Below are positions 1-64,000 of a DNA stretch of 64,000 nt, piece after piece. Made by a program: the position numbers and the translations under genes. Numbering within the stretch: position 1 is the stretch's first letter; the number at the start of each line of letters is the position of its first letter. Source of the DNA: an uncultured Oscillospiraceae bacterium (lineage in GTDB: Bacteria > Bacillota > Clostridia > Oscillospirales > Oscillospiraceae); contig CALXDJ010000001.1 of assembly GCA_944387035.1 (NCBI GenBank), positions 1 to 64,000 of the forward strand, in the 5' to 3' direction. The notes under the pieces were generated by a model that worked only from the letters and a program-made list of their open reading frames with translations, was not told the origin of the DNA and ran no database searches.

Positions 1-102
1 TCGCTGGGCTCCACCGGAGTGGTGGGCTCGCTGGGCTCCACCGGAGTGGTGGGCTCGCTGGGCTCCACCGGAGTGGTGGGCTCACTGGGCTCCACCGGAG
101 TC
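1..102 (-). repeat. 27-bp tandem repeats coding PTTPVEPSE
   Basis: The unit beginning TCGCTGGGCTCCACC occurs as three identical 27-bp copies at 1-27, 28-54 and 55-81. A fourth copy diverges from about 82. The array runs off the window. Each unit keeps the frame and adds nine residues, so slippage would change stalk length without breaking the gene. Longer, less exact repeats continue to about 240. Confidence 0.9.
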
Positions 103-572
103 TCCGGATCTACGGAAAAACCGGGATCCACGGGAGTGGTGGGATCACCAGGCTCGGCAGGGGTCTCCGGATCCACAGAGAAACCGGGATCCACAGGTTC
201 CTGGGGATCTACCGGATCTACAGAAAAGCCAGGATCCACAATCTCAGGCTCGCTGGGTTCCGCAGAACCGGAACCACCACCGCCGCCACCGATGACTTTC
301 TCTACATAATAAGTATGGGTCACGACGGTCTCGCCCACCGCCAAACCGGTGACGACTCCGTCTTCGCTCACGGAAACAATGCTTCCGTCTTCCACGGCCC
401 ATTCATGTCTGCCGTTATCGCTGTCCTGAATATTGGGGAGTCGTTTGCTCTCTCCAACATACAGCTCCACGGTCGTATTGCCGCCTGCAAATACGCTGGT
501 AGGCAGCAGGCTCAAACACATGACGCACGCCATCAACAGCGCCGTCACTCTCTTTCTAGTATGTGCCTTCAT
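1..572 (-). CDS. Secreted Pro/Glu-rich repeat surface protein with Ig-like (Big_2) domain, 3' end outside window
   Basis: Only the first 190 codons are inside the window, and the protein continues past base 1. The start at 572 follows a good ribosome site (GAAAGGAG). Residues 1-29 form a Sec signal peptide with predicted cleavage after VFA. Residues about 35-88 look like a Big_2 bacterial Ig-like domain (WAVEDGSIVSVSEDG followed by VVTGLAVGETVV). A GGGGGSGS linker at 95-102 leads into Pro/Glu/Thr/Ser-rich repeats (VDPGFSVDPETP, then PTTPVEPSE units). This is the usual build of a wall-spanning stalk or adhesin. The C-terminal anchor is not visible. A c-di-GMP riboswitch lies directly upstream, so expression probably follows the switch between motile and sessile states. 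The adhesin role is inferred from architecture. Confidence 0.85.
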   Translation of the reverse strand, partial: MKAHTRKRVTALLMACVMCLSLLPTSVFAGGNTTVELYVGESKRLPNIQDSDNGRHEWAVEDGSIVSVSEDGVVTGLAVGETVVTHTYYVEKVIGGGGGGSGSAEPSEPEIVDPGFSVDPVDPQEPVDPGFSVDPETPAEPGDPTTPVDPGFSVDPETPVEPSEPTTPVEPSEPTTPVEPSEPTTPVEPS

Positions 573-603
573 TTCGTTCTCCTTTCAGTGTGAAGATCGA
601 AAT

Positions 604-688
604 GTTTGGCAGCCGGGCTGGCATAGTCGAAACCTTAGCCCCCTTGCTTTGCGTCCCGGGGTTTCCCTCCGGTTTGCCGTTTCATCAT
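604..688 (-). promoter_or_regulatory. Cyclic di-GMP-I (GEMM-I) riboswitch
   Basis: On the minus strand the leader reads GGCAAACC, then a short hairpin capped by a GAAA tetraloop, then GGGACGCAAAGC, then GGGCTAAGG, then CCAGCCCGGCTGCC. These are the conserved blocks of the class I c-di-GMP aptamer in the right order and spacing: P1b with its GNRA loop, the ACGCAAAGC junction, the CTAA segment and the P2 hairpin. The aptamer ends about 30 bases before the surface-protein start codon. No intrinsic terminator is visible between them, so control may be translational or through an unseen structure. It begins right at the stop codon of the upstream gene (685), so it may sit in a read-through transcript. 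Confidence 0.88.
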
Positions 689-1188
689 TTCCCAAAGGTA
701 TGTGTTTTTACAGTCTTCTCCAACCTCTCCTTACTTGTTTTCAATTGGGAGGTTGGTCCACTGTCTGTGGGTAAGGAGCCTTTGGCCATCAGTGCGCTGT
801 CCATTAGGAAAGCCAGTTCCAATGCGCTGCGGAAGCTCTCTTCCCGACTGCCCTCCAGCCAGGAAACCGAACCTTGCCAGCTGGCATTCTGCCGGAACAG
901 CACCCGGACTGCAAACGTTGCACATCGTCCTTCCCGTACGTCCGCTCCCGGCGGGCGGCCAGCTCGCATCGGCGGATCAGAAAAGCTTCGCACCGCCGTA
1001 AAAGACTGCGGAAACTGCATCCCATCCAGCAAATCTTCCATCTTCCGGAAAAATTCCATCAGGCTGTGAAACGAATCGCCCTCTGGAAGATACGGATGAT
1101 ACAATCTGCCGGAAAGAACGCTGTCCTGATATTCATCCACACACACAATTGTTGTCCGGTACTCATTTCCCCAGGCTCCACCCTGCAT
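685..1188 (-). CDS. Conserved hypothetical protein, 167 aa
   Basis: The start at 1188 is set by a strong ribosome site (GAGGAGGTGG) seven bases upstream; the frame is open farther upstream, but without a better site. The protein opens with EYRTTIVCVDEYQDSVLSGR, then LPEGDSFHSLMEFFRKMEDLLDGMQFPQSF, and has a conserved-looking block LFRQNASWQGSVSWLEG followed by SFRSALELAFLMDSAL. It has no signal peptide or membrane segment. The pattern is that of a small cytoplasmic family common in gut Clostridia, but I know of no assigned function. Its stop codon touches the 5' end of the riboswitch, so the two genes may share a transcript. Confidence 0.75.
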   Translation of the reverse strand: MQGGAWGNEYRTTIVCVDEYQDSVLSGRLYHPYLPEGDSFHSLMEFFRKMEDLLDGMQFPQSFTAVRSFSDPPMRAGRPPGADVREGRCATFAVRVLFRQNASWQGSVSWLEGSREESFRSALELAFLMDSALMAKGSLPTDSGPTSQLKTSKERLEKTVKTHTFGK

Positions 1189-1363
1189 ACAGAGACCACC
1201 TCCTCTCTCTATTTTATGGAAGCAGTATAGCATGCCGGCGTTACACAACCGGTTACAGTTTTTCGTTTCTCTTTCAATGTTGTGAGATAATTTTTCCCAA
1301 ATTTCTCCCCCACTTTTTGTAAGAAATGTATATATAGGATTTTTACCTTCACTTCTGTCCAAA

Positions 1364-1407
1364 AACAGTAACCGGCTGCCCATGGGTTTGGGCAGCCGGT
1401 TACTGTT
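1364..1407 (-). terminator. Intrinsic terminator after pilT
   Basis: An 18-bp perfect stem (1364-1381 with 1390-1407) encloses an 8-base loop. A T run follows on the minus strand, just past the pilT stop codon. It closes the pilus operon. Confidence 0.85.
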
Positions 1408-1412
1408 TTCAT

Positions 1413-2474
1413 TCACTTTTCCATCCGCCGCAGCAGCTGCTCCGGATGGTCGGAAAATTCCAGTGCGATTTCCCGCTTGATCCGTCCCGCCTGGTAAAGC
1501 GCCAGGATGGACTGATCCATGGCAACCATTCCCTCTGTGCCGCCGGAAGCAATGGCGTTGTCAATCTGATGGGTCTTATTGTCCCGGATCATATTCCGCA
1601 CCGCTGTATTGACATGCATAATCTCATAAGCCGGAACCAGGCCCCCCGCCGTATCCGGCAGGAGCTGCTGGAACACCACCGTCCGCAGCACCATGCTCAG
1701 CTGTACCCGGATCTGCGCCTGCTGTTCCGGGGGAAATGCATCAATGATCCGGTCCACCGTGTTCACCGCCCCCCGAGTGTGAAGGGTTGCAATGAGCAGA
1801 TGTCCGGTCTCCGCCGCCGTCATGGCGGTGCGGATCGTCTCATGATCCCGCATCTCTCCCAGCAGGATTACATCCGGCGCCTGACGCAAACATGCCCGCA
1901 ACGCGGAAAGATAGTCCTCGGTATCCACTGCGATTTCCCGTTGGCTGATGATGCTCTTCTGATCCCGGTGCAGATATTCAATGGGATCTTCCAGGGTGAT
2001 GATATGCCCTTCCCGGGTATGATTGATGCGGTCAATGATGCAGGCCTGGGTCGTGGATTTTCCGCTGCCGGCGGTACCTGTAATCAAAACCATTCCGTGG
2101 GGCGTATCCGCCAGGTTCATGACATTTTCCGGAATATGCAGGCTCTTCCAGTCCGGAATGGAGAAGGAGACCACCCGCACCACCGCCGCGAGGGAACCTC
2201 TTTGCCGGTAGGCATTGACCCGGAACCGGGCCAGGCCGGGCACCGCAAAGGAAAAGTCGTCATCCCCGGTGGTCTGATAGCGTCCCATGTCCCGGCCGGC
2301 CATCTCATAAATTCCTGTAATCAGCCGTTCCGTCTCCGGCGGCAGGACTTTCTCCTCACTGATGGCACAGATCCTGCCCTCAACCTTTTCACTGACGCAT
2401 CCGCCTGCAATCAAAAACAGATCCGACGCGCCGTCTGTCACCGCCCGCTGCAAATAGTCCAACAGTTCCGCCAT
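1413..2474 (-). CDS. pilT: Type IV pilus retraction ATPase PilT
   Basis: The 353-residue product matches the usual PilT length. It carries Walker A GTAGSGKST at 133-141, the Asp box TLEDPIE at 160-166, Walker B DVILLGEMRD at 201-210 and the His box GHLLIATLHT at 224-233, all typical of PilT/VirB11 secretion ATPases. PilT powers pilus retraction at the inner face of the membrane, which drives twitching, surface sensing and DNA uptake. The start follows AAAGGAG. It is the last gene of an operon with pilC and four small membrane-anchored proteins. The extension ATPase PilB is not in this window. Confidence 0.93.
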   Translation of the reverse strand: MAELLDYLQRAVTDGASDLFLIAGGCVSEKVEGRICAISEEKVLPPETERLITGIYEMAGRDMGRYQTTGDDDFSFAVPGLARFRVNAYRQRGSLAAVVRVVSFSIPDWKSLHIPENVMNLADTPHGMVLITGTAGSGKSTTQACIIDRINHTREGHIITLEDPIEYLHRDQKSIISQREIAVDTEDYLSALRACLRQAPDVILLGEMRDHETIRTAMTAAETGHLLIATLHTRGAVNTVDRIIDAFPPEQQAQIRVQLSMVLRTVVFQQLLPDTAGGLVPAYEIMHVNTAVRNMIRDNKTHQIDNAIASGGTEGMVAMDQSILALYQAGRIKREIALEFSDHPEQLLRRMEK

Positions 2475-2487
2475 TTCTCTGTCTCCT

Positions 2488-2907
2488 TTATGATTCTGCT
2501 TCCGGAAGTGAGCCGTCCCACAATTCCGGTCCGTCTCCAGGTTCCCAAGTGCCGGAGGGCACCATCTGCCAGCGCAGCACCGTATAGGCGTCCCCCTCTA
2601 CCCGTACCTCTACTTCCAAGTCCTGGGTACTGGAAACTGTGCATTTATAATAGTATACGCCCGCTTCTTCCCGAACGCCCGGAGGAACTGTTCCCTCCCG
2701 CAGCTGGGCAAGAAATTCCTCCGCTTGATAATCCGCTGCATAGTACCCCGCCACTGCCTCCGCTGAGGCATCCGATAACCGGGCATCTGCCTGCACCGTG
2801 GACAGGCTCAGCATTGCCAGTACCGTCAGACACAGCACGGCAAAGATTACCAGCAGCGCACTGGCACCCGGCGCAGGCGGAACCGACCGTCGCTCTTCAT
2901 CCATCAT
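2488..2907 (-). CDS. Putative type IV pilus accessory (PilX-like) membrane protein
   Basis: The start at 2907 is chosen because AGGAGGT lies five bases upstream, and the gene overlaps the end of the one before it. After a short basic head comes a single hydrophobic segment at about residues 14-36 (ALLVIFAVLCLTVLAMLSLS), followed by an extracytoplasmic domain of about 100 residues with YYYKCTV and a Trp/Pro-rich end. The layout matches minor pilin or PilX-like pseudopilins of clostridial pilus operons. No classical prepilin cleavage site (GFTLIE) is visible, so processing is uncertain. It sits between another small pilus gene and pilT. Confidence 0.65.
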   Translation of the reverse strand: MMDEERRSVPPAPGASALLVIFAVLCLTVLAMLSLSTVQADARLSDASAEAVAGYYAADYQAEEFLAQLREGTVPPGVREEAGVYYYKCTVSSTQDLEVEVRVEGDAYTVLRWQMVPSGTWEPGDGPELWDGSLPEAES

Positions 2908-3316
2908 GTTCCACCTCCTGCCAGGCAACCGGCAAACCACAGATCCATCGGCCGTCAGCGGCATACACCGCCACCTCCGCCGTTCCCATGAACCCGCTTC
3001 CGCTCTCCCCCGGTGTTACCAGCAGATAATAATCCTGTCCGGCACCGCGGTTCCAATTGCTGTCAAAGCCATCGCCCCACATCACACCGTTCCAGGTGCC
3101 GCCGTACAGGCGCACAGCCAAATCCCAGTCGCCCCGGACCTGTTTAACCTGTTCCGCCGCATTTTGTGCGGCTACCAACGCCTGGTCCCGCTCCGCATTC
3201 TGCCGGGAGATCCGGTCCGCCAAGGCAAACGCCTGTAAGCACAAGGCTGCCGCCAGAGCAAATACCAGCACCATCACCATCTGCTCCATCAGGGCGAGGG
3301 GGGCCTTGCTTCTCAT
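2897..3316 (-). CDS. Pilus operon small membrane protein (prepilin-like)
   Basis: The 139-residue protein has a membrane segment at about residues 12-32 (MVMVLVFALAAALCLQAFALA), then a helical stretch rich in Glu and Ala, then a soluble domain with several Trp and Gly residues. This is the shape of a pseudopilin with its long N-terminal helix. Its ATG overlaps the stop of the upstream gene and its own 3' end overlaps the next gene, so the set is translationally coupled. There is no clear homology to a named pilin. The role as a minor pilus component is inferred from shape and neighbours. Confidence 0.65.
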   Translation of the reverse strand: MRSKAPLALMEQMVMVLVFALAAALCLQAFALADRISRQNAERDQALVAAQNAAEQVKQVRGDWDLAVRLYGGTWNGVMWGDGFDSNWNRGAGQDYYLLVTPGESGSGFMGTAEVAVYAADGRWICGLPVAWQEVEHDG

Positions 3317-3813
3317 TCCTCCACCGCCTCCTCCGCGCTGCGCAGAGTCCAGTACAGCGCTGTCTCATTTCCCTGCGGATCTGTAATCCGGGCGGAAATC
3401 CCCTGCCCATCGCTGGAAAGCGTCAGGTTCTGCATCTCCAGCACCTTCTCTCCATCCGCAGGCAGGAGTTGCACATCTGCAGCGGAAAACAGTTCCCGCA
3501 GATACCCATCGTAACAATACACCCGGGTTACATAGGTCGTCCCTTCAATTTCTTCATACAGCAGCAATGCATCCGGGCCATCAGGGCCAAATGGTTCCAC
3601 TGTCATCCCTGCGGCAGTGTCTGCCTGGCGAACCCGGGTCGCCAGATACTGTGCGGCTGTCCGCTGGGCGTAGGCTTCCTGGTCTCTTTGTGTCAGGCGC
3701 TGGTATCCGTCCGCCCCTGCCAGCAGCACTGCCAGCACACAGGCAGCAAACACGCCCAGCAGCAGAACTGCCAGTACACCATCCAAATGAACCGTTCTGT
3801 TACGCTGTTTCAT
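3313..3813 (-). CDS. DUF4860-type pilus operon protein
   Basis: The 166-residue protein has an N-terminal transmembrane helix at about residues 12-32 (GVLAVLLLGVFAACVLAVLL), then AQYLATRVRQAD, and a beta-rich C-terminal domain with VTRVYCYDGYLREL and LSSDGQGISARITD. This matches the DUF4860 family as I know it, found in clostridial type IV pilus loci. The start ATG overlaps the preceding stop (TCATGA). It is probably a minor pseudopilin-like protein exposed outside the membrane. The family assignment is by pattern, and the function is not established. Confidence 0.68.
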   Translation of the reverse strand: MKQRNRTVHLDGVLAVLLLGVFAACVLAVLLAGADGYQRLTQRDQEAYAQRTAAQYLATRVRQADTAAGMTVEPFGPDGPDALLLYEEIEGTTYVTRVYCYDGYLRELFSAADVQLLPADGEKVLEMQNLTLSSDGQGISARITDPQGNETALYWTLRSAEEAVEE

Positions 3814-4127
3814 GATCCTTGCTCCAAAACCGTAATATCCGGCATCAGATTTGATCCAAACACCACATACGACACCGTAAATCGCTCTTCATCGATCTGC
3901 ACGCCGTAATGTTCTTCCAAATATGCCAGGTCCGGCGGGTAAACTCCTTCAGCAGCATAGCAGGCCACACAGCTGCGGCGCAGAGCGTCTTCCAGCTGCC
4001 GCTTGCTTTCCTGATTCCGGCCACGTTCCAGATTGGATACTGCACTGAGAAAACACAGCACCACCAGTACAGCTGCCGCGGGTCCCAGCAATCCCCGGAG
4101 CCACCCGCGTCTTTCTCGTCTTCCCAT
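3810..4127 (-). CDS. Small single-pass pilus operon protein
   Basis: The 105-residue protein begins MGRRERRGW, a basic cytoplasmic head, followed by one membrane helix at about 13-32. A soluble tail of about 70 residues contains the pair CVACYAAEG and the phrase YPPDLAYLEEHYGV, which recalls the pseudopilin-type fold in which a disordered Pro segment precedes a small beta domain. It starts six bases after the pilC stop codon and overlaps the next gene. I do not recognise a named family. Its position suggests it helps assemble the pilus or primes the fibre. Confidence 0.62.
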   Translation of the reverse strand: MGRRERRGWLRGLLGPAAAVLVVLCFLSAVSNLERGRNQESKRQLEDALRRSCVACYAAEGVYPPDLAYLEEHYGVQIDEERFTVSYVVFGSNLMPDITVLEQGS

Positions 4128-4133
4128 AACCGC

Positions 4134-5174
4134 TCACCCAATAGCCGACATAATATTCATGAGCGGCAGCATGACAGAAAGCAGAATCGCCCCTACCATC
4201 AGGGAGCAGACCAGCACCATGGCCGGTTCAATCTGCGCCGTGCGGTCTTCCAGTGCCTGATCCGCCTCCCGGGCCAGACGCCGGGAAATCTCCTCCATCA
4301 CACTGTCCGCCGAACCGCTGCGCACACCCAGCGCCAGCATCCGGCACGCAGATGCCGGAAGCACCTGTGTCTGCCGCAGTGCCTGGGCCAGATCACATCC
4401 TTCTTCCAGTAAGGACCGGCATGCCCGGCACCGGGCCGACGCAGCAGGCACTTCCTCCAAAAGCCCCTGGGCCAGATCCAGTGATTCCTCCATAGGCAGT
4501 CCGCTGCGCATCCCCATGGAAAGCGCCTGAGCAAAGCGGGCATCCGACAGACGGCGGGCAATCCCGCGGTCTCCCCAGCGCTTCTGCCAGATCCTCAGCA
4601 CCTTTTGCCGGAACCCGCCGCTGACAGAAAATGCTCCCAGTACCACAACCACGATTGCCAGCACAGCGCACAAAACCGGCATCGCTGCATCCAGGCCCAG
4701 GCCCAGCGTCAGCAAACCTCCGGCCAAACCGGTCAGTTCTCCGCCCAAAGAGGCATAGACATCATTGAATACCGGCAGCACACGACTGAGCAGCACCACA
4801 ATGACCACCAACATGACCAGCATCAGTACCGACGGATACAGCAATGCCGCCCGAATCCGGCGATCCATCTGCTCCCGGGCATCGTAGTATCCGGCCAGGG
4901 CCTGAAGTGCTTCCTCCGTCCGCCCGGAACGCTCTCCGACTTCTACCAGTCCGCACACGTATCCCGGGAAACACGCAGCTTCCCGCATCGCTCCTGCCAA
5001 GGACCCTCCCTCATCCGTATAGCGCGCCATATTCTCCAGCACTGGCTGTAAAGCGGCAGCGGACTCCTCCTGTGCCAGAAGAGACAAACCGTCTCCCACA
5101 CTGACTCCGGCGTGAAGCAGCAGCGCCAGCTCCCGGCATAACCCCGCAGTCTGCAGGTTGGACAAGCGCATCAT
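4134..5174 (-). CDS. pilC: Type IV pilus inner-membrane platform protein PilC (T2SF family)
   Basis: The 346-residue protein has the duplicated T2SF domain. The first copy begins LCRELALLLHAGVSVGDGLSLL, and the second contains FAQALSMGMRSGLPMEESLDLA. Three hydrophobic helices are visible: a pair in the middle and one near the C-terminus (MVLVCSLMVGAILLSVMLPL). PilC anchors the assembly ATPase to the membrane. The start at 5174 is chosen because GGAGGA lies eight bases upstream; the open frame extends farther but without a site. It is the first gene of the pilus operon. It sits only about 25 bases after the terminator of the upstream gene, leaving little room for its own promoter. Confidence 0.9.
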   Translation of the reverse strand: MMRLSNLQTAGLCRELALLLHAGVSVGDGLSLLAQEESAAALQPVLENMARYTDEGGSLAGAMREAACFPGYVCGLVEVGERSGRTEEALQALAGYYDAREQMDRRIRAALLYPSVLMLVMLVVIVVLLSRVLPVFNDVYASLGGELTGLAGGLLTLGLGLDAAMPVLCAVLAIVVVVLGAFSVSGGFRQKVLRIWQKRWGDRGIARRLSDARFAQALSMGMRSGLPMEESLDLAQGLLEEVPAASARCRACRSLLEEGCDLAQALRQTQVLPASACRMLALGVRSGSADSVMEEISRRLAREADQALEDRTAQIEPAMVLVCSLMVGAILLSVMLPLMNIMSAIG

Positions 5175-5199
5175 GTTATCGTCCTCCATCCAAAAGCGA

Positions 5200-5233
5200 A
5201 AAAATGGGCTTGCAAAAAATTGCAAGCCCATTT
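5200..5233 (-). terminator. Intrinsic terminator between lipoprotein gene and pilC
   Basis: A 14-bp stem (AAAATGGGCTTGCA with its complement) is followed by a T run on the minus strand. It ends the transglutaminase lipoprotein transcript. Leakage through it may feed the pilus operon. Confidence 0.8.
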
Positions 5234-5267
5234 TAACCCAATTACCCCCATTCGTAAAGGGGCTTTC

Positions 5268-6266
5268 TCAGTAGAGATATTTCACCGTATAATTGCTTCC
5301 GTCTCCGATATAGCGCATAATCTCGCTGCTCTGCTTGCCATTGGCGGCAAAGGTCGGATCCATCCGCTGCCAAGATGTTCCATCAAAATACACCACACCG
5401 TCGATCCATCCGCCCTTTTCCGACCAGACACTGATCCAGGCGTGATAGGCAGTTCCGGCATATCCCACCACCAGCTTGCAGGGTGCCCCCTGGCTGCGGA
5501 GCATTCCAGTCATCAGAGCCGCATAGTCAAAGCAGATTCCCGTCTTCTTCTCCAACACGGAATCCAGCACCGGCAGATATCCACTCTGGACTGTAGCCGC
5601 CAGCTGCTTATCATAGGTAATATTCTGAATCACAAAATCATAGACCGCCGCCACCTTGTCCAGCGCCTCCGTTTTGCCGGCGGTGAGCTCCTTGGCCTTG
5701 GCAACCGTCTTGTCCGCATGCTCGTAATCCACATACTGATTGGGCCGCAGGAACGGTGCAAACTCATCCTTCAAGGATACCGAAATCGACTGAGACAGCA
5801 CCGTAGCATACTTGGAACCGGAAATGTTTTCATACACCACCACCTGATAGGTTCCGTTCCCGTCCGAAAGCGGGAAGGTGGTCCAGGCATCTCCCGGTGT
5901 GATGTTATATGTATACGTCGTCGTAGGTCCCTTCACCTGAACTTTGAGCCGCTTTGTTGTGGATGCTGTATAACGCACCATCACATAACCGTCGGCAGTA
6001 TTGGAATAGTCAATCTGCGCCTGGTTGTTTTGGGCAACCAATGTTCCGGATGCTACCGGCACCAGCATGGACGAAACCGCCGGCGTGGCTGCCAGGGCAA
6101 CTACCTCGTCCTGCAGCTCCACGTCGTCCATTTCCACCTTTTCCACATACATCAGTTCTGTATTCTCTTCTTCCGAGGCGGGAACATCCGTCTGCGTCTG
6201 CGCGCAGCCGCTCAGCAGCATCGCAGCCAACATTCCCACACTTAAAATTCTCCAAAGATTCCGCAC
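5268..6266 (-). CDS. Transglutaminase-like domain lipoprotein
   Basis: The 332-residue protein starts with GTG, seven bases after AAGGAGGA. The signal peptide ends in the lipobox LLSG-C21, so it is anchored on the outer face of the membrane. The middle (about 85-165) is beta-rich. The C-terminal half is a transglutaminase-like fold with a complete triad: Cys245 in KKTGICFDYAALM, His275 in AYHAWISVW and Asp303 in RMDPTF. Such proteins act as proteases, cross-linkers or peptidoglycan-associated hydrolases, and the substrate cannot be read from sequence. It lies just upstream of the pilus operon and divergent from the SARP regulator. Confidence 0.85.
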   Translation of the reverse strand: MRNLWRILSVGMLAAMLLSGCAQTQTDVPASEEENTELMYVEKVEMDDVELQDEVVALAATPAVSSMLVPVASGTLVAQNNQAQIDYSNTADGYVMVRYTASTTKRLKVQVKGPTTTYTYNITPGDAWTTFPLSDGNGTYQVVVYENISGSKYATVLSQSISVSLKDEFAPFLRPNQYVDYEHADKTVAKAKELTAGKTEALDKVAAVYDFVIQNITYDKQLAATVQSGYLPVLDSVLEKKTGICFDYAALMTGMLRSQGAPCKLVVGYAGTAYHAWISVWSEKGGWIDGVVYFDGTSWQRMDPTFAANGKQSSEIMRYIGDGSNYTVKYLY

Positions 6267-6408
6267 GGATCGTTCCTCCTTATCTTCAGCATCATCATGA
6301 CAAACTTATACGTTGTTACTATAACAGGTCTGGCGAAAAAATGGAAGTACTTATTTTTGTTTTTCTGTACATTTCACATCTTTTTTGTATCCTATTAACC
6401 TTTTTTCA

Positions 6409-6437
6409 TTGCAAATACCATCACTCTGTGGTATACT
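6409..6437 (+). promoter_or_regulatory. Promoter of the SARP/BTAD gene
   Basis: TTGCAA (6409-6414) and TATACT (6432-6437) are separated by exactly 17 bp, about 90 bases before the start codon. Confidence 0.7.
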
Positions 6438-6524
6438 TCCACATATATCCTTTTGGAATGTCACCGGTCTTTTCTCCGGATGGGCCGGGATATCATTGCA
6501 GGGATTGGAAAGGAGGGAGTTTGT

Positions 6525-7721
6525 ATGGACGGCGGAACGATTTTTGTTCAGATGTTGGGGGAATTTTCCATCACGCTGAATGAAAAGACCATTACCGACA
6601 GTGCCAATCGTTCCAAGAAGGTCTGGCTGTTGCTGGCGTATATGATCTATTGCCGCAGTCACTCCATCACTCCCAGCGATCTGATCAATCTGCTCTGGAG
6701 CGAAGAAGAAAGCAGTACAAACCCACTCAATGCTCTGAAAACCGTATTTCACCGGGTCCGCTCCACACTGGATCAGCTGGGCAGCTCCGTCGGACACAAC
6801 CTGATTCTGCGCAAGGACGGCTGTTACATCTGGAATCAAACGGTACCGGTGCATTTGGACATTGAGGAATTCGATACGTTGTGCAAAGCCGGCGCAGAGT
6901 CACAGGGGGACACCCGGCTGGCATATTATCAAAAGGCGCAGGCACTCTATACCGGCGACTTTTTGCCCAAGCTTTCCTCAGAACCCTGGGTGGTTCCCAT
7001 CAGCGCATATTATCACAATCTTTATGTCCGAACCGTGCTGGAATCCATCCCCCTGCTGGAGGAACGCCAGCGCTATGAGGAATTGATCGCCCTGTGCCGC
7101 AGCGCCATTGCGCTGGAGCCTTATCAGGAATCTCTCTATCAGCATCTTATGCGCGGACTTCTGGCCTTGGGCCGCCAGGCAGAGGCTGCCCAGATATACG
7201 AAGACATGAGCCAGCTTCTGCTTTCCAATTTTGGGATCATGCCCTCGGAAGAAAGCCGCAGCCTTTATCGGGATGCCGTGCGCACAAGCAGCGACATTAT
7301 TATTCCCGCTGATACCGTACAAGAGCAGCTGCGGGAAACTTCGGGACCGGCGGGTGCTTTGGTGTGCGATTATGATTTCTTCCGGGTGATTTATCATGCC
7401 GAAGCCCGGTCTGTGGCCCGCAGCGGTGCCGCTATCCACATTGCCCTGTTAAACGTGGAGGGAGAGGGAGCCCGCTCCCTATCCCGCCGGAGCCTGGACT
7501 GCGCCATGGACAACCTGCTGGAGGTCGTCCGTTCCAGCCTTCGCAGAGGCGACATTGTCTCCCGCTGCAGCATTTCCCAGTATATTTTAATGCTGCCCAA
7601 TGCCAATTATGAAAACAGCTGCAAAGTCTGCCAGAGGATCATCCGTACCTTTTTCCGTCAGTTCCCCCATTCTCCTGCGCGGATTCACGCTTCTGTGCAG
7701 CCTCTGGAACCCAATCTTTAA
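6525..7721 (+). CDS. SARP/BTAD-family transcriptional regulator with degenerate GGDEF-like tail
   Basis: The 398-residue protein starts at 6525 after AAAGGAGGG. Residues 5-110 form an OmpR-like winged helix (VQMLGEFSITLNEKTI, then LNALKTVFHRVRSTL). Residues 112-256 form the bacterial transcriptional activator domain with TPR-like repeats (LYTGDFLPKL, then YQESLYQHLMRGLLALGR). Residues about 275-392 follow the layout of a diguanylate cyclase domain (RRGDIVSRCSISQYILMLPN). The active-site GGDEF is replaced by SISQY at 350-354, so it cannot be catalytic and may only sense or bind. It is a free-standing gene on its own promoter, divergent from the lipoprotein gene. Its target genes are unknown. 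Confidence 0.82.
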   Translation: MDGGTIFVQMLGEFSITLNEKTITDSANRSKKVWLLLAYMIYCRSHSITPSDLINLLWSEEESSTNPLNALKTVFHRVRSTLDQLGSSVGHNLILRKDGCYIWNQTVPVHLDIEEFDTLCKAGAESQGDTRLAYYQKAQALYTGDFLPKLSSEPWVVPISAYYHNLYVRTVLESIPLLEERQRYEELIALCRSAIALEPYQESLYQHLMRGLLALGRQAEAAQIYEDMSQLLLSNFGIMPSEESRSLYRDAVRTSSDIIIPADTVQEQLRETSGPAGALVCDYDFFRVIYHAEARSVARSGAAIHIALLNVEGEGARSLSRRSLDCAMDNLLEVVRSSLRRGDIVSRCSISQYILMLPNANYENSCKVCQRIIRTFFRQFPHSPARIHASVQPLEPNL

Positions 7722-7738
7722 ACATCTGCCGCAAAACA

Positions 7739-7780
7739 CAAGACCGCCTCTCCTGCAGGAGAGACGGTCTTGTTTCTTTT
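7739..7780 (+). terminator. Bidirectional terminator between SARP gene and uracil permease
   Basis: The arms CAAGACCG-C-CTCTCCTG and CAGGAGAG-A-CGGTCTTG form a long hairpin with one mismatch, followed by TTTCTTTT. It lies between convergent genes and can serve both. Confidence 0.85.
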
Positions 7781-7796
7781 GATACAGGAACCCCAA

Positions 7797-9200
7797 TTAA
7801 TAGCGGCCCAGGGAGGCAGCGGTATCGGAAGTAGCCGTCTTGCCGAAATGGAAGTCATTTCCGGGCAGAATGGCATTGAGCAGGATACCCGCGATAGCAG
7901 CAATGGCCAGGCTGGTCAAGGTGATGGAGGCACCACCCACCTGGAAGGTCAGGCCGTTGGTAAAGCCCAGACCGCACACCAGGATCACAGCCGCGATGAT
8001 CAGGTTGCGGCTGTTGGTGAAGTCCACCTGATTTTCCACCACATTGCGCACGCCGATGGCGGAAATCATACCATAGAGGATGAAGCTCACGCCGCCGATG
8101 ATGGCATCGGGAATGGAGCTAACCAGGGCAGCAAACGCCGGAGAGAAGGACAGCACCAGGGCATAGATGGCTGCCAGCCGAATCACCCGGGGATCATGGA
8201 CCCGGCTGAGCACCAGCACACCGGTATTCTCACCGTAGGTGGTATTGGCCGGACCGCCGAACAGGCCCGCCAGTGCGGTGGCAATGCCGTCACCAATGAG
8301 GGTCCGGTGCAGGCCCGGGTCCTCGATAAAGTTCTCGCCCACCGTAGCGGAGATGGCAGACATATCGCCGATATGCTCCATCATGGAGGCAATGGCAATG
8401 GGCGCCATTACCAGGATTGCAGACACGTCAAACTTGGCCACACTGCCGCTAAAGTTGGACAGGAAGGGCTGCAGGCCAATGGGAGCAGAACTCTGCACCC
8501 CGGAAAAATCCATCAGGGGGCTCACATTGCCCGCAGCATCCAGCGCCGTAGCGCCCATGGCGTTGGCAATCAGCGCCACTACATAGGCGCCGACCACACC
8601 CAGCAGGATGGGGATAATCTTAATCATGCCCTTGCCCCAGATGTTGGCCACCACAATAATGGCCATGGCCACCAGGGCCAGCCACCAGCAGGTGGAGGCA
8701 TTGGACACGGCGGAGGGTGCCAGGTTCAGTCCGATGAGAATGATGATGGGACCGGTCACCACAGGGGGAAGGTAGCGCATGACCTTATGAACGCCCACAA
8801 CTTTAATAACCAGGGCCAGAATCACATACAGCAGGCCTGCCACCACAATGCCGCCGCAGGTGTACTGCAGCTTTTCCGCAGGCTCCATCGTGGCGTACAT
8901 GCCGGAGTCCATCTGCGCCATCGCCTGGAAACCGCCCAGGAAGGCAAAGGAGGATCCCAGGAAGGCCGGTACCTTCAGCCGGGTGCACACGTGGAAGAAC
9001 AGCGTGCCCACGCCGGCGAAAAACAGCGTGGTCTGGATAGACAGGGGCAGTCCGTATCCCTGAACCAGGATGGGCACCAGCACGGTAGCACCGAACATGG
9101 CAAACATATGCTGCAGGCCCAGCAACAGCATCTTGGGCAGCCCCAGCGTCCGGGCATCCCGGATCGGCTGCTGGCCAATGGGGGGTTGCGTCTTGTTCAT
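7797..9200 (-). CDS. uraA: Uracil permease (UraA/PyrP, NCS2 family)
   Basis: The 467-residue protein has about 12-14 hydrophobic segments. Family motifs are present: LPKMLLLGLQHMFAMFGATVLVP near the N-terminus, the HIGDMSAIS substrate-site segment, and GLFGGPANTTYGENTGVL. It imports uracil with protons. The start at 9200 follows GAGGAGAG and overlaps the stop codon of a leader ORF. That ORF runs through an intrinsic terminator, so expression is probably attenuated in response to UTP. There is no linked pyrimidine biosynthesis gene in the window. Confidence 0.93.
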   Translation of the reverse strand: MNKTQPPIGQQPIRDARTLGLPKMLLLGLQHMFAMFGATVLVPILVQGYGLPLSIQTTLFFAGVGTLFFHVCTRLKVPAFLGSSFAFLGGFQAMAQMDSGMYATMEPAEKLQYTCGGIVVAGLLYVILALVIKVVGVHKVMRYLPPVVTGPIIILIGLNLAPSAVSNASTCWWLALVAMAIIVVANIWGKGMIKIIPILLGVVGAYVVALIANAMGATALDAAGNVSPLMDFSGVQSSAPIGLQPFLSNFSGSVAKFDVSAILVMAPIAIASMMEHIGDMSAISATVGENFIEDPGLHRTLIGDGIATALAGLFGGPANTTYGENTGVLVLSRVHDPRVIRLAAIYALVLSFSPAFAALVSSIPDAIIGGVSFILYGMISAIGVRNVVENQVDFTNSRNLIIAAVILVCGLGFTNGLTFQVGGASITLTSLAIAAIAGILLNAILPGNDFHFGKTATSDTAASLGRY

Positions 9201-9325
9201 GAAAACTCTCCTCTCTCTCGTAGCCCCGCAGGGCAAAAAAACACCGGCCCCCTGGCCGGCTCACACATGGGAATGAAAATAAAGAAAAAAGGGCTGTTTC
9301 TGCGTGCCATCAGTTCAAAGCGCAT
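9197..9325 (-). CDS. Leader peptide of a PyrL-like attenuator, 42 aa
   Basis: The ATG at 9325 has a good ribosome site (GGGAGGAGG) in the 5' leader. The peptide begins MRFELMARRNSPFFFIFIP, passes through ARGPVFFCPAG and ends GEFS. Its TGA overlaps the permease ATG. The phenylalanine/isoleucine run is coded by a T-rich stretch, and the second FF pair is coded by the T tract of an intrinsic terminator. E. coli pyrBI leader peptide has the same order of elements: a PFFF segment, then a GAFFCPG-like segment at the terminator. The peptide itself is probably not functional; its translation would be the switch. Confidence 0.8.
   Translation of the reverse strand: MRFELMARRNSPFFFIFIPMCEPARGPVFFCPAGLRERGEFS
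9235..9259 (-). terminator. Attenuator terminator within the uracil permease leader
   Basis: The stem GGCCGG (9254-9259) / CCGGCC (9244-9249) has a 4-base loop and is followed on the minus strand by seven T's (9235-9241), about 35 bases before the permease start. A T-rich pause region lies just upstream (9272-9290). A ribosome translating the leader would cover the stem and allow read-through. Confidence 0.8.
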
Positions 9326-9354
9326 ACTGTCCCCTCCTCCCGTTATTTTGACCT

Positions 9355-9383
9355 ATTATACAAAAAGGTGCCCTGCTTTGCAA
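9355..9383 (-). promoter_or_regulatory. Promoter of the uracil permease leader
   Basis: On the minus strand, TTGCAA (9378-9383), a 17-bp spacer and the consensus TATAAT (9355-9360) are present. Transcription would start about 25 bases before the leader ATG. Confidence 0.82.
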
Positions 9384-9455
9384 TGTGGCTTTTCCATGAT
9401 GCAAGGACAAAATTGCGGGCCAAACTTGTCGAAAATGACGGAGGCCGTCCCCCCG

Positions 9456-9884
9456 TCATTTCAACAATTCTGCAATCTGAGATTCTCCATACACCGGAAT
9501 TCCCTGCTCTTCCAGCAGCTGCGCTGTCACACCGCTGCCTTCTGTCAGACATCCCGAGAAGGTTCCATCATAGATTGCGCCATGGCCGCAGGAAGGGCTG
9601 CGCTCCTTGAGCACTGCAGCCCGGCAATCCAGCAGGCTGCAAAGCCGCCATGCTTCTTCTGCTCCCCGGTGGTATGCCTCGGTCACATCCCCAGTTCGGG
9701 TCACAACCCGATCCCCCCGCCGCTCTGCCGGCGGCCGGGGTGTCGGCAGCCCGCCCAACTGCTCCGGACACACCGGCACCAACTCATAGCGCCGGGCCAG
9801 CGCCTCTGCCAGCGGGTGGGTCTTGGAGGCGCCATCATACCGGCACCGGCAGCCCAAAAGGCACGCAGAAATCAAAAGGCGCAT
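9456..9884 (-). CDS. DUF523 family protein
   Basis: The 142-residue protein begins MRLLISACLLGCRCRYDG, the hallmark opening of DUF523, followed by VPVCPEQLGGLPTPRPPAE and the Cys motif LKERSPSCGHGAIYDG. The conserved Cys residues suggest a metal or Fe-S site, but no reaction has been assigned that I know of. I chose the ATG at 9884 because family members start this way; a GTG at 9893 overlaps the upstream stop and is an alternative. It forms a tight pair with the DUF3783 gene upstream. Confidence 0.82.
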   Translation of the reverse strand: MRLLISACLLGCRCRYDGASKTHPLAEALARRYELVPVCPEQLGGLPTPRPPAERRGDRVVTRTGDVTEAYHRGAEEAWRLCSLLDCRAAVLKERSPSCGHGAIYDGTFSGCLTEGSGVTAQLLEEQGIPVYGESQIAELLK

Positions 9885-9889
9885 GCTCC

Positions 9890-10264
9890 TCACCTTCCCT
9901 GTATGGCACGCTTTTCCCGCAGCAGTTCCGTATAGAGTGTCACGGCGTTCCAGTTTCGGTTATGGGGCGTCAGCACTGCCTTGAGACATTCCGGTCCGGC
10001 GCCTGCCTTATTCAGCGCTGCCAGCACCGCATCCAGCTGGCCATCCAAGCCGCACAGCACTACCATTCTTCCTCCCAGGGTTCCCCCTGCGTAGGGCTGC
10101 ACGGGCCCCGGTGCTGTGTCCAGCCCCGCCAATACTGCCAAGGTCTTATTGTAATCTGTTTTTGCCACCGGCACCACTTCCGCTCCCAGCGGCCCCACCG
10201 CTGCCTCCAGCGCCAGGATGCTCAGCAGAGAATCAAATCCAAACAGAAGGACCGTTCCATTCAT
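9890..10264 (-). CDS. DUF3783 family protein
   Basis: The 124-residue protein opens MNGTVLLFGFDSLLSILALEAAV and contains MVVLCGLDGQLDAVLAALNKAG, then LKAVLTPHNRNWN, then LYTELLREKRAI. This matches DUF3783, a small cytoplasmic family without known function. It immediately precedes the DUF523 gene, so the two are likely cotranscribed. Confidence 0.78.
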   Translation of the reverse strand: MNGTVLLFGFDSLLSILALEAAVGPLGAEVVPVAKTDYNKTLAVLAGLDTAPGPVQPYAGGTLGGRMVVLCGLDGQLDAVLAALNKAGAGPECLKAVLTPHNRNWNAVTLYTELLREKRAIQGR

Positions 10265-10302
10265 GCTGCCTCCTCCTTCATTTTCGACTGTATCGCCTCA
10301 CC

Positions 10303-10770
10303 TCAGAGAATTTGCGTTCCATTCAGATCCGCCCGGACCAGATGCTCTCCCTGATAGCAGAGCTTCAAAGAGAAAAACGGCGCATTTTCTTCCAAAAGGC
10401 GCAGAAAAATTCGATCTCCCTCCCACAGCGGCAGAGACTGCAGATCCGATTTCCGAATCCAGGCCAGCTCTCCCTCATCACAGGGATGCGGCGTACCCGT
10501 CCAGCCGTCAGCGGTAAATAAATGCATATACTCCGCAGGCCATTGGTCACTGACAAATGTCACCAATCCCCGGTACCGGTAGCTGGTCAGTGTCAGCCCC
10601 GTCTCCTCCCAGGTCTCCCGCAGGATGCATTCTTCCGGGCTCTCTCCTTCCTCAAATTTTCCACCGACTCCAATCCACTTGTCCTGATTGGCATCGTGTT
10701 CCTTCTTTACCCGGTGGAGCATCAAATAGGAATCGCCCCGTTCCAGATAACACAAGGTGGAATAGATCAT
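10303..10770 (-). CDS. Nudix hydrolase (8-oxo-dGTP diphosphatase-like)
   Basis: The 155-residue protein has a full Nudix box, GVGGKFEEGESPEECILRE followed by TWEETGL, placed about 40 residues in, as in MutT-type enzymes. It begins MIYSTLCYLERGDSYLMLHR, and the tail has WEGDRIFLRLLEENAPFFSLKL. Such enzymes hydrolyse oxidised or modified nucleoside triphosphates to monophosphates plus pyrophosphate. The start at 10770 follows GGGAGGG; the upstream ATGs have no site. Substrate specificity cannot be read from sequence. Confidence 0.85.
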   Translation of the reverse strand: MIYSTLCYLERGDSYLMLHRVKKEHDANQDKWIGVGGKFEEGESPEECILRETWEETGLTLTSYRYRGLVTFVSDQWPAEYMHLFTADGWTGTPHPCDEGELAWIRKSDLQSLPLWEGDRIFLRLLEENAPFFSLKLCYQGEHLVRADLNGTQIL

Positions 10771-10885
10771 ACCGAATCCCTCCCGAGCCATTATACCCGC
10801 ATTTCCGTCAAAATGGAAGCCCCGCAATCATTTTGCCTGCAACTTCTTCCGCAAATTGCACAACTTTCCTTCCGATATAAAGAAA

Positions 10886-10911
10886 GATCCGGCGCCGCTT
10901 GGCGCCGGATC
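10886..10911 (-). terminator. Terminator of the LacI-family gene
   Basis: GATCCGGCGCC / GGCGCCGGATC, an 11-bp perfect stem with a 4-base loop, is followed on the minus strand by TTTCTTTA. It lies three bases past the stop codon. Confidence 0.85.
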
Positions 10912-10914
10912 AGG

Positions 10915-11931
10915 TCAGCGATCTGAGTGGGCCCAGGAGTTGGGAATGTCATAAGGACGATAGGCAGATGTCAGCACCTTTTCAAATACCGGTGCCTCCG
11001 GATCTTCAATCCGCTTGAGAATCTGCTCACCGGCGGCCGTTCCAAGCTCTTCCACCGGCTGGACAATGCAGTCCATCTGGTTGGCGTAGAGCTGATAGAA
11101 GTTGGAATCATAATCCACAAAGCTGACCAGGTCAATGTCCCGCGCAAGCTGGATTCCCTTCATATGCAGGTAGATGATCGTCTCCGAGGCCATCAAACCC
11201 TGGCAGACAATGACTGCATCACAATTTTGCTCCAGCAGCTCATCCAGGCAGGCCCGTGCGCTGTTTTCCATGGAGTCGCCGTAGCGAATCAGCGCTTCAT
11301 CCTGGGGCAGGCCGCAGTCCGCTACCGCCTGCTGATACGCCGAAATCCGTTCCCGGGTGGAGGAAAGACGGGGCAGACCGCCGATAATGCCGATCCGGGT
11401 ATCCCCCTTTCCAGCCAGGCGGCAGACACTGCGGTAAATGGGCTGGAAGTTGGATACACAGATGGAAGAATACTTCTTCGTCTCAAAGGTCCGGTCCACC
11501 AGCACCACCGGGAACCCAGCCGGGATCAGCTGGTCAAACCGGGCAAAATCCTCCATCGTGCTGGCCACCAGAAGTCCATCCACCAAACCCGCCGTGAGAA
11601 GCCGGATATTCGTCTCCTCCCGGTCGGCGTCCTCCTTGGTGTTGGCAATGATCAGGTGGTACCCATGGGCCGAGAGATAATTCTCCACAGACTCAATCAT
11701 GGTGCCAAAGAACTTATTGGAAATATCGGGAACAATGAACCCCACCGTTTTTTTCTTTCCCGTGCGGAAGCTGCGGGCAGAAGCGTCAGGCGTATAGCCC
11801 AATTCTGCAATGGCCTGATACACCTTCTCTTTTGTCTCGCTGGAAACATAACGGGTATTGTTGATGGTGTGGGAGACCGTAGCGGTGGAAACGCCGGCCA
11901 GCCGTGCAACGTCACTGATGGTTACTTTCAT
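10915..11931 (-). CDS. LacI-family transcriptional repressor next to gap
   Basis: The 338-residue protein begins MKVTISDVARLAGVSTATVSHTIN, a standard LacI helix-turn-helix, followed by the hinge TPDASARSFRTGKK. The sugar-binding-like core has VGFIVPDISNKFFGTMIESVENYL, VDGLLVAST and IDLVSFVDYD. The effector is unknown. It is divergent from gap. A TTTGCGCAAA dyad lies 14 bases upstream of its own start, and an extended copy lies just after the gap promoter. Control of glycolytic flux together with autoregulation is a reasonable inference. The start is taken at MKVTISDVA, as usual for the family. Confidence 0.88.
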   Translation of the reverse strand: MKVTISDVARLAGVSTATVSHTINNTRYVSSETKEKVYQAIAELGYTPDASARSFRTGKKKTVGFIVPDISNKFFGTMIESVENYLSAHGYHLIIANTKEDADREETNIRLLTAGLVDGLLVASTMEDFARFDQLIPAGFPVVLVDRTFETKKYSSICVSNFQPIYRSVCRLAGKGDTRIGIIGGLPRLSSTRERISAYQQAVADCGLPQDEALIRYGDSMENSARACLDELLEQNCDAVIVCQGLMASETIIYLHMKGIQLARDIDLVSFVDYDSNFYQLYANQMDCIVQPVEELGTAAGEQILKRIEDPEAPVFEKVLTSAYRPYDIPNSWAHSDR

Positions 11932-11944
11932 AGTTCGACCGTCC

Positions 11945-11954
11945 TTTGCGCAAA
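11945..11954. promoter_or_regulatory. Candidate operator TTTGCGCAAA at the LacI-family gene
   Basis: A perfect 10-bp palindrome sits between the promoter side and the start codon of the regulator gene. The same ten bases recur at 12171-12180 in front of gap. Confidence 0.5.
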
Positions 11955-12117
11955 TACCATTCTTTTTTGCGTAATCCATTAGCATGGACAGTATATGCCA
12001 AATTCCCCGCATCCGTCAAGGCCTTTTCCCCCATTTTCGTCATAAAACCCGGATGCTTCGCGATTTTTTTATCAAAAATCTACAATTCAAGATTTTGAAT
12101 GTTATTTGAAATGCCAG

Positions 12118-12146
12118 TTGCAAAATCGTTTACCCTGTGATAGGAT
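12118..12146 (+). promoter_or_regulatory. gap promoter
   Basis: TTGCAA (12118-12123), a 17-bp spacer and TAGGAT (12141-12146) are present, about 90 bases before the gap start codon. Confidence 0.72.
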
Positions 12147-12166
12147 ACAACTGTTAGAAAGCCTGA

Positions 12167-13249
<1,083 letters not shown>

Positions 13250-13270
13250 TCCACGAATCCACGAAACAAA

Positions 13271-13306
13271 ATCCCGGACCTATTTATGGGTCCGGGATTC
13301 TTTTTT
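13271..13306 (+). terminator. gap terminator
   Basis: ATCCCGGACC / GGTCCGGGAT, a 10-bp stem with an 8-base loop, is followed by TTCTTTTTT. Confidence 0.9.
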
Positions 13307-13336
13307 GTAAACACAATCTCCCCAAAGACAGCACAA

Positions 13337-13670
13337 CCCCCCATTCGCTCCATCGACGAATGGGGGGCTTACTCGTTGATTGGATTGTCCAATGGTCAGT
13401 ACCTCGTGCTTTCTTGGTTTACCGTTCGAGTGCCAGAACTAAAGGGGGCAGGTAACTCAGGGGTTCCGCCAATCCATAAAACATTTGGAACACGCAGACG
13501 TCTGCTTTGAACGCTCTCGTGCGGCTCATCATAGTGAGGTATGTTTCGTCTTTGGAGGGTGCTTCCAGGGTTACGTGGTTGCGAATTTTAACTTCTTACT
13601 CGAACGGCGCTGGGGATAGGTTTTGAGAACCTTTGAGCTTGTTAGCCCATTGGACTCACTCCTTTCTTGT
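13337..13670 (-). ncRNA. Candidate structured small RNA, about 335 nt
   Basis: The 530-base gap between gap and the FliB-like gene holds no convincing gene. On the minus strand it has a promoter (TTGACA, 17 bp, TACATT at 13677-13705) and ends in a hairpin with an 11-bp stem (13337-13347 with 13357-13367). Inside, CCGTTCGAGT (13598-13607) is the exact complement of ACTCGAACGG (13422-13431), a 10-bp long-range helix. There are also local dyads GCAGACGTCTGC (13494-13505) and ATTGGA/TCCAAT (13379-13393). The RNA begins with AAAGGAGTGAG and a two-codon frame ATG GGC TAA. I cannot assign a family; it could instead be the remnant of a mobile element. Confidence 0.45.
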
Positions 13671-13676
13671 GTCTAT

Positions 13677-13705
13677 AATGTACAATACTTTCTTTGATTT
13701 GTCAA
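13677..13705 (-). promoter_or_regulatory. Promoter of the candidate small RNA
   Basis: On the minus strand, consensus TTGACA (13700-13705), a 17-bp spacer and TACATT (13677-13682) are present. No protein gene follows. Confidence 0.6.
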
Positions 13706-13781
13706 GACTTCTTATGCAACTTCAACATTTTCACTAAACATAAATCGATTGCCGTCAGCATTTCACACAAAGGAATGGAAC

Positions 13782-14804
13782 TCAAGCCCCCAATTCCCGC
13801 AAAAATGCCGCCGCGTTCAGTTCCGGCATCCAGCCAAAGGCCTCCCGCAGAGCTTCCAGATTCTCCGCACTGTGCTCAATTTCCGCACTCACACGCCGCA
13901 GGGCTTCCTCCACACCGCACACTGCCGCTGTACGCTGCACCACCAATACGCATAGCAGGCAAAGCAGAATCCAGCTGACAAGATCCCCGTCGTTGACGGT
14001 CTTCAGTACATACCGAAACAGGAAGTACGCTGTGATCCGCTCCAGCAGTTCTTCCGGAACCTCCGCCGCCGGAGCATTCTCAGACCGGCTCAGCAGCTCC
14101 GGCCAGTCCGGCTCCAGCACTTCCAATGAGGCCAAAACGTGCAAAGCGGCCGGAAATACCCCTGCGCCTGCCGGGACCTTGCGCTCCTCCATCCGCCAGG
14201 TCCGCACCATAACCGCCAATTCTTCTCCCCGGTCCTCATCCAGCAGCGGCTGGGCATCCATGCTCAAAGTCAAAATTTCCTTCAGGCGCTCTTTCAGGGG
14301 GCGGGTCCGGTCCTGGAGAATCAACAGCATGCGTTCCCGCAGGGGAAGGAGCCCCACAAGCCAAGGATCTCCTGCTTCCTCCGGCTCCGAGGTCTCACGC
14401 TCCAAAAACTTCAGAGGTTCCCGGGACTCCAGAAGCAGCGCATTGGCTGCCGGACAGGAGGCCGAAAGGCTGATCTCCCGGAACGGGCCATACTCTTCTG
14501 CAAACCGGGGATGTTCCTGGCAGGTGAGGCTGGTAGCCTCTTGCCCCAGGCAGCGGTGAATCTCACACAGATTTTCTTCGTCCAGAAACGGGCACCGTCC
14601 GCCATGGAGCGGAAAGCAGAAGTCCCCCTCCTCATCAACCTTCAGCTCGGACCGCAGTCTCTCCCCCAAAGGGCCGGGAACGGCAGCATACCGCCGGGCG
14701 GTCTCCTCGTCCACCACAACCTCCCAACCCACGCAGCAGCTGTGCGGGCAGGCCCCCGCCAGGCAATGAAAACGGTCAAAATAATCCGGAACACGCACGC
14801 GCAT
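13782..14804 (-). CDS. FliB-like (flagellin lysine N-methylase family) protein
   Basis: The 340-residue protein begins MRVRVPDYFDRFHCLAGACP, with Cys14, Cys19, Cys23 and Cys24 in the first 24 residues and more Cys in CPFLDEENLCEIH, RCLGQ and SLTCQEHPR. This Cys-rich N-terminus is the mark of the FliB/YkgJ-related group and suggests a metal or Fe-S centre. FliB methylates flagellin lysines in Salmonella, but Clostridia carry many copies without flagella and none of the neighbours is a flagellar gene, so the substrate is open. The start follows GGAGAG. A 10-bp inverted repeat lies in its 5' leader. Confidence 0.75.
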   Translation of the reverse strand: MRVRVPDYFDRFHCLAGACPHSCCVGWEVVVDEETARRYAAVPGPLGERLRSELKVDEEGDFCFPLHGGRCPFLDEENLCEIHRCLGQEATSLTCQEHPRFAEEYGPFREISLSASCPAANALLLESREPLKFLERETSEPEEAGDPWLVGLLPLRERMLLILQDRTRPLKERLKEILTLSMDAQPLLDEDRGEELAVMVRTWRMEERKVPAGAGVFPAALHVLASLEVLEPDWPELLSRSENAPAAEVPEELLERITAYFLFRYVLKTVNDGDLVSWILLCLLCVLVVQRTAAVCGVEEALRRVSAEIEHSAENLEALREAFGWMPELNAAAFLRELGA

Positions 14805-14820
14805 ACGCTTCTCTCCTCTC

Positions 14821-14869
14821 ACGGCGGAAATTTTCAACGCCGTTGTAGAAACAACAGACTTTCCGCCGT
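14821..14869. repeat. Inverted repeat in the divergent FliB-like/ferredoxin promoter region
   Basis: ACGGCGGAAA (14821-14830) and its exact complement TTTCCGCCGT (14860-14869) are separated by 29 bp. They could be two operator half-sites or a leader hairpin in the FliB-like mRNA. Confidence 0.55.
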
Positions 14870-14931
14870 TATTGTACGATACTAAGGTCCAGAAAGCAAA
14901 CAAAACGCATTCATCAAAGGAGCTTTGATCT

Positions 14932-15648
14932 ATGATTCGAACCATAATTGAAATTGACCGTGACAAGTGCAATGGCTGCGGTGCCTGTGCCCACGCCTGC
15001 CATGAAGGCGCCATCGGCATGGTGGACGGCAAAGCCGTGCTGCTGCGGGACGACTACTGTGACGGCCTGGGAGACTGCCTGCCCGCCTGCCCCACCGGCG
15101 CCATCCGCTTTGTCCAGCGGGAGGCCGCTGCCTATGATGCCGCCGCAGTGCTGGCCAAGAAGGCCGCCGCACTGAAGGGTTCCGCGCCTGTCCAGGGTGG
15201 AGGATGCCCCGGCAGCCGGTCTCAGATCCTCCATCCTGCACAGGCCCCGGCCATCTCCACTGAGGATACATCCGGTCCCGTTTCCGCCCTGTCCCAGTGG
15301 CCGGTGCAGCTGAAACTCCTGCCGGTGGAAGCCCCCTTCTATGACGGTGCCTCCCTGCTGGTGGCAGCAGACTGTTCCGCCTTCTCCCGCGCGGACTTCC
15401 ACGCCCGCTTTATGGCGGGCCGGATTACCGCCATCGGCTGCCCCAAGCTGGACGAGGGAGACTATACGGAAAAACTCACGGAAATTCTGCGGCGTAATGC
15501 CATCCGGGATGTACTGGTGGTCCGCATGGAGGTCCCCTGCTGCGGCGGCATTGAGCGGGCTGTCCGGACCGCTGTGGCCCAGTGCGGCAAGGATCTGCCT
15601 CTCCAGGTAATTACCCTGGGACGGGACGGACACATTCTGGAAGCCTGA
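14932..15648 (+). CDS. 4Fe-4S ferredoxin-domain protein
   Basis: The 238-residue protein has a first cluster motif CNGCGACAHAC (Cys13, 16, 19, 23) and a second region CDGLGDCLPACP (Cys43, 49, 53), in which the first Cys spacing is widened to five residues, a form common in this clostridial family. Residues about 65-110 are a linker rich in Ala, Gly and Pro. The remainder is a separate domain (VAADCSAFSRADFHARF, IGCPKLDEGDYTEKL, VPCCGGIERAV) with further Cys. It is likely an electron carrier or sensor. The start follows AAAGGAG. It is divergent from the FliB-like gene, which is also Cys-rich. Confidence 0.82.
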   Translation: MIRTIIEIDRDKCNGCGACAHACHEGAIGMVDGKAVLLRDDYCDGLGDCLPACPTGAIRFVQREAAAYDAAAVLAKKAAALKGSAPVQGGGCPGSRSQILHPAQAPAISTEDTSGPVSALSQWPVQLKLLPVEAPFYDGASLLVAADCSAFSRADFHARFMAGRITAIGCPKLDEGDYTEKLTEILRRNAIRDVLVVRMEVPCCGGIERAVRTAVAQCGKDLPLQVITLGRDGHILEA

Positions 15649-15671
15649 TTTCCCCATCTCATTTCAAAACG

Positions 15672-15705
15672 AACCCCCGGCGGACATGATTGTCCGCCGG
15701 GGGTT
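15672..15705. terminator. Bidirectional terminator between ferredoxin and GerA-family genes
   Basis: A 15-bp perfect stem (15672-15686 with 15691-15705) with a TGAT loop lies between convergent genes. Short T tracts flank both sides. Confidence 0.75.
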
Positions 15706-15707
15706 GT

Positions 15708-17126
15708 TCATGTGTTGTCCGGGCTGATGGGTTCCCGAAAGAACAGTCTGCGCAGGGCCTTGGCATTGAAGGGAATCAAGGGATAGAGATAACCCTTCCC
15801 CACCAGGGGCTTGGCCGTAGCCAGAAGCACCACAATGCCCACGACGCCCAGTACAAATCCCCATACATCAAAGGCAGCCGTCACCAGCAGTAGTGCCACA
15901 CGCAGCAGCTTAAACGCATATCCCATCTCATAGCTGGGCTGGGCAAAGCCCGCCAGGGATACGAAGGCCATATACACCAATACCTCCGGGCCCAGCCACC
16001 CGGCCTGCACCGCAAAATCTCCCAAAATCAAAGCGCCCAGCAGGGAGAACGAATTGGACAGGGAGTCCGGTGTGTTCAGGGAGGCCAGCTTGAGCACATC
16101 GATCAGGAACTCCACCACCAAAAGCTGGGACAGCAGCGTCAGCGACACCGGTTCCGGCGATGATAGAAAATCCATCCACTCCGGCAGCCGCTCCGGCGAA
16201 CTGACCATCAGATACCAGGCCGGCGTAATCAGCAGGGAGATAAAAAACATAATGATCCGCAGCAGCCGCAGATAGGTTCCCACCAGAGGCGGGAAATAAA
16301 ATTCATTGGCTTCCTGTGTGAAATCAAAAAACGTGGTGGGCAGAATCATCACGGAGGGGGAGTTGTCCACCATCAGCACGATATTCCCCTCCAAAACGCT
16401 GGCAGCAGCGCTGTCCGGCCGCTCGGTATAGCGCACCTTGGGAAAGGGATTATACCACTGCTTGGGGCGGATCGCCTCTGCCAGACTCTCCTGCGCCATC
16501 GTCAGGGAATTCACCGTCACATTTTGCAGCTTCTGCCGGAGCTCTTCCAAAAGCGTCCGGTCTACCTTATCCTCCAGATAGCACAGTACCATATCCGTCC
16601 GGGATCTCTGTCCTACCCGGGCCGCCTCCATGGTCAGGTGGGGATCCCGGATCCGGCGGCGCAGCAATGCCATGTTGGGCACCAGCGCCTCAATAAAGCC
16701 GTCGTGAGAGCCCCGCAGCACCTTCCCGTCCGGCGGCTCATTGACGCCGCGGGAAGGATATTCCTTGGCATCCATCAGTGCCGCGCCCTGGAGTCCTTCC
16801 ACCAGCAGCAGGGTTTTTCCCAGCAGCACGGATGTGACAATATCCGCTGCATCCATACTGACGCTGGTTTCCGAAAAGGAAATGAACCGGTCTGCAAATT
16901 CCTGCATCTGGCTCAGGTTTTTTACCTGAGCCTCAGTTAAAGACAGCCAAAAGGCGCTCATCCGTTCCAGAGTCTCGTCCTTGCCATAGCCATCGATCAC
17001 CCACAGCCGCGCTCGCCTTCCGCCAATGATATAGTTGCGGTTCACCAGGTCACAGCTGCGTCCTACCCCCAGAATTTCATCCAAGCGGCGGACATTTTCC
17101 ATGTAATCGTCCGATAGGGTTTCCAT
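15708..17126 (-). CDS. GerA-family spore germination protein (SpoVAF-like)
   Basis: The 472-residue protein has a soluble N-terminal half (YIIGGRRARLWVIDGYGKDE, then DAADIVTSVLLGKTLLLVEG) with the GerA signatures SRGVNEPP and RGSHDGFIEALVPNMALLRRRI. The C-terminal half holds about five to six membrane helices. Such proteins sit in the spore inner membrane as germinant receptor or SpoVA-channel accessory subunits. A lone gene of this type, without GerB and GerC partners, fits SpoVAF better than a full receptor, but the distinction is not firm. A sigma-G-like promoter lies 23-51 bases upstream. The start follows GGGAGGTGG. Confidence 0.85.
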   Translation of the reverse strand: METLSDDYMENVRRLDEILGVGRSCDLVNRNYIIGGRRARLWVIDGYGKDETLERMSAFWLSLTEAQVKNLSQMQEFADRFISFSETSVSMDAADIVTSVLLGKTLLLVEGLQGAALMDAKEYPSRGVNEPPDGKVLRGSHDGFIEALVPNMALLRRRIRDPHLTMEAARVGQRSRTDMVLCYLEDKVDRTLLEELRQKLQNVTVNSLTMAQESLAEAIRPKQWYNPFPKVRYTERPDSAAASVLEGNIVLMVDNSPSVMILPTTFFDFTQEANEFYFPPLVGTYLRLLRIIMFFISLLITPAWYLMVSSPERLPEWMDFLSSPEPVSLTLLSQLLVVEFLIDVLKLASLNTPDSLSNSFSLLGALILGDFAVQAGWLGPEVLVYMAFVSLAGFAQPSYEMGYAFKLLRVALLLVTAAFDVWGFVLGVVGIVVLLATAKPLVGKGYLYPLIPFNAKALRRLFFREPISPDNT

Positions 17127-17148
17127 ACGCCACCTCCCGACATGTCCC

Positions 17149-17177
17149 TAGTATGTGTTGGAACCGCCGGGTTATTC
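17149..17177 (-). promoter_or_regulatory. Sigma-G-type promoter of the SpoVAF-like gene
   Basis: On the minus strand, GAATA (17173-17177), a 17-bp spacer and CATACTA (17149-17155) match the sigma-G consensus (GHATR, then CATnHTA). Expression in the forespore would fit the protein's role. Confidence 0.72.
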
Positions 17178-17233
17178 CAATCCGTTTTGTTATATTTCTT
17201 CAAAATATAACAGATAGGACCCGTCTTAACGTC

Positions 17234-17269
17234 AAACAGCGCCGGATTTTGATAAATCCGGCGCTGTTT
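17234..17269 (-). terminator. Terminator of the Pho operon
   Basis: A 16-bp stem (17234-17249 with 17254-17269), loop TGAT, lies 20 bases past the phoR stop codon. Confidence 0.8.
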
Positions 17270-17288
17270 CTTCTGAACCTTCAGGAAA

Positions 17289-18947
17289 TCACGGTACGTA
17301 TTTGGGGAACTGCAAGACAAATGTGCTGCCCTTGCCAGGCTCACTGTGCAATGTCACCTGCGCCCCCAGGTAGGCAGCGCCATGCTTGACAATGGAAAGG
17401 CCCAAGCCCGTACCGCCGCTGGGATGGCTCTTATCCACCCGGTAGAACCTCTCAAAGACCCGGTTTTGCGCTTCGGGAGGAATCCCGATTCCGGAGTCCG
17501 CCACAGTCACCCGTGCTCCCTCGGCGGTATCTTCCACCGTCACGGACACCGTACCGCCGGGGCGGTTGTAGGCGACGGCGTTATCGCAGAGGTTATAGAG
17601 AATCTCCTCCACAATCTGCGGCACGCCCCGGACGCAGGCGGAGGTTCCGCTCAGCGTCATAGTCACCTGCTTTTTTTCAGCAGCAGTGGACAGCTGGTCC
17701 AAAATGGACCGGGCCTGACCATAGAGATCCACAGACTCCCATTGGGCCGCCGGACCGCCCTCATCCAAGCGGGAAAGTTTGATGATATCATTGACCAACC
17801 CGATCAAACGCTGGGCCTCCCGATGAATGTTGCCCGCGAAATGGGCCACATCTCCCGGTTTGACCATGCCGTTTTCCAGAATCTCCGCTGTGCCCAGAAT
17901 AGACGTGAGCGGCGTTTTGAGTTCATGGGAGACATTGGCGGTAAATTCCCGGCGCAGCCGGTCCCTTTGCTCTTTCTCCGTTACATCCAGCACGATCAGC
18001 ACGGCACCGGCCAATTTTCCCTCCTGCTCCACCGGGTTGGCCATGACCCGGCGGCAGTCATCATCCCGCTCCAGCAGCTCTTCGCAGCGCCGTCCAGCCA
18101 GGGCCTCCTCCACACAGCGGCGGAACCCTGCTTCCCGGTCCAGAGTCAGAACGCTTTCTCCCTCTTCCACCGGTGCCTTGGCACCCAGCAAGCGCAGTGC
18201 AGCGGAGTTATAGGAGAGAATGCGGGTCTCCTGATCGATGACCAGCAGGCCCTCGCTCATATTCTCGGTAATAGCGGTAAATTCCTCCCGGCGCTGCTGA
18301 AGATCCAACAGCTGACGCTGAATCTGCCGGTTTTGGCTGCGGATCTTGGTGAGCAGAGGAGACAATTCCTCATAGACATCCTCAGACGGTGCGCTGGGAT
18401 CAATGGCATTGATGGGCTCTACCAGCTGCCGGGCCACCCGGCCTGCCAGCCACAACGCCAGGCAGAATGCCAGCACCGTCATCAGTGCCACCGGCTGAAG
18501 TGCCTGGAGCACCATCATCCAAACAGAATAGTTGGTATCGGATGTGCGCAGAACCGACCCGTCAGACAGACGCAGTGCGTAGTACACCGTTTTTTGAGAC
18601 AGAGTGTCCGAATACCGGCTGGCGCTGCCCCGGCCCAGCATCAGTGCTTCCTGCACTTCTTCCCGGTCCGCATGGTTTCCCATGGAAGCCTCGTCCTCCC
18701 AGTTGTCATAGAGGACCGTTCCATCCGATGCAACCCAGGTGATGCGGCTGCTCTTGGGCAGGTCGTCATTGAGATACGCCATGCCGTTCTCTTCCACACC
18801 CCGGGCAATGTACGCCGTGCTTCGGGCCAGCTCCTCCAGGACCCGGTCCTGGAAATACCCGTGCAGCACCCCAACGATCAGCACCAGACTGGCAACCAGT
18901 ACGGTCAGCGTCACCGTCAGGATGGAGCGAAAAATTCGTTTTGTCAT
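17289..18947 (-). CDS. phoR: Phosphate-sensing histidine kinase PhoR
   Basis: The 552-residue kinase has a membrane helix at about 9-30, an extracytoplasmic region to about 143, a second helix at about 144-170, a HAMP-like linker, a PAS domain (about 222-330, FTAITENMSEGLLVIDQE), and HisKA with phospho-accepting His341 in NVSHELKTPL. The ATPase domain follows, with NLCDNAVAYNRPGG, VADSGIGIP and GGTGLGLSIVKH. It pairs with PhoB, which precedes it by 12 bases, and ends the pst-pho operon. PstSCAB-PhoU would keep it inactive when phosphate is plentiful. Confidence 0.93.
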   Translation of the reverse strand: MTKRIFRSILTVTLTVLVASLVLIVGVLHGYFQDRVLEELARSTAYIARGVEENGMAYLNDDLPKSSRITWVASDGTVLYDNWEDEASMGNHADREEVQEALMLGRGSASRYSDTLSQKTVYYALRLSDGSVLRTSDTNYSVWMMVLQALQPVALMTVLAFCLALWLAGRVARQLVEPINAIDPSAPSEDVYEELSPLLTKIRSQNRQIQRQLLDLQQRREEFTAITENMSEGLLVIDQETRILSYNSAALRLLGAKAPVEEGESVLTLDREAGFRRCVEEALAGRRCEELLERDDDCRRVMANPVEQEGKLAGAVLIVLDVTEKEQRDRLRREFTANVSHELKTPLTSILGTAEILENGMVKPGDVAHFAGNIHREAQRLIGLVNDIIKLSRLDEGGPAAQWESVDLYGQARSILDQLSTAAEKKQVTMTLSGTSACVRGVPQIVEEILYNLCDNAVAYNRPGGTVSVTVEDTAEGARVTVADSGIGIPPEAQNRVFERFYRVDKSHPSGGTGLGLSIVKHGAAYLGAQVTLHSEPGKGSTFVLQFPKYVP

Positions 18948-18959
18948 ACGTTCTCCCTC

Positions 18960-19628
18960 TCAGCTTTCCAGGCCGATCTTATAGCCATATCCCCGAACGG
19001 TCTCGATATATCCGCCGGCCTCGCCCAGCTTCTGGCGCAGTGTACGCACATGCACGTCCACCGTGCGGCTTTCTCCCGTAAACGCATAGCCCCACACGTC
19101 TTCAATCAGCCGTTCCCGTGAGAGGACCTGCCCGCGGTTTTTCAGCAGCAGACAGAGTACTTCAAATTCTTTTTGTGTCAGGGCGACTTCCCGTCCTTCC
19201 ACCTCCACGGTATGCCGGCCCGGGTCCACTGTCAGCTTTCCGCAGCGGTAGGTCCCGCTCTCCGTCTCCGTCCGGCGCAGCAGCGCCCGGATGCGGGAGA
19301 GCAGTTCCATCATACCGAAGGGCTTGGCCACATAGTCGTCTGCGCCCGCATCCAGCCCCAGCACCTTATCGTATTCCGTACCCTTTGCCGTGAGCATAAT
19401 CACCGGCAATTTCTGTGTGCGGCCGGAGGCACGGAGCTTTTTCAAAACAGAAATGCCGTCTTCCTCCGGCAGCATGATATCCAGCAGTACCAAGGAAGGC
19501 ACTGTCTGGGCCATGGCCTCCCAAAAGGAGGAGGGCGTGACGAAGCCCCGGGCTTCCATACCCTGACTGTTGAGGGTATAGATCACAAAGTCCCGGATGC
19601 TGTCGTCATCTTCCAGTAAGTAGATCAT
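18960..19628 (-). CDS. phoB: Response regulator PhoB/PhoP (OmpR family)
   Basis: The 222-residue regulator has a receiver domain with acidic pocket Glu6-Asp7-Asp8, phospho-acceptor Asp50 in VLLDIMLP and the conserved Lys in TAKGTEYD, followed by an OmpR-type winged helix (LTQKEFEVLCLLLKNRG, then SRTVDVHVRTLRQKL). When phosphorylated by PhoR it would bind the repeats upstream of pstS. The start at 19628 follows AGGAGGT; an in-frame ATG farther upstream has no site. Confidence 0.93.
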   Translation of the reverse strand: MIYLLEDDDSIRDFVIYTLNSQGMEARGFVTPSSFWEAMAQTVPSLVLLDIMLPEEDGISVLKKLRASGRTQKLPVIMLTAKGTEYDKVLGLDAGADDYVAKPFGMMELLSRIRALLRRTETESGTYRCGKLTVDPGRHTVEVEGREVALTQKEFEVLCLLLKNRGQVLSRERLIEDVWGYAFTGESRTVDVHVRTLRQKLGEAGGYIETVRGYGYKIGLES

Positions 19629-19691
19629 ATGGACCTCCTGTATTGCGAGCCGCATCCCGCGTATAAATCCCGGAAAGCACAGGCTTTCCGG

Positions 19692-20351
19692 TCAGATCAG
19701 CTGCTGTTCGTTGATCATCAGCTTAAACTGCAGTCCCAGCTTCTCCGCCGCCTTACGGCACAGCAGCATGCGCTGCATGAAAATCTCAAAGTAATCCATC
19801 ACGGATCCATATCGGGTATCTACCGACAATTTGAGCTTGATGAGGGTATGTTCCTCATTGATCTTGAGCTGTGCCTTTTTCACCGAGTAATTCACCCGGT
19901 CATGGATGTCGAAGCTGGCCGGATCGGGATTGCGCACCCGGCTGCGGCGCACATCGGACTTATCTGCCAGAATCAGTGCCGCAGCCACAGCGTTGACCGG
20001 CTGTCCGGTTCCCTCATCGTGGTTTCCGATGGCCGTGACAATGGTGGCAATTTCCTCGGGATCACAGTCCAAATGGTCCAACAAGCGGAACGCCATGACG
20101 GCGCCGGACTGGGAATGATCAATGCGGTTGACCAGGTTCCCGATATCGTGGAGATACCCGGCAATCCGGGCCACTTCCACAGTCCGGGCGGGATACCCCA
20201 GGGTTTCGAGAATATAGCCTGCTGTCTGCGCCACCATGGTCACATGCGGAAAACTGTGCTCGGTAAAGCCCAGTGCAATCAGAGATTCATCCGCCCGCTG
20301 GATATAAGTGCGAATCGCGGCATCGTTTTTCACTTCTTCCAACGTCAGCAT
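19692..20351 (-). CDS. HD-domain phosphohydrolase within the Pho operon
   Basis: The 219-residue protein has a complete HD signature: His36 in FPHV, the His68-Asp69 pair in GYLHDIGN, then His111 in GNHDEG and Asp130 in ILADKSDVRR. A beta-rich C-terminal part follows (VNYSVKKAQLKINEEH, then LIKLKLSVDTRYG). HD enzymes hydrolyse nucleotides or cyclic nucleotides; the substrate here is unknown. It lies between phoU and phoB, in the same direction and tightly spaced, so it is very likely part of the phosphate-starvation response. The start follows AAAGGAGG. Confidence 0.82.
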   Translation of the reverse strand: MLTLEEVKNDAAIRTYIQRADESLIALGFTEHSFPHVTMVAQTAGYILETLGYPARTVEVARIAGYLHDIGNLVNRIDHSQSGAVMAFRLLDHLDCDPEEIATIVTAIGNHDEGTGQPVNAVAAALILADKSDVRRSRVRNPDPASFDIHDRVNYSVKKAQLKINEEHTLIKLKLSVDTRYGSVMDYFEIFMQRMLLCRKAAEKLGLQFKLMINEQQLI

Positions 20352-20393
20352 CCCGCCGCCTCCTTTTCTGCCGGATTTGGAATATGCTATCGG

Positions 20394-21041
20394 TTAGTTG
20401 TTGGACGGGTGTACGCCGGTAATGGAGTACTCCACCCATTCCGCCACATTGGTGGCATGGTCGCCAATCCGCTCCAGGTATTTGGCTACCATCATCAGCT
20501 CCAGTCCCTGCTCTCCATTGGCTGCGTCGGCAGAAATCAGGGCAATGAGTTCCTCTTTGACCTGCTGGAACAGAGCATCCACCTTGTCATCCGCCTTGCA
20601 TACAGCCCGGGCCAGGTCCAGGTCCCGCTTGACGAAAGAATCCACGCTATCCGTCACCATGGCAATGACCGCACGGGCCATATCTGCAATGTGCGGTGCG
20701 CCGGTTCCTTCCGGCACCTGCACAAACCGGGTCAGCTCCGCAATATCCGCTGCCTGGTCGCCAATGCGCTCCAAATCCGAAATCATTTTCAGAGCCGCAG
20801 AAATCTCCCGCAGATCCCGTGCCACAGGCTGCTGCTGAAGCAGCAGTTTCAAGCACAGATTCTCCACTTCCCGCTCCTTGCGGTCCAGTTCCCGTTCTGC
20901 TTCCTCAGCCGTGGCCGCCAGGGTCTGGTCGTGCTTGAGCAGAGCCTCCGCCGCGGCGGAAATGGCGTCCTCGCAGGTGGCGCCCATTTGAATCAGTTCC
21001 ACATGCAGCCGTTCCAGCTGCTCGTTGAATGTATTTCTCAT
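20394..21041 (-). CDS. phoU: Phosphate transport regulator PhoU
   Basis: The 215-residue all-alpha protein shows the two PhoU repeats. The first contains LDRKEREVENLCLKLLLQQQPVARDLR and ALKMISDLERIGDQAADIAEL; the second contains DKVDALFQQVKEELIALI and MMVAKYLERIGDHATNVAEW. The ERIGD motifs are the metal-binding family marks. PhoU links the Pst transporter to PhoR and restrains the response when phosphate is present. It starts 10 bases after pstB ends. Confidence 0.95.
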   Translation of the reverse strand: MRNTFNEQLERLHVELIQMGATCEDAISAAAEALLKHDQTLAATAEEAERELDRKEREVENLCLKLLLQQQPVARDLREISAALKMISDLERIGDQAADIAELTRFVQVPEGTGAPHIADMARAVIAMVTDSVDSFVKRDLDLARAVCKADDKVDALFQQVKEELIALISADAANGEQGLELMMVAKYLERIGDHATNVAEWVEYSITGVHPSNN

Positions 21042-21051
21042 TCCATCCTCC

Positions 21052-21807
21052 TCAGCCGAACCGGCCGGTGATATAGTCCTCGGTACGTTTATCCCGGGGC
21101 GTGGAGAAAATCTGTTCCGTTTTGCCGAACTCCACCAAGTCGCCCAGCAGGAAAAACGCGGTGTTATCGGAGATACGGGCCGCCTGCTGCATGTTGTGGG
21201 TTACCATGATGACAGTATACTTGGTTTTCAGTTCTGCTGCAAGGTCCTCAATTTTCGATGTGGAAATGGGGTCCAAGGCACTGGTGGACTCATCCATCAG
21301 CAGCACCTCCGGTTCTACTGCCAGAGCCCGGGCGATGCAAAGCCGCTGCTGCTGACCGCCGGAGAGGCCCAGAGCGCTCTTTTTCAGCCGGTCCTTGACC
21401 TCGTCCCAGATGGCAGCGGCCCGCAGGGAATTCTCCACAATTTCATCCAGACGCACCTTGGAACGGATTCCGTGAGTCCGGGGGCCATAGGCCACATTAT
21501 CATAAATACTCATGGGGAAGGGATTGGCCTTCTGGAACACCATTCCCACCTGCTTGCGCAGCCACGTGGGATCCACACCGGAGTCATAGATGTTCTGTCC
21601 CCGGAAATTCACCTCGCCAGTGATCCGCACCGACGGAATCAGGTCGTTCATCCGGTTGAGCGTGCGCAGGAAGGTGGATTTGCCGCAGCCGGAGGGTCCG
21701 ATAAACGCCGTGATCTCATGCTCCGGAATCTCAATATTTACGCCATGCAGGGCGTGATTCTGGCCATACCAAAGGTCCAGATTCTTTGCTTGAATAATCG
21801 TCGCCAT
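21052..21807 (-). CDS. pstB: Phosphate ABC transporter ATP-binding protein PstB
   Basis: The 251-residue ATPase has Walker [10 protein letters not shown] at 37-45, then [13 protein letters not shown], the signature [15 protein letters not shown], and Walker [14 protein letters not shown]. The insert [21 protein letters not shown] is typical of PstB. It couples ATP hydrolysis to phosphate import through PstA and PstC. Confidence 0.97.
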
Positions 21808-21819
21808 ACCGTACTCCCG

Positions 21820-22668
21820 TTATTTTTTCAGTTTCTTGCCCGCAAAGTTTGCGGTCAGGTTGATCAGGAACGTCAGGATCATCAAAATCGTCGCAATGGC
21901 GAATGCCACCCCGGTCTCGCCCCGCTCGTTCGCATACACATACAGAGCCACCGTCAGCGTGGCGGAAGAGGACTGCAGGGAGGTGAAAAAGTCGTTGAGG
22001 ATCAGACCAAATCCCGCCGTGAACAGCAGTGCGGCGCTCTCGCCCACAATCCGGCCCACTGCCAGAATGCAGCCGGTAACAATGCCGTCGATGGCATTGG
22101 GCAGCACCACGGTGCGCACCATGTGCCATTTGCCGGCACCCAGACCCAGTGCACCTTCCCGGTAAGACTGCGGAACCGTCTTCAGGCTTTCCTGCGTCGT
22201 GCGGACGATGGTGGGCAGAATCATCACCACCAGTGTCAATCCGCCGGCCAGGATGCCCGGGGCCAAGCCCAGCTTCTGCAGGAAGAACAGCATACCCACC
22301 AGGCCGAAGATAATGGAGGGGATACCGGTAAGGGTCTCCGTGGCGAACTCGATGATCGCGACCACCTTATGATTGGTGGCATACTCCGTCAGGTAAATGG
22401 CGGCGCCTACCCCGAGAGGCAGAACAATCACCATGGCTACCAAAATGATATAGAGGGTATTGAGGATATTGGGCAGGATTCCGATGGTGCCCTTGATGTA
22501 GCTGGTCTGCGAGGAAACCAGCTGCCAGGAGAGATTGCCTACACCGCGATAAAAAATATAACCGATCAGGAATACCAGCAGTGCACAGGTAATGCCCGCG
22601 CAGATCCACAGCAGCGCCCGGAGGCCCTTGTCGTAAATCTGACGGCGGGGAGAAAGTCTCTGATTCAC
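21820..22668 (-). CDS. pstA: Phosphate ABC transporter permease PstA
   Basis: The 282-residue protein has six hydrophobic helices and the permease loop PQSYREGALGLGAGKWHMVRTVVLP (EAA motif). The start is GTG at 22668, eight bases after AAGGAGG, and the ribosome site lies inside the end of pstC, so the two genes are translationally coupled. Together with PstC it forms the channel for phosphate. Confidence 0.94.
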   Translation of the reverse strand: MNQRLSPRRQIYDKGLRALLWICAGITCALLVFLIGYIFYRGVGNLSWQLVSSQTSYIKGTIGILPNILNTLYIILVAMVIVLPLGVGAAIYLTEYATNHKVVAIIEFATETLTGIPSIIFGLVGMLFFLQKLGLAPGILAGGLTLVVMILPTIVRTTQESLKTVPQSYREGALGLGAGKWHMVRTVVLPNAIDGIVTGCILAVGRIVGESAALLFTAGFGLILNDFFTSLQSSSATLTVALYVYANERGETGVAFAIATILMILTFLINLTANFAGKKLKK

Positions 22669-22671
22669 GGA

Positions 22672-23661
22672 TTAAGCCTCCTTCTTGTTCTTGATGAACA
22701 CATTCAAAATGACATTGATCAACATGATGAAAAGGAACAGCACCAAGCCAATGGAATAAAGGGCATTGCGCTGAAGGCTGCCATAGGATGCATAGGACAT
22801 CTCCGAGGCAATGGCCGTGGTCAAAAACCGCACGGAAGTAAACAGGCCCGGCATATTGGCCACGTTGCCCGCCACCATGATGATGGCCATGGCCTCACCA
22901 ATGGCACGGCCCACACCCAGTACCACTGCGGTAGCCACGCCGCTGCTGGCAGCGGGCAACGAGACCCGGAAATACGTCTCAATCTTTGTGGCACCCAGAG
23001 CCAGGGAGGCCTCCTCATATTCCTGCGGCACCGCCCGCAGAGCAGTCTCAGAAACATTGATAATGGAGGGCAGAATCATTACCGCCAGCACGATGATGGC
23101 CGCCAGCAGGCAGGCACCGGAGCTGAGTTCAAAGACATTCTGAATGGCGGGCACCAGCACAATCATGCCCACCAGGCCATACACCACAGAGGGGATGCCC
23201 GCCAGCAGCTCCACAGCCGTTTTAATCACCCGCGCCAGCTTGGGCGGCGCCACCTTGGAAAGGAAGATGGCGGTCATCAGGCCAATGGGCACGCCAATCA
23301 CCACAGCACCAGCAGTACCATAGATGGACGTCAGGATGAACGGCAAAATTCCGTAAGAGGGTTCCGTCGTGGTGGCAGTGGGGGCCCACGTCTGTCCAAA
23401 CAGGAAGTCCACAAGTCCGATCTCCCGAATGGCGGGCAGTCCCGAAACAATCAAATATAAACTGATGAAAAGCACAAAGGCCACTGCCACAATGCCGCAC
23501 AGCAAGAATACCGCATGGAACACCAGCTCCATAGCCTCATGGATATTCCGGCTCTTCCGGGGCGTCTGCCCGTCATCCGATTGACGGCTTGCTGAGCGGC
23601 ACGCTTTGTTCTTCTCTGCGCGTCTCCAGATGGGGGAAACCTGGGCGTTTTCCATTTCCAT
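22672..23661 (-). CDS. pstC: Phosphate ABC transporter permease PstC
   Basis: The 329-residue protein has a charged cytoplasmic head of about 45 residues, then six membrane helices, and the loop PQEYEEASLALGATKIETYFRVSLP (EAA motif). The segment FLFGQTWAPTATTTEPSYGILPF is characteristic of PstC. It follows pstS after a hairpin that could reduce its expression relative to the binding protein. Confidence 0.94.
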   Translation of the reverse strand: MEMENAQVSPIWRRAEKNKACRSASRQSDDGQTPRKSRNIHEAMELVFHAVFLLCGIVAVAFVLFISLYLIVSGLPAIREIGLVDFLFGQTWAPTATTTEPSYGILPFILTSIYGTAGAVVIGVPIGLMTAIFLSKVAPPKLARVIKTAVELLAGIPSVVYGLVGMIVLVPAIQNVFELSSGACLLAAIIVLAVMILPSIINVSETALRAVPQEYEEASLALGATKIETYFRVSLPAASSGVATAVVLGVGRAIGEAMAIIMVAGNVANMPGLFTSVRFLTTAIASEMSYASYGSLQRNALYSIGLVLFLFIMLINVILNVFIKNKKEA

Positions 23662-23694
23662 TGTTTTTCTCTACTCCTTCCAATCGTGGAAACA

Positions 23695-23726
23695 GCCTCC
23701 ACCCCCGAATCTGCTGGGGTGGAGGC
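23695..23726 (-). terminator. Intercistronic hairpin between pstS and pstC
   Basis: GCCTCCACCCC / GGGGTGGAGGC, an 11-bp stem, is followed on the minus strand only by TGTTTCC. It is probably a partial terminator or an mRNA-end stabiliser that favours PstS over the membrane subunits. Confidence 0.65.
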
Positions 23727-23743
23727 ATTTCCGAGAGGGGGTC

Positions 23744-24625
23744 TTACTCGGCCACGGGCACAGCGCCGGCGGTGCGGATCAGATCGCTGGCATCCGTAGA
23801 GGTAGCGAAGTCGAAGAACGCCTGAGCCTGAGCGGACAGCGTGCTGTCAGCCTTGGTCACCAGCACGAAGGGACGCTGAATGGCATAGCTGCCGTCCAGA
23901 ACCGTCTCCTCGCTGCAGGCAACACCGCCCACAGTCAGGGCCTTGACGGTATCCTTGCCTTCCACAGCGGACAGGGACGCATAGCCGATGGCATTGGGGT
24001 TGCCAGCCACTGCCTCGATGACAGCGCCGGTAGAAGTCAGCTCCTGAGCCAGGACGCAGGTATCCTCGGTGCCGGTGATGGACTCAAAGCCGTCGCGGGT
24101 GCCGGAACCAGCCTCACGGCCGATGCAGGAAATGGCGCCGGCGTCGCCGCCCACTTCGCTCCAGTCGGTGATCTCACCGGTGAAGATCTTGGCGATCTGC
24201 TCAACCGTCAGGTCCGCCACCTTGCTGTTGGCGTTGACAATGACCGCAATGCCGTCCAGAGCCACGATGGTCTCCTGCAGGCCGCTCTCCTTCTCCTCGT
24301 CCTTCAGGGCGCGGGAGGACAGGCCGATGTCGCAGGTGCCGTTCTTGGCAGCCTCAATGCCGGTACCGGAACCGGTGGGATCATAAGACACAGTCACACC
24401 GCTGTTGTCAGCCATGAACTGCTCGCTCAGAACGCCGATCACCTTCTCCATAGAGGTGGAGCCGTTGGTGGAAACGGAGCCGCTCAGGGCAGTCTCACCG
24501 GCGGTTTCTTCCTGGGCGGTGTCGCCGGTGGTATCTTCAGCGGGAGCCTCTTCCTTGGATCCGCAGCCGGCCAGCAGGGACATGGCCATGGTCAAAGTCA
24601 GCAAAAGTGCAAATACCTTTTTCAT
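23744..24625 (-). CDS. pstS: Phosphate-binding lipoprotein PstS
   Basis: The 293-residue protein has a lipoprotein signal peptide ending LLAG-C21, then an acidic Thr/Glu linker. The PBP-like fold begins SVSTNGSTSMEKVIGVLSEQF and includes YDPTGSGTGIEAAKNG, GLSSRALKDEE and GREAGSGTRDGFESI, which are phosphate-contact loops. It captures phosphate outside the membrane for PstCA. The start at 24625 follows AAAGGAG. It leads the operon behind a PhoP box. Confidence 0.96.
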   Translation of the reverse strand: MKKVFALLLTLTMAMSLLAGCGSKEEAPAEDTTGDTAQEETAGETALSGSVSTNGSTSMEKVIGVLSEQFMADNSGVTVSYDPTGSGTGIEAAKNGTCDIGLSSRALKDEEKESGLQETIVALDGIAVIVNANSKVADLTVEQIAKIFTGEITDWSEVGGDAGAISCIGREAGSGTRDGFESITGTEDTCVLAQELTSTGAVIEAVAGNPNAIGYASLSAVEGKDTVKALTVGGVACSEETVLDGSYAIQRPFVLVTKADSTLSAQAQAFFDFATSTDASDLIRTAGAVPVAE

Positions 24626-24684
24626 CAAAATGAACTCCTTTTTATTGATATGTCGGTTTATGTTCTTTTCCTTTGAACGCACTT

Positions 24685-24740
24685 AGTATAAACGGCCCTA
24701 CGTAAAATCCGTCACCAATGGTTTGTTAAATCTATGTAAA
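24685..24740 (-). promoter_or_regulatory. pstS promoter with PhoP box
   Basis: On the minus strand there are four hexamers at 11-bp spacing: TTTACA (24735-24740), TTAACA (24724-24729), TTGGTG (24713-24718) and TTTTAC (24702-24707). The -10 sequence TATACT (24685-24690) follows. The first two match the PhoP repeat TTAACA well and the last two weakly. The array covers the -35 region, as in activated Pho promoters. Confidence 0.75.
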
Positions 24741-24829
24741 AGCGTATCTTTCTCTGTAAAATGCCCGAACTTTTCCAATTCTAACATGGATTTTACCAGC
24801 GATATGGGGATTTTCCACAAATCCGATTC

Positions 24830-24858
24830 TTGAAACGCCTCTCAAAATGTGGTATTTT
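24830..24858 (+). promoter_or_regulatory. Promoter of the IlvD/Edd gene
   Basis: TTGAAA (24830-24835), a 17-bp spacer and TATTTT (24853-24858) are present. The roughly 100-base leader that follows has two short hairpins (CCGGGG/CCCCGG and GCTTTC/GAAAGC) but no terminator. Confidence 0.55.
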
Positions 24859-24965
24859 ATTGGTATCTGCCGGGGGTGCATGTTCCCCGGATATGGTTCT
24901 CTTTGCTTTCGCTTAGAAAGCATCAGGAAATACACCCCTTTGAGGGAGAAAAGGAGTATGAGACT

Positions 24966-26708
24966 ATGATTAGTCAGGAAATTCGGGCTCTTGCGCCCGA
25001 GCAGGATCCCCTGCGCATGGGCATGGGCTGGAAGGTGGAGGATCTCTCCAAGCCCCAGATTATGATCGAAAGCACCTTCGGTGACAGCCATCCCGGCAGT
25101 GCCGGTCTTTTTGAATTGGTAAATGAGGCCGCCGCCGGCGTGGCCGAGGCCGGCGGCAAGGCTGCCCGCTACTTCACGACGGATATCTGCGACGGCATGG
25201 CCCAGGGCCACGACGGCATCAACTATTCTCTGGCCAGCCGGGATGCCATCTGCAACATGATCGAGATTCACGCGGGCGCCACGCCGTTTGACGGCGGCAT
25301 CTTCATCGCCAGCTGCGATAAGGGCATGCCCGCCCACCTGATGGGCATCGGCCGGGTGAATATGCCCTCCATCATGGTCACCGGCGGCGTCATGGACGCT
25401 TATCCCCTGAAGGAAAAAGTTGAGAAGAAAGAAGACCTGCTGACTCTGGAGCAGATCGGCATCTACTCCGCCAAGTGCGAGCGCGGCGAGATCTCCAACG
25501 ACGAGCTGACCTGGTACAAGCAGCATGCCTGCCCCTCCTGCGGCGCCTGCTCCTTCATGGGCACCGCCTCCACCATGCAGATCATGGCCGAGGCTCTGGG
25601 CCTGATGCTGCCCGGCTCCGCCCTGATGCCCGCTACCTGCCAGGACCTCAAGGACTTCGCCCACAAGGCCGGTGTCCAGGTGCTGGAGCTGGCCAAGAAG
25701 GGTCTCAAGCCCCGGGATATCGTGACCATGAAGTCCTTTGAAAACGCCATCATGGTCCACGCCGCCATCTCCGGCTCCACCAACTCCCTGCTGCACATCC
25801 CCGCCGTGGCCAAGGAGTTCGGTCTGGAGATCGACGCCGACATGTTTGACCGGATGCACCGCGGCGCCCACTACCTGCTCAACATCCGTCCTGCCGGTAT
25901 GTGGCCCGCTCAGTTCTTCTACTATGCCGGCGGCGTACCCCGGATCATGGAGGAAATCCGCTCCATGCTGCACCTGGATGTCATGACCGTCACCGGCAAG
26001 ACCCTGGGCGAGAACCTGGACGAGCTCAAGGCCAACGGCTTCTATGACAAGTGCGATGAGTACTGCGCCAAGTGGGGCATCACCTGGCAGGATATCATCC
26101 ATCCCTTCGACAAGGCCATCGGCACCGACGGCGCCATCGCCATTCTCAAGGGCAACCTGGCTCCCGAAGGCGCGGTCATCAAGCACACCGCCTGCCCCAA
26201 GGAGATGTTCCAGGCCACGCTGAAGGCCCGTCCCTTCGACAGCGAGGAAGAGGCCATTTACGCGGTTCTGCATAAGCAGATCCATCCCGGCGAGGCCGTA
26301 TTTATTCGCTATGAGGGTCCCAAGGGCTCCGGTATGCCGGAGATGTTCTACACCTCCGAGGCCATCTCCTCCGATAAGGAGCTGGGCCGCACCATTGCCC
26401 TGATCACCGACGGCCGCTTCTCCGGCGCGTCCACCGGCCCCTCCATCGGCCATGTCTCTCCCGAAGCTGCTGAGGGCGGCCCCATTGCCCTGGTGGAAGA
26501 GGACGACCTGATCCACATCGACATCCCGGCCCGTAAGCTGGAGATCGTGGGTATCCACGGCCAGCCCATGAGCCCCGAGGAAGTGGACGCCGTCCTGGCT
26601 CAGCGCAAGGCTGCCTGGAAGCCCAAGGCTCCCAAGTATCCCTCCGGCGTGCTGAAGATCTTCTCCGAGCATGCAGTCTCTCCCATGAAGGGCGGTTACA
26701 TGAAGTAA
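24966..26708 (+). CDS. IlvD/Edd family dehydratase (dihydroxy-acid or sugar-acid dehydratase)
   Basis: The 580-residue protein has the Fe-S ligand cysteines expected of the family: Cys75 in DICDGMAQGHDG, Cys117 in SCDKGMPAH, and Cys195 in SCGACSFMGTA. The C-terminal swivel domain carries TDGRFSGASTGPSIGHVSPEA. These enzymes remove water from dihydroxy or sugar acids. The N-terminus and the CDKGMPAHLMG variant differ from classical IlvD (CDKITPGMLM-like), and no ilv gene is nearby, so a sugar-acid substrate is possible. The start at 24966 follows AAAAGGAG. Codon use suggests high expression. It is a monocistronic unit. Confidence 0.82.
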   Translation: MISQEIRALAPEQDPLRMGMGWKVEDLSKPQIMIESTFGDSHPGSAGLFELVNEAAAGVAEAGGKAARYFTTDICDGMAQGHDGINYSLASRDAICNMIEIHAGATPFDGGIFIASCDKGMPAHLMGIGRVNMPSIMVTGGVMDAYPLKEKVEKKEDLLTLEQIGIYSAKCERGEISNDELTWYKQHACPSCGACSFMGTASTMQIMAEALGLMLPGSALMPATCQDLKDFAHKAGVQVLELAKKGLKPRDIVTMKSFENAIMVHAAISGSTNSLLHIPAVAKEFGLEIDADMFDRMHRGAHYLLNIRPAGMWPAQFFYYAGGVPRIMEEIRSMLHLDVMTVTGKTLGENLDELKANGFYDKCDEYCAKWGITWQDIIHPFDKAIGTDGAIAILKGNLAPEGAVIKHTACPKEMFQATLKARPFDSEEEAIYAVLHKQIHPGEAVFIRYEGPKGSGMPEMFYTSEAISSDKELGRTIALITDGRFSGASTGPSIGHVSPEAAEGGPIALVEEDDLIHIDIPARKLEIVGIHGQPMSPEEVDAVLAQRKAAWKPKAPKYPSGVLKIFSEHAVSPMKGGYMK

Positions 26709-26764
26709 GTCCGGTTTTCCAATCCAAGTGCGTATCGCTCCGGACAGTTTTGCAAATTCTTGAA

Positions 26765-26800
26765 AAAAGGCCTGCGGAAGGATTCCGCAGGCCTTTTCCT
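26765..26800 (+). terminator. Terminator of the IlvD/Edd gene
   Basis: AAAAGGCCTGCGGA / TCCGCAGGCCTTTT, a 14-bp stem with a 5-base loop, is followed by CCTTTTC. It can also serve spoIVB from the other side. Confidence 0.85.
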
Positions 26801-26850
26801 TTTCACAGCCAGGTTATCAAATGCCTGCTATTTCTTTCCTTTGCAGGCGG

Positions 26851-27876
26851 TTACGCGGAGGCTGCGAGCATATTTTCAATGGAAATTCCATATCCTTTTG
26901 TCGGATCATTCAGCAGCACATGGGTGACAGCACCCACAATCTTCCCGTTTTGCAAAATAGGGGAACCACTCATGCCCTGCACAATGCCGCCGGTGGCAGC
27001 AATGAGCTCCGGATCTGTGACGGAGATGACCATCTCCCGGCCATCCGCCGCTCCGCAGTTCACATTCAAAATTTCAATGTCGTAGCTGCGCACCGTGTCT
27101 CCTTCCACATTGGAGAGAATCTGGGCAGGTCCTTCCTGAATCTCCGACGCAGAGGCAGCAGGAAGCGCCTGGCTGCTGTTCCAGGTCTCCGGACACGTCT
27201 CCGCCGTGCCGAAGATACCGCTGGTTGTGTTGGAACTGAGAGTTCCGATGTCCTGCGTCAGGTCAAAATCTCCCCGCAGCTCACCGGCAGAACCGGCCGT
27301 TCCCTTCTTGACCGCTTTCACTGTGGAAGGCAGCACAGACCCGGAGGAAAACGGCATCAACAAGGCCGTATCCGTATCGGTAATTCCGTGACCCAGGGCA
27401 CCGAAATCACCGGTTTCCGGATCGTAATAGGTTACCGTTCCGATTCCTGCCATGCTGTCCCGGATCCAGGCGCCAATGGAATATTGTCCCTGTTCATTTT
27501 GCTCCGGGGAAACGCTCAGGGTTACGCTCTGATCTCCCCGCCGAACCTGCAGATCTGTGGGCGATTGTCCATTTTCCTGCAGCAGCGATTGAAACTGCTC
27601 CGTAGAATTGACACTGGTGCCGCCGCAGCTGACAATCACGTCACCGGTCTGGAGTCCGCACTCCTTGGCCGGAGTTCCGCCCTCCGACAGCTTGACCACC
27701 AACACGCCCCGAGAGAAAAGCTTGATGCCTACGGTGTGACCCACCGGAACCAGCATCTGCGTTCCAGCGCTCACCTCCGCGGCATCCGCGCTGGGGCCGG
27801 CGCACAAAAGGCAGACCAAGGCCAGTGCCGCGCAGCGCAGGGCCAGTCGTCTGCCGGTTTGCAGCGCTTCATACAA
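26851..27876 (-). CDS. spoIVB: SpoIVB peptidase (sporulation, sigma-K checkpoint type)
   Basis: The 341-residue protein has an N-terminal membrane anchor (ALRCAALALVCLLCAGPSADA), a PDZ domain (about 50-115, GVLVVKLSEGGTPAKECGLQTGDVI) and a family S55 protease domain with His in FGALGHGITD and the catalytic Ser in GGIVQGMSGSPILQNGK. In the forespore it is secreted into the intermembrane space and triggers pro-sigma-K processing. For the start, AAGGGGTGATC is an almost complete match to the 16S tail and places a TTG at 27876 at good spacing. A GTG at 27885 lies inside that ribosome site and is less likely. Confidence 0.9.
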   Translation of the reverse strand: MYEALQTGRRLALRCAALALVCLLCAGPSADAAEVSAGTQMLVPVGHTVGIKLFSRGVLVVKLSEGGTPAKECGLQTGDVIVSCGGTSVNSTEQFQSLLQENGQSPTDLQVRRGDQSVTLSVSPEQNEQGQYSIGAWIRDSMAGIGTVTYYDPETGDFGALGHGITDTDTALLMPFSSGSVLPSTVKAVKKGTAGSAGELRGDFDLTQDIGTLSSNTTSGIFGTAETCPETWNSSQALPAASASEIQEGPAQILSNVEGDTVRSYDIEILNVNCGAADGREMVISVTDPELIAATGGIVQGMSGSPILQNGKIVGAVTHVLLNDPTKGYGISIENMLAASA

Positions 27877-28013
27877 TCCGATCACCCCTTTTTTGAATTT
27901 GCCGGCACCAACCGGCCTTTTTATCCTCTCTCAAACCCGCCGAAGCAGACGCAGAAAAAAGCGCCAGCACCGCCATGGTGAATTCTGACTGCCGGATAGC
28001 TGCGGGCAAAACA

Positions 28014-28045
28014 AAATCCCCGCAGGCAAAAACCTGCGGGGATTT
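28014..28045 (-). terminator. ftsZ terminator
   Basis: AAATCCCCGCAGG / CCTGCGGGGATTT, a 13-bp stem, is followed on the minus strand by TTGTTTTG, 14 bases past the ftsZ stop codon. Confidence 0.88.
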
Positions 28046-28058
28046 CCAAATTTTCACA

Positions 28059-29195
28059 TCAATCGTCCCGTCTGTTGAAGATCTTGAAGATATCGTCAAA
28101 GGGATCCTGCTCATCGGGCTTGGGAAGGTCTTCTTCCTTGAGAGGCTCGGGAGCGGCAGTCTGTGCCTTGTGCTCTTCCCCTTGGGCAGGAGCAGCTTCC
28201 CGCGTGCCGTCAGACATCTTTCTGGGCAGCTCGCCGGGGCCCTTGTCAAAACCGGTGGCAATGACGGTGACCCGGATCTCATCGTCCAGAGTCTCATCGA
28301 AGGTAGCACCGAAAATGGTGAGCGCGTCGGGATGTACGGCGGCCTGAACCAAGCTGGCAGCCTGCTCCACCTCTTCCAGACCGATGTCGATGGAACCGGT
28401 GACATTGATCAGCACGCCCTTGGCGCCCTCGATGGACGTTTCCAGCAGCGGGCTGGAGATGGCCATCTTGGCAGCCTCCTCGGCCTTGCCCTTTCCGGCG
28501 GCTCGGCCCACACCCATATGGGCCATACCGGCATTTTTCATAATGGCCGTAACGTCTGCAAAGTCCAGGTTGATGAATCCGGTATCCCGAATCAGATCGG
28601 AAATGGACTGCACGGCCTGACGCAGCACATCATCAGCAATTTCAAACGCGTTGGCAAAGGTGATCTTCTGATCCGTGGCATGCTTGAGGCGCTCATTGGG
28701 GATGATGACAAGAGAGTCCACCTTTCCCTCCAGCTCGGCAATGCCGGCCTCCGCCTGCTGCATCCGCCGGCGGCCCTCAAAGCCAAAGGGCTTCGTCACC
28801 ACGGCCACCGTCAGGATATCCATCTCCTTGGCAATCTCCGCCACAATGGGGGCACCGCCGGTACCGGTACCACCGCCCATGCCGGCGGTGATAAAGACCA
28901 TGTCCGTATCCTCCAGCGCCTTGGCAATCTGGTTACGGCTTTCCTCGGCGGACTTGCGGCCCACCTCCGGATCAGAACCGGCGCCCTGACCATGGGTCAG
29001 CTTCTCACCGATCTGAATTTTATACGTGGCACTGGACACGTTCAACGCCTGCTTATCGGTATTGACCGCCACAAAATCCACGCCTTTGGTGCCGGAGCGG
29101 ACCATGCGGTTAACCACGTTATTGCCGCCTCCGCCTACGCCAATTACTTTAATATTAACAACGGTATCGGGACCGGTTTCCAATCCAAACGCCAT
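28059..29195 (-). CDS. ftsZ: Cell division protein FtsZ
   Basis: The 378-residue protein begins [31 protein letters not shown] and carries the GTP-binding tubulin signature GGGTGTG at 107-113 and the T7 loop NLDFADV. An acidic linker (about 320-360) precedes the C-terminal peptide [15 protein letters not shown], which binds membrane tethers such as SepF or FtsA. It polymerises into the division ring. The start at 29195 follows CAGGAGG. It has its own promoter, apart from the upstream dcw genes. Confidence 0.97.
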
Positions 29196-29281
29196 AGTGG
29201 TGCCTCCTGCTATCATTTGTGTAAAAGAGCCCCGCGGCCCCTGAGATCTCACAAGATCCTGTGTCTGCTAACATTTTAATT

Positions 29282-29310
29282 ATTGTATGACACTTTCCCG
29301 CTCCGGTCAA
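29282..29310 (-). promoter_or_regulatory. ftsZ promoter
   Basis: On the minus strand, TTGACC (29305-29310), a 17-bp spacer and TACAAT (29282-29287) are present, leaving an ftsZ leader of about 80 bases. Confidence 0.72.
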
Positions 29311-29372
29311 GTGTCCCGCTTGGTTTTCGAATCTTTTTTCGGAAAAAAGACGCTTTCTCTCAACTTTCTTCT

Positions 29373-30146
29373 TTACCGGACATTCTGAATCAGATTGACG
29401 GTTCCATCGTCCCCCCGCATGTCAAATGTTCCGGTCATATTGTCTTGAATGGCGCCGCTCTCATCGAGAATCTGGCGCAGCATCCGCAGCTTGCGGTCAT
29501 AGTCCGCTCCATAGGAAAGCTGGATGGTAAAGCGTCCGTCGTAATCCATGGTCAGCATGGTGGCATCTCCCAGGTGAATGGCATCCACATGCTCCAGCTC
29601 CTGGCGATTTTCCAGCGCCGCCAGCAGGGACAGCAAACTGCTCTGCTGGGTGGTATACTCCGTTGCCAGAGCCAGCCGTGTCCCCACCGAAGGCGCCAGC
29701 AGTTCACAGCCATCGATCTGCGCATATTCCGCAGCCGCTGCAGCATCCTGCTGATCCACGATCTTCCCCGAGGGGCTCACCAGCCATGCGCTGCCCTCCT
29801 GTACCACTGCCAGGGGCATGCTGCACTCCCGTACCTGGATGAGCAGGGTATCGGGCAGCTTGCGGTTGATGGAAATTTCTTCAATATACGGCAGGGCGCT
29901 GACAATGTTGTTGGCCGCGGTATACTTGTTGAACAGCACCAGATTGGCTCCCTCGGCAATGCCGCTGGCCTCACGGATCTCCTCTTCTGTATACCGCTGC
30001 TGCCCTGTGATGACCACGGTATCCACCCGGAAAAACAGCGTCAGCGCCGCCACAATGGCCCCGCAGATCACCAGGACCGACAGCAGCTTATAGAGGAAGC
30101 CAAAGCTTCCTCTTCTGCGCCGATTGGATTTTCTGCGTCTGGCCAT
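29373..30146 (-). CDS. ftsQ: Cell division protein FtsQ/DivIB
   Basis: The 257-residue protein has a very basic cytoplasmic head (MARRRKSNRRRRGS), one membrane helix at about 20-40, and a POTRA domain (about 43-112, RVDTVVITGQQRYTEEEIREASGI, then LPYIEEISINRKLPDTLLIQVRE) followed by a beta domain. It is a scaffold of the divisome joining FtsL and FtsI to the ring. It starts 18 bases after murA. Confidence 0.9.
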   Translation of the reverse strand: MARRRKSNRRRRGSFGFLYKLLSVLVICGAIVAALTLFFRVDTVVITGQQRYTEEEIREASGIAEGANLVLFNKYTAANNIVSALPYIEEISINRKLPDTLLIQVRECSMPLAVVQEGSAWLVSPSGKIVDQQDAAAAAEYAQIDGCELLAPSVGTRLALATEYTTQQSSLLSLLAALENRQELEHVDAIHLGDATMLTMDYDGRFTIQLSYGADYDRKLRMLRQILDESGAIQDNMTGTFDMRGDDGTVNLIQNVR

Positions 30147-30164
30147 ACTGGTTCTCCTACCTTT

Positions 30165-31421
30165 TTACTCTTCCGTGCGGATCACATCCGCTCCCAGGGC
30201 CCGCAGGTCTCCTGCCAAGTCCTGATACCCGCGGTCAATATGACCGATCTGGGTGACATGGGTGACGCCGCCGGCGCCCAGGGCTGCCACGCACAGCGCC
30301 GCCCCGCCCCGCAGGTCCGTACAGCGCACCGAGGCTCCCCGCAGCGTCGGAACGCCGGTAACCACCGCCACCCGGCCCGACACCCGGATCCGCGCCCCCA
30401 TCCGGATCAATTCGTCCACATGGCGGTAGCGGTTCTCAAAGATATTTTCTTCAAATACCGTCGTCCCCCGGCTGCGCAGCAGTGCCGCCATCAAAATCGC
30501 CTGGGCATCGGTGGGAAAGCCGGGATACGGTGCCGTTCGCACCGGTCCCACTGCCCGCAGCCGCTCCCGGCAGACGCAGGCAATGCCTGCCGCATCCGGG
30601 CGGATCTGACATCCCGCTTCCCGCAGAGCCGCCGTCACGGTAGACAAATGGCTCTCCCGGGCACCGCGTACAAAGATCTCCCCGCCGGCGGAAGCCGCCG
30701 CGCAAAGGTAAGTAGCTGCCGCAATCCGGTCCGGCATGACCGTGTACGTACCGCCATGGAGCGGCCGTCCCCCTTCCACTGTTACGATGGAACTTCCGGC
30801 GCCGCTGACACAGGCACCGCAGGCATTGAGGAATCGCTCCAGATCCACAATCTCCGGTTCCCGGGCGGCGTTGGCGATCACTGTGGTGCCTTTGGCCCCA
30901 CAGGCGGCCAGCATGAGGTTTTCCGTGGCGCCCACGGAAGGAAACCCCAGCACCACTTCCCGGCCAGTCAGCTGTTCCGCCCGGCAGTGGAGCATCCCGC
31001 CTGCCTCGCAAATCTCCGCCCCCAGCTCCCGCAGTCCGGACAGATGCAGGTCGATGGGCCGTGGTCCCAGCTCACATCCGCCGGGATAGCTCAGCTCCGC
31101 CCGGCCGCAGCGGGCCAGGATCGCCCCCAGAAAAATGGCGGAAGAGCGCATTTCCCGCATCAGTATATCAGAGATCGTCCAGCCGTTCAACCCGGCGGTA
31201 TCCACCACCAGATTCTCGCCTTCCCAGCGGGCCGTGCATCCAAGCGCCTCCAAAATCCGCACGGAGGCCTCCACATCCCGCAGGTGCGGACACCCCCGCA
31301 GCTCCACCTGACTGCTGGTCAGCAGCGTCGCCGCCAGAATCGGCAGCACACTGTTTTTGGCGCCCTGTACCGTCACCTCCCCCTGCAGGGGATGTTCCCC
31401 GGTAATAATCAGTTCCCTCAT
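30165..31421 (-). CDS. murA: UDP-N-acetylglucosamine 1-carboxyvinyltransferase MurA
   Basis: The 418-residue enzyme has Lys22-Asn23 in GAKNSVLPILAA and the catalytic Cys116 in SYPGGCELGPRPIDLH, the residue attacked by fosfomycin, so the protein should be sensitive. It adds enolpyruvate to UDP-GlcNAc in the first committed step of peptidoglycan synthesis. The start is taken at 31421, seven bases after GGAGGGG; two earlier in-frame ATGs are too close to that site or lack one. Confidence 0.94.
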   Translation of the reverse strand: MRELIITGEHPLQGEVTVQGAKNSVLPILAATLLTSSQVELRGCPHLRDVEASVRILEALGCTARWEGENLVVDTAGLNGWTISDILMREMRSSAIFLGAILARCGRAELSYPGGCELGPRPIDLHLSGLRELGAEICEAGGMLHCRAEQLTGREVVLGFPSVGATENLMLAACGAKGTTVIANAAREPEIVDLERFLNACGACVSGAGSSIVTVEGGRPLHGGTYTVMPDRIAAATYLCAAASAGGEIFVRGARESHLSTVTAALREAGCQIRPDAAGIACVCRERLRAVGPVRTAPYPGFPTDAQAILMAALLRSRGTTVFEENIFENRYRHVDELIRMGARIRVSGRVAVVTGVPTLRGASVRCTDLRGGAALCVAALGAGGVTHVTQIGHIDRGYQDLAGDLRALGADVIRTEE

Positions 31422-31485
31422 ATCCATTCCCCTCCACAACCAAGATGGCTTACCAAACCATCCTATGGAGGGCAGCGGCCGGAGG

Positions 31486-32622
31486 TTACCGAATGAGCTC
31501 CGTTACCGCCTGATAGATGCGCTCGGTGGCGTCCTGCACGCCCAGAGACGCCATAGCGGACGCCATACCCGCTCTGCGGGCTTCATCATGGAGAATCCCG
31601 CAGGCTGCCTGAAACAGCTTCTGCCCGGAGCACTCCTGCTCCAGCAATACCGCCGCGCCGCCTGCCGCCTCCAGCACCCGGGCATTTTTCTCCTGGTGAT
31701 TGTTGGTGACATAGGGAGAAGGCACAATCAGGGCCGGAACTCCCAGCGCCGTCAGCTCACTGATGGTGGAGGCGCCCGCCCGGCAGATCACCAGGTCCGC
31801 AGCCCGCATCACCGGTGCCATATCATAAATATACTCCCGCAGCTGCAGCGCCGGATGAGCAGCCAGGTCCACGCCCTTTTCCTGCAAAAGTCCGCGCATC
31901 ATCGTATAGCCGCTGCTGCCTGCACCGTGAATGTGATGAAACGGCTCCTTTGCTGCCTCCAGGGCCAGGAAATCCGCCATCTGACGGTTCATGCCGGAAG
32001 CTCCCAAAGAGCCCCAGAAGGACACAATCAGCGGCCGCTGATCCTTCAGCCCCAGTCGAGTCCGGGCCTCCTCCTTGGTCATGGAAAAGAAATCTTCCCG
32101 CACCGGCGTACCCGTGACCAACACCCGGTCGGGATGATGATAATGCTCCCGGCAGGCTTCAAATCCCACCAGGATACGATCAGCATAGGGCTCCAGCATC
32201 CGGGTGGTCAGGCCCGGCGTCATATTGGACTCATGTACCGCCGTGGGAATCCCTGCCTTGGCTGCCGCCTTCACAATGGGAAAGCTGGCGTATCCGCCGG
32301 TACCCACCACCACATCCGGTGAAAATTCCCGCAGAATAGCCCGGGCCTCCCGGGGAGCCCGCATCAGATTACACACGGAAATCAGGTTATGCCGAATCTC
32401 TGCGGGCCGAAAGGACCGGTGAAAACTGGAGATATGGACGGTGCGGAACGCATACCCCGCCTTGGGAATCAGGTCCTTCTCCAGTCCCCGTTCCGCTCCT
32501 ACAAATAAGAACTCTGTCTCCGGATCTTTTTTATGCATCAGCTGTGCCAGCGCGATGGCAGGGTTGACGTGCCCCGCCGTCCCGCCGCAGGTAAAAATCA
32601 CGCGCCGCAGGCGCTGTTCCAT
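31486..32622 (-). CDS. murG: Lipid II synthase MurG
   Basis: The 378-residue GT-B glycosyltransferase has the N-terminal loop FTCGGTAGHVNPAIALA, the second Gly loop VVVGTGGYASFP, and the donor-site segment VICRAGASTISELTALGVPALIVPSP. It adds GlcNAc from UDP-GlcNAc to lipid I at the inner membrane face. The start at 32622 is preferred because the GGAG site is adjacent to the earlier ATG (32631). It follows ftsW by about a dozen bases. Confidence 0.94.
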   Translation of the reverse strand: MEQRLRRVIFTCGGTAGHVNPAIALAQLMHKKDPETEFLFVGAERGLEKDLIPKAGYAFRTVHISSFHRSFRPAEIRHNLISVCNLMRAPREARAILREFSPDVVVGTGGYASFPIVKAAAKAGIPTAVHESNMTPGLTTRMLEPYADRILVGFEACREHYHHPDRVLVTGTPVREDFFSMTKEEARTRLGLKDQRPLIVSFWGSLGASGMNRQMADFLALEAAKEPFHHIHGAGSSGYTMMRGLLQEKGVDLAAHPALQLREYIYDMAPVMRAADLVICRAGASTISELTALGVPALIVPSPYVTNNHQEKNARVLEAAGGAAVLLEQECSGQKLFQAACGILHDEARRAGMASAMASLGVQDATERIYQAVTELIR

Positions 32623-32634
32623 TCCGCTCATCTC

Positions 32635-33855
32635 CTACCCCGCCTTTGTGGGTTTCATTTGTCGCGATACCGATAGGACAATTCCCATTTCCGCCAGCTG
32701 CATGGAAAGGGCCGTGCCGCCATAGCTGAAAAACGGGAGAGAGATTCCGGTGGTGGGCAGCAAACCCGTCACCACGCCGATATTCAAGAAGGTCTGCAGG
32801 GCAATCAACGTGGTCACGCCCACTACCAGCAGGCTGCCGAAGCGGTCCCGGGCATGCAGGGCAATCCAATAGCCCCGCAGAATCAGCGCGGCAAAGAGCA
32901 GCATGATGATGGTGGCCCCAATCAGTCCCAGCTCCTCGCAGACAATGGCAAAAATAAAGTCGTTATGCTCCTCCGGCAGATACAAGTACTTTTGCCGGCT
33001 CTTTCCCAGCCCCACGCCCAAAAGGCCGCCGGAACCGATGGAAATCAGGCTTTGCACCAGCTGGTAACCATCTCCCTGTGCATCCAGCCACGGATTGTGC
33101 CACATGGCAATTCGGGACTGACCATAGGAGATGATGCCGGAGAACATCAGTGCCGCCACACCAGCGGCACCGCCCACCGCAGCGATTACCCAGCCCAGAT
33201 TGATTCCGCCCACCAGCATCAAGACCGCGCCGGCGCCCAGAATCAGCACCGTACCGGACAAATGGGGCTCAAGCAGCATGAACAACGCAATTACGCCCAT
33301 GATGATCAGATAGGGAACGATGCCGTAGCGGGTCGTATACATCTTATCCTTTTTCTTGGAAATGCTGTTGGAAAAGTACACCACCACAGCCACCTTGGCA
33401 ATCTCAGAGGGCTGGAACGTGAACAGTTCGCCCACACCCAGCCAGCGGGTCGCGTTGTTCCGGGTGACGGCAAACGGATTGCCGGGAATGACCACCAACA
33501 CCAGCAGGATAATGGCAAGATACAAAAGAGGCTTTGCCAAAGGACGCAGACGCTGATAATTGAAATGGCTGATCAGGAACATGGCGGCAATTCCCGCGAT
33601 TGCAAAAATGCCCTGACGGACGAAGTAATGCGTCGGGTCTCCATTGATGTAGTAAGCCGATGGGAAACTGGCCGAAAGCAGCATCACCAGACCGATGCCG
33701 GTGAGCAAAATCACCAGCAGGCAAAAGGGCAGATCGATGGGACCCCGGGCCAGCTCCCGGCTTTCCTCTTCCTTTTCCCGCAGGCGCTGCATCCGCTGTT
33801 GACGGGCCAATGCCTCTTCCCGGGTCATGGGGCGGCGGCGCTGTGTCTGAGCCAT
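32635..33855 (-). CDS. ftsW: Peptidoglycan polymerase FtsW (SEDS family)
   Basis: The 406-residue protein has a charged head of about 40 residues and about ten membrane helices. Diagnostic SEDS segments are present: ATRWLGVGELFTFQPSEIAK, EPHLSGTVLIL, the catalytic-loop region GDGYQLVQSLISIGSGGLLGVGLG, and LPTTGISLPFFSYGG. It polymerises lipid II at the septum with the class B PBP. The start follows AAAGGAGG. Confidence 0.94.
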   Translation of the reverse strand: MAQTQRRRPMTREEALARQQRMQRLREKEEESRELARGPIDLPFCLLVILLTGIGLVMLLSASFPSAYYINGDPTHYFVRQGIFAIAGIAAMFLISHFNYQRLRPLAKPLLYLAIILLVLVVIPGNPFAVTRNNATRWLGVGELFTFQPSEIAKVAVVVYFSNSISKKKDKMYTTRYGIVPYLIIMGVIALFMLLEPHLSGTVLILGAGAVLMLVGGINLGWVIAAVGGAAGVAALMFSGIISYGQSRIAMWHNPWLDAQGDGYQLVQSLISIGSGGLLGVGLGKSRQKYLYLPEEHNDFIFAIVCEELGLIGATIIMLLFAALILRGYWIALHARDRFGSLLVVGVTTLIALQTFLNIGVVTGLLPTTGISLPFFSYGGTALSMQLAEMGIVLSVSRQMKPTKAG

Positions 33856-33894
33856 AGGATCCCTCCTTTCTCAAAAAGACATGGCTTCAAATAC

Positions 33895-34878
33895 TTAATA
33901 CCTTCCTTGAATGCCCAGATATGCCACCAGGCAGCATACCAGCGTAATGGCGGAAAACACGCCCACCAGTTTGTCTTCACTCCATCCGGACAGCTCCAGG
34001 TGATGGTGCAGAGGCGCCATTTTGAAAAACCGTTTTCCATGTGTCAGCTTGAAATATCCCACCTGGATGATATCGCTGACGGTTTCCGCAATGTAAATAA
34101 TTCCCACTGGGATCAAGATGAGGGGCATATCCATGGCAAAGCCCAGCGCCGCCACAGCACCGCCCAAAAAGAGGCTGCCGGTATCTCCCATAAAGGTCTT
34201 GGCCGGATGGTGATTATAAACGAAAAACGCCGCAAGGCCTCCTGCCAAAGCCGCAGGGAAAAGCGGAAGGGGCGTCAAACGCCACATGCAGGCCACTACC
34301 GTGAAAAATACCATCACCACAAAGGTCACACTGGTGGCCAGGCCGTCAATTCCATCTGTGAGATTCACTGCATTGACGCACCCGACAATGACAAAGGCAG
34401 CAAACACCAGGTACAGCAGCCAATTCACCGTGATTGTGGCATTGATAAAAGGAAAGTAAAGCCGGTTGGTCAAAAGGCCTTCATACCGCATCAGGCACAA
34501 AAATACCACTGCCGCAGCCAACTGCAGCACAAATTTCTGCTTGGCAGTCAACCCCTCATTTTGATGCTGACGTACCTTGCGGTAATCATCCACAAAGCCG
34601 ATCAGGCCAAAAATCAATGCAAAGAGGTAGACATACAGGTGCGTAAATTTTCCATTCAGCATCTGTCCCCAGCCCAGCACGAACACCGTCACACCGGCAC
34701 CGATGATAAACATAATGCCGCCCATGGTGGGAGTTCCCGCTTTCCCGGCGTGCCAGGTGGGACCGTCTTCCCGAATCTCCTGCCCCGCCTTGAGCTTGCG
34801 CAACTCCGGAATCAAAAACCGGCCAATCAGCAGTGTCAGTACAAAACTCACCACCGCGGCCAAAATGGTCGTCTCCAT
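33895..34878 (-). CDS. mraY: Phospho-MurNAc-pentapeptide transferase MraY
   Basis: The 327-residue protein has ten membrane helices, the Asp-rich motif FVDDYRKV, the catalytic segment NLTDGIDGLA, FMGDTGSLFLGG, and the His motif MAPLHHHLELSGW. It transfers phospho-MurNAc-pentapeptide to undecaprenyl phosphate to make lipid I. It lies directly between murE and ftsW, a spot usually shared with murF and murD, both absent here. Confidence 0.95.
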   Translation of the reverse strand: METTILAAVVSFVLTLLIGRFLIPELRKLKAGQEIREDGPTWHAGKAGTPTMGGIMFIIGAGVTVFVLGWGQMLNGKFTHLYVYLFALIFGLIGFVDDYRKVRQHQNEGLTAKQKFVLQLAAAVVFLCLMRYEGLLTNRLYFPFINATITVNWLLYLVFAAFVIVGCVNAVNLTDGIDGLATSVTFVVMVFFTVVACMWRLTPLPLFPAALAGGLAAFFVYNHHPAKTFMGDTGSLFLGGAVAALGFAMDMPLILIPVGIIYIAETVSDIIQVGYFKLTHGKRFFKMAPLHHHLELSGWSEDKLVGVFSAITLVCCLVAYLGIQGRY

Positions 34879-34919
34879 CTCTCTCCCTCTCCTTTTTCTC
34901 TCCCGTTCAAAATCCGCTC

Positions 34920-36371
34920 TTAATGTCCGGCGGCCAGATATTCCGCCACGATCTCCCGCTCATCCAGATGATGCTTGACGTGATGGATCTCCTGATAGGT
35001 CTCATGTCCCTTGCCGCACAGGACAATCACATCGCCGGGCTGTGCGTGGTCCATGCAATAATGGATGGCCTCCACCCGGTTTTCGATCACTTCATAGGGA
35101 GTCTGGGTTCCTGCCAGACCCGGCAGAATGTCGGCAATGATCGCCGCGGGTTCTTCCGTTCGGGGATTGTCGGACGTTACCACCACAAAATCAGCAATCC
35201 GGGCGGCAATGGCCCCCATCTTGGGACGCTTGGTCTTATCCCGGTCACCGCCGCAGCCAAACACCGCTACGGTCCGTCCTTTGGCAAATCCCTTTACGGA
35301 GGTGAGCACATTCTCCAACCCATCGGGACTGTGCGCATAATCAATGAGGATGGTATAGTCCTTTCCCGGCGTGGGAACCACTTCCACCCGTCCTTTGACA
35401 TGGGGCACGCCCGCCAGCACCCGGGCGCTCTGTTCCAGCGAAATTCCCAGCGCCGCCGCCGCTCCCAGGACCCCCAGGGTATTATACACCATGAATCCGC
35501 CGGGAATATTGACCCGCACCGGAACCTGGGCATCCTTGGTAACAGCGGTGAACGCCACATGATCCGCCGCCAGGGAAACCGCCTCAGCCCGCAGATCCGC
35601 CGCCGGTGTCTTGCAGCCGTAGAGCAGACGCCGGCAGGTCGCCTGCCGCAGCAGCCGCTCCGTCCAGGGATCGTCGGCATTGCACACACCCGTGTCGCAA
35701 TTGGAAAACAGCAGGGCCTTGGCGTCACAGTAGGCTTCCATGGTCTTATGGAAATCCAGATGATCCTGCGTGAGGTTGGTGAAAATGCCCACAGCGTAGT
35801 GCACACCGTATACCCGGTCCAACGCCAGAGCATGGGAAGAGACCTCCATCACCACATGGGTACATCCTTCCTCCCGCATCCGGGCAAACAGGCGCTGGAG
35901 CTCAAAGGACTCCGGCGTGGTGCGCTCCGTGGGCAGCACCTCCTGGCCGATCATATTCTGATTCGTGCCGATCAGACCCACTTTTGCACCCGCAGCCTGC
36001 TCCAAAATCGCCTTGAGCAGATAGGTGGAGCTGGTCTTTCCGTTGGTTCCCGTCACCGCCACCATGGTCATGCTCCGGGCGGGATGGCCGAAGAAGTTGG
36101 CCCCCACCACAGCCAGAGCCCGGCGGGAATCGGCCACTTGTACATACGGAATCCCTGCTGCAGGAACCTTCTGGCACAGCACTGCCGCCGCGCCCGCAGC
36201 CATGGCCTGCGGAATAAAGGCGTGACCGTCCGCAGCAAATCCAGTCATGGCAACAAACAGATCCCCCGGCTGCACGGCCCGGGAGTCATAGCACACTCCC
36301 GGAATCTCCTGCTCCAGATCCGCCGTGGCAGAAAGCACCGGAATATCCGCAAGTAATTCTTTTAATTTCAT
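34920..36371 (-). CDS. murE: UDP-MurNAc-tripeptide synthetase MurE (meso-DAP type)
   Basis: The 483-residue ligase has the ATP loop VTGTNGKTSSTYLLKAIL, the segment HVVMEVSSHALALDRV, and the amino-acid recognition motif DNPRTEEP, whose DNPR sequence marks meso-diaminopimelate specificity. It adds DAP to UDP-MurNAc-Ala-Glu. A possible TATAAT lies at 36422-36427 upstream, without a clear -35. The start follows AAAAGGGG. Confidence 0.94.
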   Translation of the reverse strand: MKLKELLADIPVLSATADLEQEIPGVCYDSRAVQPGDLFVAMTGFAADGHAFIPQAMAAGAAAVLCQKVPAAGIPYVQVADSRRALAVVGANFFGHPARSMTMVAVTGTNGKTSSTYLLKAILEQAAGAKVGLIGTNQNMIGQEVLPTERTTPESFELQRLFARMREEGCTHVVMEVSSHALALDRVYGVHYAVGIFTNLTQDHLDFHKTMEAYCDAKALLFSNCDTGVCNADDPWTERLLRQATCRRLLYGCKTPAADLRAEAVSLAADHVAFTAVTKDAQVPVRVNIPGGFMVYNTLGVLGAAAALGISLEQSARVLAGVPHVKGRVEVVPTPGKDYTILIDYAHSPDGLENVLTSVKGFAKGRTVAVFGCGGDRDKTKRPKMGAIAARIADFVVVTSDNPRTEEPAAIIADILPGLAGTQTPYEVIENRVEAIHYCMDHAQPGDVIVLCGKGHETYQEIHHVKHHLDEREIVAEYLAAGH

Positions 36372-36486
36372 ATGTGCGCGCCCCTTTTCATGTGTTCGGC
36401 ATGGTATCCATGCCCAGCCTTATTATAGGCACGTCAAAACGCCGTGTATACGGAGAATCGTGTCGAAAAAAACGCAAAAAGTGCTC

Positions 36487-38910
36487 TCAGTCCAACACGG
36501 AACTGTCACCAAACTGAACGGTGACCACTTCACCGGCAGCCAGCTGTGTTCCGGCCGCCTGCGACTGGGAAATGGCATAGACATTGCCCGAAGAAGAGCT
36601 GGTTGCGCCTGCCACCTTCATAATCAATCCTGCATTGGTCAACATGCGGTTGGCCTCCGAAGCAGTTTTCCCCACCACATTGGGCACGGTACAGAGGGTA
36701 TCGGGTTTTTCCTCGCCCAAATAGAGCACGATGGTGGCGTTGTTGGGTACAATGGCGCCGCCCGCAGGCGTCTGATCGGTCACAGTCTCCCCATTTCCCA
36801 CGGTACGGTAGGCAAATCCCGCACTGTCCATTTTGGCCTTGGCATCCGCAGCAGACATTCCCACCACATTGGGCACCGCCGCATCGGCTCCCACCAGTTC
36901 CTCGGCGGAGTAATCCGGCTCGATGCCCAGGTGGGGCAGGATTTCACTCATGATCTGGCTGGCGGTGGGTGCCACCATGTTGCCGCCAGAGACGTAGACG
37001 CCGGTATTCCGGCTGGGCGTATCCATCGTCAGCAGCATGATGTACTGCGGATCGTCCGCCGGAGCAAAGCACATGAAGGACACCACAACATCGCCGGTGC
37101 CGGTCTTATCTGCCGTACCGGTTTTACCGCCGATCCGGTAGCCCACTACCTGGCCGTTCTTGCCGGTACCGCTGGCCACCACATACTCCAGGCATTGGCG
37201 CACAATGGCAGACGTCTCCTCGCTGATCACCTGGCGCACAGGGGTCACCTCATGCTGCGCAATGATATTGCCCTCATCATCCAAAACCTGATCCACCACA
37301 TAGGGGGTATAGAGGTAGCCGCCGTTGATACAGGCCGCCTGTGCCCGAATCAGCGCCAGGGGTGTGACGGTAAAGGTCTGACCGAAGGAGTAAGACGCCA
37401 GAGACACCACGTTGGAATTAAAGCTCTCCTCGCTGGCAAACAAACCGGTCACTTCACCGATCATATCCACACCGGTCTTTTCCATCAGGCCGAAAGCCTG
37501 GAGGTACTCATAATACTTCTCGGTGCCGATTTTCAAACCCATGGTGATAAATGCCGGGTTGCAGGAATTGCCCACCGCCTGCTGCAAAGACTGCACACCA
37601 TGTCCGGCACGCTTGGAGCAGTTAATGGGCTTACTCCAGCCCGGCACAGAGATGGAACCGTTGCAGGTGAAGGAGGTATTCAGATTGACCAATCCTTCTT
37701 CCAACGCCGCAGCCAGGGTAATGGGCTTGAAGGTAGAACCCGGTTCATAGGTGGAGTCGATGCACTTGTTGCGCCACTGGCTCTGCATCACCTCACTGGT
37801 GACCTTGGAGACCGCCGCTTCGTAGTCCTCTTCCGTGGCATAACTGGAGCGGTTCTTGGCCAGATCCGCCAGCTTCTCATCCAGCTGCTTCTGAAGCGTT
37901 TCATCATAGATGCTGCCATAATCCTGAAGGTCATAATTGGGATAGGACGCCATGGCAATAATGGCCCCGGTATTGACATCCATGACGATACCGGTCCCGC
38001 CGTTTTTGGCATCAAACTTATCCAGCATGCTCTCCATATTCTTTTCCAGAGAGTGCTGTACCGTGGCGTCCAGAGTCAGAACCAGGCTGTTGCCGTTTTC
38101 CGCATCATAATACTGCTCATATTGATACAGCAGGTCTGTATTTTTGGCATTCTTGGCTGTCACCGTCAGGCCGGAGGTTCCCTCCAGCTGGCTTTCGTAC
38201 TTGGCCTCCAGGCCCACGCCGCCCTGATTCTCCGCGTTCACAAATCCAATGACATTGGAGGCCAAAGAACCATAGGGATAGTACCGCTTGGAGTCCGGTT
38301 CCATATATACGCCCCGCAGCTTGACCTCTTGCCCCTCCGGCACCGCATTTCCTTCGTCATCAATCTGACCGTTGATAAATTTGCGCACCTCATCCGCGGT
38401 GGTCTGCTCGGCCCGAAGCTTGATAATCTCGTATTGGGAATAGGTCTTCTCCATTTTTTTCAGGATCGTACCCTCATCCACTCCCAGAATCCGGCTCAGT
38501 CCTCTGGCAATATAGGCTTCATCCCGAAGTTCCGGAGCCGCATAGGAAGTGCCGTTTTCTGCCGCCTCGGCCTGGGCCTCAGCCTGTTTGGTTTCCTGCG
38601 AGGCAACATATTCCTCAATTTCCTTAGGTGAAATGAATACAGTCTCCGCTGTGGCGGACAGCGCCAATGGCGTAAGGTTTCGGTCGTAAATGGTTCCGCG
38701 GGAGGCTGTGATGACGGTGCTGCGGGTCTGCTGGGAAACCGCCTGCTCCTGCAGGTCCTCATGCTGGCGGATCTGCAGGTCATAGAGCTTCCAGAACAGC
38801 GCCACAAAGGTACACACCCCCAGCAGAACCATCACCAGCACGGTTCTGCTGCGGATCACCTGGTTGGCCCGGCGGGCCGCGTCACTTTTTCTGCGGGGAT
38901 TGATTGCCAT
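36487..38910 (-). CDS. Class B penicillin-binding protein with PASTA domains (FtsI/SpoVD-like)
   Basis: The 807-residue protein has an N-terminal membrane anchor (about 22-41), a PBP dimer domain with SRGTIYDRNLTPLA, a transpeptidase domain with Ser392 in GSTFKPIT, the Ser449-Cys-Asn451 triad (SCN) and Lys596-Thr-Gly in GGKTGTADK, then two PASTA domains (about 676-735 and 743-803). It cross-links septal peptidoglycan with FtsW. In the dcw position it could be the vegetative FtsI or the sporulation SpoVD; the PASTA pair is found in both. A residue block of about 30, rich in Glu, Ala and Gln (102-125), is an insert in the dimer domain. Confidence 0.92.
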   Translation of the reverse strand: MAINPRRKSDAARRANQVIRSRTVLVMVLLGVCTFVALFWKLYDLQIRQHEDLQEQAVSQQTRSTVITASRGTIYDRNLTPLALSATAETVFISPKEIEEYVASQETKQAEAQAEAAENGTSYAAPELRDEAYIARGLSRILGVDEGTILKKMEKTYSQYEIIKLRAEQTTADEVRKFINGQIDDEGNAVPEGQEVKLRGVYMEPDSKRYYPYGSLASNVIGFVNAENQGGVGLEAKYESQLEGTSGLTVTAKNAKNTDLLYQYEQYYDAENGNSLVLTLDATVQHSLEKNMESMLDKFDAKNGGTGIVMDVNTGAIIAMASYPNYDLQDYGSIYDETLQKQLDEKLADLAKNRSSYATEEDYEAAVSKVTSEVMQSQWRNKCIDSTYEPGSTFKPITLAAALEEGLVNLNTSFTCNGSISVPGWSKPINCSKRAGHGVQSLQQAVGNSCNPAFITMGLKIGTEKYYEYLQAFGLMEKTGVDMIGEVTGLFASEESFNSNVVSLASYSFGQTFTVTPLALIRAQAACINGGYLYTPYVVDQVLDDEGNIIAQHEVTPVRQVISEETSAIVRQCLEYVVASGTGKNGQVVGYRIGGKTGTADKTGTGDVVVSFMCFAPADDPQYIMLLTMDTPSRNTGVYVSGGNMVAPTASQIMSEILPHLGIEPDYSAEELVGADAAVPNVVGMSAADAKAKMDSAGFAYRTVGNGETVTDQTPAGGAIVPNNATIVLYLGEEKPDTLCTVPNVVGKTASEANRMLTNAGLIMKVAGATSSSSGNVYAISQSQAAGTQLAAGEVVTVQFGDSSVLD

Positions 38911-38966
38911 GGTATGCGTTCTCCTTTCGGGCTGCGGCCCGGTCCCTGGTTTGCTCTACCGAAACG

Positions 38967-38996
38967 GGGGAGCAAGAAGGTATCTTCTTACTCCCC
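38967..38996 (-). other. Hairpin between ftsL and the PBP gene
   Basis: The 13-bp imperfect stem of GGGGAGCAAGAAG with its complement has no T run. A TATAAT (39012-39017) lies just before it on the minus strand but lacks a recognisable -35. It may balance expression of FtsL and the PBP. Confidence 0.4.
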
Positions 38997-39026
38997 GCGT
39001 TCGTCCATTTCATTATAGTGCGATGG

Positions 39027-39587
39027 TCAGTCGAAATATTCCACCACCGCATAGACTCCGTGGCTCACAGATGCCAGCAGGCGGCTGAGCACGCTGGGTT
39101 CCTCTTCCTGATAAACCACAGCGCTGTCTCCATCGCTCAGATCAATGTAGAAAACCTGACTGCTGCTGGGCTTGGCCATACCGGCGGCTTCTGCCGCCTC
39201 TTTCACGGAGGCCAGGTCAAACATCTGCTCATACTGCGTGGTCAGCGTCACGTTTTCCGCCTCCAGTGCCGTGAGCTCACTTTGCAGTTCCACGGTTCCG
39301 GCAGAAAGCACCATCAGCTGAATATAGCTCATCAAAACCAGTATGGATAGAGCGATCACGGTTCCAAAGCCCACCACGGTGACAGCTGACACCTTCTGGG
39401 CCTGCCGAACCTGCACCTTGGCAACTCTGCGGACCTTGGGCTGCTCCCGGACCTGCTCTCTGTGCCGGGGCATTTCCCCCGCATGGCTCAGCTCCCGTTC
39501 CCGAAGCTCCCGATCCAAATCATACGCCAAACTGCCGCTGACGGCACGACCGCTGTAATAGCGCAGTTCCCCCACTGCAGATGCCAC
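39027..39587 (-). CDS. ftsL: Cell division protein FtsL-like
   Basis: The 186-residue single-pass protein has a basic cytoplasmic part (QVREQPKVRRVAKVQVRQAQK), a membrane helix at about residues 67-92, and then a short leucine-zipper coiled coil (LQSELTALEAENVTLTTQYEQM), the FtsL signature. The start is a GTG at 39587, nine bases after GGAGGAGG; an upstream GTG lies before that site. FtsL with FtsQ activates FtsW and the PBP. The identification rests on topology and position, because FtsL sequences are poorly conserved. Confidence 0.8.
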   Translation of the reverse strand: MASAVGELRYYSGRAVSGSLAYDLDRELRERELSHAGEMPRHREQVREQPKVRRVAKVQVRQAQKVSAVTVVGFGTVIALSILVLMSYIQLMVLSAGTVELQSELTALEAENVTLTTQYEQMFDLASVKEAAEAAGMAKPSSSQVFYIDLSDGDSAVVYQEEEPSVLSRLLASVSHGVYAVVEYFD

Positions 39588-39625
39588 GATCGAACTCCTC
39601 CTCCCACACACTCCAAATCTTCGTC

Positions 39626-39645
39626 AAAAGGGACTTGTCCCTTTT
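39626..39645 (-). terminator. Weak terminator-like hairpin between rsmH and ftsL
   Basis: AAAAGGGA / TCCCTTTT, an 8-bp stem with a 4-base loop whose 3' arm ends in T's. It is probably a leaky attenuator within the cluster. Confidence 0.45.
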
Positions 39646-39649
39646 TCAT

Positions 39650-40594
39650 TCATTCGTCTGCGCCGCACTTCTCCGCAATCCGGAGCTTGGCGCTTCTGGC
39701 CCGGGGATTTTCCTCCAGCTCCGTCTCTCCGGGGACAACGGGCTTGCGGGTCAGAATCCGGATCTTAGGCTTCTTCCCGCACACGCACACCGGGAACTCC
39801 GGCGGGCAGGTACATCCCCGGGACAGATCCTGCATCGTCCGCTTGACAATGCGGTCTTCCAGAGAATGAAAGGTGATCACTGCCAGACGGCCTCCGGGAT
39901 TCAACCCATCCACCGCCGCCCGAAGCATGGGGCTCAGGGCCTCCAATTCTCCGTTGACAGCAATCCGAATCGCCTGGAAACTGCGTTTGGCGGGATGCTG
40001 CTTTTCGCGCAGCGCCGCCGGGGGCATGGCACTCCGAATGATCTCCACCAGTTCCAGAGTGGTTGCAACCGGAGCAGTTTCCCGGGCCCGGACAATCGCC
40101 CGGGCAATCGCAGGCGCATAGCGCTCCTCACCATATTCGTACAGAATCCGCCGCAGCTCTTCGCCGCTCCAAGTGTTCACCACTTCATAGGCCGTCAGCG
40201 GAGAATCCTTGTCCATCCGCATGTCCAGCGGCGCATCCTGCATGTAGGAAAATCCACGGGACGCATCATCCAGCTGGGGCGAGGAAACTCCCAGATCAAA
40301 CAGCATCCCATCGGCGCCGGCGACGCCTGCCTCCCGCAGGACGTCGCCCAGCTCCGCAAAGTTCCGGTGGACCAGCGTGACATGGTCCATCCATGGGGCC
40401 AGGCGCTCCTTTGCCGCGTCTATGGCCGCCATGTCCCGGTCGATACAGATGAGCCGGCCGGTTGTAAGCCTTTGGGCGATCTCTCTGGAGTGCCCTGCCC
40501 TGCCCAGTGTACCGTCAATATACACCCCGTCGGGGCGGATATTCAAAGCTGCAATGGATTCGTGCAGCAGTACCGATTTATGTTGAAATTCCAC
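39650..40594 (-). CDS. rsmH: 16S rRNA (cytosine1402-N4)-methyltransferase RsmH (MraW)
   Basis: The 314-residue protein begins at a GTG (40594), with FQHKSVLLHESI and the SAM motif GVYIDGTLGRAGHS, followed by LFDLGVSSPQLDDASRGFSY, KRSFQAIRIAVN and AVITFHSLEDRIVK. It methylates N4 of C1402 in the 30S decoding centre. The ribosome site GGGGGTGAG is inside the end of mraZ, so translation is coupled. The Cys-rich piece CTCPPEFPVCVCG is typical of the family. Confidence 0.94.
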   Translation of the reverse strand: MEFQHKSVLLHESIAALNIRPDGVYIDGTLGRAGHSREIAQRLTTGRLICIDRDMAAIDAAKERLAPWMDHVTLVHRNFAELGDVLREAGVAGADGMLFDLGVSSPQLDDASRGFSYMQDAPLDMRMDKDSPLTAYEVVNTWSGEELRRILYEYGEERYAPAIARAIVRARETAPVATTLELVEIIRSAMPPAALREKQHPAKRSFQAIRIAVNGELEALSPMLRAAVDGLNPGGRLAVITFHSLEDRIVKRTMQDLSRGCTCPPEFPVCVCGKKPKIRILTRKPVVPGETELEENPRARSAKLRIAEKCGADE

Positions 40595-40598
40595 CGAC

Positions 40599-41042
40599 TC
40601 ACCCCCGGTTTCTGCGAGCCCGGGCGAGAGCGTCCATCGCCGCAGCCATGTCGTCGCTCTCCAGCATCCGCTGTTCGCGCTCGGTCCAGGTCTTCTCGTC
40701 CCAGATCTCGGCAAAGGAGTTGAGTCCCACAATGGTGGCCGTCTTTTTCAATCCCGCGTGGGCGCGAAGATTGGCGGGGATCAGCACCCGCCCCTGAGCA
40801 TCCGGCTCGCACTCCACTGCATTGGCATAGAGCAGCGTCAAGGCGCGGGCCTCCGAATAGCTCAGCTCGTCCATTTCCTCAGACATCTGCTCCCACTTGG
40901 CCTGGGGGTAGATGGTCAGGCAATGTTCGGCACCAATGGTAATGTAAAAGGTGTCACCCAGAGCCTCCCGCATGGCAGAGGGAATCACAAGCCGGCCCTT
41001 GGAATCAATGCTGTTATTGGACTTTCCCAACAGCCGAGCCAT
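40599..41042 (-). CDS. mraZ: Transcriptional regulator MraZ
   Basis: The 147-residue protein has two SpoVT/AbrB-like half domains: [19 protein letters not shown] and [19 protein letters not shown]. MraZ binds repeats in its own promoter and represses the dcw cluster, and such repeats are visible at 41111-41126. The start at 41042 follows AAAAGGGGGG. It is the first gene of the cluster. Confidence 0.95.
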
Positions 41043-41110
41043 ATGTGCGCCCCCCTTTTCCCCGTTTTTTGGGTTCCACTGGGGTTTGTTTGGCACATGA
41101 TGCACCTTTT

Positions 41111-41165
41111 ACCCACTTTTCCCCACCATTGACTTGAGTATACGAAAATCCGTTTCGAATTGCAA
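41111..41165 (-). promoter_or_regulatory. mraZ promoter with MraZ box
   Basis: On the minus strand, TTGCAA (41160-41165), a 17-bp spacer and TATACT (41137-41142) form the promoter. Two repeats GTGGGG-AAAA and GTGGGT-AAAA (41121-41126 and 41111-41116) lie 10 bp apart just after the expected start, as in MraZ operators. The 41166-41278 stretch upstream holds nothing I can identify. Confidence 0.75.
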
Positions 41166-41278
41166 GGCTTTTTTTTGGACAAGAAACCCGCAAAAATGGC
41201 CCAAAATCAGCAAAAACCATCAGAAATGCTTCAATTGAAACGTGTGTTCGATTCTTTTTCCTTTGGTTGACGTAAAAC

Positions 41279-41324
41279 AAAAGGCGTCTGTCAACACAAC
41301 ATCTTGTGTCGGCAGACGCCTTTT
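41279..41324 (-). terminator. Terminator of the rsmD-coaD operon
   Basis: AAAAGGCGTCTG / CAGACGCCTTTT, a 12-bp stem with a further inner dyad, is followed on the minus strand by TTGTTTTAC. It separates this operon from the mraZ promoter. Confidence 0.82.
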
Positions 41325-41422
41325 ATCATCTTTTCCACAATATCCAGCTGTTTCCGAAAAAGTTCCCAGAACTTATTCGGCGTTTTTCACAATTTTATCA
41401 GATTACCGTCGACTGGAGGTTT

Positions 41423-41950
41423 TTACTCCGAATCGCCGCCGTTTTCCACATCCATCTTTCCGTCCAGACGATCCCTCTGCTCCTGCATTTTGGCACTGGA
41501 AACCGTCCGGAAACGCACCCGGGACTGCTTCACTTCATCCAGTGCGGCCTGGACCGCCTCTTCCGTACGTCCCAGGGCGTCCTCAGCGTATTCATTGGCC
41601 ACTTGGTAGAGCTTGCGGGCCCGTTCTTCTGCCTGCGCCACGATTTGCCGCGCTTTTTCCTTGGCGGCATACAGCACTTCGCTGTCGGAAACCTTGGTTT
41701 TAGCCTCCAGCTCCGCCTGGCGCATCATGCGGTCCACATCCCGCTTTGCATCGTCCACGAATTTCTCCCGGGCGGCAAGCAGCTCCTGGGCGCGCTTGAT
41801 TTCCACCGGCAGCTGCGCACGCAGCTCATCCAGCAGGTCCAGCATTTCATCCCGATCCACCATGCTCATATTCGGCTTGAGCGCAGGGGACTTGGCATCC
41901 TCGATCCGCTCATATAACATATCGATCAAACGGTTGGTATCGTTGGCCAT
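41423..41950 (-). CDS. Coiled-coil protein, DivIVA/ATP-synthase-b-like
   Basis: The 175-residue protein is almost all charged helix: DEMLDLLDELRAQLPVEIKRAQELL, then DVDRMMRQAELEAKTKV and KARQIVAQAEERARKLYQ. The pattern of Ala, Glu, Arg and Gln heptads recalls DivIVA tails or the b subunit of ATP synthase. It has no membrane segment. The role is unknown; such genes follow coaD in related Clostridia as far as I recall, and a part in cell-pole or division organisation is only a guess. It starts one base after the coaD stop codon, so it is in the operon. Confidence 0.72.
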   Translation of the reverse strand: MANDTNRLIDMLYERIEDAKSPALKPNMSMVDRDEMLDLLDELRAQLPVEIKRAQELLAAREKFVDDAKRDVDRMMRQAELEAKTKVSDSEVLYAAKEKARQIVAQAEERARKLYQVANEYAEDALGRTEEAVQAALDEVKQSRVRFRTVSSAKMQEQRDRLDGKMDVENGGDSE

Positions 41951-41951
41951 A

Positions 41952-42446
41952 TTACTCTTCCTTCCTTTTTTGCGTCATTTCCCGCACCATGGGAATAATC
42001 TCGGCGGGCAAGTATTTCTCCAACGGCTGGTGGTAGCGGATCATCTCCCGGGCCATGGAGGAGCTGAAATGCTGGTACGCCGGGCTGGCAGGCAGAAACA
42101 ATGTCTCCAGTTCCGGATAGATGCCCCGGTTAATCAGGGCCATCTGGTACTCCACATCGAAGTCCGTCACGTTGCGCACGCCCCGCACAATCACGCCTGC
42201 CCCATGGGCCACGGCAAAATCAGCCAGCAGTCCGGGCCAAAGCTCCGCTTCCACATTTTCCAGCGGGGCTACAGCAGCCCGCACCAGCTGAAGCTTTTGC
42301 TCCGGCGTAAACATCTGATTTCTTTTTTCCGCATTGGGGCTGACGCATACCCACACCCGATCGAAACAGGCGGCGGAGCGTTGGATAATGTCCAGGTGGC
42401 CCAGGGTAATGGGATCAAAACTGCCGGAGCAGATGGCTGTTTTCAT
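41952..42446 (-). CDS. coaD: Phosphopantetheine adenylyltransferase CoaD
   Basis: The 164-residue enzyme begins MKTAICSGSFDPITLGHLDII, with the nucleotidyltransferase TxGH motif (TLGH). It also has RGVRNVTDFDVEYQMALINR and LPASPAYQHFSSSMAREMI. It joins ATP and 4'-phosphopantetheine to make dephospho-CoA. Its ATG overlaps the rsmD stop codon, the usual pairing of these genes in Bacillota. Confidence 0.95.
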   Translation of the reverse strand: MKTAICSGSFDPITLGHLDIIQRSAACFDRVWVCVSPNAEKRNQMFTPEQKLQLVRAAVAPLENVEAELWPGLLADFAVAHGAGVIVRGVRNVTDFDVEYQMALINRGIYPELETLFLPASPAYQHFSSSMAREMIRYHQPLEKYLPAEIIPMVREMTQKRKEE

Positions 42447-43015
42447 GAGCGTTGTTCCTCGTTCTCTTGGTTTGCGCCGCGGTGGTAGACGCTCAATCCG
42501 ATCTTTCCGTAGCGGTAGACCCGGTGCAGGCGGTACGGCGGCGCCAGAACCGGCAGAACATGGTCTGCCGGATGTTCCGCAACAATTATACCATGGGGAG
42601 AGAGAATGTCAATTCTAGCAATCTCTTCCAGCGCCGTCTCCAGCAGCCCGGAAGCATAGGGCGGATCCAGGAAAATGAGGTCAAACCGCTGCTTTGCTGT
42701 GCGCAGATATTCCATGGCGTCTCCGGCAATGACCCGGGCCCCCGCTTCCAGATTGGTTACCCGCAGATTTTCCCGGATCAGCCGCACCGCATCTCCCCGC
42801 CGATCCACAAAGGTGACCTCTGCCGCGCCCCGGCTGAGGCACTCGATCCCCAGCTGGCCGGTTCCGGCAAACAGGTCCAGTACGCGCCGGCCTTCAATGT
42901 CAAATTGAAGAATGCTGAACATTCCCTCTTTCACCCGGTCGGTGGTGGGACGGGTCTCCATCCCCTCCAGCTCCCGGAGGCGGCGTCCCCGTGCCGAGCC
43001 TGTAATCACACGCAT
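42443..43015 (-). CDS. rsmD: 16S rRNA (guanine966-N2)-methyltransferase RsmD
   Basis: The 190-residue protein begins MRVITGSARGRRL, then has TRPTTDRVKEGMFSIL, the SAM site VLDLFAGTGQLGIECLSRGA, and the catalytic LDPPYASG. It methylates G966 of 16S rRNA. The start at 43015 follows CAAGGAGAGG. It is the first gene of a three-gene operon with coaD and the coiled-coil gene. Confidence 0.94.
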   Translation of the reverse strand: MRVITGSARGRRLRELEGMETRPTTDRVKEGMFSILQFDIEGRRVLDLFAGTGQLGIECLSRGAAEVTFVDRRGDAVRLIRENLRVTNLEAGARVIAGDAMEYLRTAKQRFDLIFLDPPYASGLLETALEEIARIDILSPHGIIVAEHPADHVLPVLAPPYRLHRVYRYGKIGLSVYHRGANQENEEQRS

Positions 43016-43116
43016 AGTGTCCTCTCCTTGTATCCACACGAAATTTCAGTTTATTTTACGGCAAAAGCGCCCGCTTTTCAATACCTTCCTGCCAGATCCC
43101 GTCTCTTTTTTAGGAC

Positions 43117-43145
43117 TTGTGCTTTACATAGGAATCGTATATAAT
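43117..43145 (+). promoter_or_regulatory. Promoter of the Asp23-FakA pair
   Basis: TTGTGC (43117-43122), a 17-bp spacer and consensus TATAAT (43140-43145) are present. A GAAGAGGC/GCCTCTTC hairpin (43170-43189) lies in the leader. Confidence 0.68.
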
Positions 43146-43221
43146 GAAAGCCTAAAAGTACGCAATGGAGAAGAGGCTGCCGCCTCTTCCAATCAATGCT
43201 CCGGAAAGGAAGGACGTTTTC

Positions 43222-43572
43222 ATGATTCAATTCAAGTCCGATCAGGGAGACATCTTCGTCAGCAGCGCCGTATTTTCCAACATCACCGGCATGGCTGCCA
43301 CCAATTGCTTTGGCGTCAAGGGTATGGCCTACCGTTCCATGACTGACGGTCTGGTGCATTTGCTGCGCCGCGAGGCCATGAGCAAAGGCGTTAATATCAC
43401 CTATCACGATGACAACTCCATTTCCATCGAGCTCCACATCATTGTGGAGAACGGCGTAAACCTCCCCGCGGTGTGCCGCTCCATTATGAGCGAGGTCCGC
43501 TACATGGTGACCAAAAATACCGGGGTCACTGTCAAGGCTGTGGACGTGTGCGTCGATTCCATGACCCTGTAA
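43222..43572 (+). CDS. Asp23/Gls24 family protein (YloU-like)
   Basis: The 116-residue protein begins MIQFKSDQGDIFVSSAVFSNIT and has the family segments MAATNCFGVKGMA and SIELHIIVENGVNLPAVCRSIMSEVRYMV, then KAVDVCVDSM. Asp23-family proteins sit at the membrane and are linked to envelope stress and to fatty-acid kinase genes. The start follows AAAGGAAGG. It is followed after 16 bases by a fakA-like gene, the standard yloU-yloV arrangement. Confidence 0.9.
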   Translation: MIQFKSDQGDIFVSSAVFSNITGMAATNCFGVKGMAYRSMTDGLVHLLRREAMSKGVNITYHDDNSISIELHIIVENGVNLPAVCRSIMSEVRYMVTKNTGVTVKAVDVCVDSMTL

Positions 43573-43588
43573 GGGAGGACAAAGACAG

Positions 43589-45286
43589 ATGAATGAACAG
43601 ATTACCGGCCTGATGTTCAAGCAGATGGTCCTGCACGGTTCCGCTGCCATCACTGCCCAGAAGCAGGCCATTAATGACCTCAACGTGTTCCCCGTACCTG
43701 ACGGCGACACCGGAACCAACATGTCCATGACCATCGGTGCCGCAGCAACCGAACTGCGCAAATCCAATCCCGCCACGGTGGAGCAGGCTGCCTCCATTAC
43801 AGCCTCCACCCTGCTGCGGGGCGCCCGCGGCAACTCCGGCGTCATTCTCTCTCTTCTGTTCCGGGGGCTTTCCAAAGGCCTCAAGGGACACGCACAGGCT
43901 GATGCCGCCACCTTCGCCGCCGCCATGCAGGAAGGCGTCAGCGCCGCCTACAAAGCGGTGATGAAGCCCGCGGAGGGCACGGTGCTCACGGTCTCCCGTC
44001 TGGCGGCCAAGCGAGCCGTGGAAGTGGCCGCAGAGGAAAAGGACGTGGAAAAAGTGCTGGAAGAAGCCATTCGGGAGGGCTATGACGCCCTGGCACAGAC
44101 CATTGAAATGAACCCTGTTTTGAAAAAAGCCGGTGTGGTGGATGCCGGCGGCAAGGGGTACCTGCTGATTCTGGAAGGCATGCTCTCCGGCATGCGGGGC
44201 GAACCCCTGCCTGAGACGGATGAGGAAGGCGAAGCGCCGAACGAGAAAGCGGACTTTGCCATGATGGCTGCGGAGGAGATCACCTTCGCCTTCGACACGG
44301 TGTTCATCGTGCGCAAATCCACTCCCGATGTTTCTCTGGAGGGACTGCGCACCTATCTCAACAGCATCGGCGACAGCTTGGTTATCGGCGAGGACGATGA
44401 GGCGTTCAAGGTTCACGTCCACACCAATATTCCCGGAAGTGCCCTCAATGAAGCGCAAAAATACGGCACCCTGGAGCTGGCCAAGATCGAGAATATGCGC
44501 ACCCAGGCGGAAGATCTGGCTGCGGGCAAACACGTCCAGAGCACAGACGATCTGGACGCCGTGGAGGCCGCTTTGGAGTCCGGCGCTCCTCAGGAGGAGC
44601 AGGGCCATGTGGCGGCGGAGCCGGAAAAGAAATACGGGTTCCTGGCCGTGTGTGCCGGTGATGGTCTGGCCGCCGTGTTCCAGGATCTGGGCGCGGACGG
44701 CGTGGTCTCCGGCGGGCAAACCATGAACCCCTCCACGGAGAGCATTCTGGACGGGGTGGATCGGATCCCCGCTGAGACGGTGTTTATCCTGCCCAACAAC
44801 AGCAACATCATCATGGCCGCCCAGCAGTGTGCCGCCCTGACGGAAAAGCATGTGGTGGTCATCCCCACCAAAACGGTGCCGCAGGGCATCACCGCCATGA
44901 TGAACGTGGACTTTGAGGCTCCGGACGCACAGACCATTACCGATGCGATGACGGAAAGCCTCTCCACGGTCACCACTGCCCAGATCACCTATGCCGCCCG
45001 GAACTCGGATTTCGATGGGTTTGAAATCCGGGAAGGCGACTATCTGGCCCTGGAGGAAGGCAAGCTTTTCGGAACGGATTCCTCTCTGGACGCCCTCCTG
45101 CACAAGCTGGCGGAGCGTGCCGTGGAAAAGGAAGCATCCTTCATCTCCCTGTACTTCGGTGAGGATGTAACCGAAGAGGACGCCCAGAAAGCCGGAGCCC
45201 TCTTTGAGGCCGCCTGCCCCAATGCAGAAGTGGCGGTTCTCTCCGGCGGCCAACCGGTTTATTACTATATCATCTCCATGGAATAA
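43589..45286 (+). CDS. fakA: DAK2/DhaL-domain fatty acid kinase-like protein (FakA/YloV)
   Basis: The 565-residue protein has an N-terminal DhaL ATP-binding domain with FPVPDGDTGTNMSMT and LLRGARGNSGVILSLLFRG, a middle domain (about 220-300), and a C-terminal DegV-like domain with VSGGQTMNPSTESIL and PNNSNIIMAAQQC. FakA phosphorylates fatty acids bound to FakB proteins so that they can enter phospholipids. No fakB is in the window. The start follows GGGAGG. Confidence 0.9.
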   Translation: MNEQITGLMFKQMVLHGSAAITAQKQAINDLNVFPVPDGDTGTNMSMTIGAAATELRKSNPATVEQAASITASTLLRGARGNSGVILSLLFRGLSKGLKGHAQADAATFAAAMQEGVSAAYKAVMKPAEGTVLTVSRLAAKRAVEVAAEEKDVEKVLEEAIREGYDALAQTIEMNPVLKKAGVVDAGGKGYLLILEGMLSGMRGEPLPETDEEGEAPNEKADFAMMAAEEITFAFDTVFIVRKSTPDVSLEGLRTYLNSIGDSLVIGEDDEAFKVHVHTNIPGSALNEAQKYGTLELAKIENMRTQAEDLAAGKHVQSTDDLDAVEAALESGAPQEEQGHVAAEPEKKYGFLAVCAGDGLAAVFQDLGADGVVSGGQTMNPSTESILDGVDRIPAETVFILPNNSNIIMAAQQCAALTEKHVVVIPTKTVPQGITAMMNVDFEAPDAQTITDAMTESLSTVTTAQITYAARNSDFDGFEIREGDYLALEEGKLFGTDSSLDALLHKLAERAVEKEASFISLYFGEDVTEEDAQKAGALFEAACPNAEVAVLSGGQPVYYYIISME

Positions 45287-45297
45287 CCCGATCATAG

Positions 45298-45332
45298 AAA
45301 ACCGCCGCCGTCCCAAGGGACGGCGGCGGTTT
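45298..45332 (+). terminator. Terminator after fakA
   Basis: A stem of about 16 bp (AAAACCGCCGCCGTCCC with its complement), loop AA, is followed by TTTCATTCTTT. The HD-domain gene converges on it. Confidence 0.88.
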
Positions 45333-45379
45333 CATTCTTTATACACAGGTACTGGGATCAAAGCGGTTCCGGTATTTTT

Positions 45380-45964
45380 TTACAGGGTTTCCATGGCGGC
45401 GTTGATCTGCGATTCGGTAGCCCGCATGGCCTGCAGGGTCCGGTCCAGCAGTGTGTCCAGCTCCCAGCCCAACAGCTCCGCACCCTGACGGATCACATCC
45501 CGGGAGCAGCCTGCGGCAAACTTCTTGTCCTTGAACTTCTTTTTCAGGGAAGAGAGCTCCATATCCTCCACACTCTTGCTGGGCCGCATCAGTGCTGCAG
45601 CGCCGATCAGGCCCGTCAGCTCATCGCTGGCAAAAAGGACTTTCTCCATCTCGTGAACCGGCTCCACATCGGAGCAGAGACCGTATCCGTGGCAGCAAAC
45701 GGCATGGACAAACCCCTCACTGCATCCGATCTCCGCCAGCAGCTCCGGGGCCTTGCGGCAGTGCTCTTCCGGCCACTGTTCAAAATCCACATCGTGCAGA
45801 AGGCCCACTGTGGCCCAAAACTCCGCATCCTCACCGTAACCCAAGGTCTCCGCATACCAGCGCATGACGGCCTCCACCGTCAGGGCGTGGCGGACGTGGA
45901 AGGATTCCTGGTTATATTTCCGCAGCAGCGCCAGAGCTGCCGCCCGATCGGGACATGCTTTCAT
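45380..45964 (-). CDS. HDIG-type HD-domain protein
   Basis: The 194-residue protein has His in VRHALTVEAVMRWYAE, the HD pair in VGLLHDVDFEQWPEEH, and further His in VCCHGYGLCSDVEPVHEMEKVLFASDELTGLIGA. This is the metal site of the HDIG group, which includes nucleotide and tRNA-processing hydrolases. No partner domain is present. The start follows GAAGGAG. The substrate is unknown. Confidence 0.82.
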   Translation of the reverse strand: MKACPDRAAALALLRKYNQESFHVRHALTVEAVMRWYAETLGYGEDAEFWATVGLLHDVDFEQWPEEHCRKAPELLAEIGCSEGFVHAVCCHGYGLCSDVEPVHEMEKVLFASDELTGLIGAAALMRPSKSVEDMELSSLKKKFKDKKFAAGCSRDVIRQGAELLGWELDTLLDRTLQAMRATESQINAAMETL

Positions 45965-46032
45965 GGAATCTCGCTCCTTCTTTCTCTCAAATTGAAGTCA
46001 GTATAGCTTTTCTTTCCCGTTTTTTCAAGTCT

Positions 46033-46713
46033 TTACAGATCCCGGGGATCCGGATCTGCGTCCAGGGTCACGAAGTAGTCGTACCAAGGCAGCAGAAACG
46101 GCAGCTGCTCTTTGAGCCAGTCCACAATCTCCCGGCTGAACAGCGCATCCGTCAGCTTGTCCGAATGCGTGATGGAAAACGACTTGGCCCGGTACCACGG
46201 TTCCAGCAGCGCAGAGGGTGCCGCAGACTTGGGCCGCCGGTAGTCCTCCGTCTCCAGTACAAACGTCTCCTGCCGGGAAAGGGCCCGCATCATCTTCTCC
46301 ATGGTGCCGGGATCCCGGTCTATTCTGACCCGGAGCTTGGCCATGGTCACCGGCCGGGGCATATAATATCCCATGCCGCAGGTCCACCCCTCCGGCATCA
46401 GCTCAAACCAGAACACCGGCCGGGCAGTCCACTGCTCCGAAGGCTGCTCCACCGTAAACCACAGGCTTTCCTTGTATGGCCCCCGCCCGTGAAGCCGCCG
46501 GGCATCCCGGTAGATCCGTGTCACCTTCCGGACCAATCCGTAGTCCGGCCGCTGTTCCCGCAAAAACGCATAGATCTCATCCGCCAGCTCCGTCATGGGA
46601 CGGTAAAAGTGTTCCAGATAGATCTCCTTATGGGCCTCAAACCAGCTCCGCTCATTGTTGAAGCGGATTCCCCACATGAAATCCACCGTTTCATCTGTAA
46701 ATCCGGTAAACAT
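46033..46713 (-). CDS. DUF2461 family protein
   Basis: The 226-residue protein begins MFTGFTDETVDFMWGIRFNNERSWFEAHK and has RIYRDARRLHGRGPYKESLWFTV and FWFELMPEGWTCGMGYYMP. The opening F-x-L/F-N-NxxxWFxxHK pattern defines DUF2461, whose function is unknown. The protein is rich in Trp and Arg and has no membrane segment. It has no clear operon partner. Confidence 0.85.
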   Translation of the reverse strand: MFTGFTDETVDFMWGIRFNNERSWFEAHKEIYLEHFYRPMTELADEIYAFLREQRPDYGLVRKVTRIYRDARRLHGRGPYKESLWFTVEQPSEQWTARPVFWFELMPEGWTCGMGYYMPRPVTMAKLRVRIDRDPGTMEKMMRALSRQETFVLETEDYRRPKSAAPSALLEPWYRAKSFSITHSDKLTDALFSREIVDWLKEQLPFLLPWYDYFVTLDADPDPRDL

Positions 46714-46814
46714 CTCCGCCTCCGTCGTCTTTCTAAAATTACCGCCAGTATACCACAGCGTTCATCCCCCGGCAAGGCGGAAAATACCGGGCGGTCTCCC
46801 GCCCGGCTCCCCTG

Positions 46815-47450
46815 TCAGCACTGGCGCATGGCCTGCTCCAGCAGCGTCATCAGTACATCGGCCTGACGGTAATGGTCCGCACTGAACTCGCTCAGGATCT
46901 GGGCCAGGCAATGATCTGTGGTCCCCTCCGCTGCCCGGGCATAGTTCAATCCGCTGCATACCTGGGCATGATAGCACTGCCGAAGCAGTTGGCACCAGTT
47001 TCCCGACCGCATCTGCTGGCAAAGCATCACATGAGGCCGGTAGCATCCCCCTGTGATCAAATAGTACACTGCCATCAATCTCCGGGCGTGACCTGCCTCC
47101 TCTGCTGCCAGATCCCGCAGGCGCTGCCGGGCTGCCATGGGCCCCTGTTGGGCCATCATCCGGTAATTCCGGCAGTTCTCCAATTCCTCTTCAATGAATC
47201 CCGTCAGTACGTCCAGCATATCCTCTGCGTCCGAGCCCATGCAGCAGGGATCCGGAACAGCCCCGGGAAGCTGTCCCTCCTTCTCTTCCTCTTTCGTCTG
47301 GTCCGCAGACAGCTCAGCCTGTGAGGAGGCTGGGACTGCCTGCTCCACCGCGGCGGCGGGATAGGGCTCCAGCCCCGGGGCCACCCGCTGCCACAGGCGA
47401 TCATAGGGCCGGTAATCATACGCCGCCGATTGATGTAGCTGTTGATCCAT
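46815..47450 (-). CDS. Ferritin-like domain protein
   Basis: The 211-residue protein has a disordered N-terminal 80 residues with Pro, Glu and Ala, then a four-helix bundle. Metal ligands are plausible in IEEELENCRNYRMM, in AAEEAGHARRLMAVYY (ExxH pair), and in ILSEFSADHYRQADVL. Several Cys occur in the bundle region (GCYRPHVMLC, WCQLL, CYHAQVCSG). It could store or sense iron or handle peroxide. The start at 47450 follows AAAAGGAGGG. It is divergent from sufC, an iron-sulphur assembly gene, so the two units may be co-regulated. Confidence 0.78.
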   Translation of the reverse strand: MDQQLHQSAAYDYRPYDRLWQRVAPGLEPYPAAAVEQAVPASSQAELSADQTKEEEKEGQLPGAVPDPCCMGSDAEDMLDVLTGFIEEELENCRNYRMMAQQGPMAARQRLRDLAAEEAGHARRLMAVYYLITGGCYRPHVMLCQQMRSGNWCQLLRQCYHAQVCSGLNYARAAEGTTDHCLAQILSEFSADHYRQADVLMTLLEQAMRQC

Positions 47451-47501
47451 GAACGGTCCCTCCTTTTCCCTCCATCTTATGCAGCCGCGCCATTTTTTGT
47501 T

Positions 47502-47556
47502 CCTGTTGCCTGTGCAACAGGTATATTCCAAAAAACCGGGTAAAATACTATTGGAA
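47502..47556. promoter_or_regulatory. Dyads in the ferritin-like/sufC divergent promoter region
   Basis: CCTGTTGC / GCAACAGG (47502-47521, loop CTGT) is a perfect 8-bp inverted repeat. A second pair, TTCCAA (47525-47530) and TTGGAA (47551-47556), follows. They are candidate sites for a shared regulator of iron-sulphur or iron genes. No regulator gene is adjacent. Confidence 0.45.
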
Positions 47557-47571
47557 AGCATTGCCTCTGCG

Positions 47572-47600
47572 TTGCTTTTTTTTGCATCATCTGCTAAAAT
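47572..47600 (+). promoter_or_regulatory. sufC promoter
   Basis: TTGCTT (47572-47577), a 17-bp spacer and TAAAAT (47595-47600) are present, about 45 bases before the sufC start codon. Confidence 0.65.
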
Positions 47601-47645
47601 AGACAGGCTATGAGCATTTATGCCAGTAAAGGAGGTTCCGTTTCC

Positions 47646-48386
47646 ATGCTGGAACTGAAACATATCAGCTACGCCGTTCGGGAAGGCGACGGAGAGCTGG
47701 GCATTCTCAATGACATTTCCCTGACCATCGAGGATCACCGGCTGGTGGTCTTTACAGGTCCCAACGGCGGCGGCAAAACAACCCTCGCCAAAATCATCAT
47801 GGGTCTGGTCACCCCCACAGAGGGTCAGATTCTCTGGAATGGCCAGGACATCACCCATCTGGGCATTACGGAGCGTGCCCGTCTGGGAATCAGCTACGGT
47901 TTCCAGCAGCCGCCCCGCTTCAAAGGCTTGACGGTCCGCCGTCTGCTGACCCTGGCCTCGGGGGATGAAACCCTCTCCAAGGACCGGTGCTGCCAGTACC
48001 TGACGAAGGTGGGCCTGTGCGCCAACGACTATCTGGACCGGGAGGTGGATGTCTCCCTCTCCGGCGGCGAGGTCAAGCGGATTGAAATTGCCTCTATCCT
48101 GGCTCGAAACAGCCAGCTCATGATTTTCGACGAGCCGGAAGCCGGCATTGATCTGTGGAGCTTTGCCCGTTTGACGGAAACCTTCCAGCAGATTCACACC
48201 GCTGGTACCGCCACCATGATTATCATCTCCCACCAGGAGCGCATCATCTCCCTGGCGGATGAGGTTATCGTGGTGGGCGACGGCGCTATCCGGCACCGGG
48301 GCTCCGCACAGGAAATTCTTCCCCAGATTCTGGCGGATACACTGGGCGGCTGCCCGGTTTTGACAAAGGAGGCGAAGGCACAATGA
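47646..48386 (+). CDS. sufC: Fe-S assembly ATPase SufC
   Basis: The 246-residue ABC ATPase has Walker A GPNGGGKTT at 38-46, the Q-loop segment GISYGFQQPPRFKGLTV, the signature SLSGGEVKRIEIASIL, and Walker B MIFDEPEAGIDLWS. The EPEAGID stretch and the absence of a permease mark it as SufC rather than a transporter. The start at 47646 follows AAAGGAGG. It overlaps sufB. No SufS, SufU or SufD is nearby. Confidence 0.93.
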   Translation: MLELKHISYAVREGDGELGILNDISLTIEDHRLVVFTGPNGGGKTTLAKIIMGLVTPTEGQILWNGQDITHLGITERARLGISYGFQQPPRFKGLTVRRLLTLASGDETLSKDRCCQYLTKVGLCANDYLDREVDVSLSGGEVKRIEIASILARNSQLMIFDEPEAGIDLWSFARLTETFQQIHTAGTATMIIISHQERIISLADEVIVVGDGAIRHRGSAQEILPQILADTLGGCPVLTKEAKAQ

Positions 48387-49309
48387 TGGACAATGAAATC
48401 GACCGCGAGCTGCTGGAAAAAATCGCGGATATGCTGGGCAAACCGGTTGGTGCCTTCAACATCCGGAAGGACTGCGGCTGTGACGGCCGCCAGTCCACGG
48501 AGCACATTCAGATTCTGGACCGGGACGACGGCAAAGCCGGTATCAACATCCGCATTGCCGACGGCACAGTGAATGAGACCTGCCACATTCCGGTCATCAT
48601 TACGAAGTCCGGTGTGGAAGAAACGGTGTACAACGACTTTTTCATCGGCGAAAACTGCGATGTGGAAATTGTAGCCGGCTGCGGTATTCATAACTGCGGC
48701 GAGCAGACCTCCCGTCACGATGGTGTCCACGTTTTCCATGTGGGAAAGCACTCCCGGGTGCATTACAGCGAAAAGCACTACGGCGAGGGTGACGGCAAGG
48801 GCGGACGGATCATGAATCCTCAGACCATTGTCTATCTGGACGAAGGTGCCTCCATTCAGATGGATACCACCCAGATCCGGGGCGTGGATTCCACCAAGCG
48901 TTATACCAAGATTGTCTGCGGCAAGGATGCCGAGGCCGTGATAACCGAGCGGCTGCTCACCCATGGCGACCAAGTGGCCGAAAGCGATATGGAAATCGAT
49001 CTGGATGGCGAAGGTGCCCGGGGCCGGGTGATTTCCCGCTCGGTGGCGCAGGACTCCTCCAACCAGGTCTTCTATCCCCGTATGGTGGGCAACGCCGCCT
49101 GCTTTGGCCATGTGCAGTGCGACTCCATCATTATGGGAGACGCCAAGATCAAATCCATCCCTGCCATTACTGCCAACTGCACCGAGGCACAGCTCATCCA
49201 TGAAGCGGCCATCGGCAAAATCGCCGGGGATCAGCTTTTAAAGCTGGAGACCCTGGGTCTGACAGAAGAGGAAGCTGAGGACTGCATCCTCAAGGGCTTC
49301 CTGGCATAA
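48383..49309 (+). CDS. sufB: Fe-S scaffold SufB-like (SufBC-minimal type)
   Basis: The 308-residue protein is shorter than classical SufB (about 465). It keeps the beta-helix core: VAGCGIHNCGEQTSRHDG, then GKHSRVHYSEKHYGEG and MNPQTIVYLDEGASIQMDTTQIRG. The end GNAACFGHVQCDSIIMGD and IPAITANCTEAQLIHEAAIGKI contains Cys and His candidates for cluster binding. Its ATG overlaps the sufC stop codon. The two-gene set resembles the reduced SUF-like systems of archaea and anaerobic bacteria. Confidence 0.88.
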   Translation: MMDNEIDRELLEKIADMLGKPVGAFNIRKDCGCDGRQSTEHIQILDRDDGKAGINIRIADGTVNETCHIPVIITKSGVEETVYNDFFIGENCDVEIVAGCGIHNCGEQTSRHDGVHVFHVGKHSRVHYSEKHYGEGDGKGGRIMNPQTIVYLDEGASIQMDTTQIRGVDSTKRYTKIVCGKDAEAVITERLLTHGDQVAESDMEIDLDGEGARGRVISRSVAQDSSNQVFYPRMVGNAACFGHVQCDSIIMGDAKIKSIPAITANCTEAQLIHEAAIGKIAGDQLLKLETLGLTEEEAEDCILKGFLA

Positions 49310-49322
49310 GGAACCATAAAAT

Positions 49323-49358
49323 AGCGCGCAGCTAAAAGCTGCGCGCTCCCTCTTTTTT
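49323..49358 (+). terminator. sufCB terminator
   Basis: AGCGCGCAGCT / AGCTGCGCGCT, an 11-bp stem, is followed by CCCTCTTTTTT. Confidence 0.88.
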
Positions 49359-49362
49359 ATAA

Positions 49363-49395
49363 AAAATCCTCCGGAGTGATTCCCCGGAGGATTTT
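49363..49395 (-). terminator. Terminator of the RNase Y gene
   Basis: AAAATCCTCCGG / CCGGAGGATTTT, a 12-bp stem, is followed on the minus strand by TTATAAAAAAG after the T-rich 3' arm, just past the stop codon. Confidence 0.85.
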
Positions 49396-49407
49396 TCTTT
49401 AGCAATT

Positions 49408-50958
49408 TTACTTTGCGTATTCGACAACCTTCGTCTCACGCAGGACATGGACCTTAATCTGACCGGGATACTCCATCTCTTCCTCGATCTTCTTGGCCAG
49501 ATCCCGGGCCAGAATGACCATCTGATCCTCACTGACCTGCTCCGGTCTGACCATGACCCGAACCTCGCGGCCAGCCTGAATGGCATATGCCTTCTCCACG
49601 CCGGGATAGGAGCCCGTAATGGTCTCCAGCTGCTCCAGACGCTTGATGTAGTTCTCCAGATTCTCACGACGGGCACCGGGCCGGGCAGCGGAAATGGCAT
49701 CCGCCGCCTGCACCAGGCAGGCCACAATCGTCCGGGGCTCCACATCGTTGTGGTGCGCCTCGATGGCGTGAATGATGTCTTCCTTCTCCTTGTACTTCCG
49801 GGCAAACTCCACACCCAAAGACACGTGCGTGCCTTCCATTTCGTGGTCCACAGCCTTGCCCAGGTCATGGAGCAGGCCCGCCCGCTTGGCGGCCTGGACG
49901 TCTGCTCCCAACTCAGCGGCCATCATGCCGGCAATGTGGGAAACCTCCACAGAGTGCTGCAGAACATTCTGACCGTAACTGGTGCGGTAATAGAGCCGTC
50001 CCAACATCTTCACCAGTTCGGGATGCAGATTCCGCACTCCGCACTCAAAGGTCACACGCTCACCCTCAGCCTTGATGGTAGCGTCCACTTCACGGCGGGC
50101 CTTCTCCACCATTTCCTCAATGTGGGTGGGATGAATCCGGCCGTCCGCAATGAGCTTTTCCAGTGCCAACCGGGCAATCTCCCGCCGCACCGGCTCAAAA
50201 CAGGAAACCGTAATGGCCTCCGGTGTATCATCAATGATCAAATCCACACCGGTGAGGGTCTCAATGGTGCGGATATTCCGGCCTTCCCGGCCAATAATGC
50301 GGCCCTTCATCTCGTCATTGGGCAGGGGAACCACGCTGACGGTCATTTCAGCCACCTGGTCCGCGGCACAGCGCTGGATGGCCTGCGCCACCACTTCGCG
50401 GGCACGGGCCTCGCACTCTTCCTTCATTCGAGACTCCACCTCTTTAATCTTGAGAGCAGTCTCATGGGTTACTTCTGCTTCCACCTGGGAGATCAGATAA
50501 TCCTTTGCCTCTTCCGCAGTAAAGCCGGAAATGCGCTCGAGCATTTCGGTCTGGCTGCGTTTGATGACCTGGATTTCCTCCGCCTCCTTGTCAATGGCGG
50601 CATGCTTTTGTGCCAGGGATTCTTCCTTCTTCTCGATGGCCTCGGTCTTACGGTCGAGGTTCTCTTCTTTTTGCTGCAGCCGGTTTTCCTGCCGCTGCAG
50701 ATCGGCTCTGCGCTCCTTTACTTCCTTTTCATATTCGCTGCGGTTCTTTAAAATCTCTTCTTTGGCTTCCAGCAGTGCCTCTTTCTTTTTGGTCTCGGCG
50801 CTCTTGATGGCCTCATTGATAATGCGCTTTCCTTCTTCTTCTGCGCTTGAGATTTCCTTCTCGGAAACATTCTTCCGGTAGTAAAAACCGGCAGGGAAGC
50901 AAATCGCGCCGCCGACCACCAGCCCGATCAGGGCTGCAAGAATGGTCAAGGGACTCAC
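49408..50958 (-). CDS. rny: Ribonuclease Y
   Basis: The 516-residue protein has an N-terminal membrane anchor ([22 protein letters not shown]), a long coiled coil (about 25-200), a KH domain ([26 protein letters not shown]), and an HD domain ([23 protein letters not shown], then [15 protein letters not shown]). It starts mRNA decay by endonucleolytic cleavage. The start is a GTG at 50958, after AGGAGG, which gives a protein of the usual length and a membrane anchor at the very N-terminus; an upstream ATG would add a poor, polar extension. Confidence 0.93.
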
Positions 50959-51166
50959 GATCTGGTATTCCTCCTGTTCATTGGGTTTGGTCGCTGTATG
51001 AGCGGGCCGCGCCGACCCGCTCCCTTTAGAAAATGATCGGACGGACACCCCTTTTGCCGTTCGATAATCATCCTTTTTCAGTTTAATCGTTTAGAGGGGT
51101 CCTGTCAAGGAAAAACGTATATTTAACCGAAATATACACCCAGTTTCCCCGGTGCTTTTGTAAAAA

Positions 51167-51207
51167 ACTCCGGAGTGTATGCCCAAGTACGGCACACACT
51201 CCGGAGT
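51167..51207 (-). terminator. Terminator of the amidase gene
   Basis: ACTCCGGAGTGT / ACACTCCGGAGT, a 12-bp stem, is followed on the minus strand by TTTTTTAC. Confidence 0.85.
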
Positions 51208-51216
51208 ACATCCCAG

Positions 51217-51957
51217 CTACACGTTGATGTAGGCCGCAGCCGCATAACCCAGCTGCTCGCCAAATCCAACTACATACCACCCTTCCCATTCTCCGTAAAC
51301 CGTAACGGCCGAGCCTCCGGGCATATTGGCCAGGATTCTGCCGTCAGAAGAGGGGTAATCCCGCAGATTCAGCGTCCCATAGGACACCGCCACAGTCCCC
51401 GTCACCGGTGTGGACGGGTAAATAAAGGGAAGATCGAAATACCGGGTCAGGGCCCGGGCCAGCTGCTGCGCAATGGCCTCCACATGCCCCTCTATCCAAA
51501 CGGCATCTGCGTAATTATCATGGTATCCGATTTCCACCAGCACTGCCGGTGCCCGGGGCTGGCGCACTTCCCCCAGGGAGGTGGTCTCCCGGGTTGTGAC
51601 TTTATTGGGCAGCGGATAGATCTGCCGCAGTTCCTCGACAATGAGTTCTGCGGCTCTTTGCCCCTGTTGGCTGCCGGGATAATAGAAGGCGATGATTCCA
51701 CGCTCTTCCCCATAATGGCCCTCCGGTGCGGCGTTGGAGTGCAGAGCCAAGTACAGGTCATAGTCTCCTGCATTTCCCTCCCGAATGGAGGAAGCAGCGG
51801 TCATATCCGGGCGGTTGCGCTGATAGCGGATGGCATTGGACCAAAGGTATGGTACCAGCGCATCGGCCAGCTGGTTCATGTGGTACTCTTCCGAGCCACT
51901 GCCGGTGACATAGGCATTCCACTCCTGTGTGGACGGACTAAGATAAATGACAGGCAT
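51217..51957 (-). CDS. N-acetylmuramoyl-L-alanine amidase with SH3-like domain
   Basis: The 246-residue protein has an Amidase_3 fold: IYLSPSTQEWNAYV, EEYHMNQLADAL with a Glu/His metal pair, DYDLYLALHSNAAPEG, and PAVLVEIGYHDN near the catalytic Glu. A C-terminal SH3-like domain follows (about 180-246, GTLNLRDYPSSDGRIL, then WYVVGFGEQLGYAAA). It cleaves the amide bond between MurNAc and the peptide. No signal peptide is visible; it may be released by lysis or act in spores. The start follows GAAGGAGG. Confidence 0.88.
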   Translation of the reverse strand: MPVIYLSPSTQEWNAYVTGSGSEEYHMNQLADALVPYLWSNAIRYQRNRPDMTAASSIREGNAGDYDLYLALHSNAAPEGHYGEERGIIAFYYPGSQQGQRAAELIVEELRQIYPLPNKVTTRETTSLGEVRQPRAPAVLVEIGYHDNYADAVWIEGHVEAIAQQLARALTRYFDLPFIYPSTPVTGTVAVSYGTLNLRDYPSSDGRILANMPGGSAVTVYGEWEGWYVVGFGEQLGYAAAAYINV

Positions 51958-52048
51958 GTTGGTCCCTCCTTCTCATGGAATTCTATGGCGGAACGAAGGA
52001 AAATGTGATATACTCAAGGCCAGAACTTGACGCAGGAGGAACCGTTTC

Positions 52049-53278
52049 ATGAAAGCAGAGCGCAGTTATCCCCGTTTTACCGTTACCCCCAAAGCCGAGG
52101 CTTCAATTCTGCGGGGGCATCCCTGGATTTACGACGCCGAGATCCTCACCGTAGAAGGAACGCCTGAAAACGGAAATTTGGTGGATATATTGAGCAAAAA
52201 GGGCCGATATCTTGGCACAGGCTTTCTCTCCGAGCAGTCGAAAATCCGGGTGCGGCTGATTTCCCGCAACGCCAACGACCGCTTTGACGAGGCATTTTGG
52301 GAGCGGAAACTGCGTTGGGCCTGGGAATATCGAAAGACCGTCATGGACCCGGAAGACCTGGATTGCTGCCGGATTATTTTCGGAGAGGCAGATGTATTTC
52401 CCGGTTTGACTGTGGACAAGTTCCATGATTTGCTCAGCGTACAGGTCCTCTCCGTGGGAATGGAGCGCATCAAGGCACACCTCCTCCCCACCCTGGTCCG
52501 GATTCTGCGGGAGGATGGGCAGACCATCCGGGGCGTCTATGAGCGCAATGATGTGGCCCTGCGGGACAAAGAGGGCCTTCCGCAATACAAGGCCTGGTTC
52601 CCTCTCCCCGGTGAAGCGCAGCCGGATTCGGCTGTTACCGAAATTACGGAAAACGGCATTCGCTACTGGGTGGATGTGGAAAACGGGCAGAAAACCGGCT
52701 TCTTCCTGGATCAAAAGTACAACCGGCGCGCTGTGGCGCGCCTGGCCAAGGGTAAGACCGTGCTGGACTGCTTCACGCATACCGGTTCCTTCGCACTCAA
52801 TGCCGCTATGGGCGGCGCCGCCCATGTAACAGCGGTGGATGTATCGGAGAGCGCTGTGGAGATGGCCCGGGCCAACGCCGAACGCAACGGGCTTTCCGAC
52901 GTGGTGGAGTGCGTGGCAGCCAATGTATTTGATTTGCTGCCGTCACTGGAAAAGGAGCCGCCGCGTTATGATTTCATCATTCTGGACCCGCCTGCGTTCA
53001 CCAAATCTCGGAAAACCGTGGCCGGAGCCATGACCGGGTACAAGGAGATCAACTATCGGGCCATGCGTCTGCTGCCTCGGGGAGGCTATCTGGCCACCTG
53101 CTCCTGCTCCCATTTCGCTACTGAAGAAAAGTTTATTGCCATGCTTCACTCTGCCGCAAAAGACGCCGGCGTGCAGCTGCGGCAGATCGAAGCCCGGCAG
53201 CAGAGCTGTGACCATCCCATTCTCTGGGGCGTCGACGAAACAAACTATCTGAAATTCTATCTCTTCCAGGTTGTTTAA
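52049..53278 (+). CDS. RlmI-family class I SAM-dependent rRNA methyltransferase
   Basis: The 409-residue protein has an N-terminal PUA domain (about 8-80, FTVTPKAEASILRGHPWIYDAEI), a central EEHEE-like linker (YWVDVENGQKTGFFLDQKYNR), the SAM site VLDCFTHTGSFALNAAMGGAAHVT, LDPPAFTKS (DPPA) and the Cys region ATCSCSHF. RlmI methylates C5 of cytosine 1962 in 23S rRNA. The start follows GCAGGAGG. Confidence 0.9.
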   Translation: MKAERSYPRFTVTPKAEASILRGHPWIYDAEILTVEGTPENGNLVDILSKKGRYLGTGFLSEQSKIRVRLISRNANDRFDEAFWERKLRWAWEYRKTVMDPEDLDCCRIIFGEADVFPGLTVDKFHDLLSVQVLSVGMERIKAHLLPTLVRILREDGQTIRGVYERNDVALRDKEGLPQYKAWFPLPGEAQPDSAVTEITENGIRYWVDVENGQKTGFFLDQKYNRRAVARLAKGKTVLDCFTHTGSFALNAAMGGAAHVTAVDVSESAVEMARANAERNGLSDVVECVAANVFDLLPSLEKEPPRYDFIILDPPAFTKSRKTVAGAMTGYKEINYRAMRLLPRGGYLATCSCSHFATEEKFIAMLHSAAKDAGVQLRQIEARQQSCDHPILWGVDETNYLKFYLFQVV

Positions 53279-53288
53279 CAACCGCAAC

Positions 53289-53320
53289 AAGCGACGCCCG
53301 GCATATGCTGGGCGTCGCTT
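53289..53320 (+). terminator. Terminator of the RlmI-like gene
   Basis: AAGCGACGCCC / GGGCGTCGCTT, an 11-bp stem with a loop of about 10, is followed by CGTCTGC, a weak tail. The adjacent second terminator probably completes the stop. Confidence 0.7.
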
Positions 53321-53336
53321 CGTCTGCAAGAGCAAT

Positions 53337-53372
53337 AAAAAAAGGATGCGGTTTGCACCGCATCCTTTTTTA
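53337..53372. terminator. Bidirectional terminator between the RlmI-like and S-layer genes
   Basis: A 13-bp stem of AAAAAGGATGCGG with its complement, loop TTTGCA, has T runs on both strands. It ends the MacAB-like operon on the minus strand. Confidence 0.88.
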
Positions 53373-53376
53373 TTGG

Positions 53377-55617
53377 TTAATGACTGACCTCGATGGCCCG
53401 AACCACACCGCCGGACACATAGATATCCGCCGTGCTGGCATAGGCATGCGCCTGATCCAGCGTCACCCAGGTATTGGTGTCTGCATTGTAGCAGGGAACA
53501 TCACTGGGCACCGTATAGCTGCGGCCGCCAATCGTCACGGCATCCTTCCCGCTCCAAGCGCTGTTGGAAACACTCTGCATCTTATCCAACATGACCAGGG
53601 AAGTGATGCTCTTACCATCCTTGGACAGCGTCACCGCCACGTAATCGCCGGTCCGCACGGCATAACCAGCCTTAATGGGACCCGTGGTCTTGCCCGCGCC
53701 ATACTGGACTTCCACCGTGGAGGTCGTCCGGTAAGTGGGGATATATCCCTCTTCGCCGGGCGCTTTCCCGTTCTTGTCTTCCACCTGTACCTGATCATTC
53801 TTCACTACGGCACGGCCATAGATCACCGTCTCGTCCGCAGCACCGTTGAGCACAATCAGGTCCACCTGACCCGCCCAGTTTACCCGAGCGTAGGAAATCT
53901 GACCGGAAGAAACGGTTCCGCTGCTGATCTGGCTCAGTGCGATACTCTGACCATTGCGGAAGATCTGCACGTTTTCACTCAGAGGCTGACCGCCCAAAGT
54001 CCGCTGGGGAACATTCAGCTCACCGGAGATGCCGCCGGAAAGACGGGAGAGGGAAACGCCGCTCTTGGTGGAGGAAATCCGAACCAGCTGGCCCTTCAAG
54101 CCGCCCGCATCGCCGCCGGAAATCTGAATGGTGGCCGTTCCGCAGAGCATCTGGACCGCACCGCTGTCGGAAACAATTCCCACCGCATTGCCGCGGGCAT
54201 CGGTACCCGTAGCCGCCACCGCGCCGGCCACTTGTCCGCCTTCTGTCAGAAGGACGGTCATCTGGTCACCCGGCTTGAACTTGGAGAGGCTCTCCATCGC
54301 TGTGGGCAGAACGTCAAAATCCTGTCCCAGAATCTTGATGGTTGTCGGCTCTTTGGGATTGGGTGCGCAGTCCTCATAGTACACCGTGACCCGAGTATCG
54401 CTGACCCGGATGGAGTTGGTAGACGGGGAGTAAATCGCCACATCATATTTGCGCAGATCATTCAACGTGGCAGGTACGCCATTTTTATAAATGGAGTAGC
54501 CGGATGCACCGCCGGCCAGGGATTCAAAGCCCGCACCGGAGCGATCCTCATAGACCACCACGGCTGCCGTGGCGTCGCCGCCGCCCACGAAGATATACTC
54601 CACGCTGCCCGAGCCGTCCAGATACAGCGTCACCGTGGTACCGCCGTGGATCCAGCTGGATGCGCTGCCCCAAGTGGTTTCTTCGCCGTTATAATAGGTC
54701 TTGGTGCTGCTGGTCACCGCATACTTGGCACCGTTATTGTCCACGATCTGCGTGGTGGTGCAGGAAGCCAACGTAATCGTACGGCTGGCGCCCGTGGCAT
54801 CCGGCACAAAGGTCACAGCCTTTCCATCGCTGTTCACCACCAGCGTTCCCCGGCGGCCATTGAGCATGCCGCTGGAAGTCTTGCCGGAAGCCAGCTGGTA
54901 CACCGTTCCGTCGGAAATCTGCAGGGCATTGTCCCGGCCGTCCGGACCGGTGGCATTGGAAGAGACCAGCATGGTATTGGCCACAGGCGTTCCCAGCGTA
55001 CTGAGATAGCTGCCGCCCTCCTGCTTGTCTGCCCGCAGCAGATTCAAAAACAGCTGTGCCGCCTTGGCACGAGTCAGCGGCGCATTGCCGTTGGTTCCCA
55101 CGCCGTCGGTCAAGCCGGCGGTGGCACCGGTCGCCATATAGCTGTCCGGCCAAATTCCGCCGATATTCTCATCCTTGTAACCCAGCATCCGCAGCAGGAT
55201 CGTGACCGCCTGCCCGGTGGTTACCGTCTGATCGGGATGGAACAGTCCGTCCGGATAGCCGGAGATCACCTTCTTTCCCTTGGCTGCCATATTGATATAT
55301 CCCGCAGCCCAATGGGAAGGCTTGACGTCCGGGAACACAGTTACCGTGCGGTAAAGGCCCAGCTCGTCCTCTGCGCCCATGGCATAGACGACCATTTTGC
55401 AAAACTGTGCCCGGGTCAGAATCGCTTCGGGGCGAAATGTCCCGTCTCCATAGCCGTCCAGCACATCCATCAACCGCAGCGTCTCTACCGCCATAGCGGT
55501 ATTCCGGTCCGTCACATCGGAAAATGTGACGGTCTGCGCCGCCCAGGCCGTCGGCAGCGGCAGCATGGTCAGTGCCATGCACACCGCCGTCAGCCATGTC
55601 AACACTCTCTTTTTCAT
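53377..55617 (-). CDS. S-layer homology (SLH) domain surface protein
   Basis: The 746-residue protein has a signal peptide (about 1-26) and three SLH modules: FSDVTDRNTAMAVETLRLM (about 31-80), FPDVKPSHWAAGYINMA (about 93-145) and a third to about 190. These bind secondary cell-wall polymer. The rest is a beta-rich region with no recognised domain, rich in Gly, Ser and Thr. The start at 55617 follows GAAGGAGAG, a few bases from the end of the ABC permease gene, so it is cotranscribed with the exporter. Confidence 0.88.
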   Translation of the reverse strand: MKKRVLTWLTAVCMALTMLPLPTAWAAQTVTFSDVTDRNTAMAVETLRLMDVLDGYGDGTFRPEAILTRAQFCKMVVYAMGAEDELGLYRTVTVFPDVKPSHWAAGYINMAAKGKKVISGYPDGLFHPDQTVTTGQAVTILLRMLGYKDENIGGIWPDSYMATGATAGLTDGVGTNGNAPLTRAKAAQLFLNLLRADKQEGGSYLSTLGTPVANTMLVSSNATGPDGRDNALQISDGTVYQLASGKTSSGMLNGRRGTLVVNSDGKAVTFVPDATGASRTITLASCTTTQIVDNNGAKYAVTSSTKTYYNGEETTWGSASSWIHGGTTVTLYLDGSGSVEYIFVGGGDATAAVVVYEDRSGAGFESLAGGASGYSIYKNGVPATLNDLRKYDVAIYSPSTNSIRVSDTRVTVYYEDCAPNPKEPTTIKILGQDFDVLPTAMESLSKFKPGDQMTVLLTEGGQVAGAVAATGTDARGNAVGIVSDSGAVQMLCGTATIQISGGDAGGLKGQLVRISSTKSGVSLSRLSGGISGELNVPQRTLGGQPLSENVQIFRNGQSIALSQISSGTVSSGQISYARVNWAGQVDLIVLNGAADETVIYGRAVVKNDQVQVEDKNGKAPGEEGYIPTYRTTSTVEVQYGAGKTTGPIKAGYAVRTGDYVAVTLSKDGKSITSLVMLDKMQSVSNSAWSGKDAVTIGGRSYTVPSDVPCYNADTNTWVTLDQAHAYASTADIYVSGGVVRAIEVSH

Positions 55618-55631
55618 ACGCTCTCTCCTTC

Positions 55632-56882
55632 TCATTCCGCCCGCAGAGCTTCCACAGGCTGGAGTTTGGATGCCTTGGCCGCAGGATAAATACCAAAGGC
55701 GATGCCCAGCGTTACCGACAGCAGGAATGCACCCACGGTAATGCTCAGCGAAGGCCAGATATCCATGTGGACCAATAGCGATCCGGCTACCCGTGTGCCA
55801 ATGGTTCCCAGCACCATGCCGACCAACCCGCCGATGCCGCAGAGCATGGCGGCCTCAATCAGGAACTGCGTGACAATGGATGCCCGCTCGGCGCCGATGG
55901 CCCGGCGAATACCAATCTCGCGGGTTCGCTCCGTCACCGTCACCAGCATGATATTCATAATGCCGATACCGCCTACCAGCAGGGAGATGGCAGCAATGCC
56001 GCCCAGCACCAGACTCATCATGGTCGCCTGCTCGTTGATATTCTGCTGCCACTGATTGCTGTTGTCCACGTAGCCGCTGCCGCTTTTTCCGTTGTTGGTC
56101 AAACCGGTGAGGAAGCCGCTCAAACGGGAGCTGACTTCCACAGAGGCCTGCGCATTGGCCGCTTTAACCACGAAATCATTCATCTGCGTGCCGGGGCTGA
56201 GCAGACGGCTGACAGAATAAGGGAATACAATGATATTATCCATGGACCACTGGGAATCCGGATCCTTTTCCGCGTAAACACCTACCACAGTAAAGGGAAG
56301 GCCGTTTACCTGCAGTTCCTTGCCGATGGGATCGGCGTAATCAAAGAAATTTCTGGCCGCCCGGGCTCCCAGGACACAAACCTGGTTGTAATTCTTGATG
56401 TCGATATTGCTCAATTCCCGGCCGGAAGCAATTTGGAAATTGTTGCACACTCCATACTGGTCGCTGCCATAGTACAAGCTGGGCGGAAGCGCCACATTGG
56501 AATTCTGCGTACCGTCTCCATTGAACATATTCTGCTGGTTTTTCTCCATGGCCGCACTGCTCTTGGAGCCGTAGACTACCGTAGCACTGCAGTTGCCAGT
56601 GGGGGTCACACCCTGCACCAATTTGCTGCCAAGGGAATTACAGTAATCATACATTTCCTCAAAGGCATTTTGCCCGTTGTACAGATAGACAGAAACCGTA
56701 ATACGGTTGGTTCCCATGGCCTCCATCTGTTCCAGGCTGCGCTTGTTCATACCGTTGATGGTAGACACAATCGTCATTACGGAGGCGATACCGATGATGA
56801 TACCCAGCATGGTCAGAAAGGACCGGCCCTTGTTGCCCAGAATCGATTTGAAGGCCATTTTCATCGCCTGTCGGATGTTCAC
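55632..56882 (-). CDS. MacB-like ABC transporter permease (FtsX family)
   Basis: The 416-residue protein has an N-terminal membrane helix (GRSFLTMLGIIIGIASVMTIVS), a large extracytoplasmic domain (about 50-270), and three C-terminal helices including the FtsX signature IGGIGIMNIMLVTVTERTREIGIRRAIGA. This is the MacB type I layout. I chose the GTG at 56882, nine bases after AGGAGGT; a TTG two codons earlier is too close to the site. It overlaps the ATPase gene. It works with the ATPase and the HlyD-like protein. Confidence 0.9.
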   Translation of the reverse strand: MNIRQAMKMAFKSILGNKGRSFLTMLGIIIGIASVMTIVSTINGMNKRSLEQMEAMGTNRITVSVYLYNGQNAFEEMYDYCNSLGSKLVQGVTPTGNCSATVVYGSKSSAAMEKNQQNMFNGDGTQNSNVALPPSLYYGSDQYGVCNNFQIASGRELSNIDIKNYNQVCVLGARAARNFFDYADPIGKELQVNGLPFTVVGVYAEKDPDSQWSMDNIIVFPYSVSRLLSPGTQMNDFVVKAANAQASVEVSSRLSGFLTGLTNNGKSGSGYVDNSNQWQQNINEQATMMSLVLGGIAAISLLVGGIGIMNIMLVTVTERTREIGIRRAIGAERASIVTQFLIEAAMLCGIGGLVGMVLGTIGTRVAGSLLVHMDIWPSLSITVGAFLLSVTLGIAFGIYPAAKASKLQPVEALRAE

Positions 56883-57574
56883 AGCCAATCCACCTCCTGA
56901 AGCCGGTCTTCTACGATCTTGCCGTCCGCCAACCGCACACAGCGGCGGGCTGTGGCAGCAATCCCGTTATCATGCGTGATCAGGATGACCGTACTGCCTT
57001 CCTTATTGAGCTGCTGCAGGAACCCCAGCACTTCTTTACCTGTATGGGAGTCCAATGCGCCGGTGGGCTCGTCAGCCATGATAATCGGCGGATGGGTGGA
57101 GATGGCACGGGCAATGGCCACGCGCTGCTGCTGGCCGCCGGACATCTCAGAAGGCCGGTGCTTGATGCGGCTGCTCAGCCCCACCCGTTCCAGGGCCTCC
57201 AGGGCCATCTCCCGCCGGTCATCGGCGTTGATCCCTTGGTAAATCAGGGGCAGCTCCACATTCTCCAGCACGTTGAGGTTTTGAATCAGGTTGTATTGCT
57301 GAAAAATAAACCCAATCTGCTTGTTTCGAATGTGGGAGAGCTCTTTGTCAGACAGCTCCCGGACGTCGGTCCCATCCAAATAATACTCGCCATGGGTGGG
57401 AATATCCAGGCAGCCCAGCACATTCATCATGGTGGACTTACCGGAACCGGACTGGCCCACTACGGCCACAAATTCCCCCCGCTCGATTTCCAGGCTGACG
57501 CCGTCCAGGGCGCGGACCTCGCTTTCCAGGCCCTCACTATAAATTTTATATACGTCTTTCAGTTTTACCAGCAT
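56879..57574 (-). CDS. MacB-like ABC transporter ATP-binding protein (LolD type)
   Basis: The 231-residue ATPase begins [15 protein letters not shown] and has Walker [10 protein letters not shown], the signature [15 protein letters not shown] and Walker [14 protein letters not shown], with [23 protein letters not shown], the pattern of LolD/MacB ATPases. It starts within a few bases of the stop codon of the upstream gene. The open frame extends into that gene without a ribosome site. Confidence 0.93.
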
Positions 57575-57575
57575 A

Positions 57576-59261
57576 TCACACCCAGGAGCTTTCCGTCTGC
57601 ACCTGCGTAAAGACTTCCGCTCCTTCCTCCACGCCGGATTTGATTTCCACATTGTATGTATCGGAGATTCCGGTCTCCACCGGGACTGCCCAGAACCCGT
57701 CCGGCACGCCTTCCACGGGAACTTCCAGGTCCACCGCATTGTCCGGACGGCTGCCCTTGACAAACAGCACACTGCCGGTCGTACCGTCGGGCATGGGAAC
57801 CGTCTTGACGCACTGAATGGGAACCACCAGGCAGTTGTCGTTTTCACTGGCAACCAGAGAATACGTCACATAACTTCCGGTCATCAGGCTTCCATCCGGG
57901 TTGTCCACCGTCACTACCATGGGATAGCTGGCCACGCCGTTTTCCGCCTTGGAGTTCAGGCTCACCGATTCCACAATTCCTGTAAAGGGCGTACCCCACT
58001 GGTCAATGTCCACGGTCATGCCGGGCTGAATATAGCTGACATTCCGCTCATCCACGGTGGCATCCACCGTAATGGTGGAGGTATCCGCAATGGTAATCAC
58101 AGCGGTATTGGCGGCCACTTCCTGCCCCTGCTGGAGCATCAGACCAATGACCGTACCGTCAATGGGAGCCACAGCATTGCAGTTATCCAGATTCTTCTGC
58201 GCCGTCTCCAGGGTCTTGCGGGCCTCTTCCAGGCTCTGCTCCACCGAGAAGATCTCGCTTTCGCTCTCCTCACCGTCAATGCGCACCAGCACTTGACCGG
58301 CCGTAACCTGGAGATAGTCCACCAAATCGCTGGAAATCACCGTGCCGTTGACCGTGCTCTTGAGATCGCCGGTGCGGTAATACTCCAGTTTTCCGGGTTC
58401 ATAAGGATACACAGTCTCTCCATTCACAGTTACAGTAGCAGAAGCCACCATATCCGCAGTCAGAGCTCCGTCATTTTTCAGCACGATATCGGCCGAGAAC
58501 AATTTGGATCCTTCCGGCGTAATGCGGCTGACCATATGGACCGCTTCCACCGTGCCGGAGATGGTGGACATCAGCGCAGGAATGGAAACGCTCACCGTCT
58601 GTCCCGCCTTCAGATCACCGGCATAGGCATAGCTGTAATACTGCTCCAGCCGCATATGCGTATCATCGGCCAGCGTGGCAACCTTCTGATCCTTGGAAAT
58701 CGTGTCGCCGGGATTCAGTGTAGCCACTTCCATCAGTTTTCCAGCGTATCCTGCCGACAGATTCAGACCGGCAATGTCCTTGCGCAGGGTGTTGAGCTTT
58801 TTCTCATAGCCCTCCACATCCTTGCGCGCCTTTTCCACCGCCGTACGGGCTGCCTCAGAATCAATGGTAAACAGCGGTGTTCCGGCGGTAACCTTCTCGC
58901 CTTCGCTGACCAACACCTCCTGTACGGTACCGGCCGTGGTCAGGGTGATGGTCTCGCTCTTCTTTGCTTTGGTCAAACCGCTGCCTTCCACCGTGGAGGT
59001 AATGGATCCGTACTGAACTACGTCCGTCACTACAGTGGATGCTTGCTTTCCTTTTCCTCCAAACACTTTGAACAGCCCGATGGCAATTGCCACTAATACC
59101 ACAAGTGCAATAATCCGACGGATGGTCTTGCGCCGCTTCTTCCGGGGCATCGCATTCCATTTCTCCCGCAGCGAGCGCTTTTGGGGAATCTCCTCCTGGA
59201 AAACCGGAGCGGATTCCGGCTGCTCCACGGGCAGGTTCTCTTTTTCCATGACTTCAGACAT
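57576..59261 (-). CDS. HlyD/MacA-like membrane fusion protein
   Basis: The 561-residue protein has an acidic head, a basic patch (MPRKKRRKTIRR), one membrane helix (IIALVVLVAIAIGLFKV) and then biotinyl-lipoyl-like and barrel domains (GTVQEVLVSEGEKVTAGTPLFTID, and later APIDGTVIGLMLQQGQEVAANTAV). A charged helical hairpin sits between them. It is the adaptor of the exporter. The start at 59261 follows AGAGGAG. It leads the operon HlyD-ATPase-permease-SLH. A dyad overlapping its promoter suggests a dedicated regulator. Confidence 0.9.
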   Translation of the reverse strand: MSEVMEKENLPVEQPESAPVFQEEIPQKRSLREKWNAMPRKKRRKTIRRIIALVVLVAIAIGLFKVFGGKGKQASTVVTDVVQYGSITSTVEGSGLTKAKKSETITLTTAGTVQEVLVSEGEKVTAGTPLFTIDSEAARTAVEKARKDVEGYEKKLNTLRKDIAGLNLSAGYAGKLMEVATLNPGDTISKDQKVATLADDTHMRLEQYYSYAYAGDLKAGQTVSVSIPALMSTISGTVEAVHMVSRITPEGSKLFSADIVLKNDGALTADMVASATVTVNGETVYPYEPGKLEYYRTGDLKSTVNGTVISSDLVDYLQVTAGQVLVRIDGEESESEIFSVEQSLEEARKTLETAQKNLDNCNAVAPIDGTVIGLMLQQGQEVAANTAVITIADTSTITVDATVDERNVSYIQPGMTVDIDQWGTPFTGIVESVSLNSKAENGVASYPMVVTVDNPDGSLMTGSYVTYSLVASENDNCLVVPIQCVKTVPMPDGTTGSVLFVKGSRPDNAVDLEVPVEGVPDGFWAVPVETGISDTYNVEIKSGVEEGAEVFTQVQTESSWV

Positions 59262-59295
59262 GATCGCTTCTCCTCTTCTTTGTTGATCCGGCACG

Positions 59296-59340
59296 AACTG
59301 TATTAATCATGCTAGTACAGTTTCTTTTCTAAAGCAACAA
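59296..59340 (-). promoter_or_regulatory. Promoter and dyad of the MacAB-like operon
   Basis: On the minus strand, TTGTTG (59335-59340), a 17-bp spacer and TACTAG (59312-59317) form one possible promoter; TTGCTT and TAGCAT, three bases over, form another. AACTGTA (59296-59302) and TACAGTT (59316-59322) make a perfect 7-bp inverted repeat that overlaps the -10 region. A second partial dyad, TACAA-ATTA-TTGTA, lies at 59350-59363. No regulator gene is nearby. Confidence 0.5.
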
Positions 59341-59452
59341 CAAAACAGTTACAAATTATTGTATTTCTTCTCTCCGCTCCTGTTGATATAATTTCTGCTA
59401 TAATATAGACGATTTACCTTGGCAAATGGTTCCTGGAATTTTTTGTCGCAAC

Positions 59453-59484
59453 AAAAACCGTCTCCCATTCGGGAGACGGTTTTT
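59453..59484 (-). terminator. Terminator of the TRAP operon
   Basis: A 14-bp stem AAAAACCGTCTCCC with its complement, loop ATTC, is followed on the minus strand by TTGTTGCG. Confidence 0.85.
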
Positions 59485-59555
59485 CAAAACAAACAAGCTG
59501 ATCGGAATCTCGGCATGACCGCGGTTCCGGATACCACTCATTTTCATTTGGCTGC

Positions 59556-61601
59556 TTACACAGCAGGAGACAAACGCTTTGCCATCATACGCTGATACAC
59601 CACGACTGCTACTACCAGCACCAGGCCCACAACATCGGTAATTGTGCCGGGAACCATCATGCCCAGGCCGCCGGCCACCAGCACCACCCGCAGCAGCGGA
59701 TTGATCTTGCTATACAGATAACCGTTCAAAGCAGCCGCCACACCATACAGGCCAATCAGAGAACTGACCACGATCTGTACAACCTGCAGCGGCCCTTCCA
59801 CGTTGATGAAGAGCATCTGGGGATTGACCGCAAAGATGTACGGAACAATGAACGCGGCAATGGCCAGCTTTGTGGCATTGAAAGCCGTGCGCATGGGATC
59901 TGCCTTGGCAATGGCGCTGCCGGCATACGCAGCCAGTGCCACCGGCGGAGTGATATCCGCCACAATGCCGAAGTAGAATACGAAGAAATGGGCCGCCATC
60001 TTCTCCACGCCGATGGAAGGATCCATCAGAATGGGGGCGCAGGTCGCTGCCATAATGCAATAGTTGGCCGTGGTCGGCACACCCATACCCAGCACGATGC
60101 AGCAGAGCATGGTCAGCACCAGAGCGATCATCATATGGCCGCCGGAGAGATTTACAATGGCGCTCAGGAGCTTGGAAGCAAGTCCGGTAACCGTAATGCA
60201 GCCGGAAATGATGCCGGCCACACCGCAGGCCACTGCCACCGTGACGGAACCGCGGGCACCGCCCTCCAGGGAGTTGAAGATCATGAGGAACAGATTCTTC
60301 ACCGGGTTCTCACCGGCCCGGACACCGCCGGGACGGGTATCCAGAATCAGATCCGGAATGCTCACCACAATGGTGGCCACAATGGCCAGAGCCGCAGAAT
60401 ACGCCATGGTACGGGTATTGGTAGACACCAGCACCACCAGCAGCACCAGGGGTGCCAGCAGATAGATGCGGCGCACAAGCTTGCTCAGCCGGGGCAGCTG
60501 ATCCCGGACAATGCCCTTGAGGCCCAGCTTCTTGGCTTCCAGATGAACCGCGATGTAAATACCAGTGAAATACAGCACAGCAGGCAGAATGGCCCGCATA
60601 GCAATGGTACCGTAAGCCTCACCGGTAAACTCCGCCATCAAAAACGCAGCGGCGCCCATAATGGGAGGCATGATCTGACCGCCGGTAGAGGCCGCAGCTT
60701 CCACCGCGCCGGCAAATTCGCCCTTATAGCCGGTCTTCTTCATCATGGGAATGGTAACGGAACCGGTGGTGACGGTATTGCCCACGGAAGAGCCGGACAC
60801 CATGCCGCACAGAGCCGAGGAAATGACTGCCACCTTAGCAGGACCGCCGGGAGCCGCACCGGCTACAGCATTGGCCAGACTGATAAAGAAGCTGGCAATG
60901 CCGGTGCGCTCCAGGAAGGCACCGAAAATGATGAACACCACGATAAATTTGGCGCACACATTCACCGGGCCGCCAAAGATGCCGTTGGTGGTATAGAACA
61001 TCGTCCGGATCACCTGATAGAGGGTCATCTTCAGCTGTTCCACATTCGGTGTTCCCATGAGATTGAAGAATGTGTAGACCAGCAGTACGCCTGCCACACA
61101 CAAAATAGGCACACCCACACACCGGCGGCACAGTTCCACCAGTGCCAGAATGCCGATCAGACCGATGATCATATACAGATCGTTCTGCATGACGCGGGCA
61201 GACATCTGAATGACCTTTTCAGCATTGATCGCATAGAAGAAATATGCGCCGCTGCCCAGAACCATAATCAGAATATCATACCAAGGTATGTGATTGACCC
61301 GTCCGTCACCCTTCTTGGCCGGAAACGTCAAAAAGCCGATCAGCAGAATCATGCCTATGAAAATGGGCAGACGGCGCTGCGGCAGAACGGATAAAAACAC
61401 GGTATCGATGATGCTGTATGCCGCAAAAGCCGCCATCAGAATCTGGATGACCAGTTTGGGAATTCCTTCCCAGTACCGGGTATTGGACTCCCGGTCATAC
61501 TTTTTCATGACCGCCTCAACGTCGGCGGCGGACCCCACATCCGGTCCCCCCGCAGGCGCGGCAGACACCGGCGGCGTGGTCTCTTTTTTCAAAAAACTCA
61601 T
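59556..61601 (-). CDS. TRAP transporter fused permease (DctQM, TAXI type)
   Basis: The 681-residue protein fuses a four-helix DctQ-like front (about 45-200) to a large DctM domain with 12 or so helices. TRAP signatures are visible: VISSALCGMVSGSSVGNTVTTGSVTIPMMKKTGYKGEFAGAVEAAASTGGQIMPPIMGAAAFLMAE and LGMGVPTTANYCIMAATCAPIL, abbreviated here by their order in the chain. It moves an organic acid or amino acid together with sodium. The start at 61601 follows AGAGGA at good spacing. It pairs with the binding protein upstream. Confidence 0.92.
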   Translation of the reverse strand: MSFLKKETTPPVSAAPAGGPDVGSAADVEAVMKKYDRESNTRYWEGIPKLVIQILMAAFAAYSIIDTVFLSVLPQRRLPIFIGMILLIGFLTFPAKKGDGRVNHIPWYDILIMVLGSGAYFFYAINAEKVIQMSARVMQNDLYMIIGLIGILALVELCRRCVGVPILCVAGVLLVYTFFNLMGTPNVEQLKMTLYQVIRTMFYTTNGIFGGPVNVCAKFIVVFIIFGAFLERTGIASFFISLANAVAGAAPGGPAKVAVISSALCGMVSGSSVGNTVTTGSVTIPMMKKTGYKGEFAGAVEAAASTGGQIMPPIMGAAAFLMAEFTGEAYGTIAMRAILPAVLYFTGIYIAVHLEAKKLGLKGIVRDQLPRLSKLVRRIYLLAPLVLLVVLVSTNTRTMAYSAALAIVATIVVSIPDLILDTRPGGVRAGENPVKNLFLMIFNSLEGGARGSVTVAVACGVAGIISGCITVTGLASKLLSAIVNLSGGHMMIALVLTMLCCIVLGMGVPTTANYCIMAATCAPILMDPSIGVEKMAAHFFVFYFGIVADITPPVALAAYAGSAIAKADPMRTAFNATKLAIAAFIVPYIFAVNPQMLFINVEGPLQVVQIVVSSLIGLYGVAAALNGYLYSKINPLLRVVLVAGGLGMMVPGTITDVVGLVLVVAVVVYQRMMAKRLSPAV

Positions 61602-61701
61602 GCGCATTTCCTCTCTTCCACACTAACCTCTCTATTTGCGGGACACATGCCTCCGTTCTGCTTTTGGGCAGCGGACGCATCCACCCCGCAAAACCGCAAG
61701 G

Positions 61702-61731
61702 GACTGCGGCGGGAGTGCTCCCGCCGCAGTC
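61702..61731 (-). terminator. Intercistronic hairpin between the TAXI binding protein and the permease
   Basis: A strong stem GACTGCGGCGGGAG with its complement has almost no loop and only a weak T tail on the minus strand. It may favour the binding protein over the permease, as in the pst operon. Confidence 0.6.
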
Positions 61732-61747
61732 TCCTGATTTTGCGTTC

Positions 61748-62779
61748 TTACTTCGTGGGGACCTCGTAGCCCTTTTCCGCGAAGTACCGGGCAGCACCGG
61801 GATGGTACGGCACGTTGGTCACGCCAGCGGCAAAGTCCAGATCCAGCTCCTTGGCCTTGTCGTGGGCCAGGGAATCGGCGTTTTCGAAGATGGTGGAAAC
61901 AATGTTGTACACATCGTTCTCGTCCACATCGTCCCGGGCAATGATCACAGCGCTGACCGCCACAGTAGTGGTCTCGGGCACGCCCTCATAGGTTCCCTCG
62001 GGGATCACGTACTTGCTGTAATAGGGAGAGGTCTCCTGCAGGGCGGCAATGTGCTCGTCGTCCAAGCTGACCAGATAGGCATCCTTGGAGGTAGCCAGAG
62101 TGGTGATGGCCACAGTGGGGGCACCGGCCACCACGAAGGCCGCGTCAATCTTGCCATCCTGGAGGGCGTCGGCGCTGTCGCCGAAGTCCTGATACTGGGC
62201 GTTGATATCGGTCTCATAGTCCAGGCCGTAGGCGCCCAGGATATCCAGAGCGTTGTAGAACACGCCGGAACCGGCAGCGCCGATGGAAACCGTCTTGCCC
62301 TTCAGGTCTGCGACCGTCTTGATATCGGGGTTGCAGGTGACAATCTGCACCTGCTCCATGTACAGAGCGGCCACCGTGGAGAAATTGGTGATGGGCATAC
62401 CCTCGAACAGGTTGGTGCCGTCATAGGCATAGCTCATGACGTCGGACTGGACAAAGCCCAGCTGGCGGGTGTTCATATCCATCTGCTCAATGTTATCCTG
62501 AGAACCGTTGCTGGTGACAGCGGTCACCTTGGTGCCGGTGCCGCTGGAGGTAATGGCCTGAGCCAGCACGCTGCCGAAACCATAGTAAGTACCCTGGTCG
62601 CCGCCGGTGGAGAACTTCAGCTCCGTGCCGGTACCGGTGGCCTCGCCCTCAGCGGGAGCCTGGGTGTCCTCAGCAGGGGTCTGGGTATCCTCAGCAGGGG
62701 CCTCTTCCGTGCCGCCGCAGCCGGCCAGCACACTGGCCATCATCAAGGCGGCCATCAGCAGAGAGAAAAACTTCTTCAT
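61748..62779 (-). CDS. TAXI-family TRAP substrate-binding lipoprotein
   Basis: The 343-residue protein has a lipobox LAGC (VLAGCGG) and a Glu/Thr/Ala-rich linker (PAEDTQ repeats). The TAXI fold begins LKFSTGGDQGTYYGFGSVLAQAI and contains VTAVTSNGSQDNIEQM, LKGKTVSIGAAGSGVFYNALDIL and NVPYHPGAARYFAEKGYEV. It presents the substrate to the fused permease. I start it at 62779 because AGAGGA is seven bases upstream; an ATG two codons earlier is too close to that site. The ligand is unknown; TAXI proteins often bind glutamate or other acids. Confidence 0.92.
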   Translation of the reverse strand: MKKFFSLLMAALMMASVLAGCGGTEEAPAEDTQTPAEDTQAPAEGEATGTGTELKFSTGGDQGTYYGFGSVLAQAITSSGTGTKVTAVTSNGSQDNIEQMDMNTRQLGFVQSDVMSYAYDGTNLFEGMPITNFSTVAALYMEQVQIVTCNPDIKTVADLKGKTVSIGAAGSGVFYNALDILGAYGLDYETDINAQYQDFGDSADALQDGKIDAAFVVAGAPTVAITTLATSKDAYLVSLDDEHIAALQETSPYYSKYVIPEGTYEGVPETTTVAVSAVIIARDDVDENDVYNIVSTIFENADSLAHDKAKELDLDFAAGVTNVPYHPGAARYFAEKGYEVPTK

Positions 62780-62833
62780 GTTCATATCCTCTTTTCCTCT
62801 TGTTTTCTTGTGGGGTCTTGTATATACCTGCAT

Positions 62834-62862
62834 ATGATATCTCATTTGCCTTCATTTTTCAA
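62834..62862 (-). promoter_or_regulatory. Promoter of the TAXI TRAP operon
   Basis: On the minus strand, TTGAAA (62857-62862), a 17-bp spacer and TATCAT (62834-62839) are present, about 50 bases before the start codon. Confidence 0.65.
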
Positions 62863-62961
62863 GTCTTTTTTTGTTTTTCCAGATTGTTTTTGCAAGTCTA
62901 TGCATGATGTCTTGCATTTTGTACGTTTCCTTCCGTCATAAACGGCACAGCATACAAAAAG

Positions 62962-63003
62962 GTCTCCGGCGCTGTGACCGGATTTGGTCATAACGCCGGA
63001 GAC
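62962..63003 (-). terminator. Pyruvate carboxylase terminator
   Basis: GTCTCCGGCG / CGCCGGAGAC with an inner TGACC/GGTCA stem is followed on the minus strand by CTTTTTG. It isolates the TRAP operon from read-through. Confidence 0.88.
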
Positions 63004-63041
63004 TATAGAAAAACGTTTCCACGTTCTTGACGGTCCCTGAA

Positions 63042-64000
63042 TTACTGGATCGTCAGCAGCAGCTGTCCGCCCTTGACCGTGTCGCCCTCCCGGACCTCCA
63101 CAGAAGCGATTGTACCGCTCATCCGGGCCGTGACTGCGGTTTCCATCTTCATGGCCTCGATGGTCACCAGAGTCTGGTTCTTTTCCACCTTGTCGCCCAC
63201 TTTGACATTGATCTTGCTGACGGCACCGGGGATGGATGCTCCCACCTGGCTCTTGTCCTCGGGGTCTGCCATAGGAACCTTGACGATGTTCTTCTGAGCA
63301 GCCTCGTCCGGCACCTGGACATCCCGGCGGATACCGTTGAGTTCAAAGCTGACGGTACGCATGCCCTCGCTGTCCACTTCGCCCAGGCCGAGGTATTTGA
63401 TGACCAGGGTCTTGCCGTCGGCGATGTTGACCTTGTTGGTCTCGCCCACCGCCAGGCCGTGGAAGAACACATGGCTGCCCAGGCGCATGATATAGCCGTA
63501 CTCCTTGCGGGTCTTGACGAAGTCCTCCACCACCTTGGGATACAGGCAGTAGCTCAGCACCGCCCGCCACGTGGGATCGGGATCAAAAGCCGCCATCTCC
63601 CGTTTCTTGGCCTCAAAGTCCACCGGCGGCAGCAGCTCGCCGGGGCGGCAGGTAATGGGTGCCTTGCCCTTGAGCACCACCCGCTGAAGATCCTTGGGGA
63701 ATCCGCCGGCGGGCTGGCCCATCATGCCGGAGAAATAGCTCACAGCACTGTCGGGGAAGGCCAGATTTTCACCCTTCTCCACGATGTTCTCGGGCGTCAG
63801 GCCGTTCTGGGTCATGAAGATGGCCAGGTCGCCCACCATCTTGGAAGACGGCGTCACCTTGACAATGTCGCCCAGCATCTCATTGACCAGACGATAGTTC
63901 TCCTTGACCTCGGTAAAGCGGCTGCCCAGACCCAGGGACTCCACCTGGGGACGCAGGTTCGTATACTGGCCTCCGGGAATCTCATAGCGGTAGATATCGG
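63042..64000 (-). CDS. Pyruvate carboxylase, C-terminal part (5' end outside window)
   Basis: About 319 codons of the 3' end lie in the window; the frame is open to base 64000. The first visible residues (IYRYEIPGGQYTNLRPQ) are the end of the carboxyltransferase barrel, followed by the PYC/OADA allosteric-linker region (VKVTPSSKMVGDLAIFM) and the C-terminal biotinyl domain with the biotin Lys in EAMKMET. It carries carboxyl groups to pyruvate to make oxaloacetate. Whether this is the whole-chain enzyme or a B subunit cannot be told because the biotin carboxylase part would lie outside the window. It ends at a strong terminator. Confidence 0.93.
   Translation of the reverse strand, partial: DIYRYEIPGGQYTNLRPQVESLGLGSRFTEVKENYRLVNEMLGDIVKVTPSSKMVGDLAIFMTQNGLTPENIVEKGENLAFPDSAVSYFSGMMGQPAGGFPKDLQRVVLKGKAPITCRPGELLPPVDFEAKKREMAAFDPDPTWRAVLSYCLYPKVVEDFVKTRKEYGYIMRLGSHVFFHGLAVGETNKVNIADGKTLVIKYLGLGEVDSEGMRTVSFELNGIRRDVQVPDEAAQKNIVKVPMADPEDKSQVGASIPGAVSKINVKVGDKVEKNQTLVTIEAMKMETAVTARMSGTIASVEVREGDTVKGGQLLLTIQ

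Follow-up and report, generated by a model that had tools for sequence, protein, structure and literature searches.

A c-di-GMP-I aptamer predicted to switch on the translation of a single giant adhesin, probably anchored to the cell wall, in an uncultured Oscillospiraceae bacterium

Adhesin-type targets are already known for c-di-GMP riboswitches, as the passages cited here of four papers describe (PMC4933901, PMC4744006, PMC6200980, PMC6447587). According to these passages, Vc1 of Vibrio cholerae is a class I riboswitch placed before gbpA and involved in positive regulation of this attachment factor (PMC4744006), and Bc2 of Bacillus thuringiensis, also of class I, is turned ON by c-di-GMP and governs cap, which codes for a cell-wall-anchored collagen adhesion protein (PMC4933901). 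The functional class I switches described for Clostridioides difficile are all OFF, one of them standing before a putative adhesin, and the class II switches are ON (PMC6200980). Sequestering of the start site by a class I aptamer is also a described kind of expression platform (PMC4933901, PMC11218506). Searching the open literature for c-di-GMP riboswitches together with the Oscillospiraceae led, in the text retrieved, to a single occurrence, in a review article on the riboswitches of C. difficile (PMC11477304). The same literature gave no paper joining c-di-GMP, riboswitch and Oscillibacter. Members of this genus and their relatives are common gut bacteria, the attachment of which has, to our knowledge, been little studied.

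The locus considered here lies at one end of a 64 kb stretch of DNA from an uncultured Oscillospiraceae bacterium, which in its full length is called the window in what follows. Comparison with the Rfam covariance model RF01051 confirmed, by family match, that positions 605-688 of the minus strand are a c-di-GMP-I aptamer: the match reaches 70.5 bits for a gathering score of 35, spans the full length of the model (positions 1-87 of 87) and has an E-value of 8.6e-12 over the whole window, or 1.3e-13 over a 951-base stretch. An initial annotation, made from the letters alone, had claimed a class I c-di-GMP riboswitch with its sequence blocks in the right order and had proposed running this very model; the clear pass bears out both points, as the GCAAACC and GACGCAAAG blocks and the GAAA loop follow one another in the alignment as they do in the model. 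Considered in isolation, this is a genuine aptamer with nothing unusual about it. No other Rfam match passes its threshold in the 64 kb, and no second match to RF01051 was found in the genome of origin (2.26 Mb, 96% complete). The strand, which the annotation had not given, is the minus strand, shared with a gene starting with ATG at 572, of which the aptamer forms the leader; 32 nt separate the end of the aptamer from the AUG. That this gene codes for a secreted surface protein with a repeat stalk had been proposed as well, and agrees with the presence of a Big_2 domain (8.7e-7) in its product.

Position 1 of the window is the end of contig C1, where the gene is cut, leaving 190 codons visible (3-572, minus strand), with a signal peptide recognized by eye, the Big_2 domain and a proline-rich repeat stalk. 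The best relatives of its first 95 residues are 57-63% identical, and those that are complete are giant proteins of 3276 (genome G054), 3843 (G022), 4043 (G055) and 4337 (G043) residues; SpaA and Cna_B domains were present in both of the relatives that were scanned (G055 and G054). Another contig of the window's genome, C11, begins inside an open frame of 3009 aa (L202:1-9030), to which the C-terminal 500 residues of the G055 protein are 50% identical, and because of this orthologue match the C11 frame is probably the remainder of the window's gene. The ends of the two contigs do not overlap, and their repeat units differ. The C11 frame carries SpaA, Cna_B and fibro-slime domains together with a PATGDN sorting motif (TIGR01167, 16.6 bits for a cut-off of 15.9), and is followed by a class B sortase gene (TIGR03064, 192.1 for 153.75 bits), no other gene of the genome matching PF04203. 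In C. difficile, the sortase of the surface protein CD2831 is SrtB. Read in this way, the window's gene probably encodes an adhesin anchored to the cell wall. A sorting motif of the TGD type was read in 24 of 35 complete downstream proteins of relatives (six in full and 29 over 400 aa) and was missing from 11, one of which runs into masked sequence.

The aptamer is widespread in the genus, which we take as Oscillibacter: RF01051 matches at least 112 times in at least 39 of 86 genomes, both counts being lower bounds owing to strict filters and to many incomplete genomes. Of these 112 aptamers, 54 stand 20-51 nt before a start codon that is preceded by a Shine-Dalgarno sequence and followed by an open frame, and leaving out the upstream member of a tandem (G008 C7 244382) brings this set to 53 close-start sites, which a CTTTGC-like motif splits into 35 of the window's type (type A) and 18 of type B. 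Many of the frames downstream are long, reaching 2323 aa inside the stretch examined, and begin like signal peptides; behind some other aptamers of the genus there is no frame by our rule, or another kind of protein. Double or triple aptamers stand before secreted proteins at several loci (L068, L070, L053, L055, L084, L098 and others), with a different platform, CUUUGC/GCAAAG, that varies little. At the 18 type B sites, many of them in tandem arrays, this CUUUGC/GCAAAG hairpin gave no covariation in the strand-swap comparison detailed below (640 of 2000 permutations for the pairing S-R, 1990 of 2000 for L-S). At four loci (L042, L050, L064, L102), though not in the window, visual inspection showed a G+C-rich hairpin of the GCGG..CCGC type immediately 5' of the aptamer.

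In the window, the segment that separates the aptamer from the gene is predicted to fold into a hairpin (570-604, minus strand) that would cover both the Shine-Dalgarno sequence (GGAGA, 582-578) and the AUG (572-570). Its energy is -12.1 kcal/mol, a stability equalled by none of 200 shuffles, and the computed probability that the Shine-Dalgarno sequence is paired is 0.99. This probability exceeds 0.5 at 30 of the 35 type A sites, for 40% of 109 control gene starts drawn from the same loci, and it exceeds 0.9 at 34% of the sites as against 6% of the controls; the value is 0.5 or less at five sites, two of which, in G083, are as low as 0.03-0.04. A scan revealed no terminator-like site between the aptamer and the AUG. 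In a MAFFT alignment the hairpin has a covariation score of 0.232, for 0.051-0.134 when its structure is slid along the sequence, and 86.4% standard pairs, for at most 59.8%. The cells with a double change number 13, but a slide by +1 yields 13 likewise, and neither the three pairs with a double change (354 of 500 shuffles) nor the 11 further pair types (94 of 500) stand above shuffles, so that two of the five measures of this column count, which takes its structure from the window itself and is uncorrected for relatedness, fail against shuffling.

Strand S (CAUUUC, 599-604, minus strand), which forms the 5' arm of the hairpin, is also complementary to the 5' flank of the aptamer, strand L (GAAAUG, 686-691, minus strand), which extends the P1 helix outwards and overlaps the stop codon (687-685) of the preceding gene, orf167. 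A strand that can pair with either of two conserved partners, but not with both at once, is typical of platforms that switch. Both pairings were examined by a strand-swap comparison, in which the duplex energies of the sites' own strands are set against those obtained when strands are exchanged between sites, relatedness being left uncorrected. For the pairing of S with the start-codon strand R, the 35 genus sites gave a mean of -10.12 kcal/mol, for -8.38 after swapping (0 of 2000 permutations); for L-S the values were -5.97 and -5.30 kcal/mol (36 of 2000), and the control pairing L-R was without signal (1702 of 2000). The same analysis was carried out with 17 further Rfam-confirmed aptamers lying behind orf167, none of them labelled Oscillibacter and many without any label below family level; one of the 17 (L178) was left out as it had no start codon by our rule. 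The 16 others gave -11.17 for -8.11 kcal/mol for S-R (0 of 5000 permutations) and -6.26 for -4.94 kcal/mol for L-S (13 of 5000), with no signal for L-R (3806 of 5000). The covariation of L-S is moderate in strength. In silico, the leader has two mutually exclusive covarying pairings, hence what would make a platform capable of switching. The aptamer and the AUG are 25-43 nt apart at the 35 genus sites, in a search range of 20-51 nt, and 27-52 nt apart at the 16 further loci, in a range of 15-90 nt.

We can therefore propose, with a probability of about two in three, that the c-di-GMP-I aptamer is a translational ON switch of one giant, probably wall-anchored adhesin, for which a response to the ligand is predicted. 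At low c-di-GMP, the switch strand just 3' of the aptamer (AUUUC) would pair with the start-codon region (GAAAU), and the Shine-Dalgarno sequence and AUG, folded in the hairpin, would be kept OFF. Upon binding of c-di-GMP, P1 would be stabilized and the switch strand would be held by the 5' flank of the aptamer (GAAAU, within strand L), leaving the start site free, hence ON; at high c-di-GMP the adhesin would then be displayed at the cell surface, anchored by sortase, and might serve in attachment. In known structures P1 is the helix that ligand binding stabilizes and, L-S being its outward extension, we infer from this the ON direction.

The opposite direction has to be weighed at this point. 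In a translational OFF switch the ligand-bound aptamer would free the switch strand to close the hairpin, which some other pairing would open when the ligand is missing. The hairpin is indeed compatible with a folded aptamer core, which it leaves intact, and forms the minimum-energy state with that core, and the class I aptamers of C. difficile are described as OFF, including one that precedes a putative calcium-binding adhesin (PMC6200980). Yet the alternative partner that covaries is the 5' flank of the aptamer, part of P1, which should gain from the ligand, no other competitor was noticed among the pairings that came up here, and class I control is reported as ON for two adhesins (PMC4744006, PMC4933901). 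We consider an OFF switch unlikely, without its being negligible.

The energies also constrain the preferred ON reading. When the aptamer core is fixed, the hairpin state comes to -41.4 kcal/mol and the P1-extended state, in which the inner five pairs of the hairpin (UCUUC/GGAGA) can persist, at -32.5 kcal/mol. This gap of some 9 kcal/mol exceeds, by our own estimate, the expected pay-off of ligand binding. As the energies favour the closed hairpin, an efficient equilibrium switch is improbable and switching would have to be kinetic: either folding during transcription drives it, or the ON direction is wrong. The same energetic dominance of the hairpin is what would be expected of a relic, where the hairpin merely dampens translation, uncoupled from any ligand; against this, the aptamer persists along with both alternative pairings and close to the start codon (25-43 and 27-52 nt in the two sets), and we would grant a relic very little credence.

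An ON switch supposes a supply of ligand. c-di-GMP is plausibly made in this cell because two GGDEF domains with an intact motif (C4 43798 and C36 9950) and one EAL domain, the only one in the genome, are encoded outside the window. That no diguanylate cyclase lies within the window had been stated in the initial annotation, and this proved correct: the four GGDEF matches of the genome are on contigs C4 and C36, with none on the window's contig. As for the identity of the ligand, the position just before the GCAAAC block is presumably the ligand-contact site tied to a preference for c-AMP-GMP. The window reads G at this place, and several relatives read A, for instance locus L078 (G041 C45) and several type B sites; the ligand may differ among relatives. 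Class I variants with a changed ligand-contact nucleotide are described as preferring c-AMP-GMP (PMC9481103). For the window's own aptamer, however, with its G and its match to RF01051, and in a genome that encodes GGDEF proteins as putative sources of c-di-GMP, another dinucleotide such as c-AMP-GMP appears quite improbable as the ligand in place of c-di-GMP.

Immediately upstream of the aptamer, orf167 (685-1188, minus strand) codes for a conserved protein of an uncharacterized family, and its stop codon shares bases with the beginning of the aptamer. It also precedes the aptamer at 24 further genus loci, with a gap there of 33-199 nt. Among the best 80 of 165 loci with relatives of orf167, 38 have an aptamer core, as judged by a simple pattern, no more than 260 nt from the stop codon; Rfam, applied to 32 of these 80 loci, confirmed all 16 pattern-positive cases (14 as RF01051, two as RF03167) and found one more aptamer adjoining orf167 (L176) among 16 pattern-negative ones. 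At L169 (4142-4224) and L171 (5427-5509), aptamers behind orf167 fit RF03167 (c-di-GMP-I-GGC) better than RF01051, and at L160, also checked with Rfam, two aptamers are elsewhere on the contig and not at orf167. Where the aptamer is missing, some loci have a gene for a large secreted protein behind orf167 (e.g. L134, L153, L158, L161, L173, L175, L179, L191), and others have unrelated genes there (e.g. L138, L156, L166, L168). Neither Pfam nor NCBIfam gave a match for the window's protein, and a comparison of its profile with the PDB sequences gave none at E up to 1. The family has invariant W-Q-G and FRS motifs, and the AlphaFold model (mean pLDDT 74) consists of two beta-beta-beta-alpha units. 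With this model Foldseek returned nothing at E of 0.001 or less, the best being Pur-alpha at 0.088, and VIA-align gave a best Z of 4.7 (2gkp), too weak for use. The stretch RVLFR/NASWQG bears what we take to be a resemblance to the PilZ motif. Of the families that 81 members hit at E up to 1, each through a single member, none was PilZ; a PilZ identity is thus unsupported by the family scans, as it is by the AlphaFold model, a missing match excluding nothing.

Upstream of orf167 stands a conserved promoter-like element, the tandem TGTAACCG, that is, a TGTAAC direct repeat with a 12-bp period (1240-1257, minus strand), followed after about 10 nt by a -10-like TATACT (1224-1229, minus strand). 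No -35 consensus accompanies it, and the sigma-70 scan lists no site there. Two exact copies of TGTAAC are found upstream of orf167 at 14 of 25 loci, and in an alignment of 11 loci, which were picked for carrying the element, both repeats are nearly invariant and TATACT is invariant. With at most one mismatch, TGTAACN6TGTAAC has a single match in the window's genome, that before orf167, as against 24 for the reversed pattern; with at most two mismatches, the one match in the window alone equals chance (mean 1.35), the copy found being exact. Some match exists in 73 of the 86 genomes, and elsewhere in the genus the pattern by itself is thus unspecific. A one-mismatch copy of TGTAACCG was also observed before a riboswitch surface-protein gene that lacks orf167 (G043 C19 30336). 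A promoter directly before the aptamer was considered and rejected: over 35 sites the mean best sigma-70-like score is 7.17, for 7.31 in shuffled sequences, and in the window none is listed between 500 and 1450.

A candidate for recognition of this element is encoded nearby, as a SARP-type regulator (6453-7721, plus strand) with the only BTAD domain in the genome (PF03704, 3e-21, 76.8 bits for 22.1) and an N-terminal winged helix that remains below its threshold (PF00486, 18.1 for 26.2 bits). SARPs are described as binding heptad direct repeats with a spacing of 4-15 nt over the -35 region (PMC10972967), and the tandem TGTAACC site fits a SARP-type target, to which binding is predicted. In the SARP gene, the initial annotation had recognized a decayed GGDEF-like domain; of this a degenerate, GGDEF-like resemblance at the C-terminus stands, but it is sub-threshold (E 0.012 and 15.8 bits for a cut-off of 23.8 with the C-terminal part alone, E 0.094 with the whole protein), and the translation contains no GGDEF motif, which is not what an active diguanylate cyclase would present. 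Nothing in the open literature joined SARP, BTAD, GGDEF and Firmicutes. In the genus, orf167 is present in 30 of the 86 genomes and SARP relatives in 32 (E below 1e-30; 37 at E up to 0.001). Twenty-seven genomes have both orf167 and the SARP at the stricter level (Fisher 4e-14), and 27 have both orf167 and the aptamer (Fisher 5e-10), neither value being corrected for relatedness. At 23 contig places, a part of those found for orf167 in the genus, orf167 and the SARP gene are 140-739 bp apart in eight and 5.27-5.43 kb apart in 10; they are farther apart in two, and the contig lacks the SARP gene in three. That orf167 lies beside a SARP gene is also seen where no riboswitch is present. One might go further and imagine a two-level c-di-GMP gate, where a SARP with a degenerate, possibly ligand-binding GGDEF-like domain would act at the sole tandem TGTAACC promoter, with orf167 as a dedicated partner of a new family, and where the aptamer on the same transcript would license translation of the adhesin; this we regard as a long shot.

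Between the SARP gene and orf167 lies a block of type IV pilus genes, all on the minus strand: pilT, for a type IVa pilus ATPase (1413-2474; TIGR01420, 409.6 for 319.1 bits), four small genes that are pilin-like by position only (2488-4127, of which 3313-3813 is DUF4860), and a pilC/GspF-like T2SSF gene (4134-5231; PF00482, 2.5e-43). A gene for a transglutaminase-like protein (5268-6266) lies upstream of the block on the same strand, and a second T2SSE ATPase, on contig C50, could be PilB. The proximity of pilus genes noted in the initial annotation is thus a fact, the end of pilT (1413) being 725 nt from the aptamer, but the coordination of pilus retraction that it had read into this is not upheld. 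This aptamer can act only on the gene downstream, and pilT is upstream; the aptamer therefore does not control the pil genes, which belong to another block, separated from it by orf167, the promoter-like element and an inverted repeat. This repeat of 20 pairs (1362-1409), with A- and T-tracts, is a possible bidirectional terminator; the terminator scan lists it for the plus strand only (one found, for a mean of 1.1 in shuffles), and on the minus strand the T-run is inside the stem. If pili and adhesin are linked, it is through their common locus and perhaps a SARP regulator in common. The order pilT, orf167, aptamer is found at nine of the 24 further genus loci, in stretches covering about 3 kb upstream. 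In O. valericigenes and O. ruminantium, orf167, an aptamer and a surface-protein gene follow one another, with SARP and pil genes that are not adjacent to them. The locus as a whole is a recurrent cassette made of the SARP regulator, type IV pilus genes, orf167, the riboswitch and the adhesin.

How, then, does this cassette stand with respect to known systems, as the passages cited describe them? It resembles Bc2/cap in having a class I aptamer before an adhesion protein, wall-anchored there and probably so here, and differs from it in its platform, since Bc2 uses a terminator and anti-terminator, where the window has a start-site hairpin near the aptamer, no terminator-like site and an abutting upstream gene (PMC4933901). 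With Vc1/gbpA it shares class I, the attachment factor of Vc1 being under positive regulation, but there the host is Gram-negative and the protein different, and the passages at hand do not mention a pil/SARP/orf167 cassette (PMC4744006). CD2831 of C. difficile is a c-di-GMP-controlled surface protein and sortase substrate, as the window's adhesin would be, yet under a class II, ON switch, unlike the class I aptamer with start-site occlusion proposed here (PMC6200980, PMC6447587). The parallel with C. difficile drawn in the initial annotation is a loose one, class I being OFF there and looking translational ON here. Tandem c-di-GMP-I riboswitches have been described (PMC9481103), and relatives in the genus carry such tandems before secreted proteins, where the window has a single aptamer. 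Three things are new: the Oscillospiraceae cassette, the uncharacterized orf167 and a switch strand for which two explicit partners can be named. The locus offers a testable switch for adhesin display, the strand with two partners being placed at the start site itself, and in orf167 it holds a conserved gene tied both to a riboswitch and to a SARP regulator.

Follow-up and report, generated by a model that had tools for sequence, protein, structure and literature searches.

In E. coli, pyrBI and pyrE use translation coupling to sense UTP. A stretch of 64,000 nt from an uncultured Oscillospiraceae bacterium (positions 1 to 64,000 of contig CALXDJ010000001.1; hereafter the window) carries a uracil permease gene behind a short leader, which a preliminary description had likened to that of pyrBI. 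The question raised by this locus is whether uracil uptake in the Bacillota is set by a switch of this kind and, if so, whether the likeness reflects transfer or convergence. In this study, we compared the leader with the uraA upstream regions of relatives. The reading that we favour, with a probability of about 0.7, is that of a cis-acting, ribosome-coupled transcription attenuator of the pyrBI/pyrE kind, which would set uracil permease expression by pyrimidine nucleotide supply and would have evolved independently in the Bacillota.

The uraA locus and its leader

The uraA gene (7797-9200, minus strand) encodes an NCS2 uracil permease of 467 aa, which scored above the cut-offs of PF00860 and TIGR00801, and whose best match among solved structures was E. 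coli UraA (8omz, E 1.4e-54). The region 9383-9197 of the minus strand, on which all features described below are located, contains in this order a promoter, a leader ORF, a T-rich stretch, an intrinsic terminator and the uraA start. The promoter, the 42-codon leader ORF with a ribosome site, the T-rich stretch, the hairpin and the overlap of the leader stop with the permease start had all been named in the preliminary description, with the strand left unstated, and all were found to be present.

The promoter is sigma-70-like, with a -35 element TTGCAA (9378-9383) and a -10 element TATAAT (9355-9360) separated by a 17-nt spacer and matching 10 of 12 consensus bases; it was the single promoter observed in a scan of 1 kb, against 0.2 expected. 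The leader ORF (9197-9325; ATG start, 42 codons, MRFELMARRNSPFFFIFIPMCEPARGPVFFCPAGLRERGEFS) is preceded by the Shine-Dalgarno sequence GGAGGAGGGG (9331-9340). It crosses the terminator, and its TGA (9199-9197) overlaps the uraA ATG (9200) as ATGA. The T-rich (pyrimidine-rich) stretch at 9272-9290 is the proposed site at which RNA polymerase would be slowed when UTP is limiting. Downstream lie a TGA at the base of the hairpin (9261-9263), which is out of frame in the window and marks the place of the in-frame leader stop in relatives, the terminator hairpin GCCGGCC-AGGG-GGCCGGT (9243-9260; -14 kcal/mol on folding) and its tract of seven T (9235-9241). Compared with shuffles of equal composition, the stability of this hairpin was not unusual (z -0.83); the anatomy of the window stands above chance because it is conserved as a whole in relatives, and not because of the hairpin alone.

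Directly upstream of the leader and on the same strand is a gene of the PF04463 family (2-thiouracil desulfurase family, DUF523-like; 9456-9893), followed by a terminator-like site at 9453-9440; a link of this gene to uracil metabolism is possible. In an Rfam scan of the window, a c-di-GMP-I riboswitch at 605-688 (70.5 bits, gathering cut-off 35; E 8.6e-12) was the only element to reach the threshold, and it would act on genes past the left end of the window. The preliminary description had seen no PyrR-type element at the leader, which agrees with the absence of any Rfam PyrR element from the window, and a PyrR gene was likewise without a match in the window's genome (G000, 96% complete). Control by PyrR was rejected on these two grounds.

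Conservation of leader anatomy in relatives

Homologues of uraA were drawn from 120 genomes of the family, 80 named GTDB contigs, 61 genomes of the genus and 295 genomes of the order, and gave 154 distinct upstream regions after removal of duplicates. A terminator-like hairpin was located at most 140 nt from uraA in 72 of the 154, and 67 of these 72 also had a leader ORF, which was picked by its start codon and ribosome site only, blind to the position of its stop. Five clearly different cases (L018, L050, L051, L087 and L095) were removed by hand. The remaining 62 of the 154 regions, mostly from Oscillospiraceae, share the anatomy of the window, and counts over these 62 leaders come from relatives that are not independent samples. 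TTGCAA was their commonest -35 element (25/62) and TATAAT was present in 37/62. The leader-ORF-coupled terminator with its T-rich stretch, previously described at the window's permease, was thus recovered across these loci with the ORF, the T-richness and the hairpin conserved. At every position of the hairpin stem several Watson-Crick pair types occur, that is, the stem covaries.

The leader stop codon ended between -2 and +3 nt relative to the hairpin's first base in 40 of the 62 leaders, against 6.46 +/- 2.21 in dinucleotide shuffles (z 15); the others ended within the hairpin (17), read through it (3) or stopped short of it (2). In all, the leader ORF reached the hairpin in 60 of 62 (shuffles, 37.4 +/- 3.7). 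As a control, ordinary ORFs of 120 aa or more at the same loci were examined; 5 of 111 had a stop that overlapped their terminator hairpin, and most stops lay 11-40 nt from it. Both TGA (33) and TAA (7) are used by the 40 leaders that end at the hairpin base, and it is therefore a stop codon that is kept, not one fixed sequence. From the leader start to the hairpin downstream, the median distance is 65 nt, and a typical leader has about 20 codons. The exact stop-hairpin-T pattern was found in 20 of the 61 genus genomes, once per genome and, by comparison of coordinates, always just before uraA; a reversed control pattern had no matches.

The leader peptides diverge widely among relatives, with start, length, stop position and T content being kept. 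The mean T fraction of the 36 nt preceding the hairpin was 0.47 over the 62 loci, compared with 0.22 in the uraA genes, and the profile climbs from about 0.2 to 0.5 only within the last 30 nt before the hairpin. Phe triplets numbered 95, 109 and 123 in the three frames of the 62 leaders; the reading frame is not favoured, and therefore base content is conserved, not a codon. This frame-independent enrichment in T speaks for an effect on RNA polymerase and against amino-acid attenuation. In 61 of the 62 relatives the -10 box is situated 25-40 nt ahead of the leader start codon, and a 5' UTR so short has no room for an aptamer; in keeping with this, no conserved aptamer of a metabolite riboswitch was found, and Rfam gave no match at the leader.

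On a permease tree built by a quick method, the attenuators were strongly clustered: 50 carriers fall into one supported clade of 52 permeases, which takes in the entire sample of the Oscillibacter-like genus, and outlying carriers occur elsewhere in the order. The carriers related to Oscillibacter are gut bacteria. One of the two non-carriers in this clade, L162, resembles its sister carriers L004 and L005 by eye. The uraA homologues of Lachnospiraceae were without a terminator. In some distant homologues, and often in PyrR-bearing relatives, pyrR lies directly upstream of uraA. Among the 120 family genomes, a PyrR gene was absent from all 15 carriers and present in 23 others, an exclusion that is statistically weak and no more than suggestive (Fisher p = 0.07). 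The same element was not seen at the pyr biosynthesis operon (pyrC-K-D-F-E-B) of the window's genome, nor, in the stretches chosen for reading, at carA, upp or a second NCS2 permease in the genomes checked.

Several loci deviated from the common picture. In L004, L005, L162, L168, L170, L171, L172 and L074, the U-rich stretch appeared by eye to form the 5' arm of the terminator hairpin, and in L004 and L005 the leader stop falls in the hairpin loop, which is another arrangement of the same parts. Four records labelled Spirochaetales, Fusobacterium naviforme or Saccharibacteria (L040, L064, L099 and L100) carry uraA of the Oscillospiraceae or Lachnospiraceae type, and represent mislabelled or chimeric assemblies, or gene transfer.

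Read-through leaders and likeness to known systems

Compared with its relatives, the window is a derived, read-through version of the attenuator. Like theirs, its TGA (9263-9261) is placed at the base of the hairpin, and because this codon is out of frame the ORF runs on through the terminator to uraA. Of the two other read-through leaders, L036 carries TGG in place of the TGA of its close relatives L140 and L159, and its read-through probably arose independently, seemingly by a single change. The third, L143, has a stop that overlaps the start of uraA as ATGA, as in the window; these overlaps, probably independent of each other, may add translational coupling to the attenuator.

The window follows the exact order of E. 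coli pyrBI (pyrL), in which a promoter, a translated leader, a U-rich stretch and a T-tract terminator are followed by the end of an ORF that crosses the terminator to stop near the structural gene. The two differ in phylum, and in target, which is synthesis in E. coli and uptake here. The claim that the layout is that of pyrBI stands for the window; it does not extend to the conserved layout, as most relatives stop at the hairpin base. With its stop codon just ahead of the terminator, that layout is closer to E. coli rph-pyrE, where translation coupling sets read-through; in that system the ORF ahead of the terminator is the complete rph gene, whereas here it is a dedicated leader. Coupling of translation to read-through of the E. 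coli pyrE type was reportedly the subject of studies by Bonekamp in 1984 and Jensen in 1993. By the same measure, the T-rich stretch of uraA leaders is richer in T (median 0.47) than that of E. coli pyrL (0.36).

The preliminary description had also noted a match of the leader peptide to PyrL and had left transfer and convergence as alternatives. The likeness itself withstood comparison with composition: the PyrL alignment score of the window peptide was 55, and the maximum among 1000 shuffles of that peptide was 43. This score is, however, the best of 186, and relatives read in any frame, wrong ones included, reached at most 41 (median 22.5). Kinship was not upheld, and homology to PyrL was rejected, since the window peptide scored 14.2 bits against PF08052 (cut-off 25) and 14.5 bits against NCBIfam PRK10224 (cut-off 61), and since the leaders of relatives mostly stop ahead of the FFCP segment, which is encoded by the T tract. 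The leader peptides of six relatives had no NCBIfam match. The likeness arises from the order of T-run, hairpin and T tract: the window has PFFF...FFCP because its reading frame, like that of PyrL, happens to pass over both the T-rich stretch and the T tract. As the window is a derived read-through version, the resemblance is best read as convergence, likely at the level of bases, and transfer is unlikely. The recurrence of a near-identical peptide fragment as a by-product of base-level constraints is an example of misleading protein similarity.

Among Gram-positive systems, the PyrR-controlled pyr attenuators of Bacillota share with the uraA leaders transcription attenuation of pyrimidine genes. 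They differ in that the carriers checked have no PyrR gene, the window has no Rfam PyrR element, and the uraA leader is too short before its ORF. The tlrB and vmlR leaders of B. subtilis likewise combine attenuation with pausing of polymerase and with a short translated leader ORF (PMC12288461); those leaders respond to antibiotics through ribosome stalling, whereas the uraA leaders have no conserved stall codon and precede a uracil permease. No description of a uraA leader attenuator was found in the open-access literature, subscription journals and preprints being mostly beyond the scope of the search. The element is known as a kind; as far as that literature shows, what is new is its lineage, its target gene, the placing of the stop at the hairpin and its independent origin.

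Proposed mechanism and alternative explanations

Three features of a pyrBI/pyrE-type attenuator, namely an ORF with a ribosome site, a U-rich stretch and a terminator that the ORF reaches or enters, were found at the sequence level. Under the proposed mechanism, transcription would begin about 30 nt ahead of the leader ATG, and a ribosome would load while RNA polymerase copies the T-rich stretch just before the terminator, polymerase being 0-30 nt short of the hairpin when the leader start becomes accessible. With ample UTP (and CTP), polymerase would pass quickly, the hairpin would fold ahead of the ribosome, and transcription would end before uraA. With little UTP, polymerase would slow in the T-rich stretch and the ribosome would close the gap. 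In most relatives a ribosome at the leader stop on the hairpin base would then block pairing of the 5' arm; in the window a ribosome translating into the hairpin would do so. With the terminator cancelled, uraA would be transcribed and uracil imported, and low UTP should raise both uraA expression and uptake. Translation lowers the efficiency of a terminator located 5 bp behind a stop codon from about 90% to less than 10% in E. coli (PMC4824070). The attenuator itself is, on comparative grounds, close to certain, and the position of the stop codon makes ribosome coupling very likely. We infer the pausing, the dependence on translation, the direction of the response and the signal, for which UTP would be the natural reading of a T-rich stretch in front of this gene.

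The leader ORF could instead encode a small protein, or be accidental, and its terminator could be an ordinary one that lowers uraA transcription by a fixed factor. Terminators near stop codons are not rare in Bacillota, which favours such an explanation; we nevertheless consider it improbable, as the peptides diverge without a matching change in start, length, stop position or T content, and as ordinary ORF stops so seldom overlap their hairpin. Moreover, a promoter was found upstream of the leader, and uraA transcripts from it must cross the terminator. The last 12 codons of the leaders encode Phe and Ser more often than any other residue, as would be expected of a Phe/Ser attenuator of the trp/his kind. 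This reading is barely credible given that Phe triplets are equally common in the wrong frames, that a uracil permease is unlinked to Phe, and that folding of the window sequence showed no alternative antiterminator hairpin.

A coupled attenuator of the same build might also report something other than UTP, if pausing were set by NusG (at TTNTTT-type motifs) or by the general speed of ribosome and polymerase, in which case it would follow translation capacity or growth state. In B. subtilis it is established that polymerase pauses in a NusG-dependent way at T-rich non-template DNA of leaders, some with a leader peptide (PMC12288461), and T-rich DNA is exactly the conserved part of the uraA leaders. 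The B. subtilis NusG pause motif TTNTTT was, however, not above composition (62 sites; shuffles, 75.8 +/- 9), and a general sensor leaves the association with the uracil permease alone unexplained, which makes this alternative unlikely. Attenuation by Rho at the pyrimidine-rich leader, for which termination by B. subtilis Rho at C/U-rich RNA (PMC13323073) could be cited, is very improbable, the conserved and covarying intrinsic terminator being sufficient and the pyrimidine-rich stretch being just some 30 nt long.

For the UTP-responsive attenuator that we prefer, the main tension is with the classing of Bacillota as runaway-transcription species, in which polymerase outruns the ribosomes (PMC13323073) and coupling should not come easily. 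Slowing of polymerase in the first 100 nt may provide the exception needed for the switch to work. The confinement of the element to uraA, with its absence from the other pyrimidine genes examined, also counts against the model. On balance, we lean towards an independently evolved UTP-sensing attenuator with close ribosome-polymerase coupling, which would use a stop locked to the hairpin base as its braking point in genomes without PyrR, across a clade of a phylum classed among those with runaway transcription. If this is true, the uraA leader would add a natural case of convergence on the pyrBI/pyrE switch outside the proteobacteria. Because the switch needs a ribosome to catch polymerase within about 65 nt, it would also offer a native locus at which to study transcription-translation coupling in a phylum thought to be uncoupled, and it would reveal the means by which pyrimidine uptake is controlled in Oscillospirales that have no PyrR.
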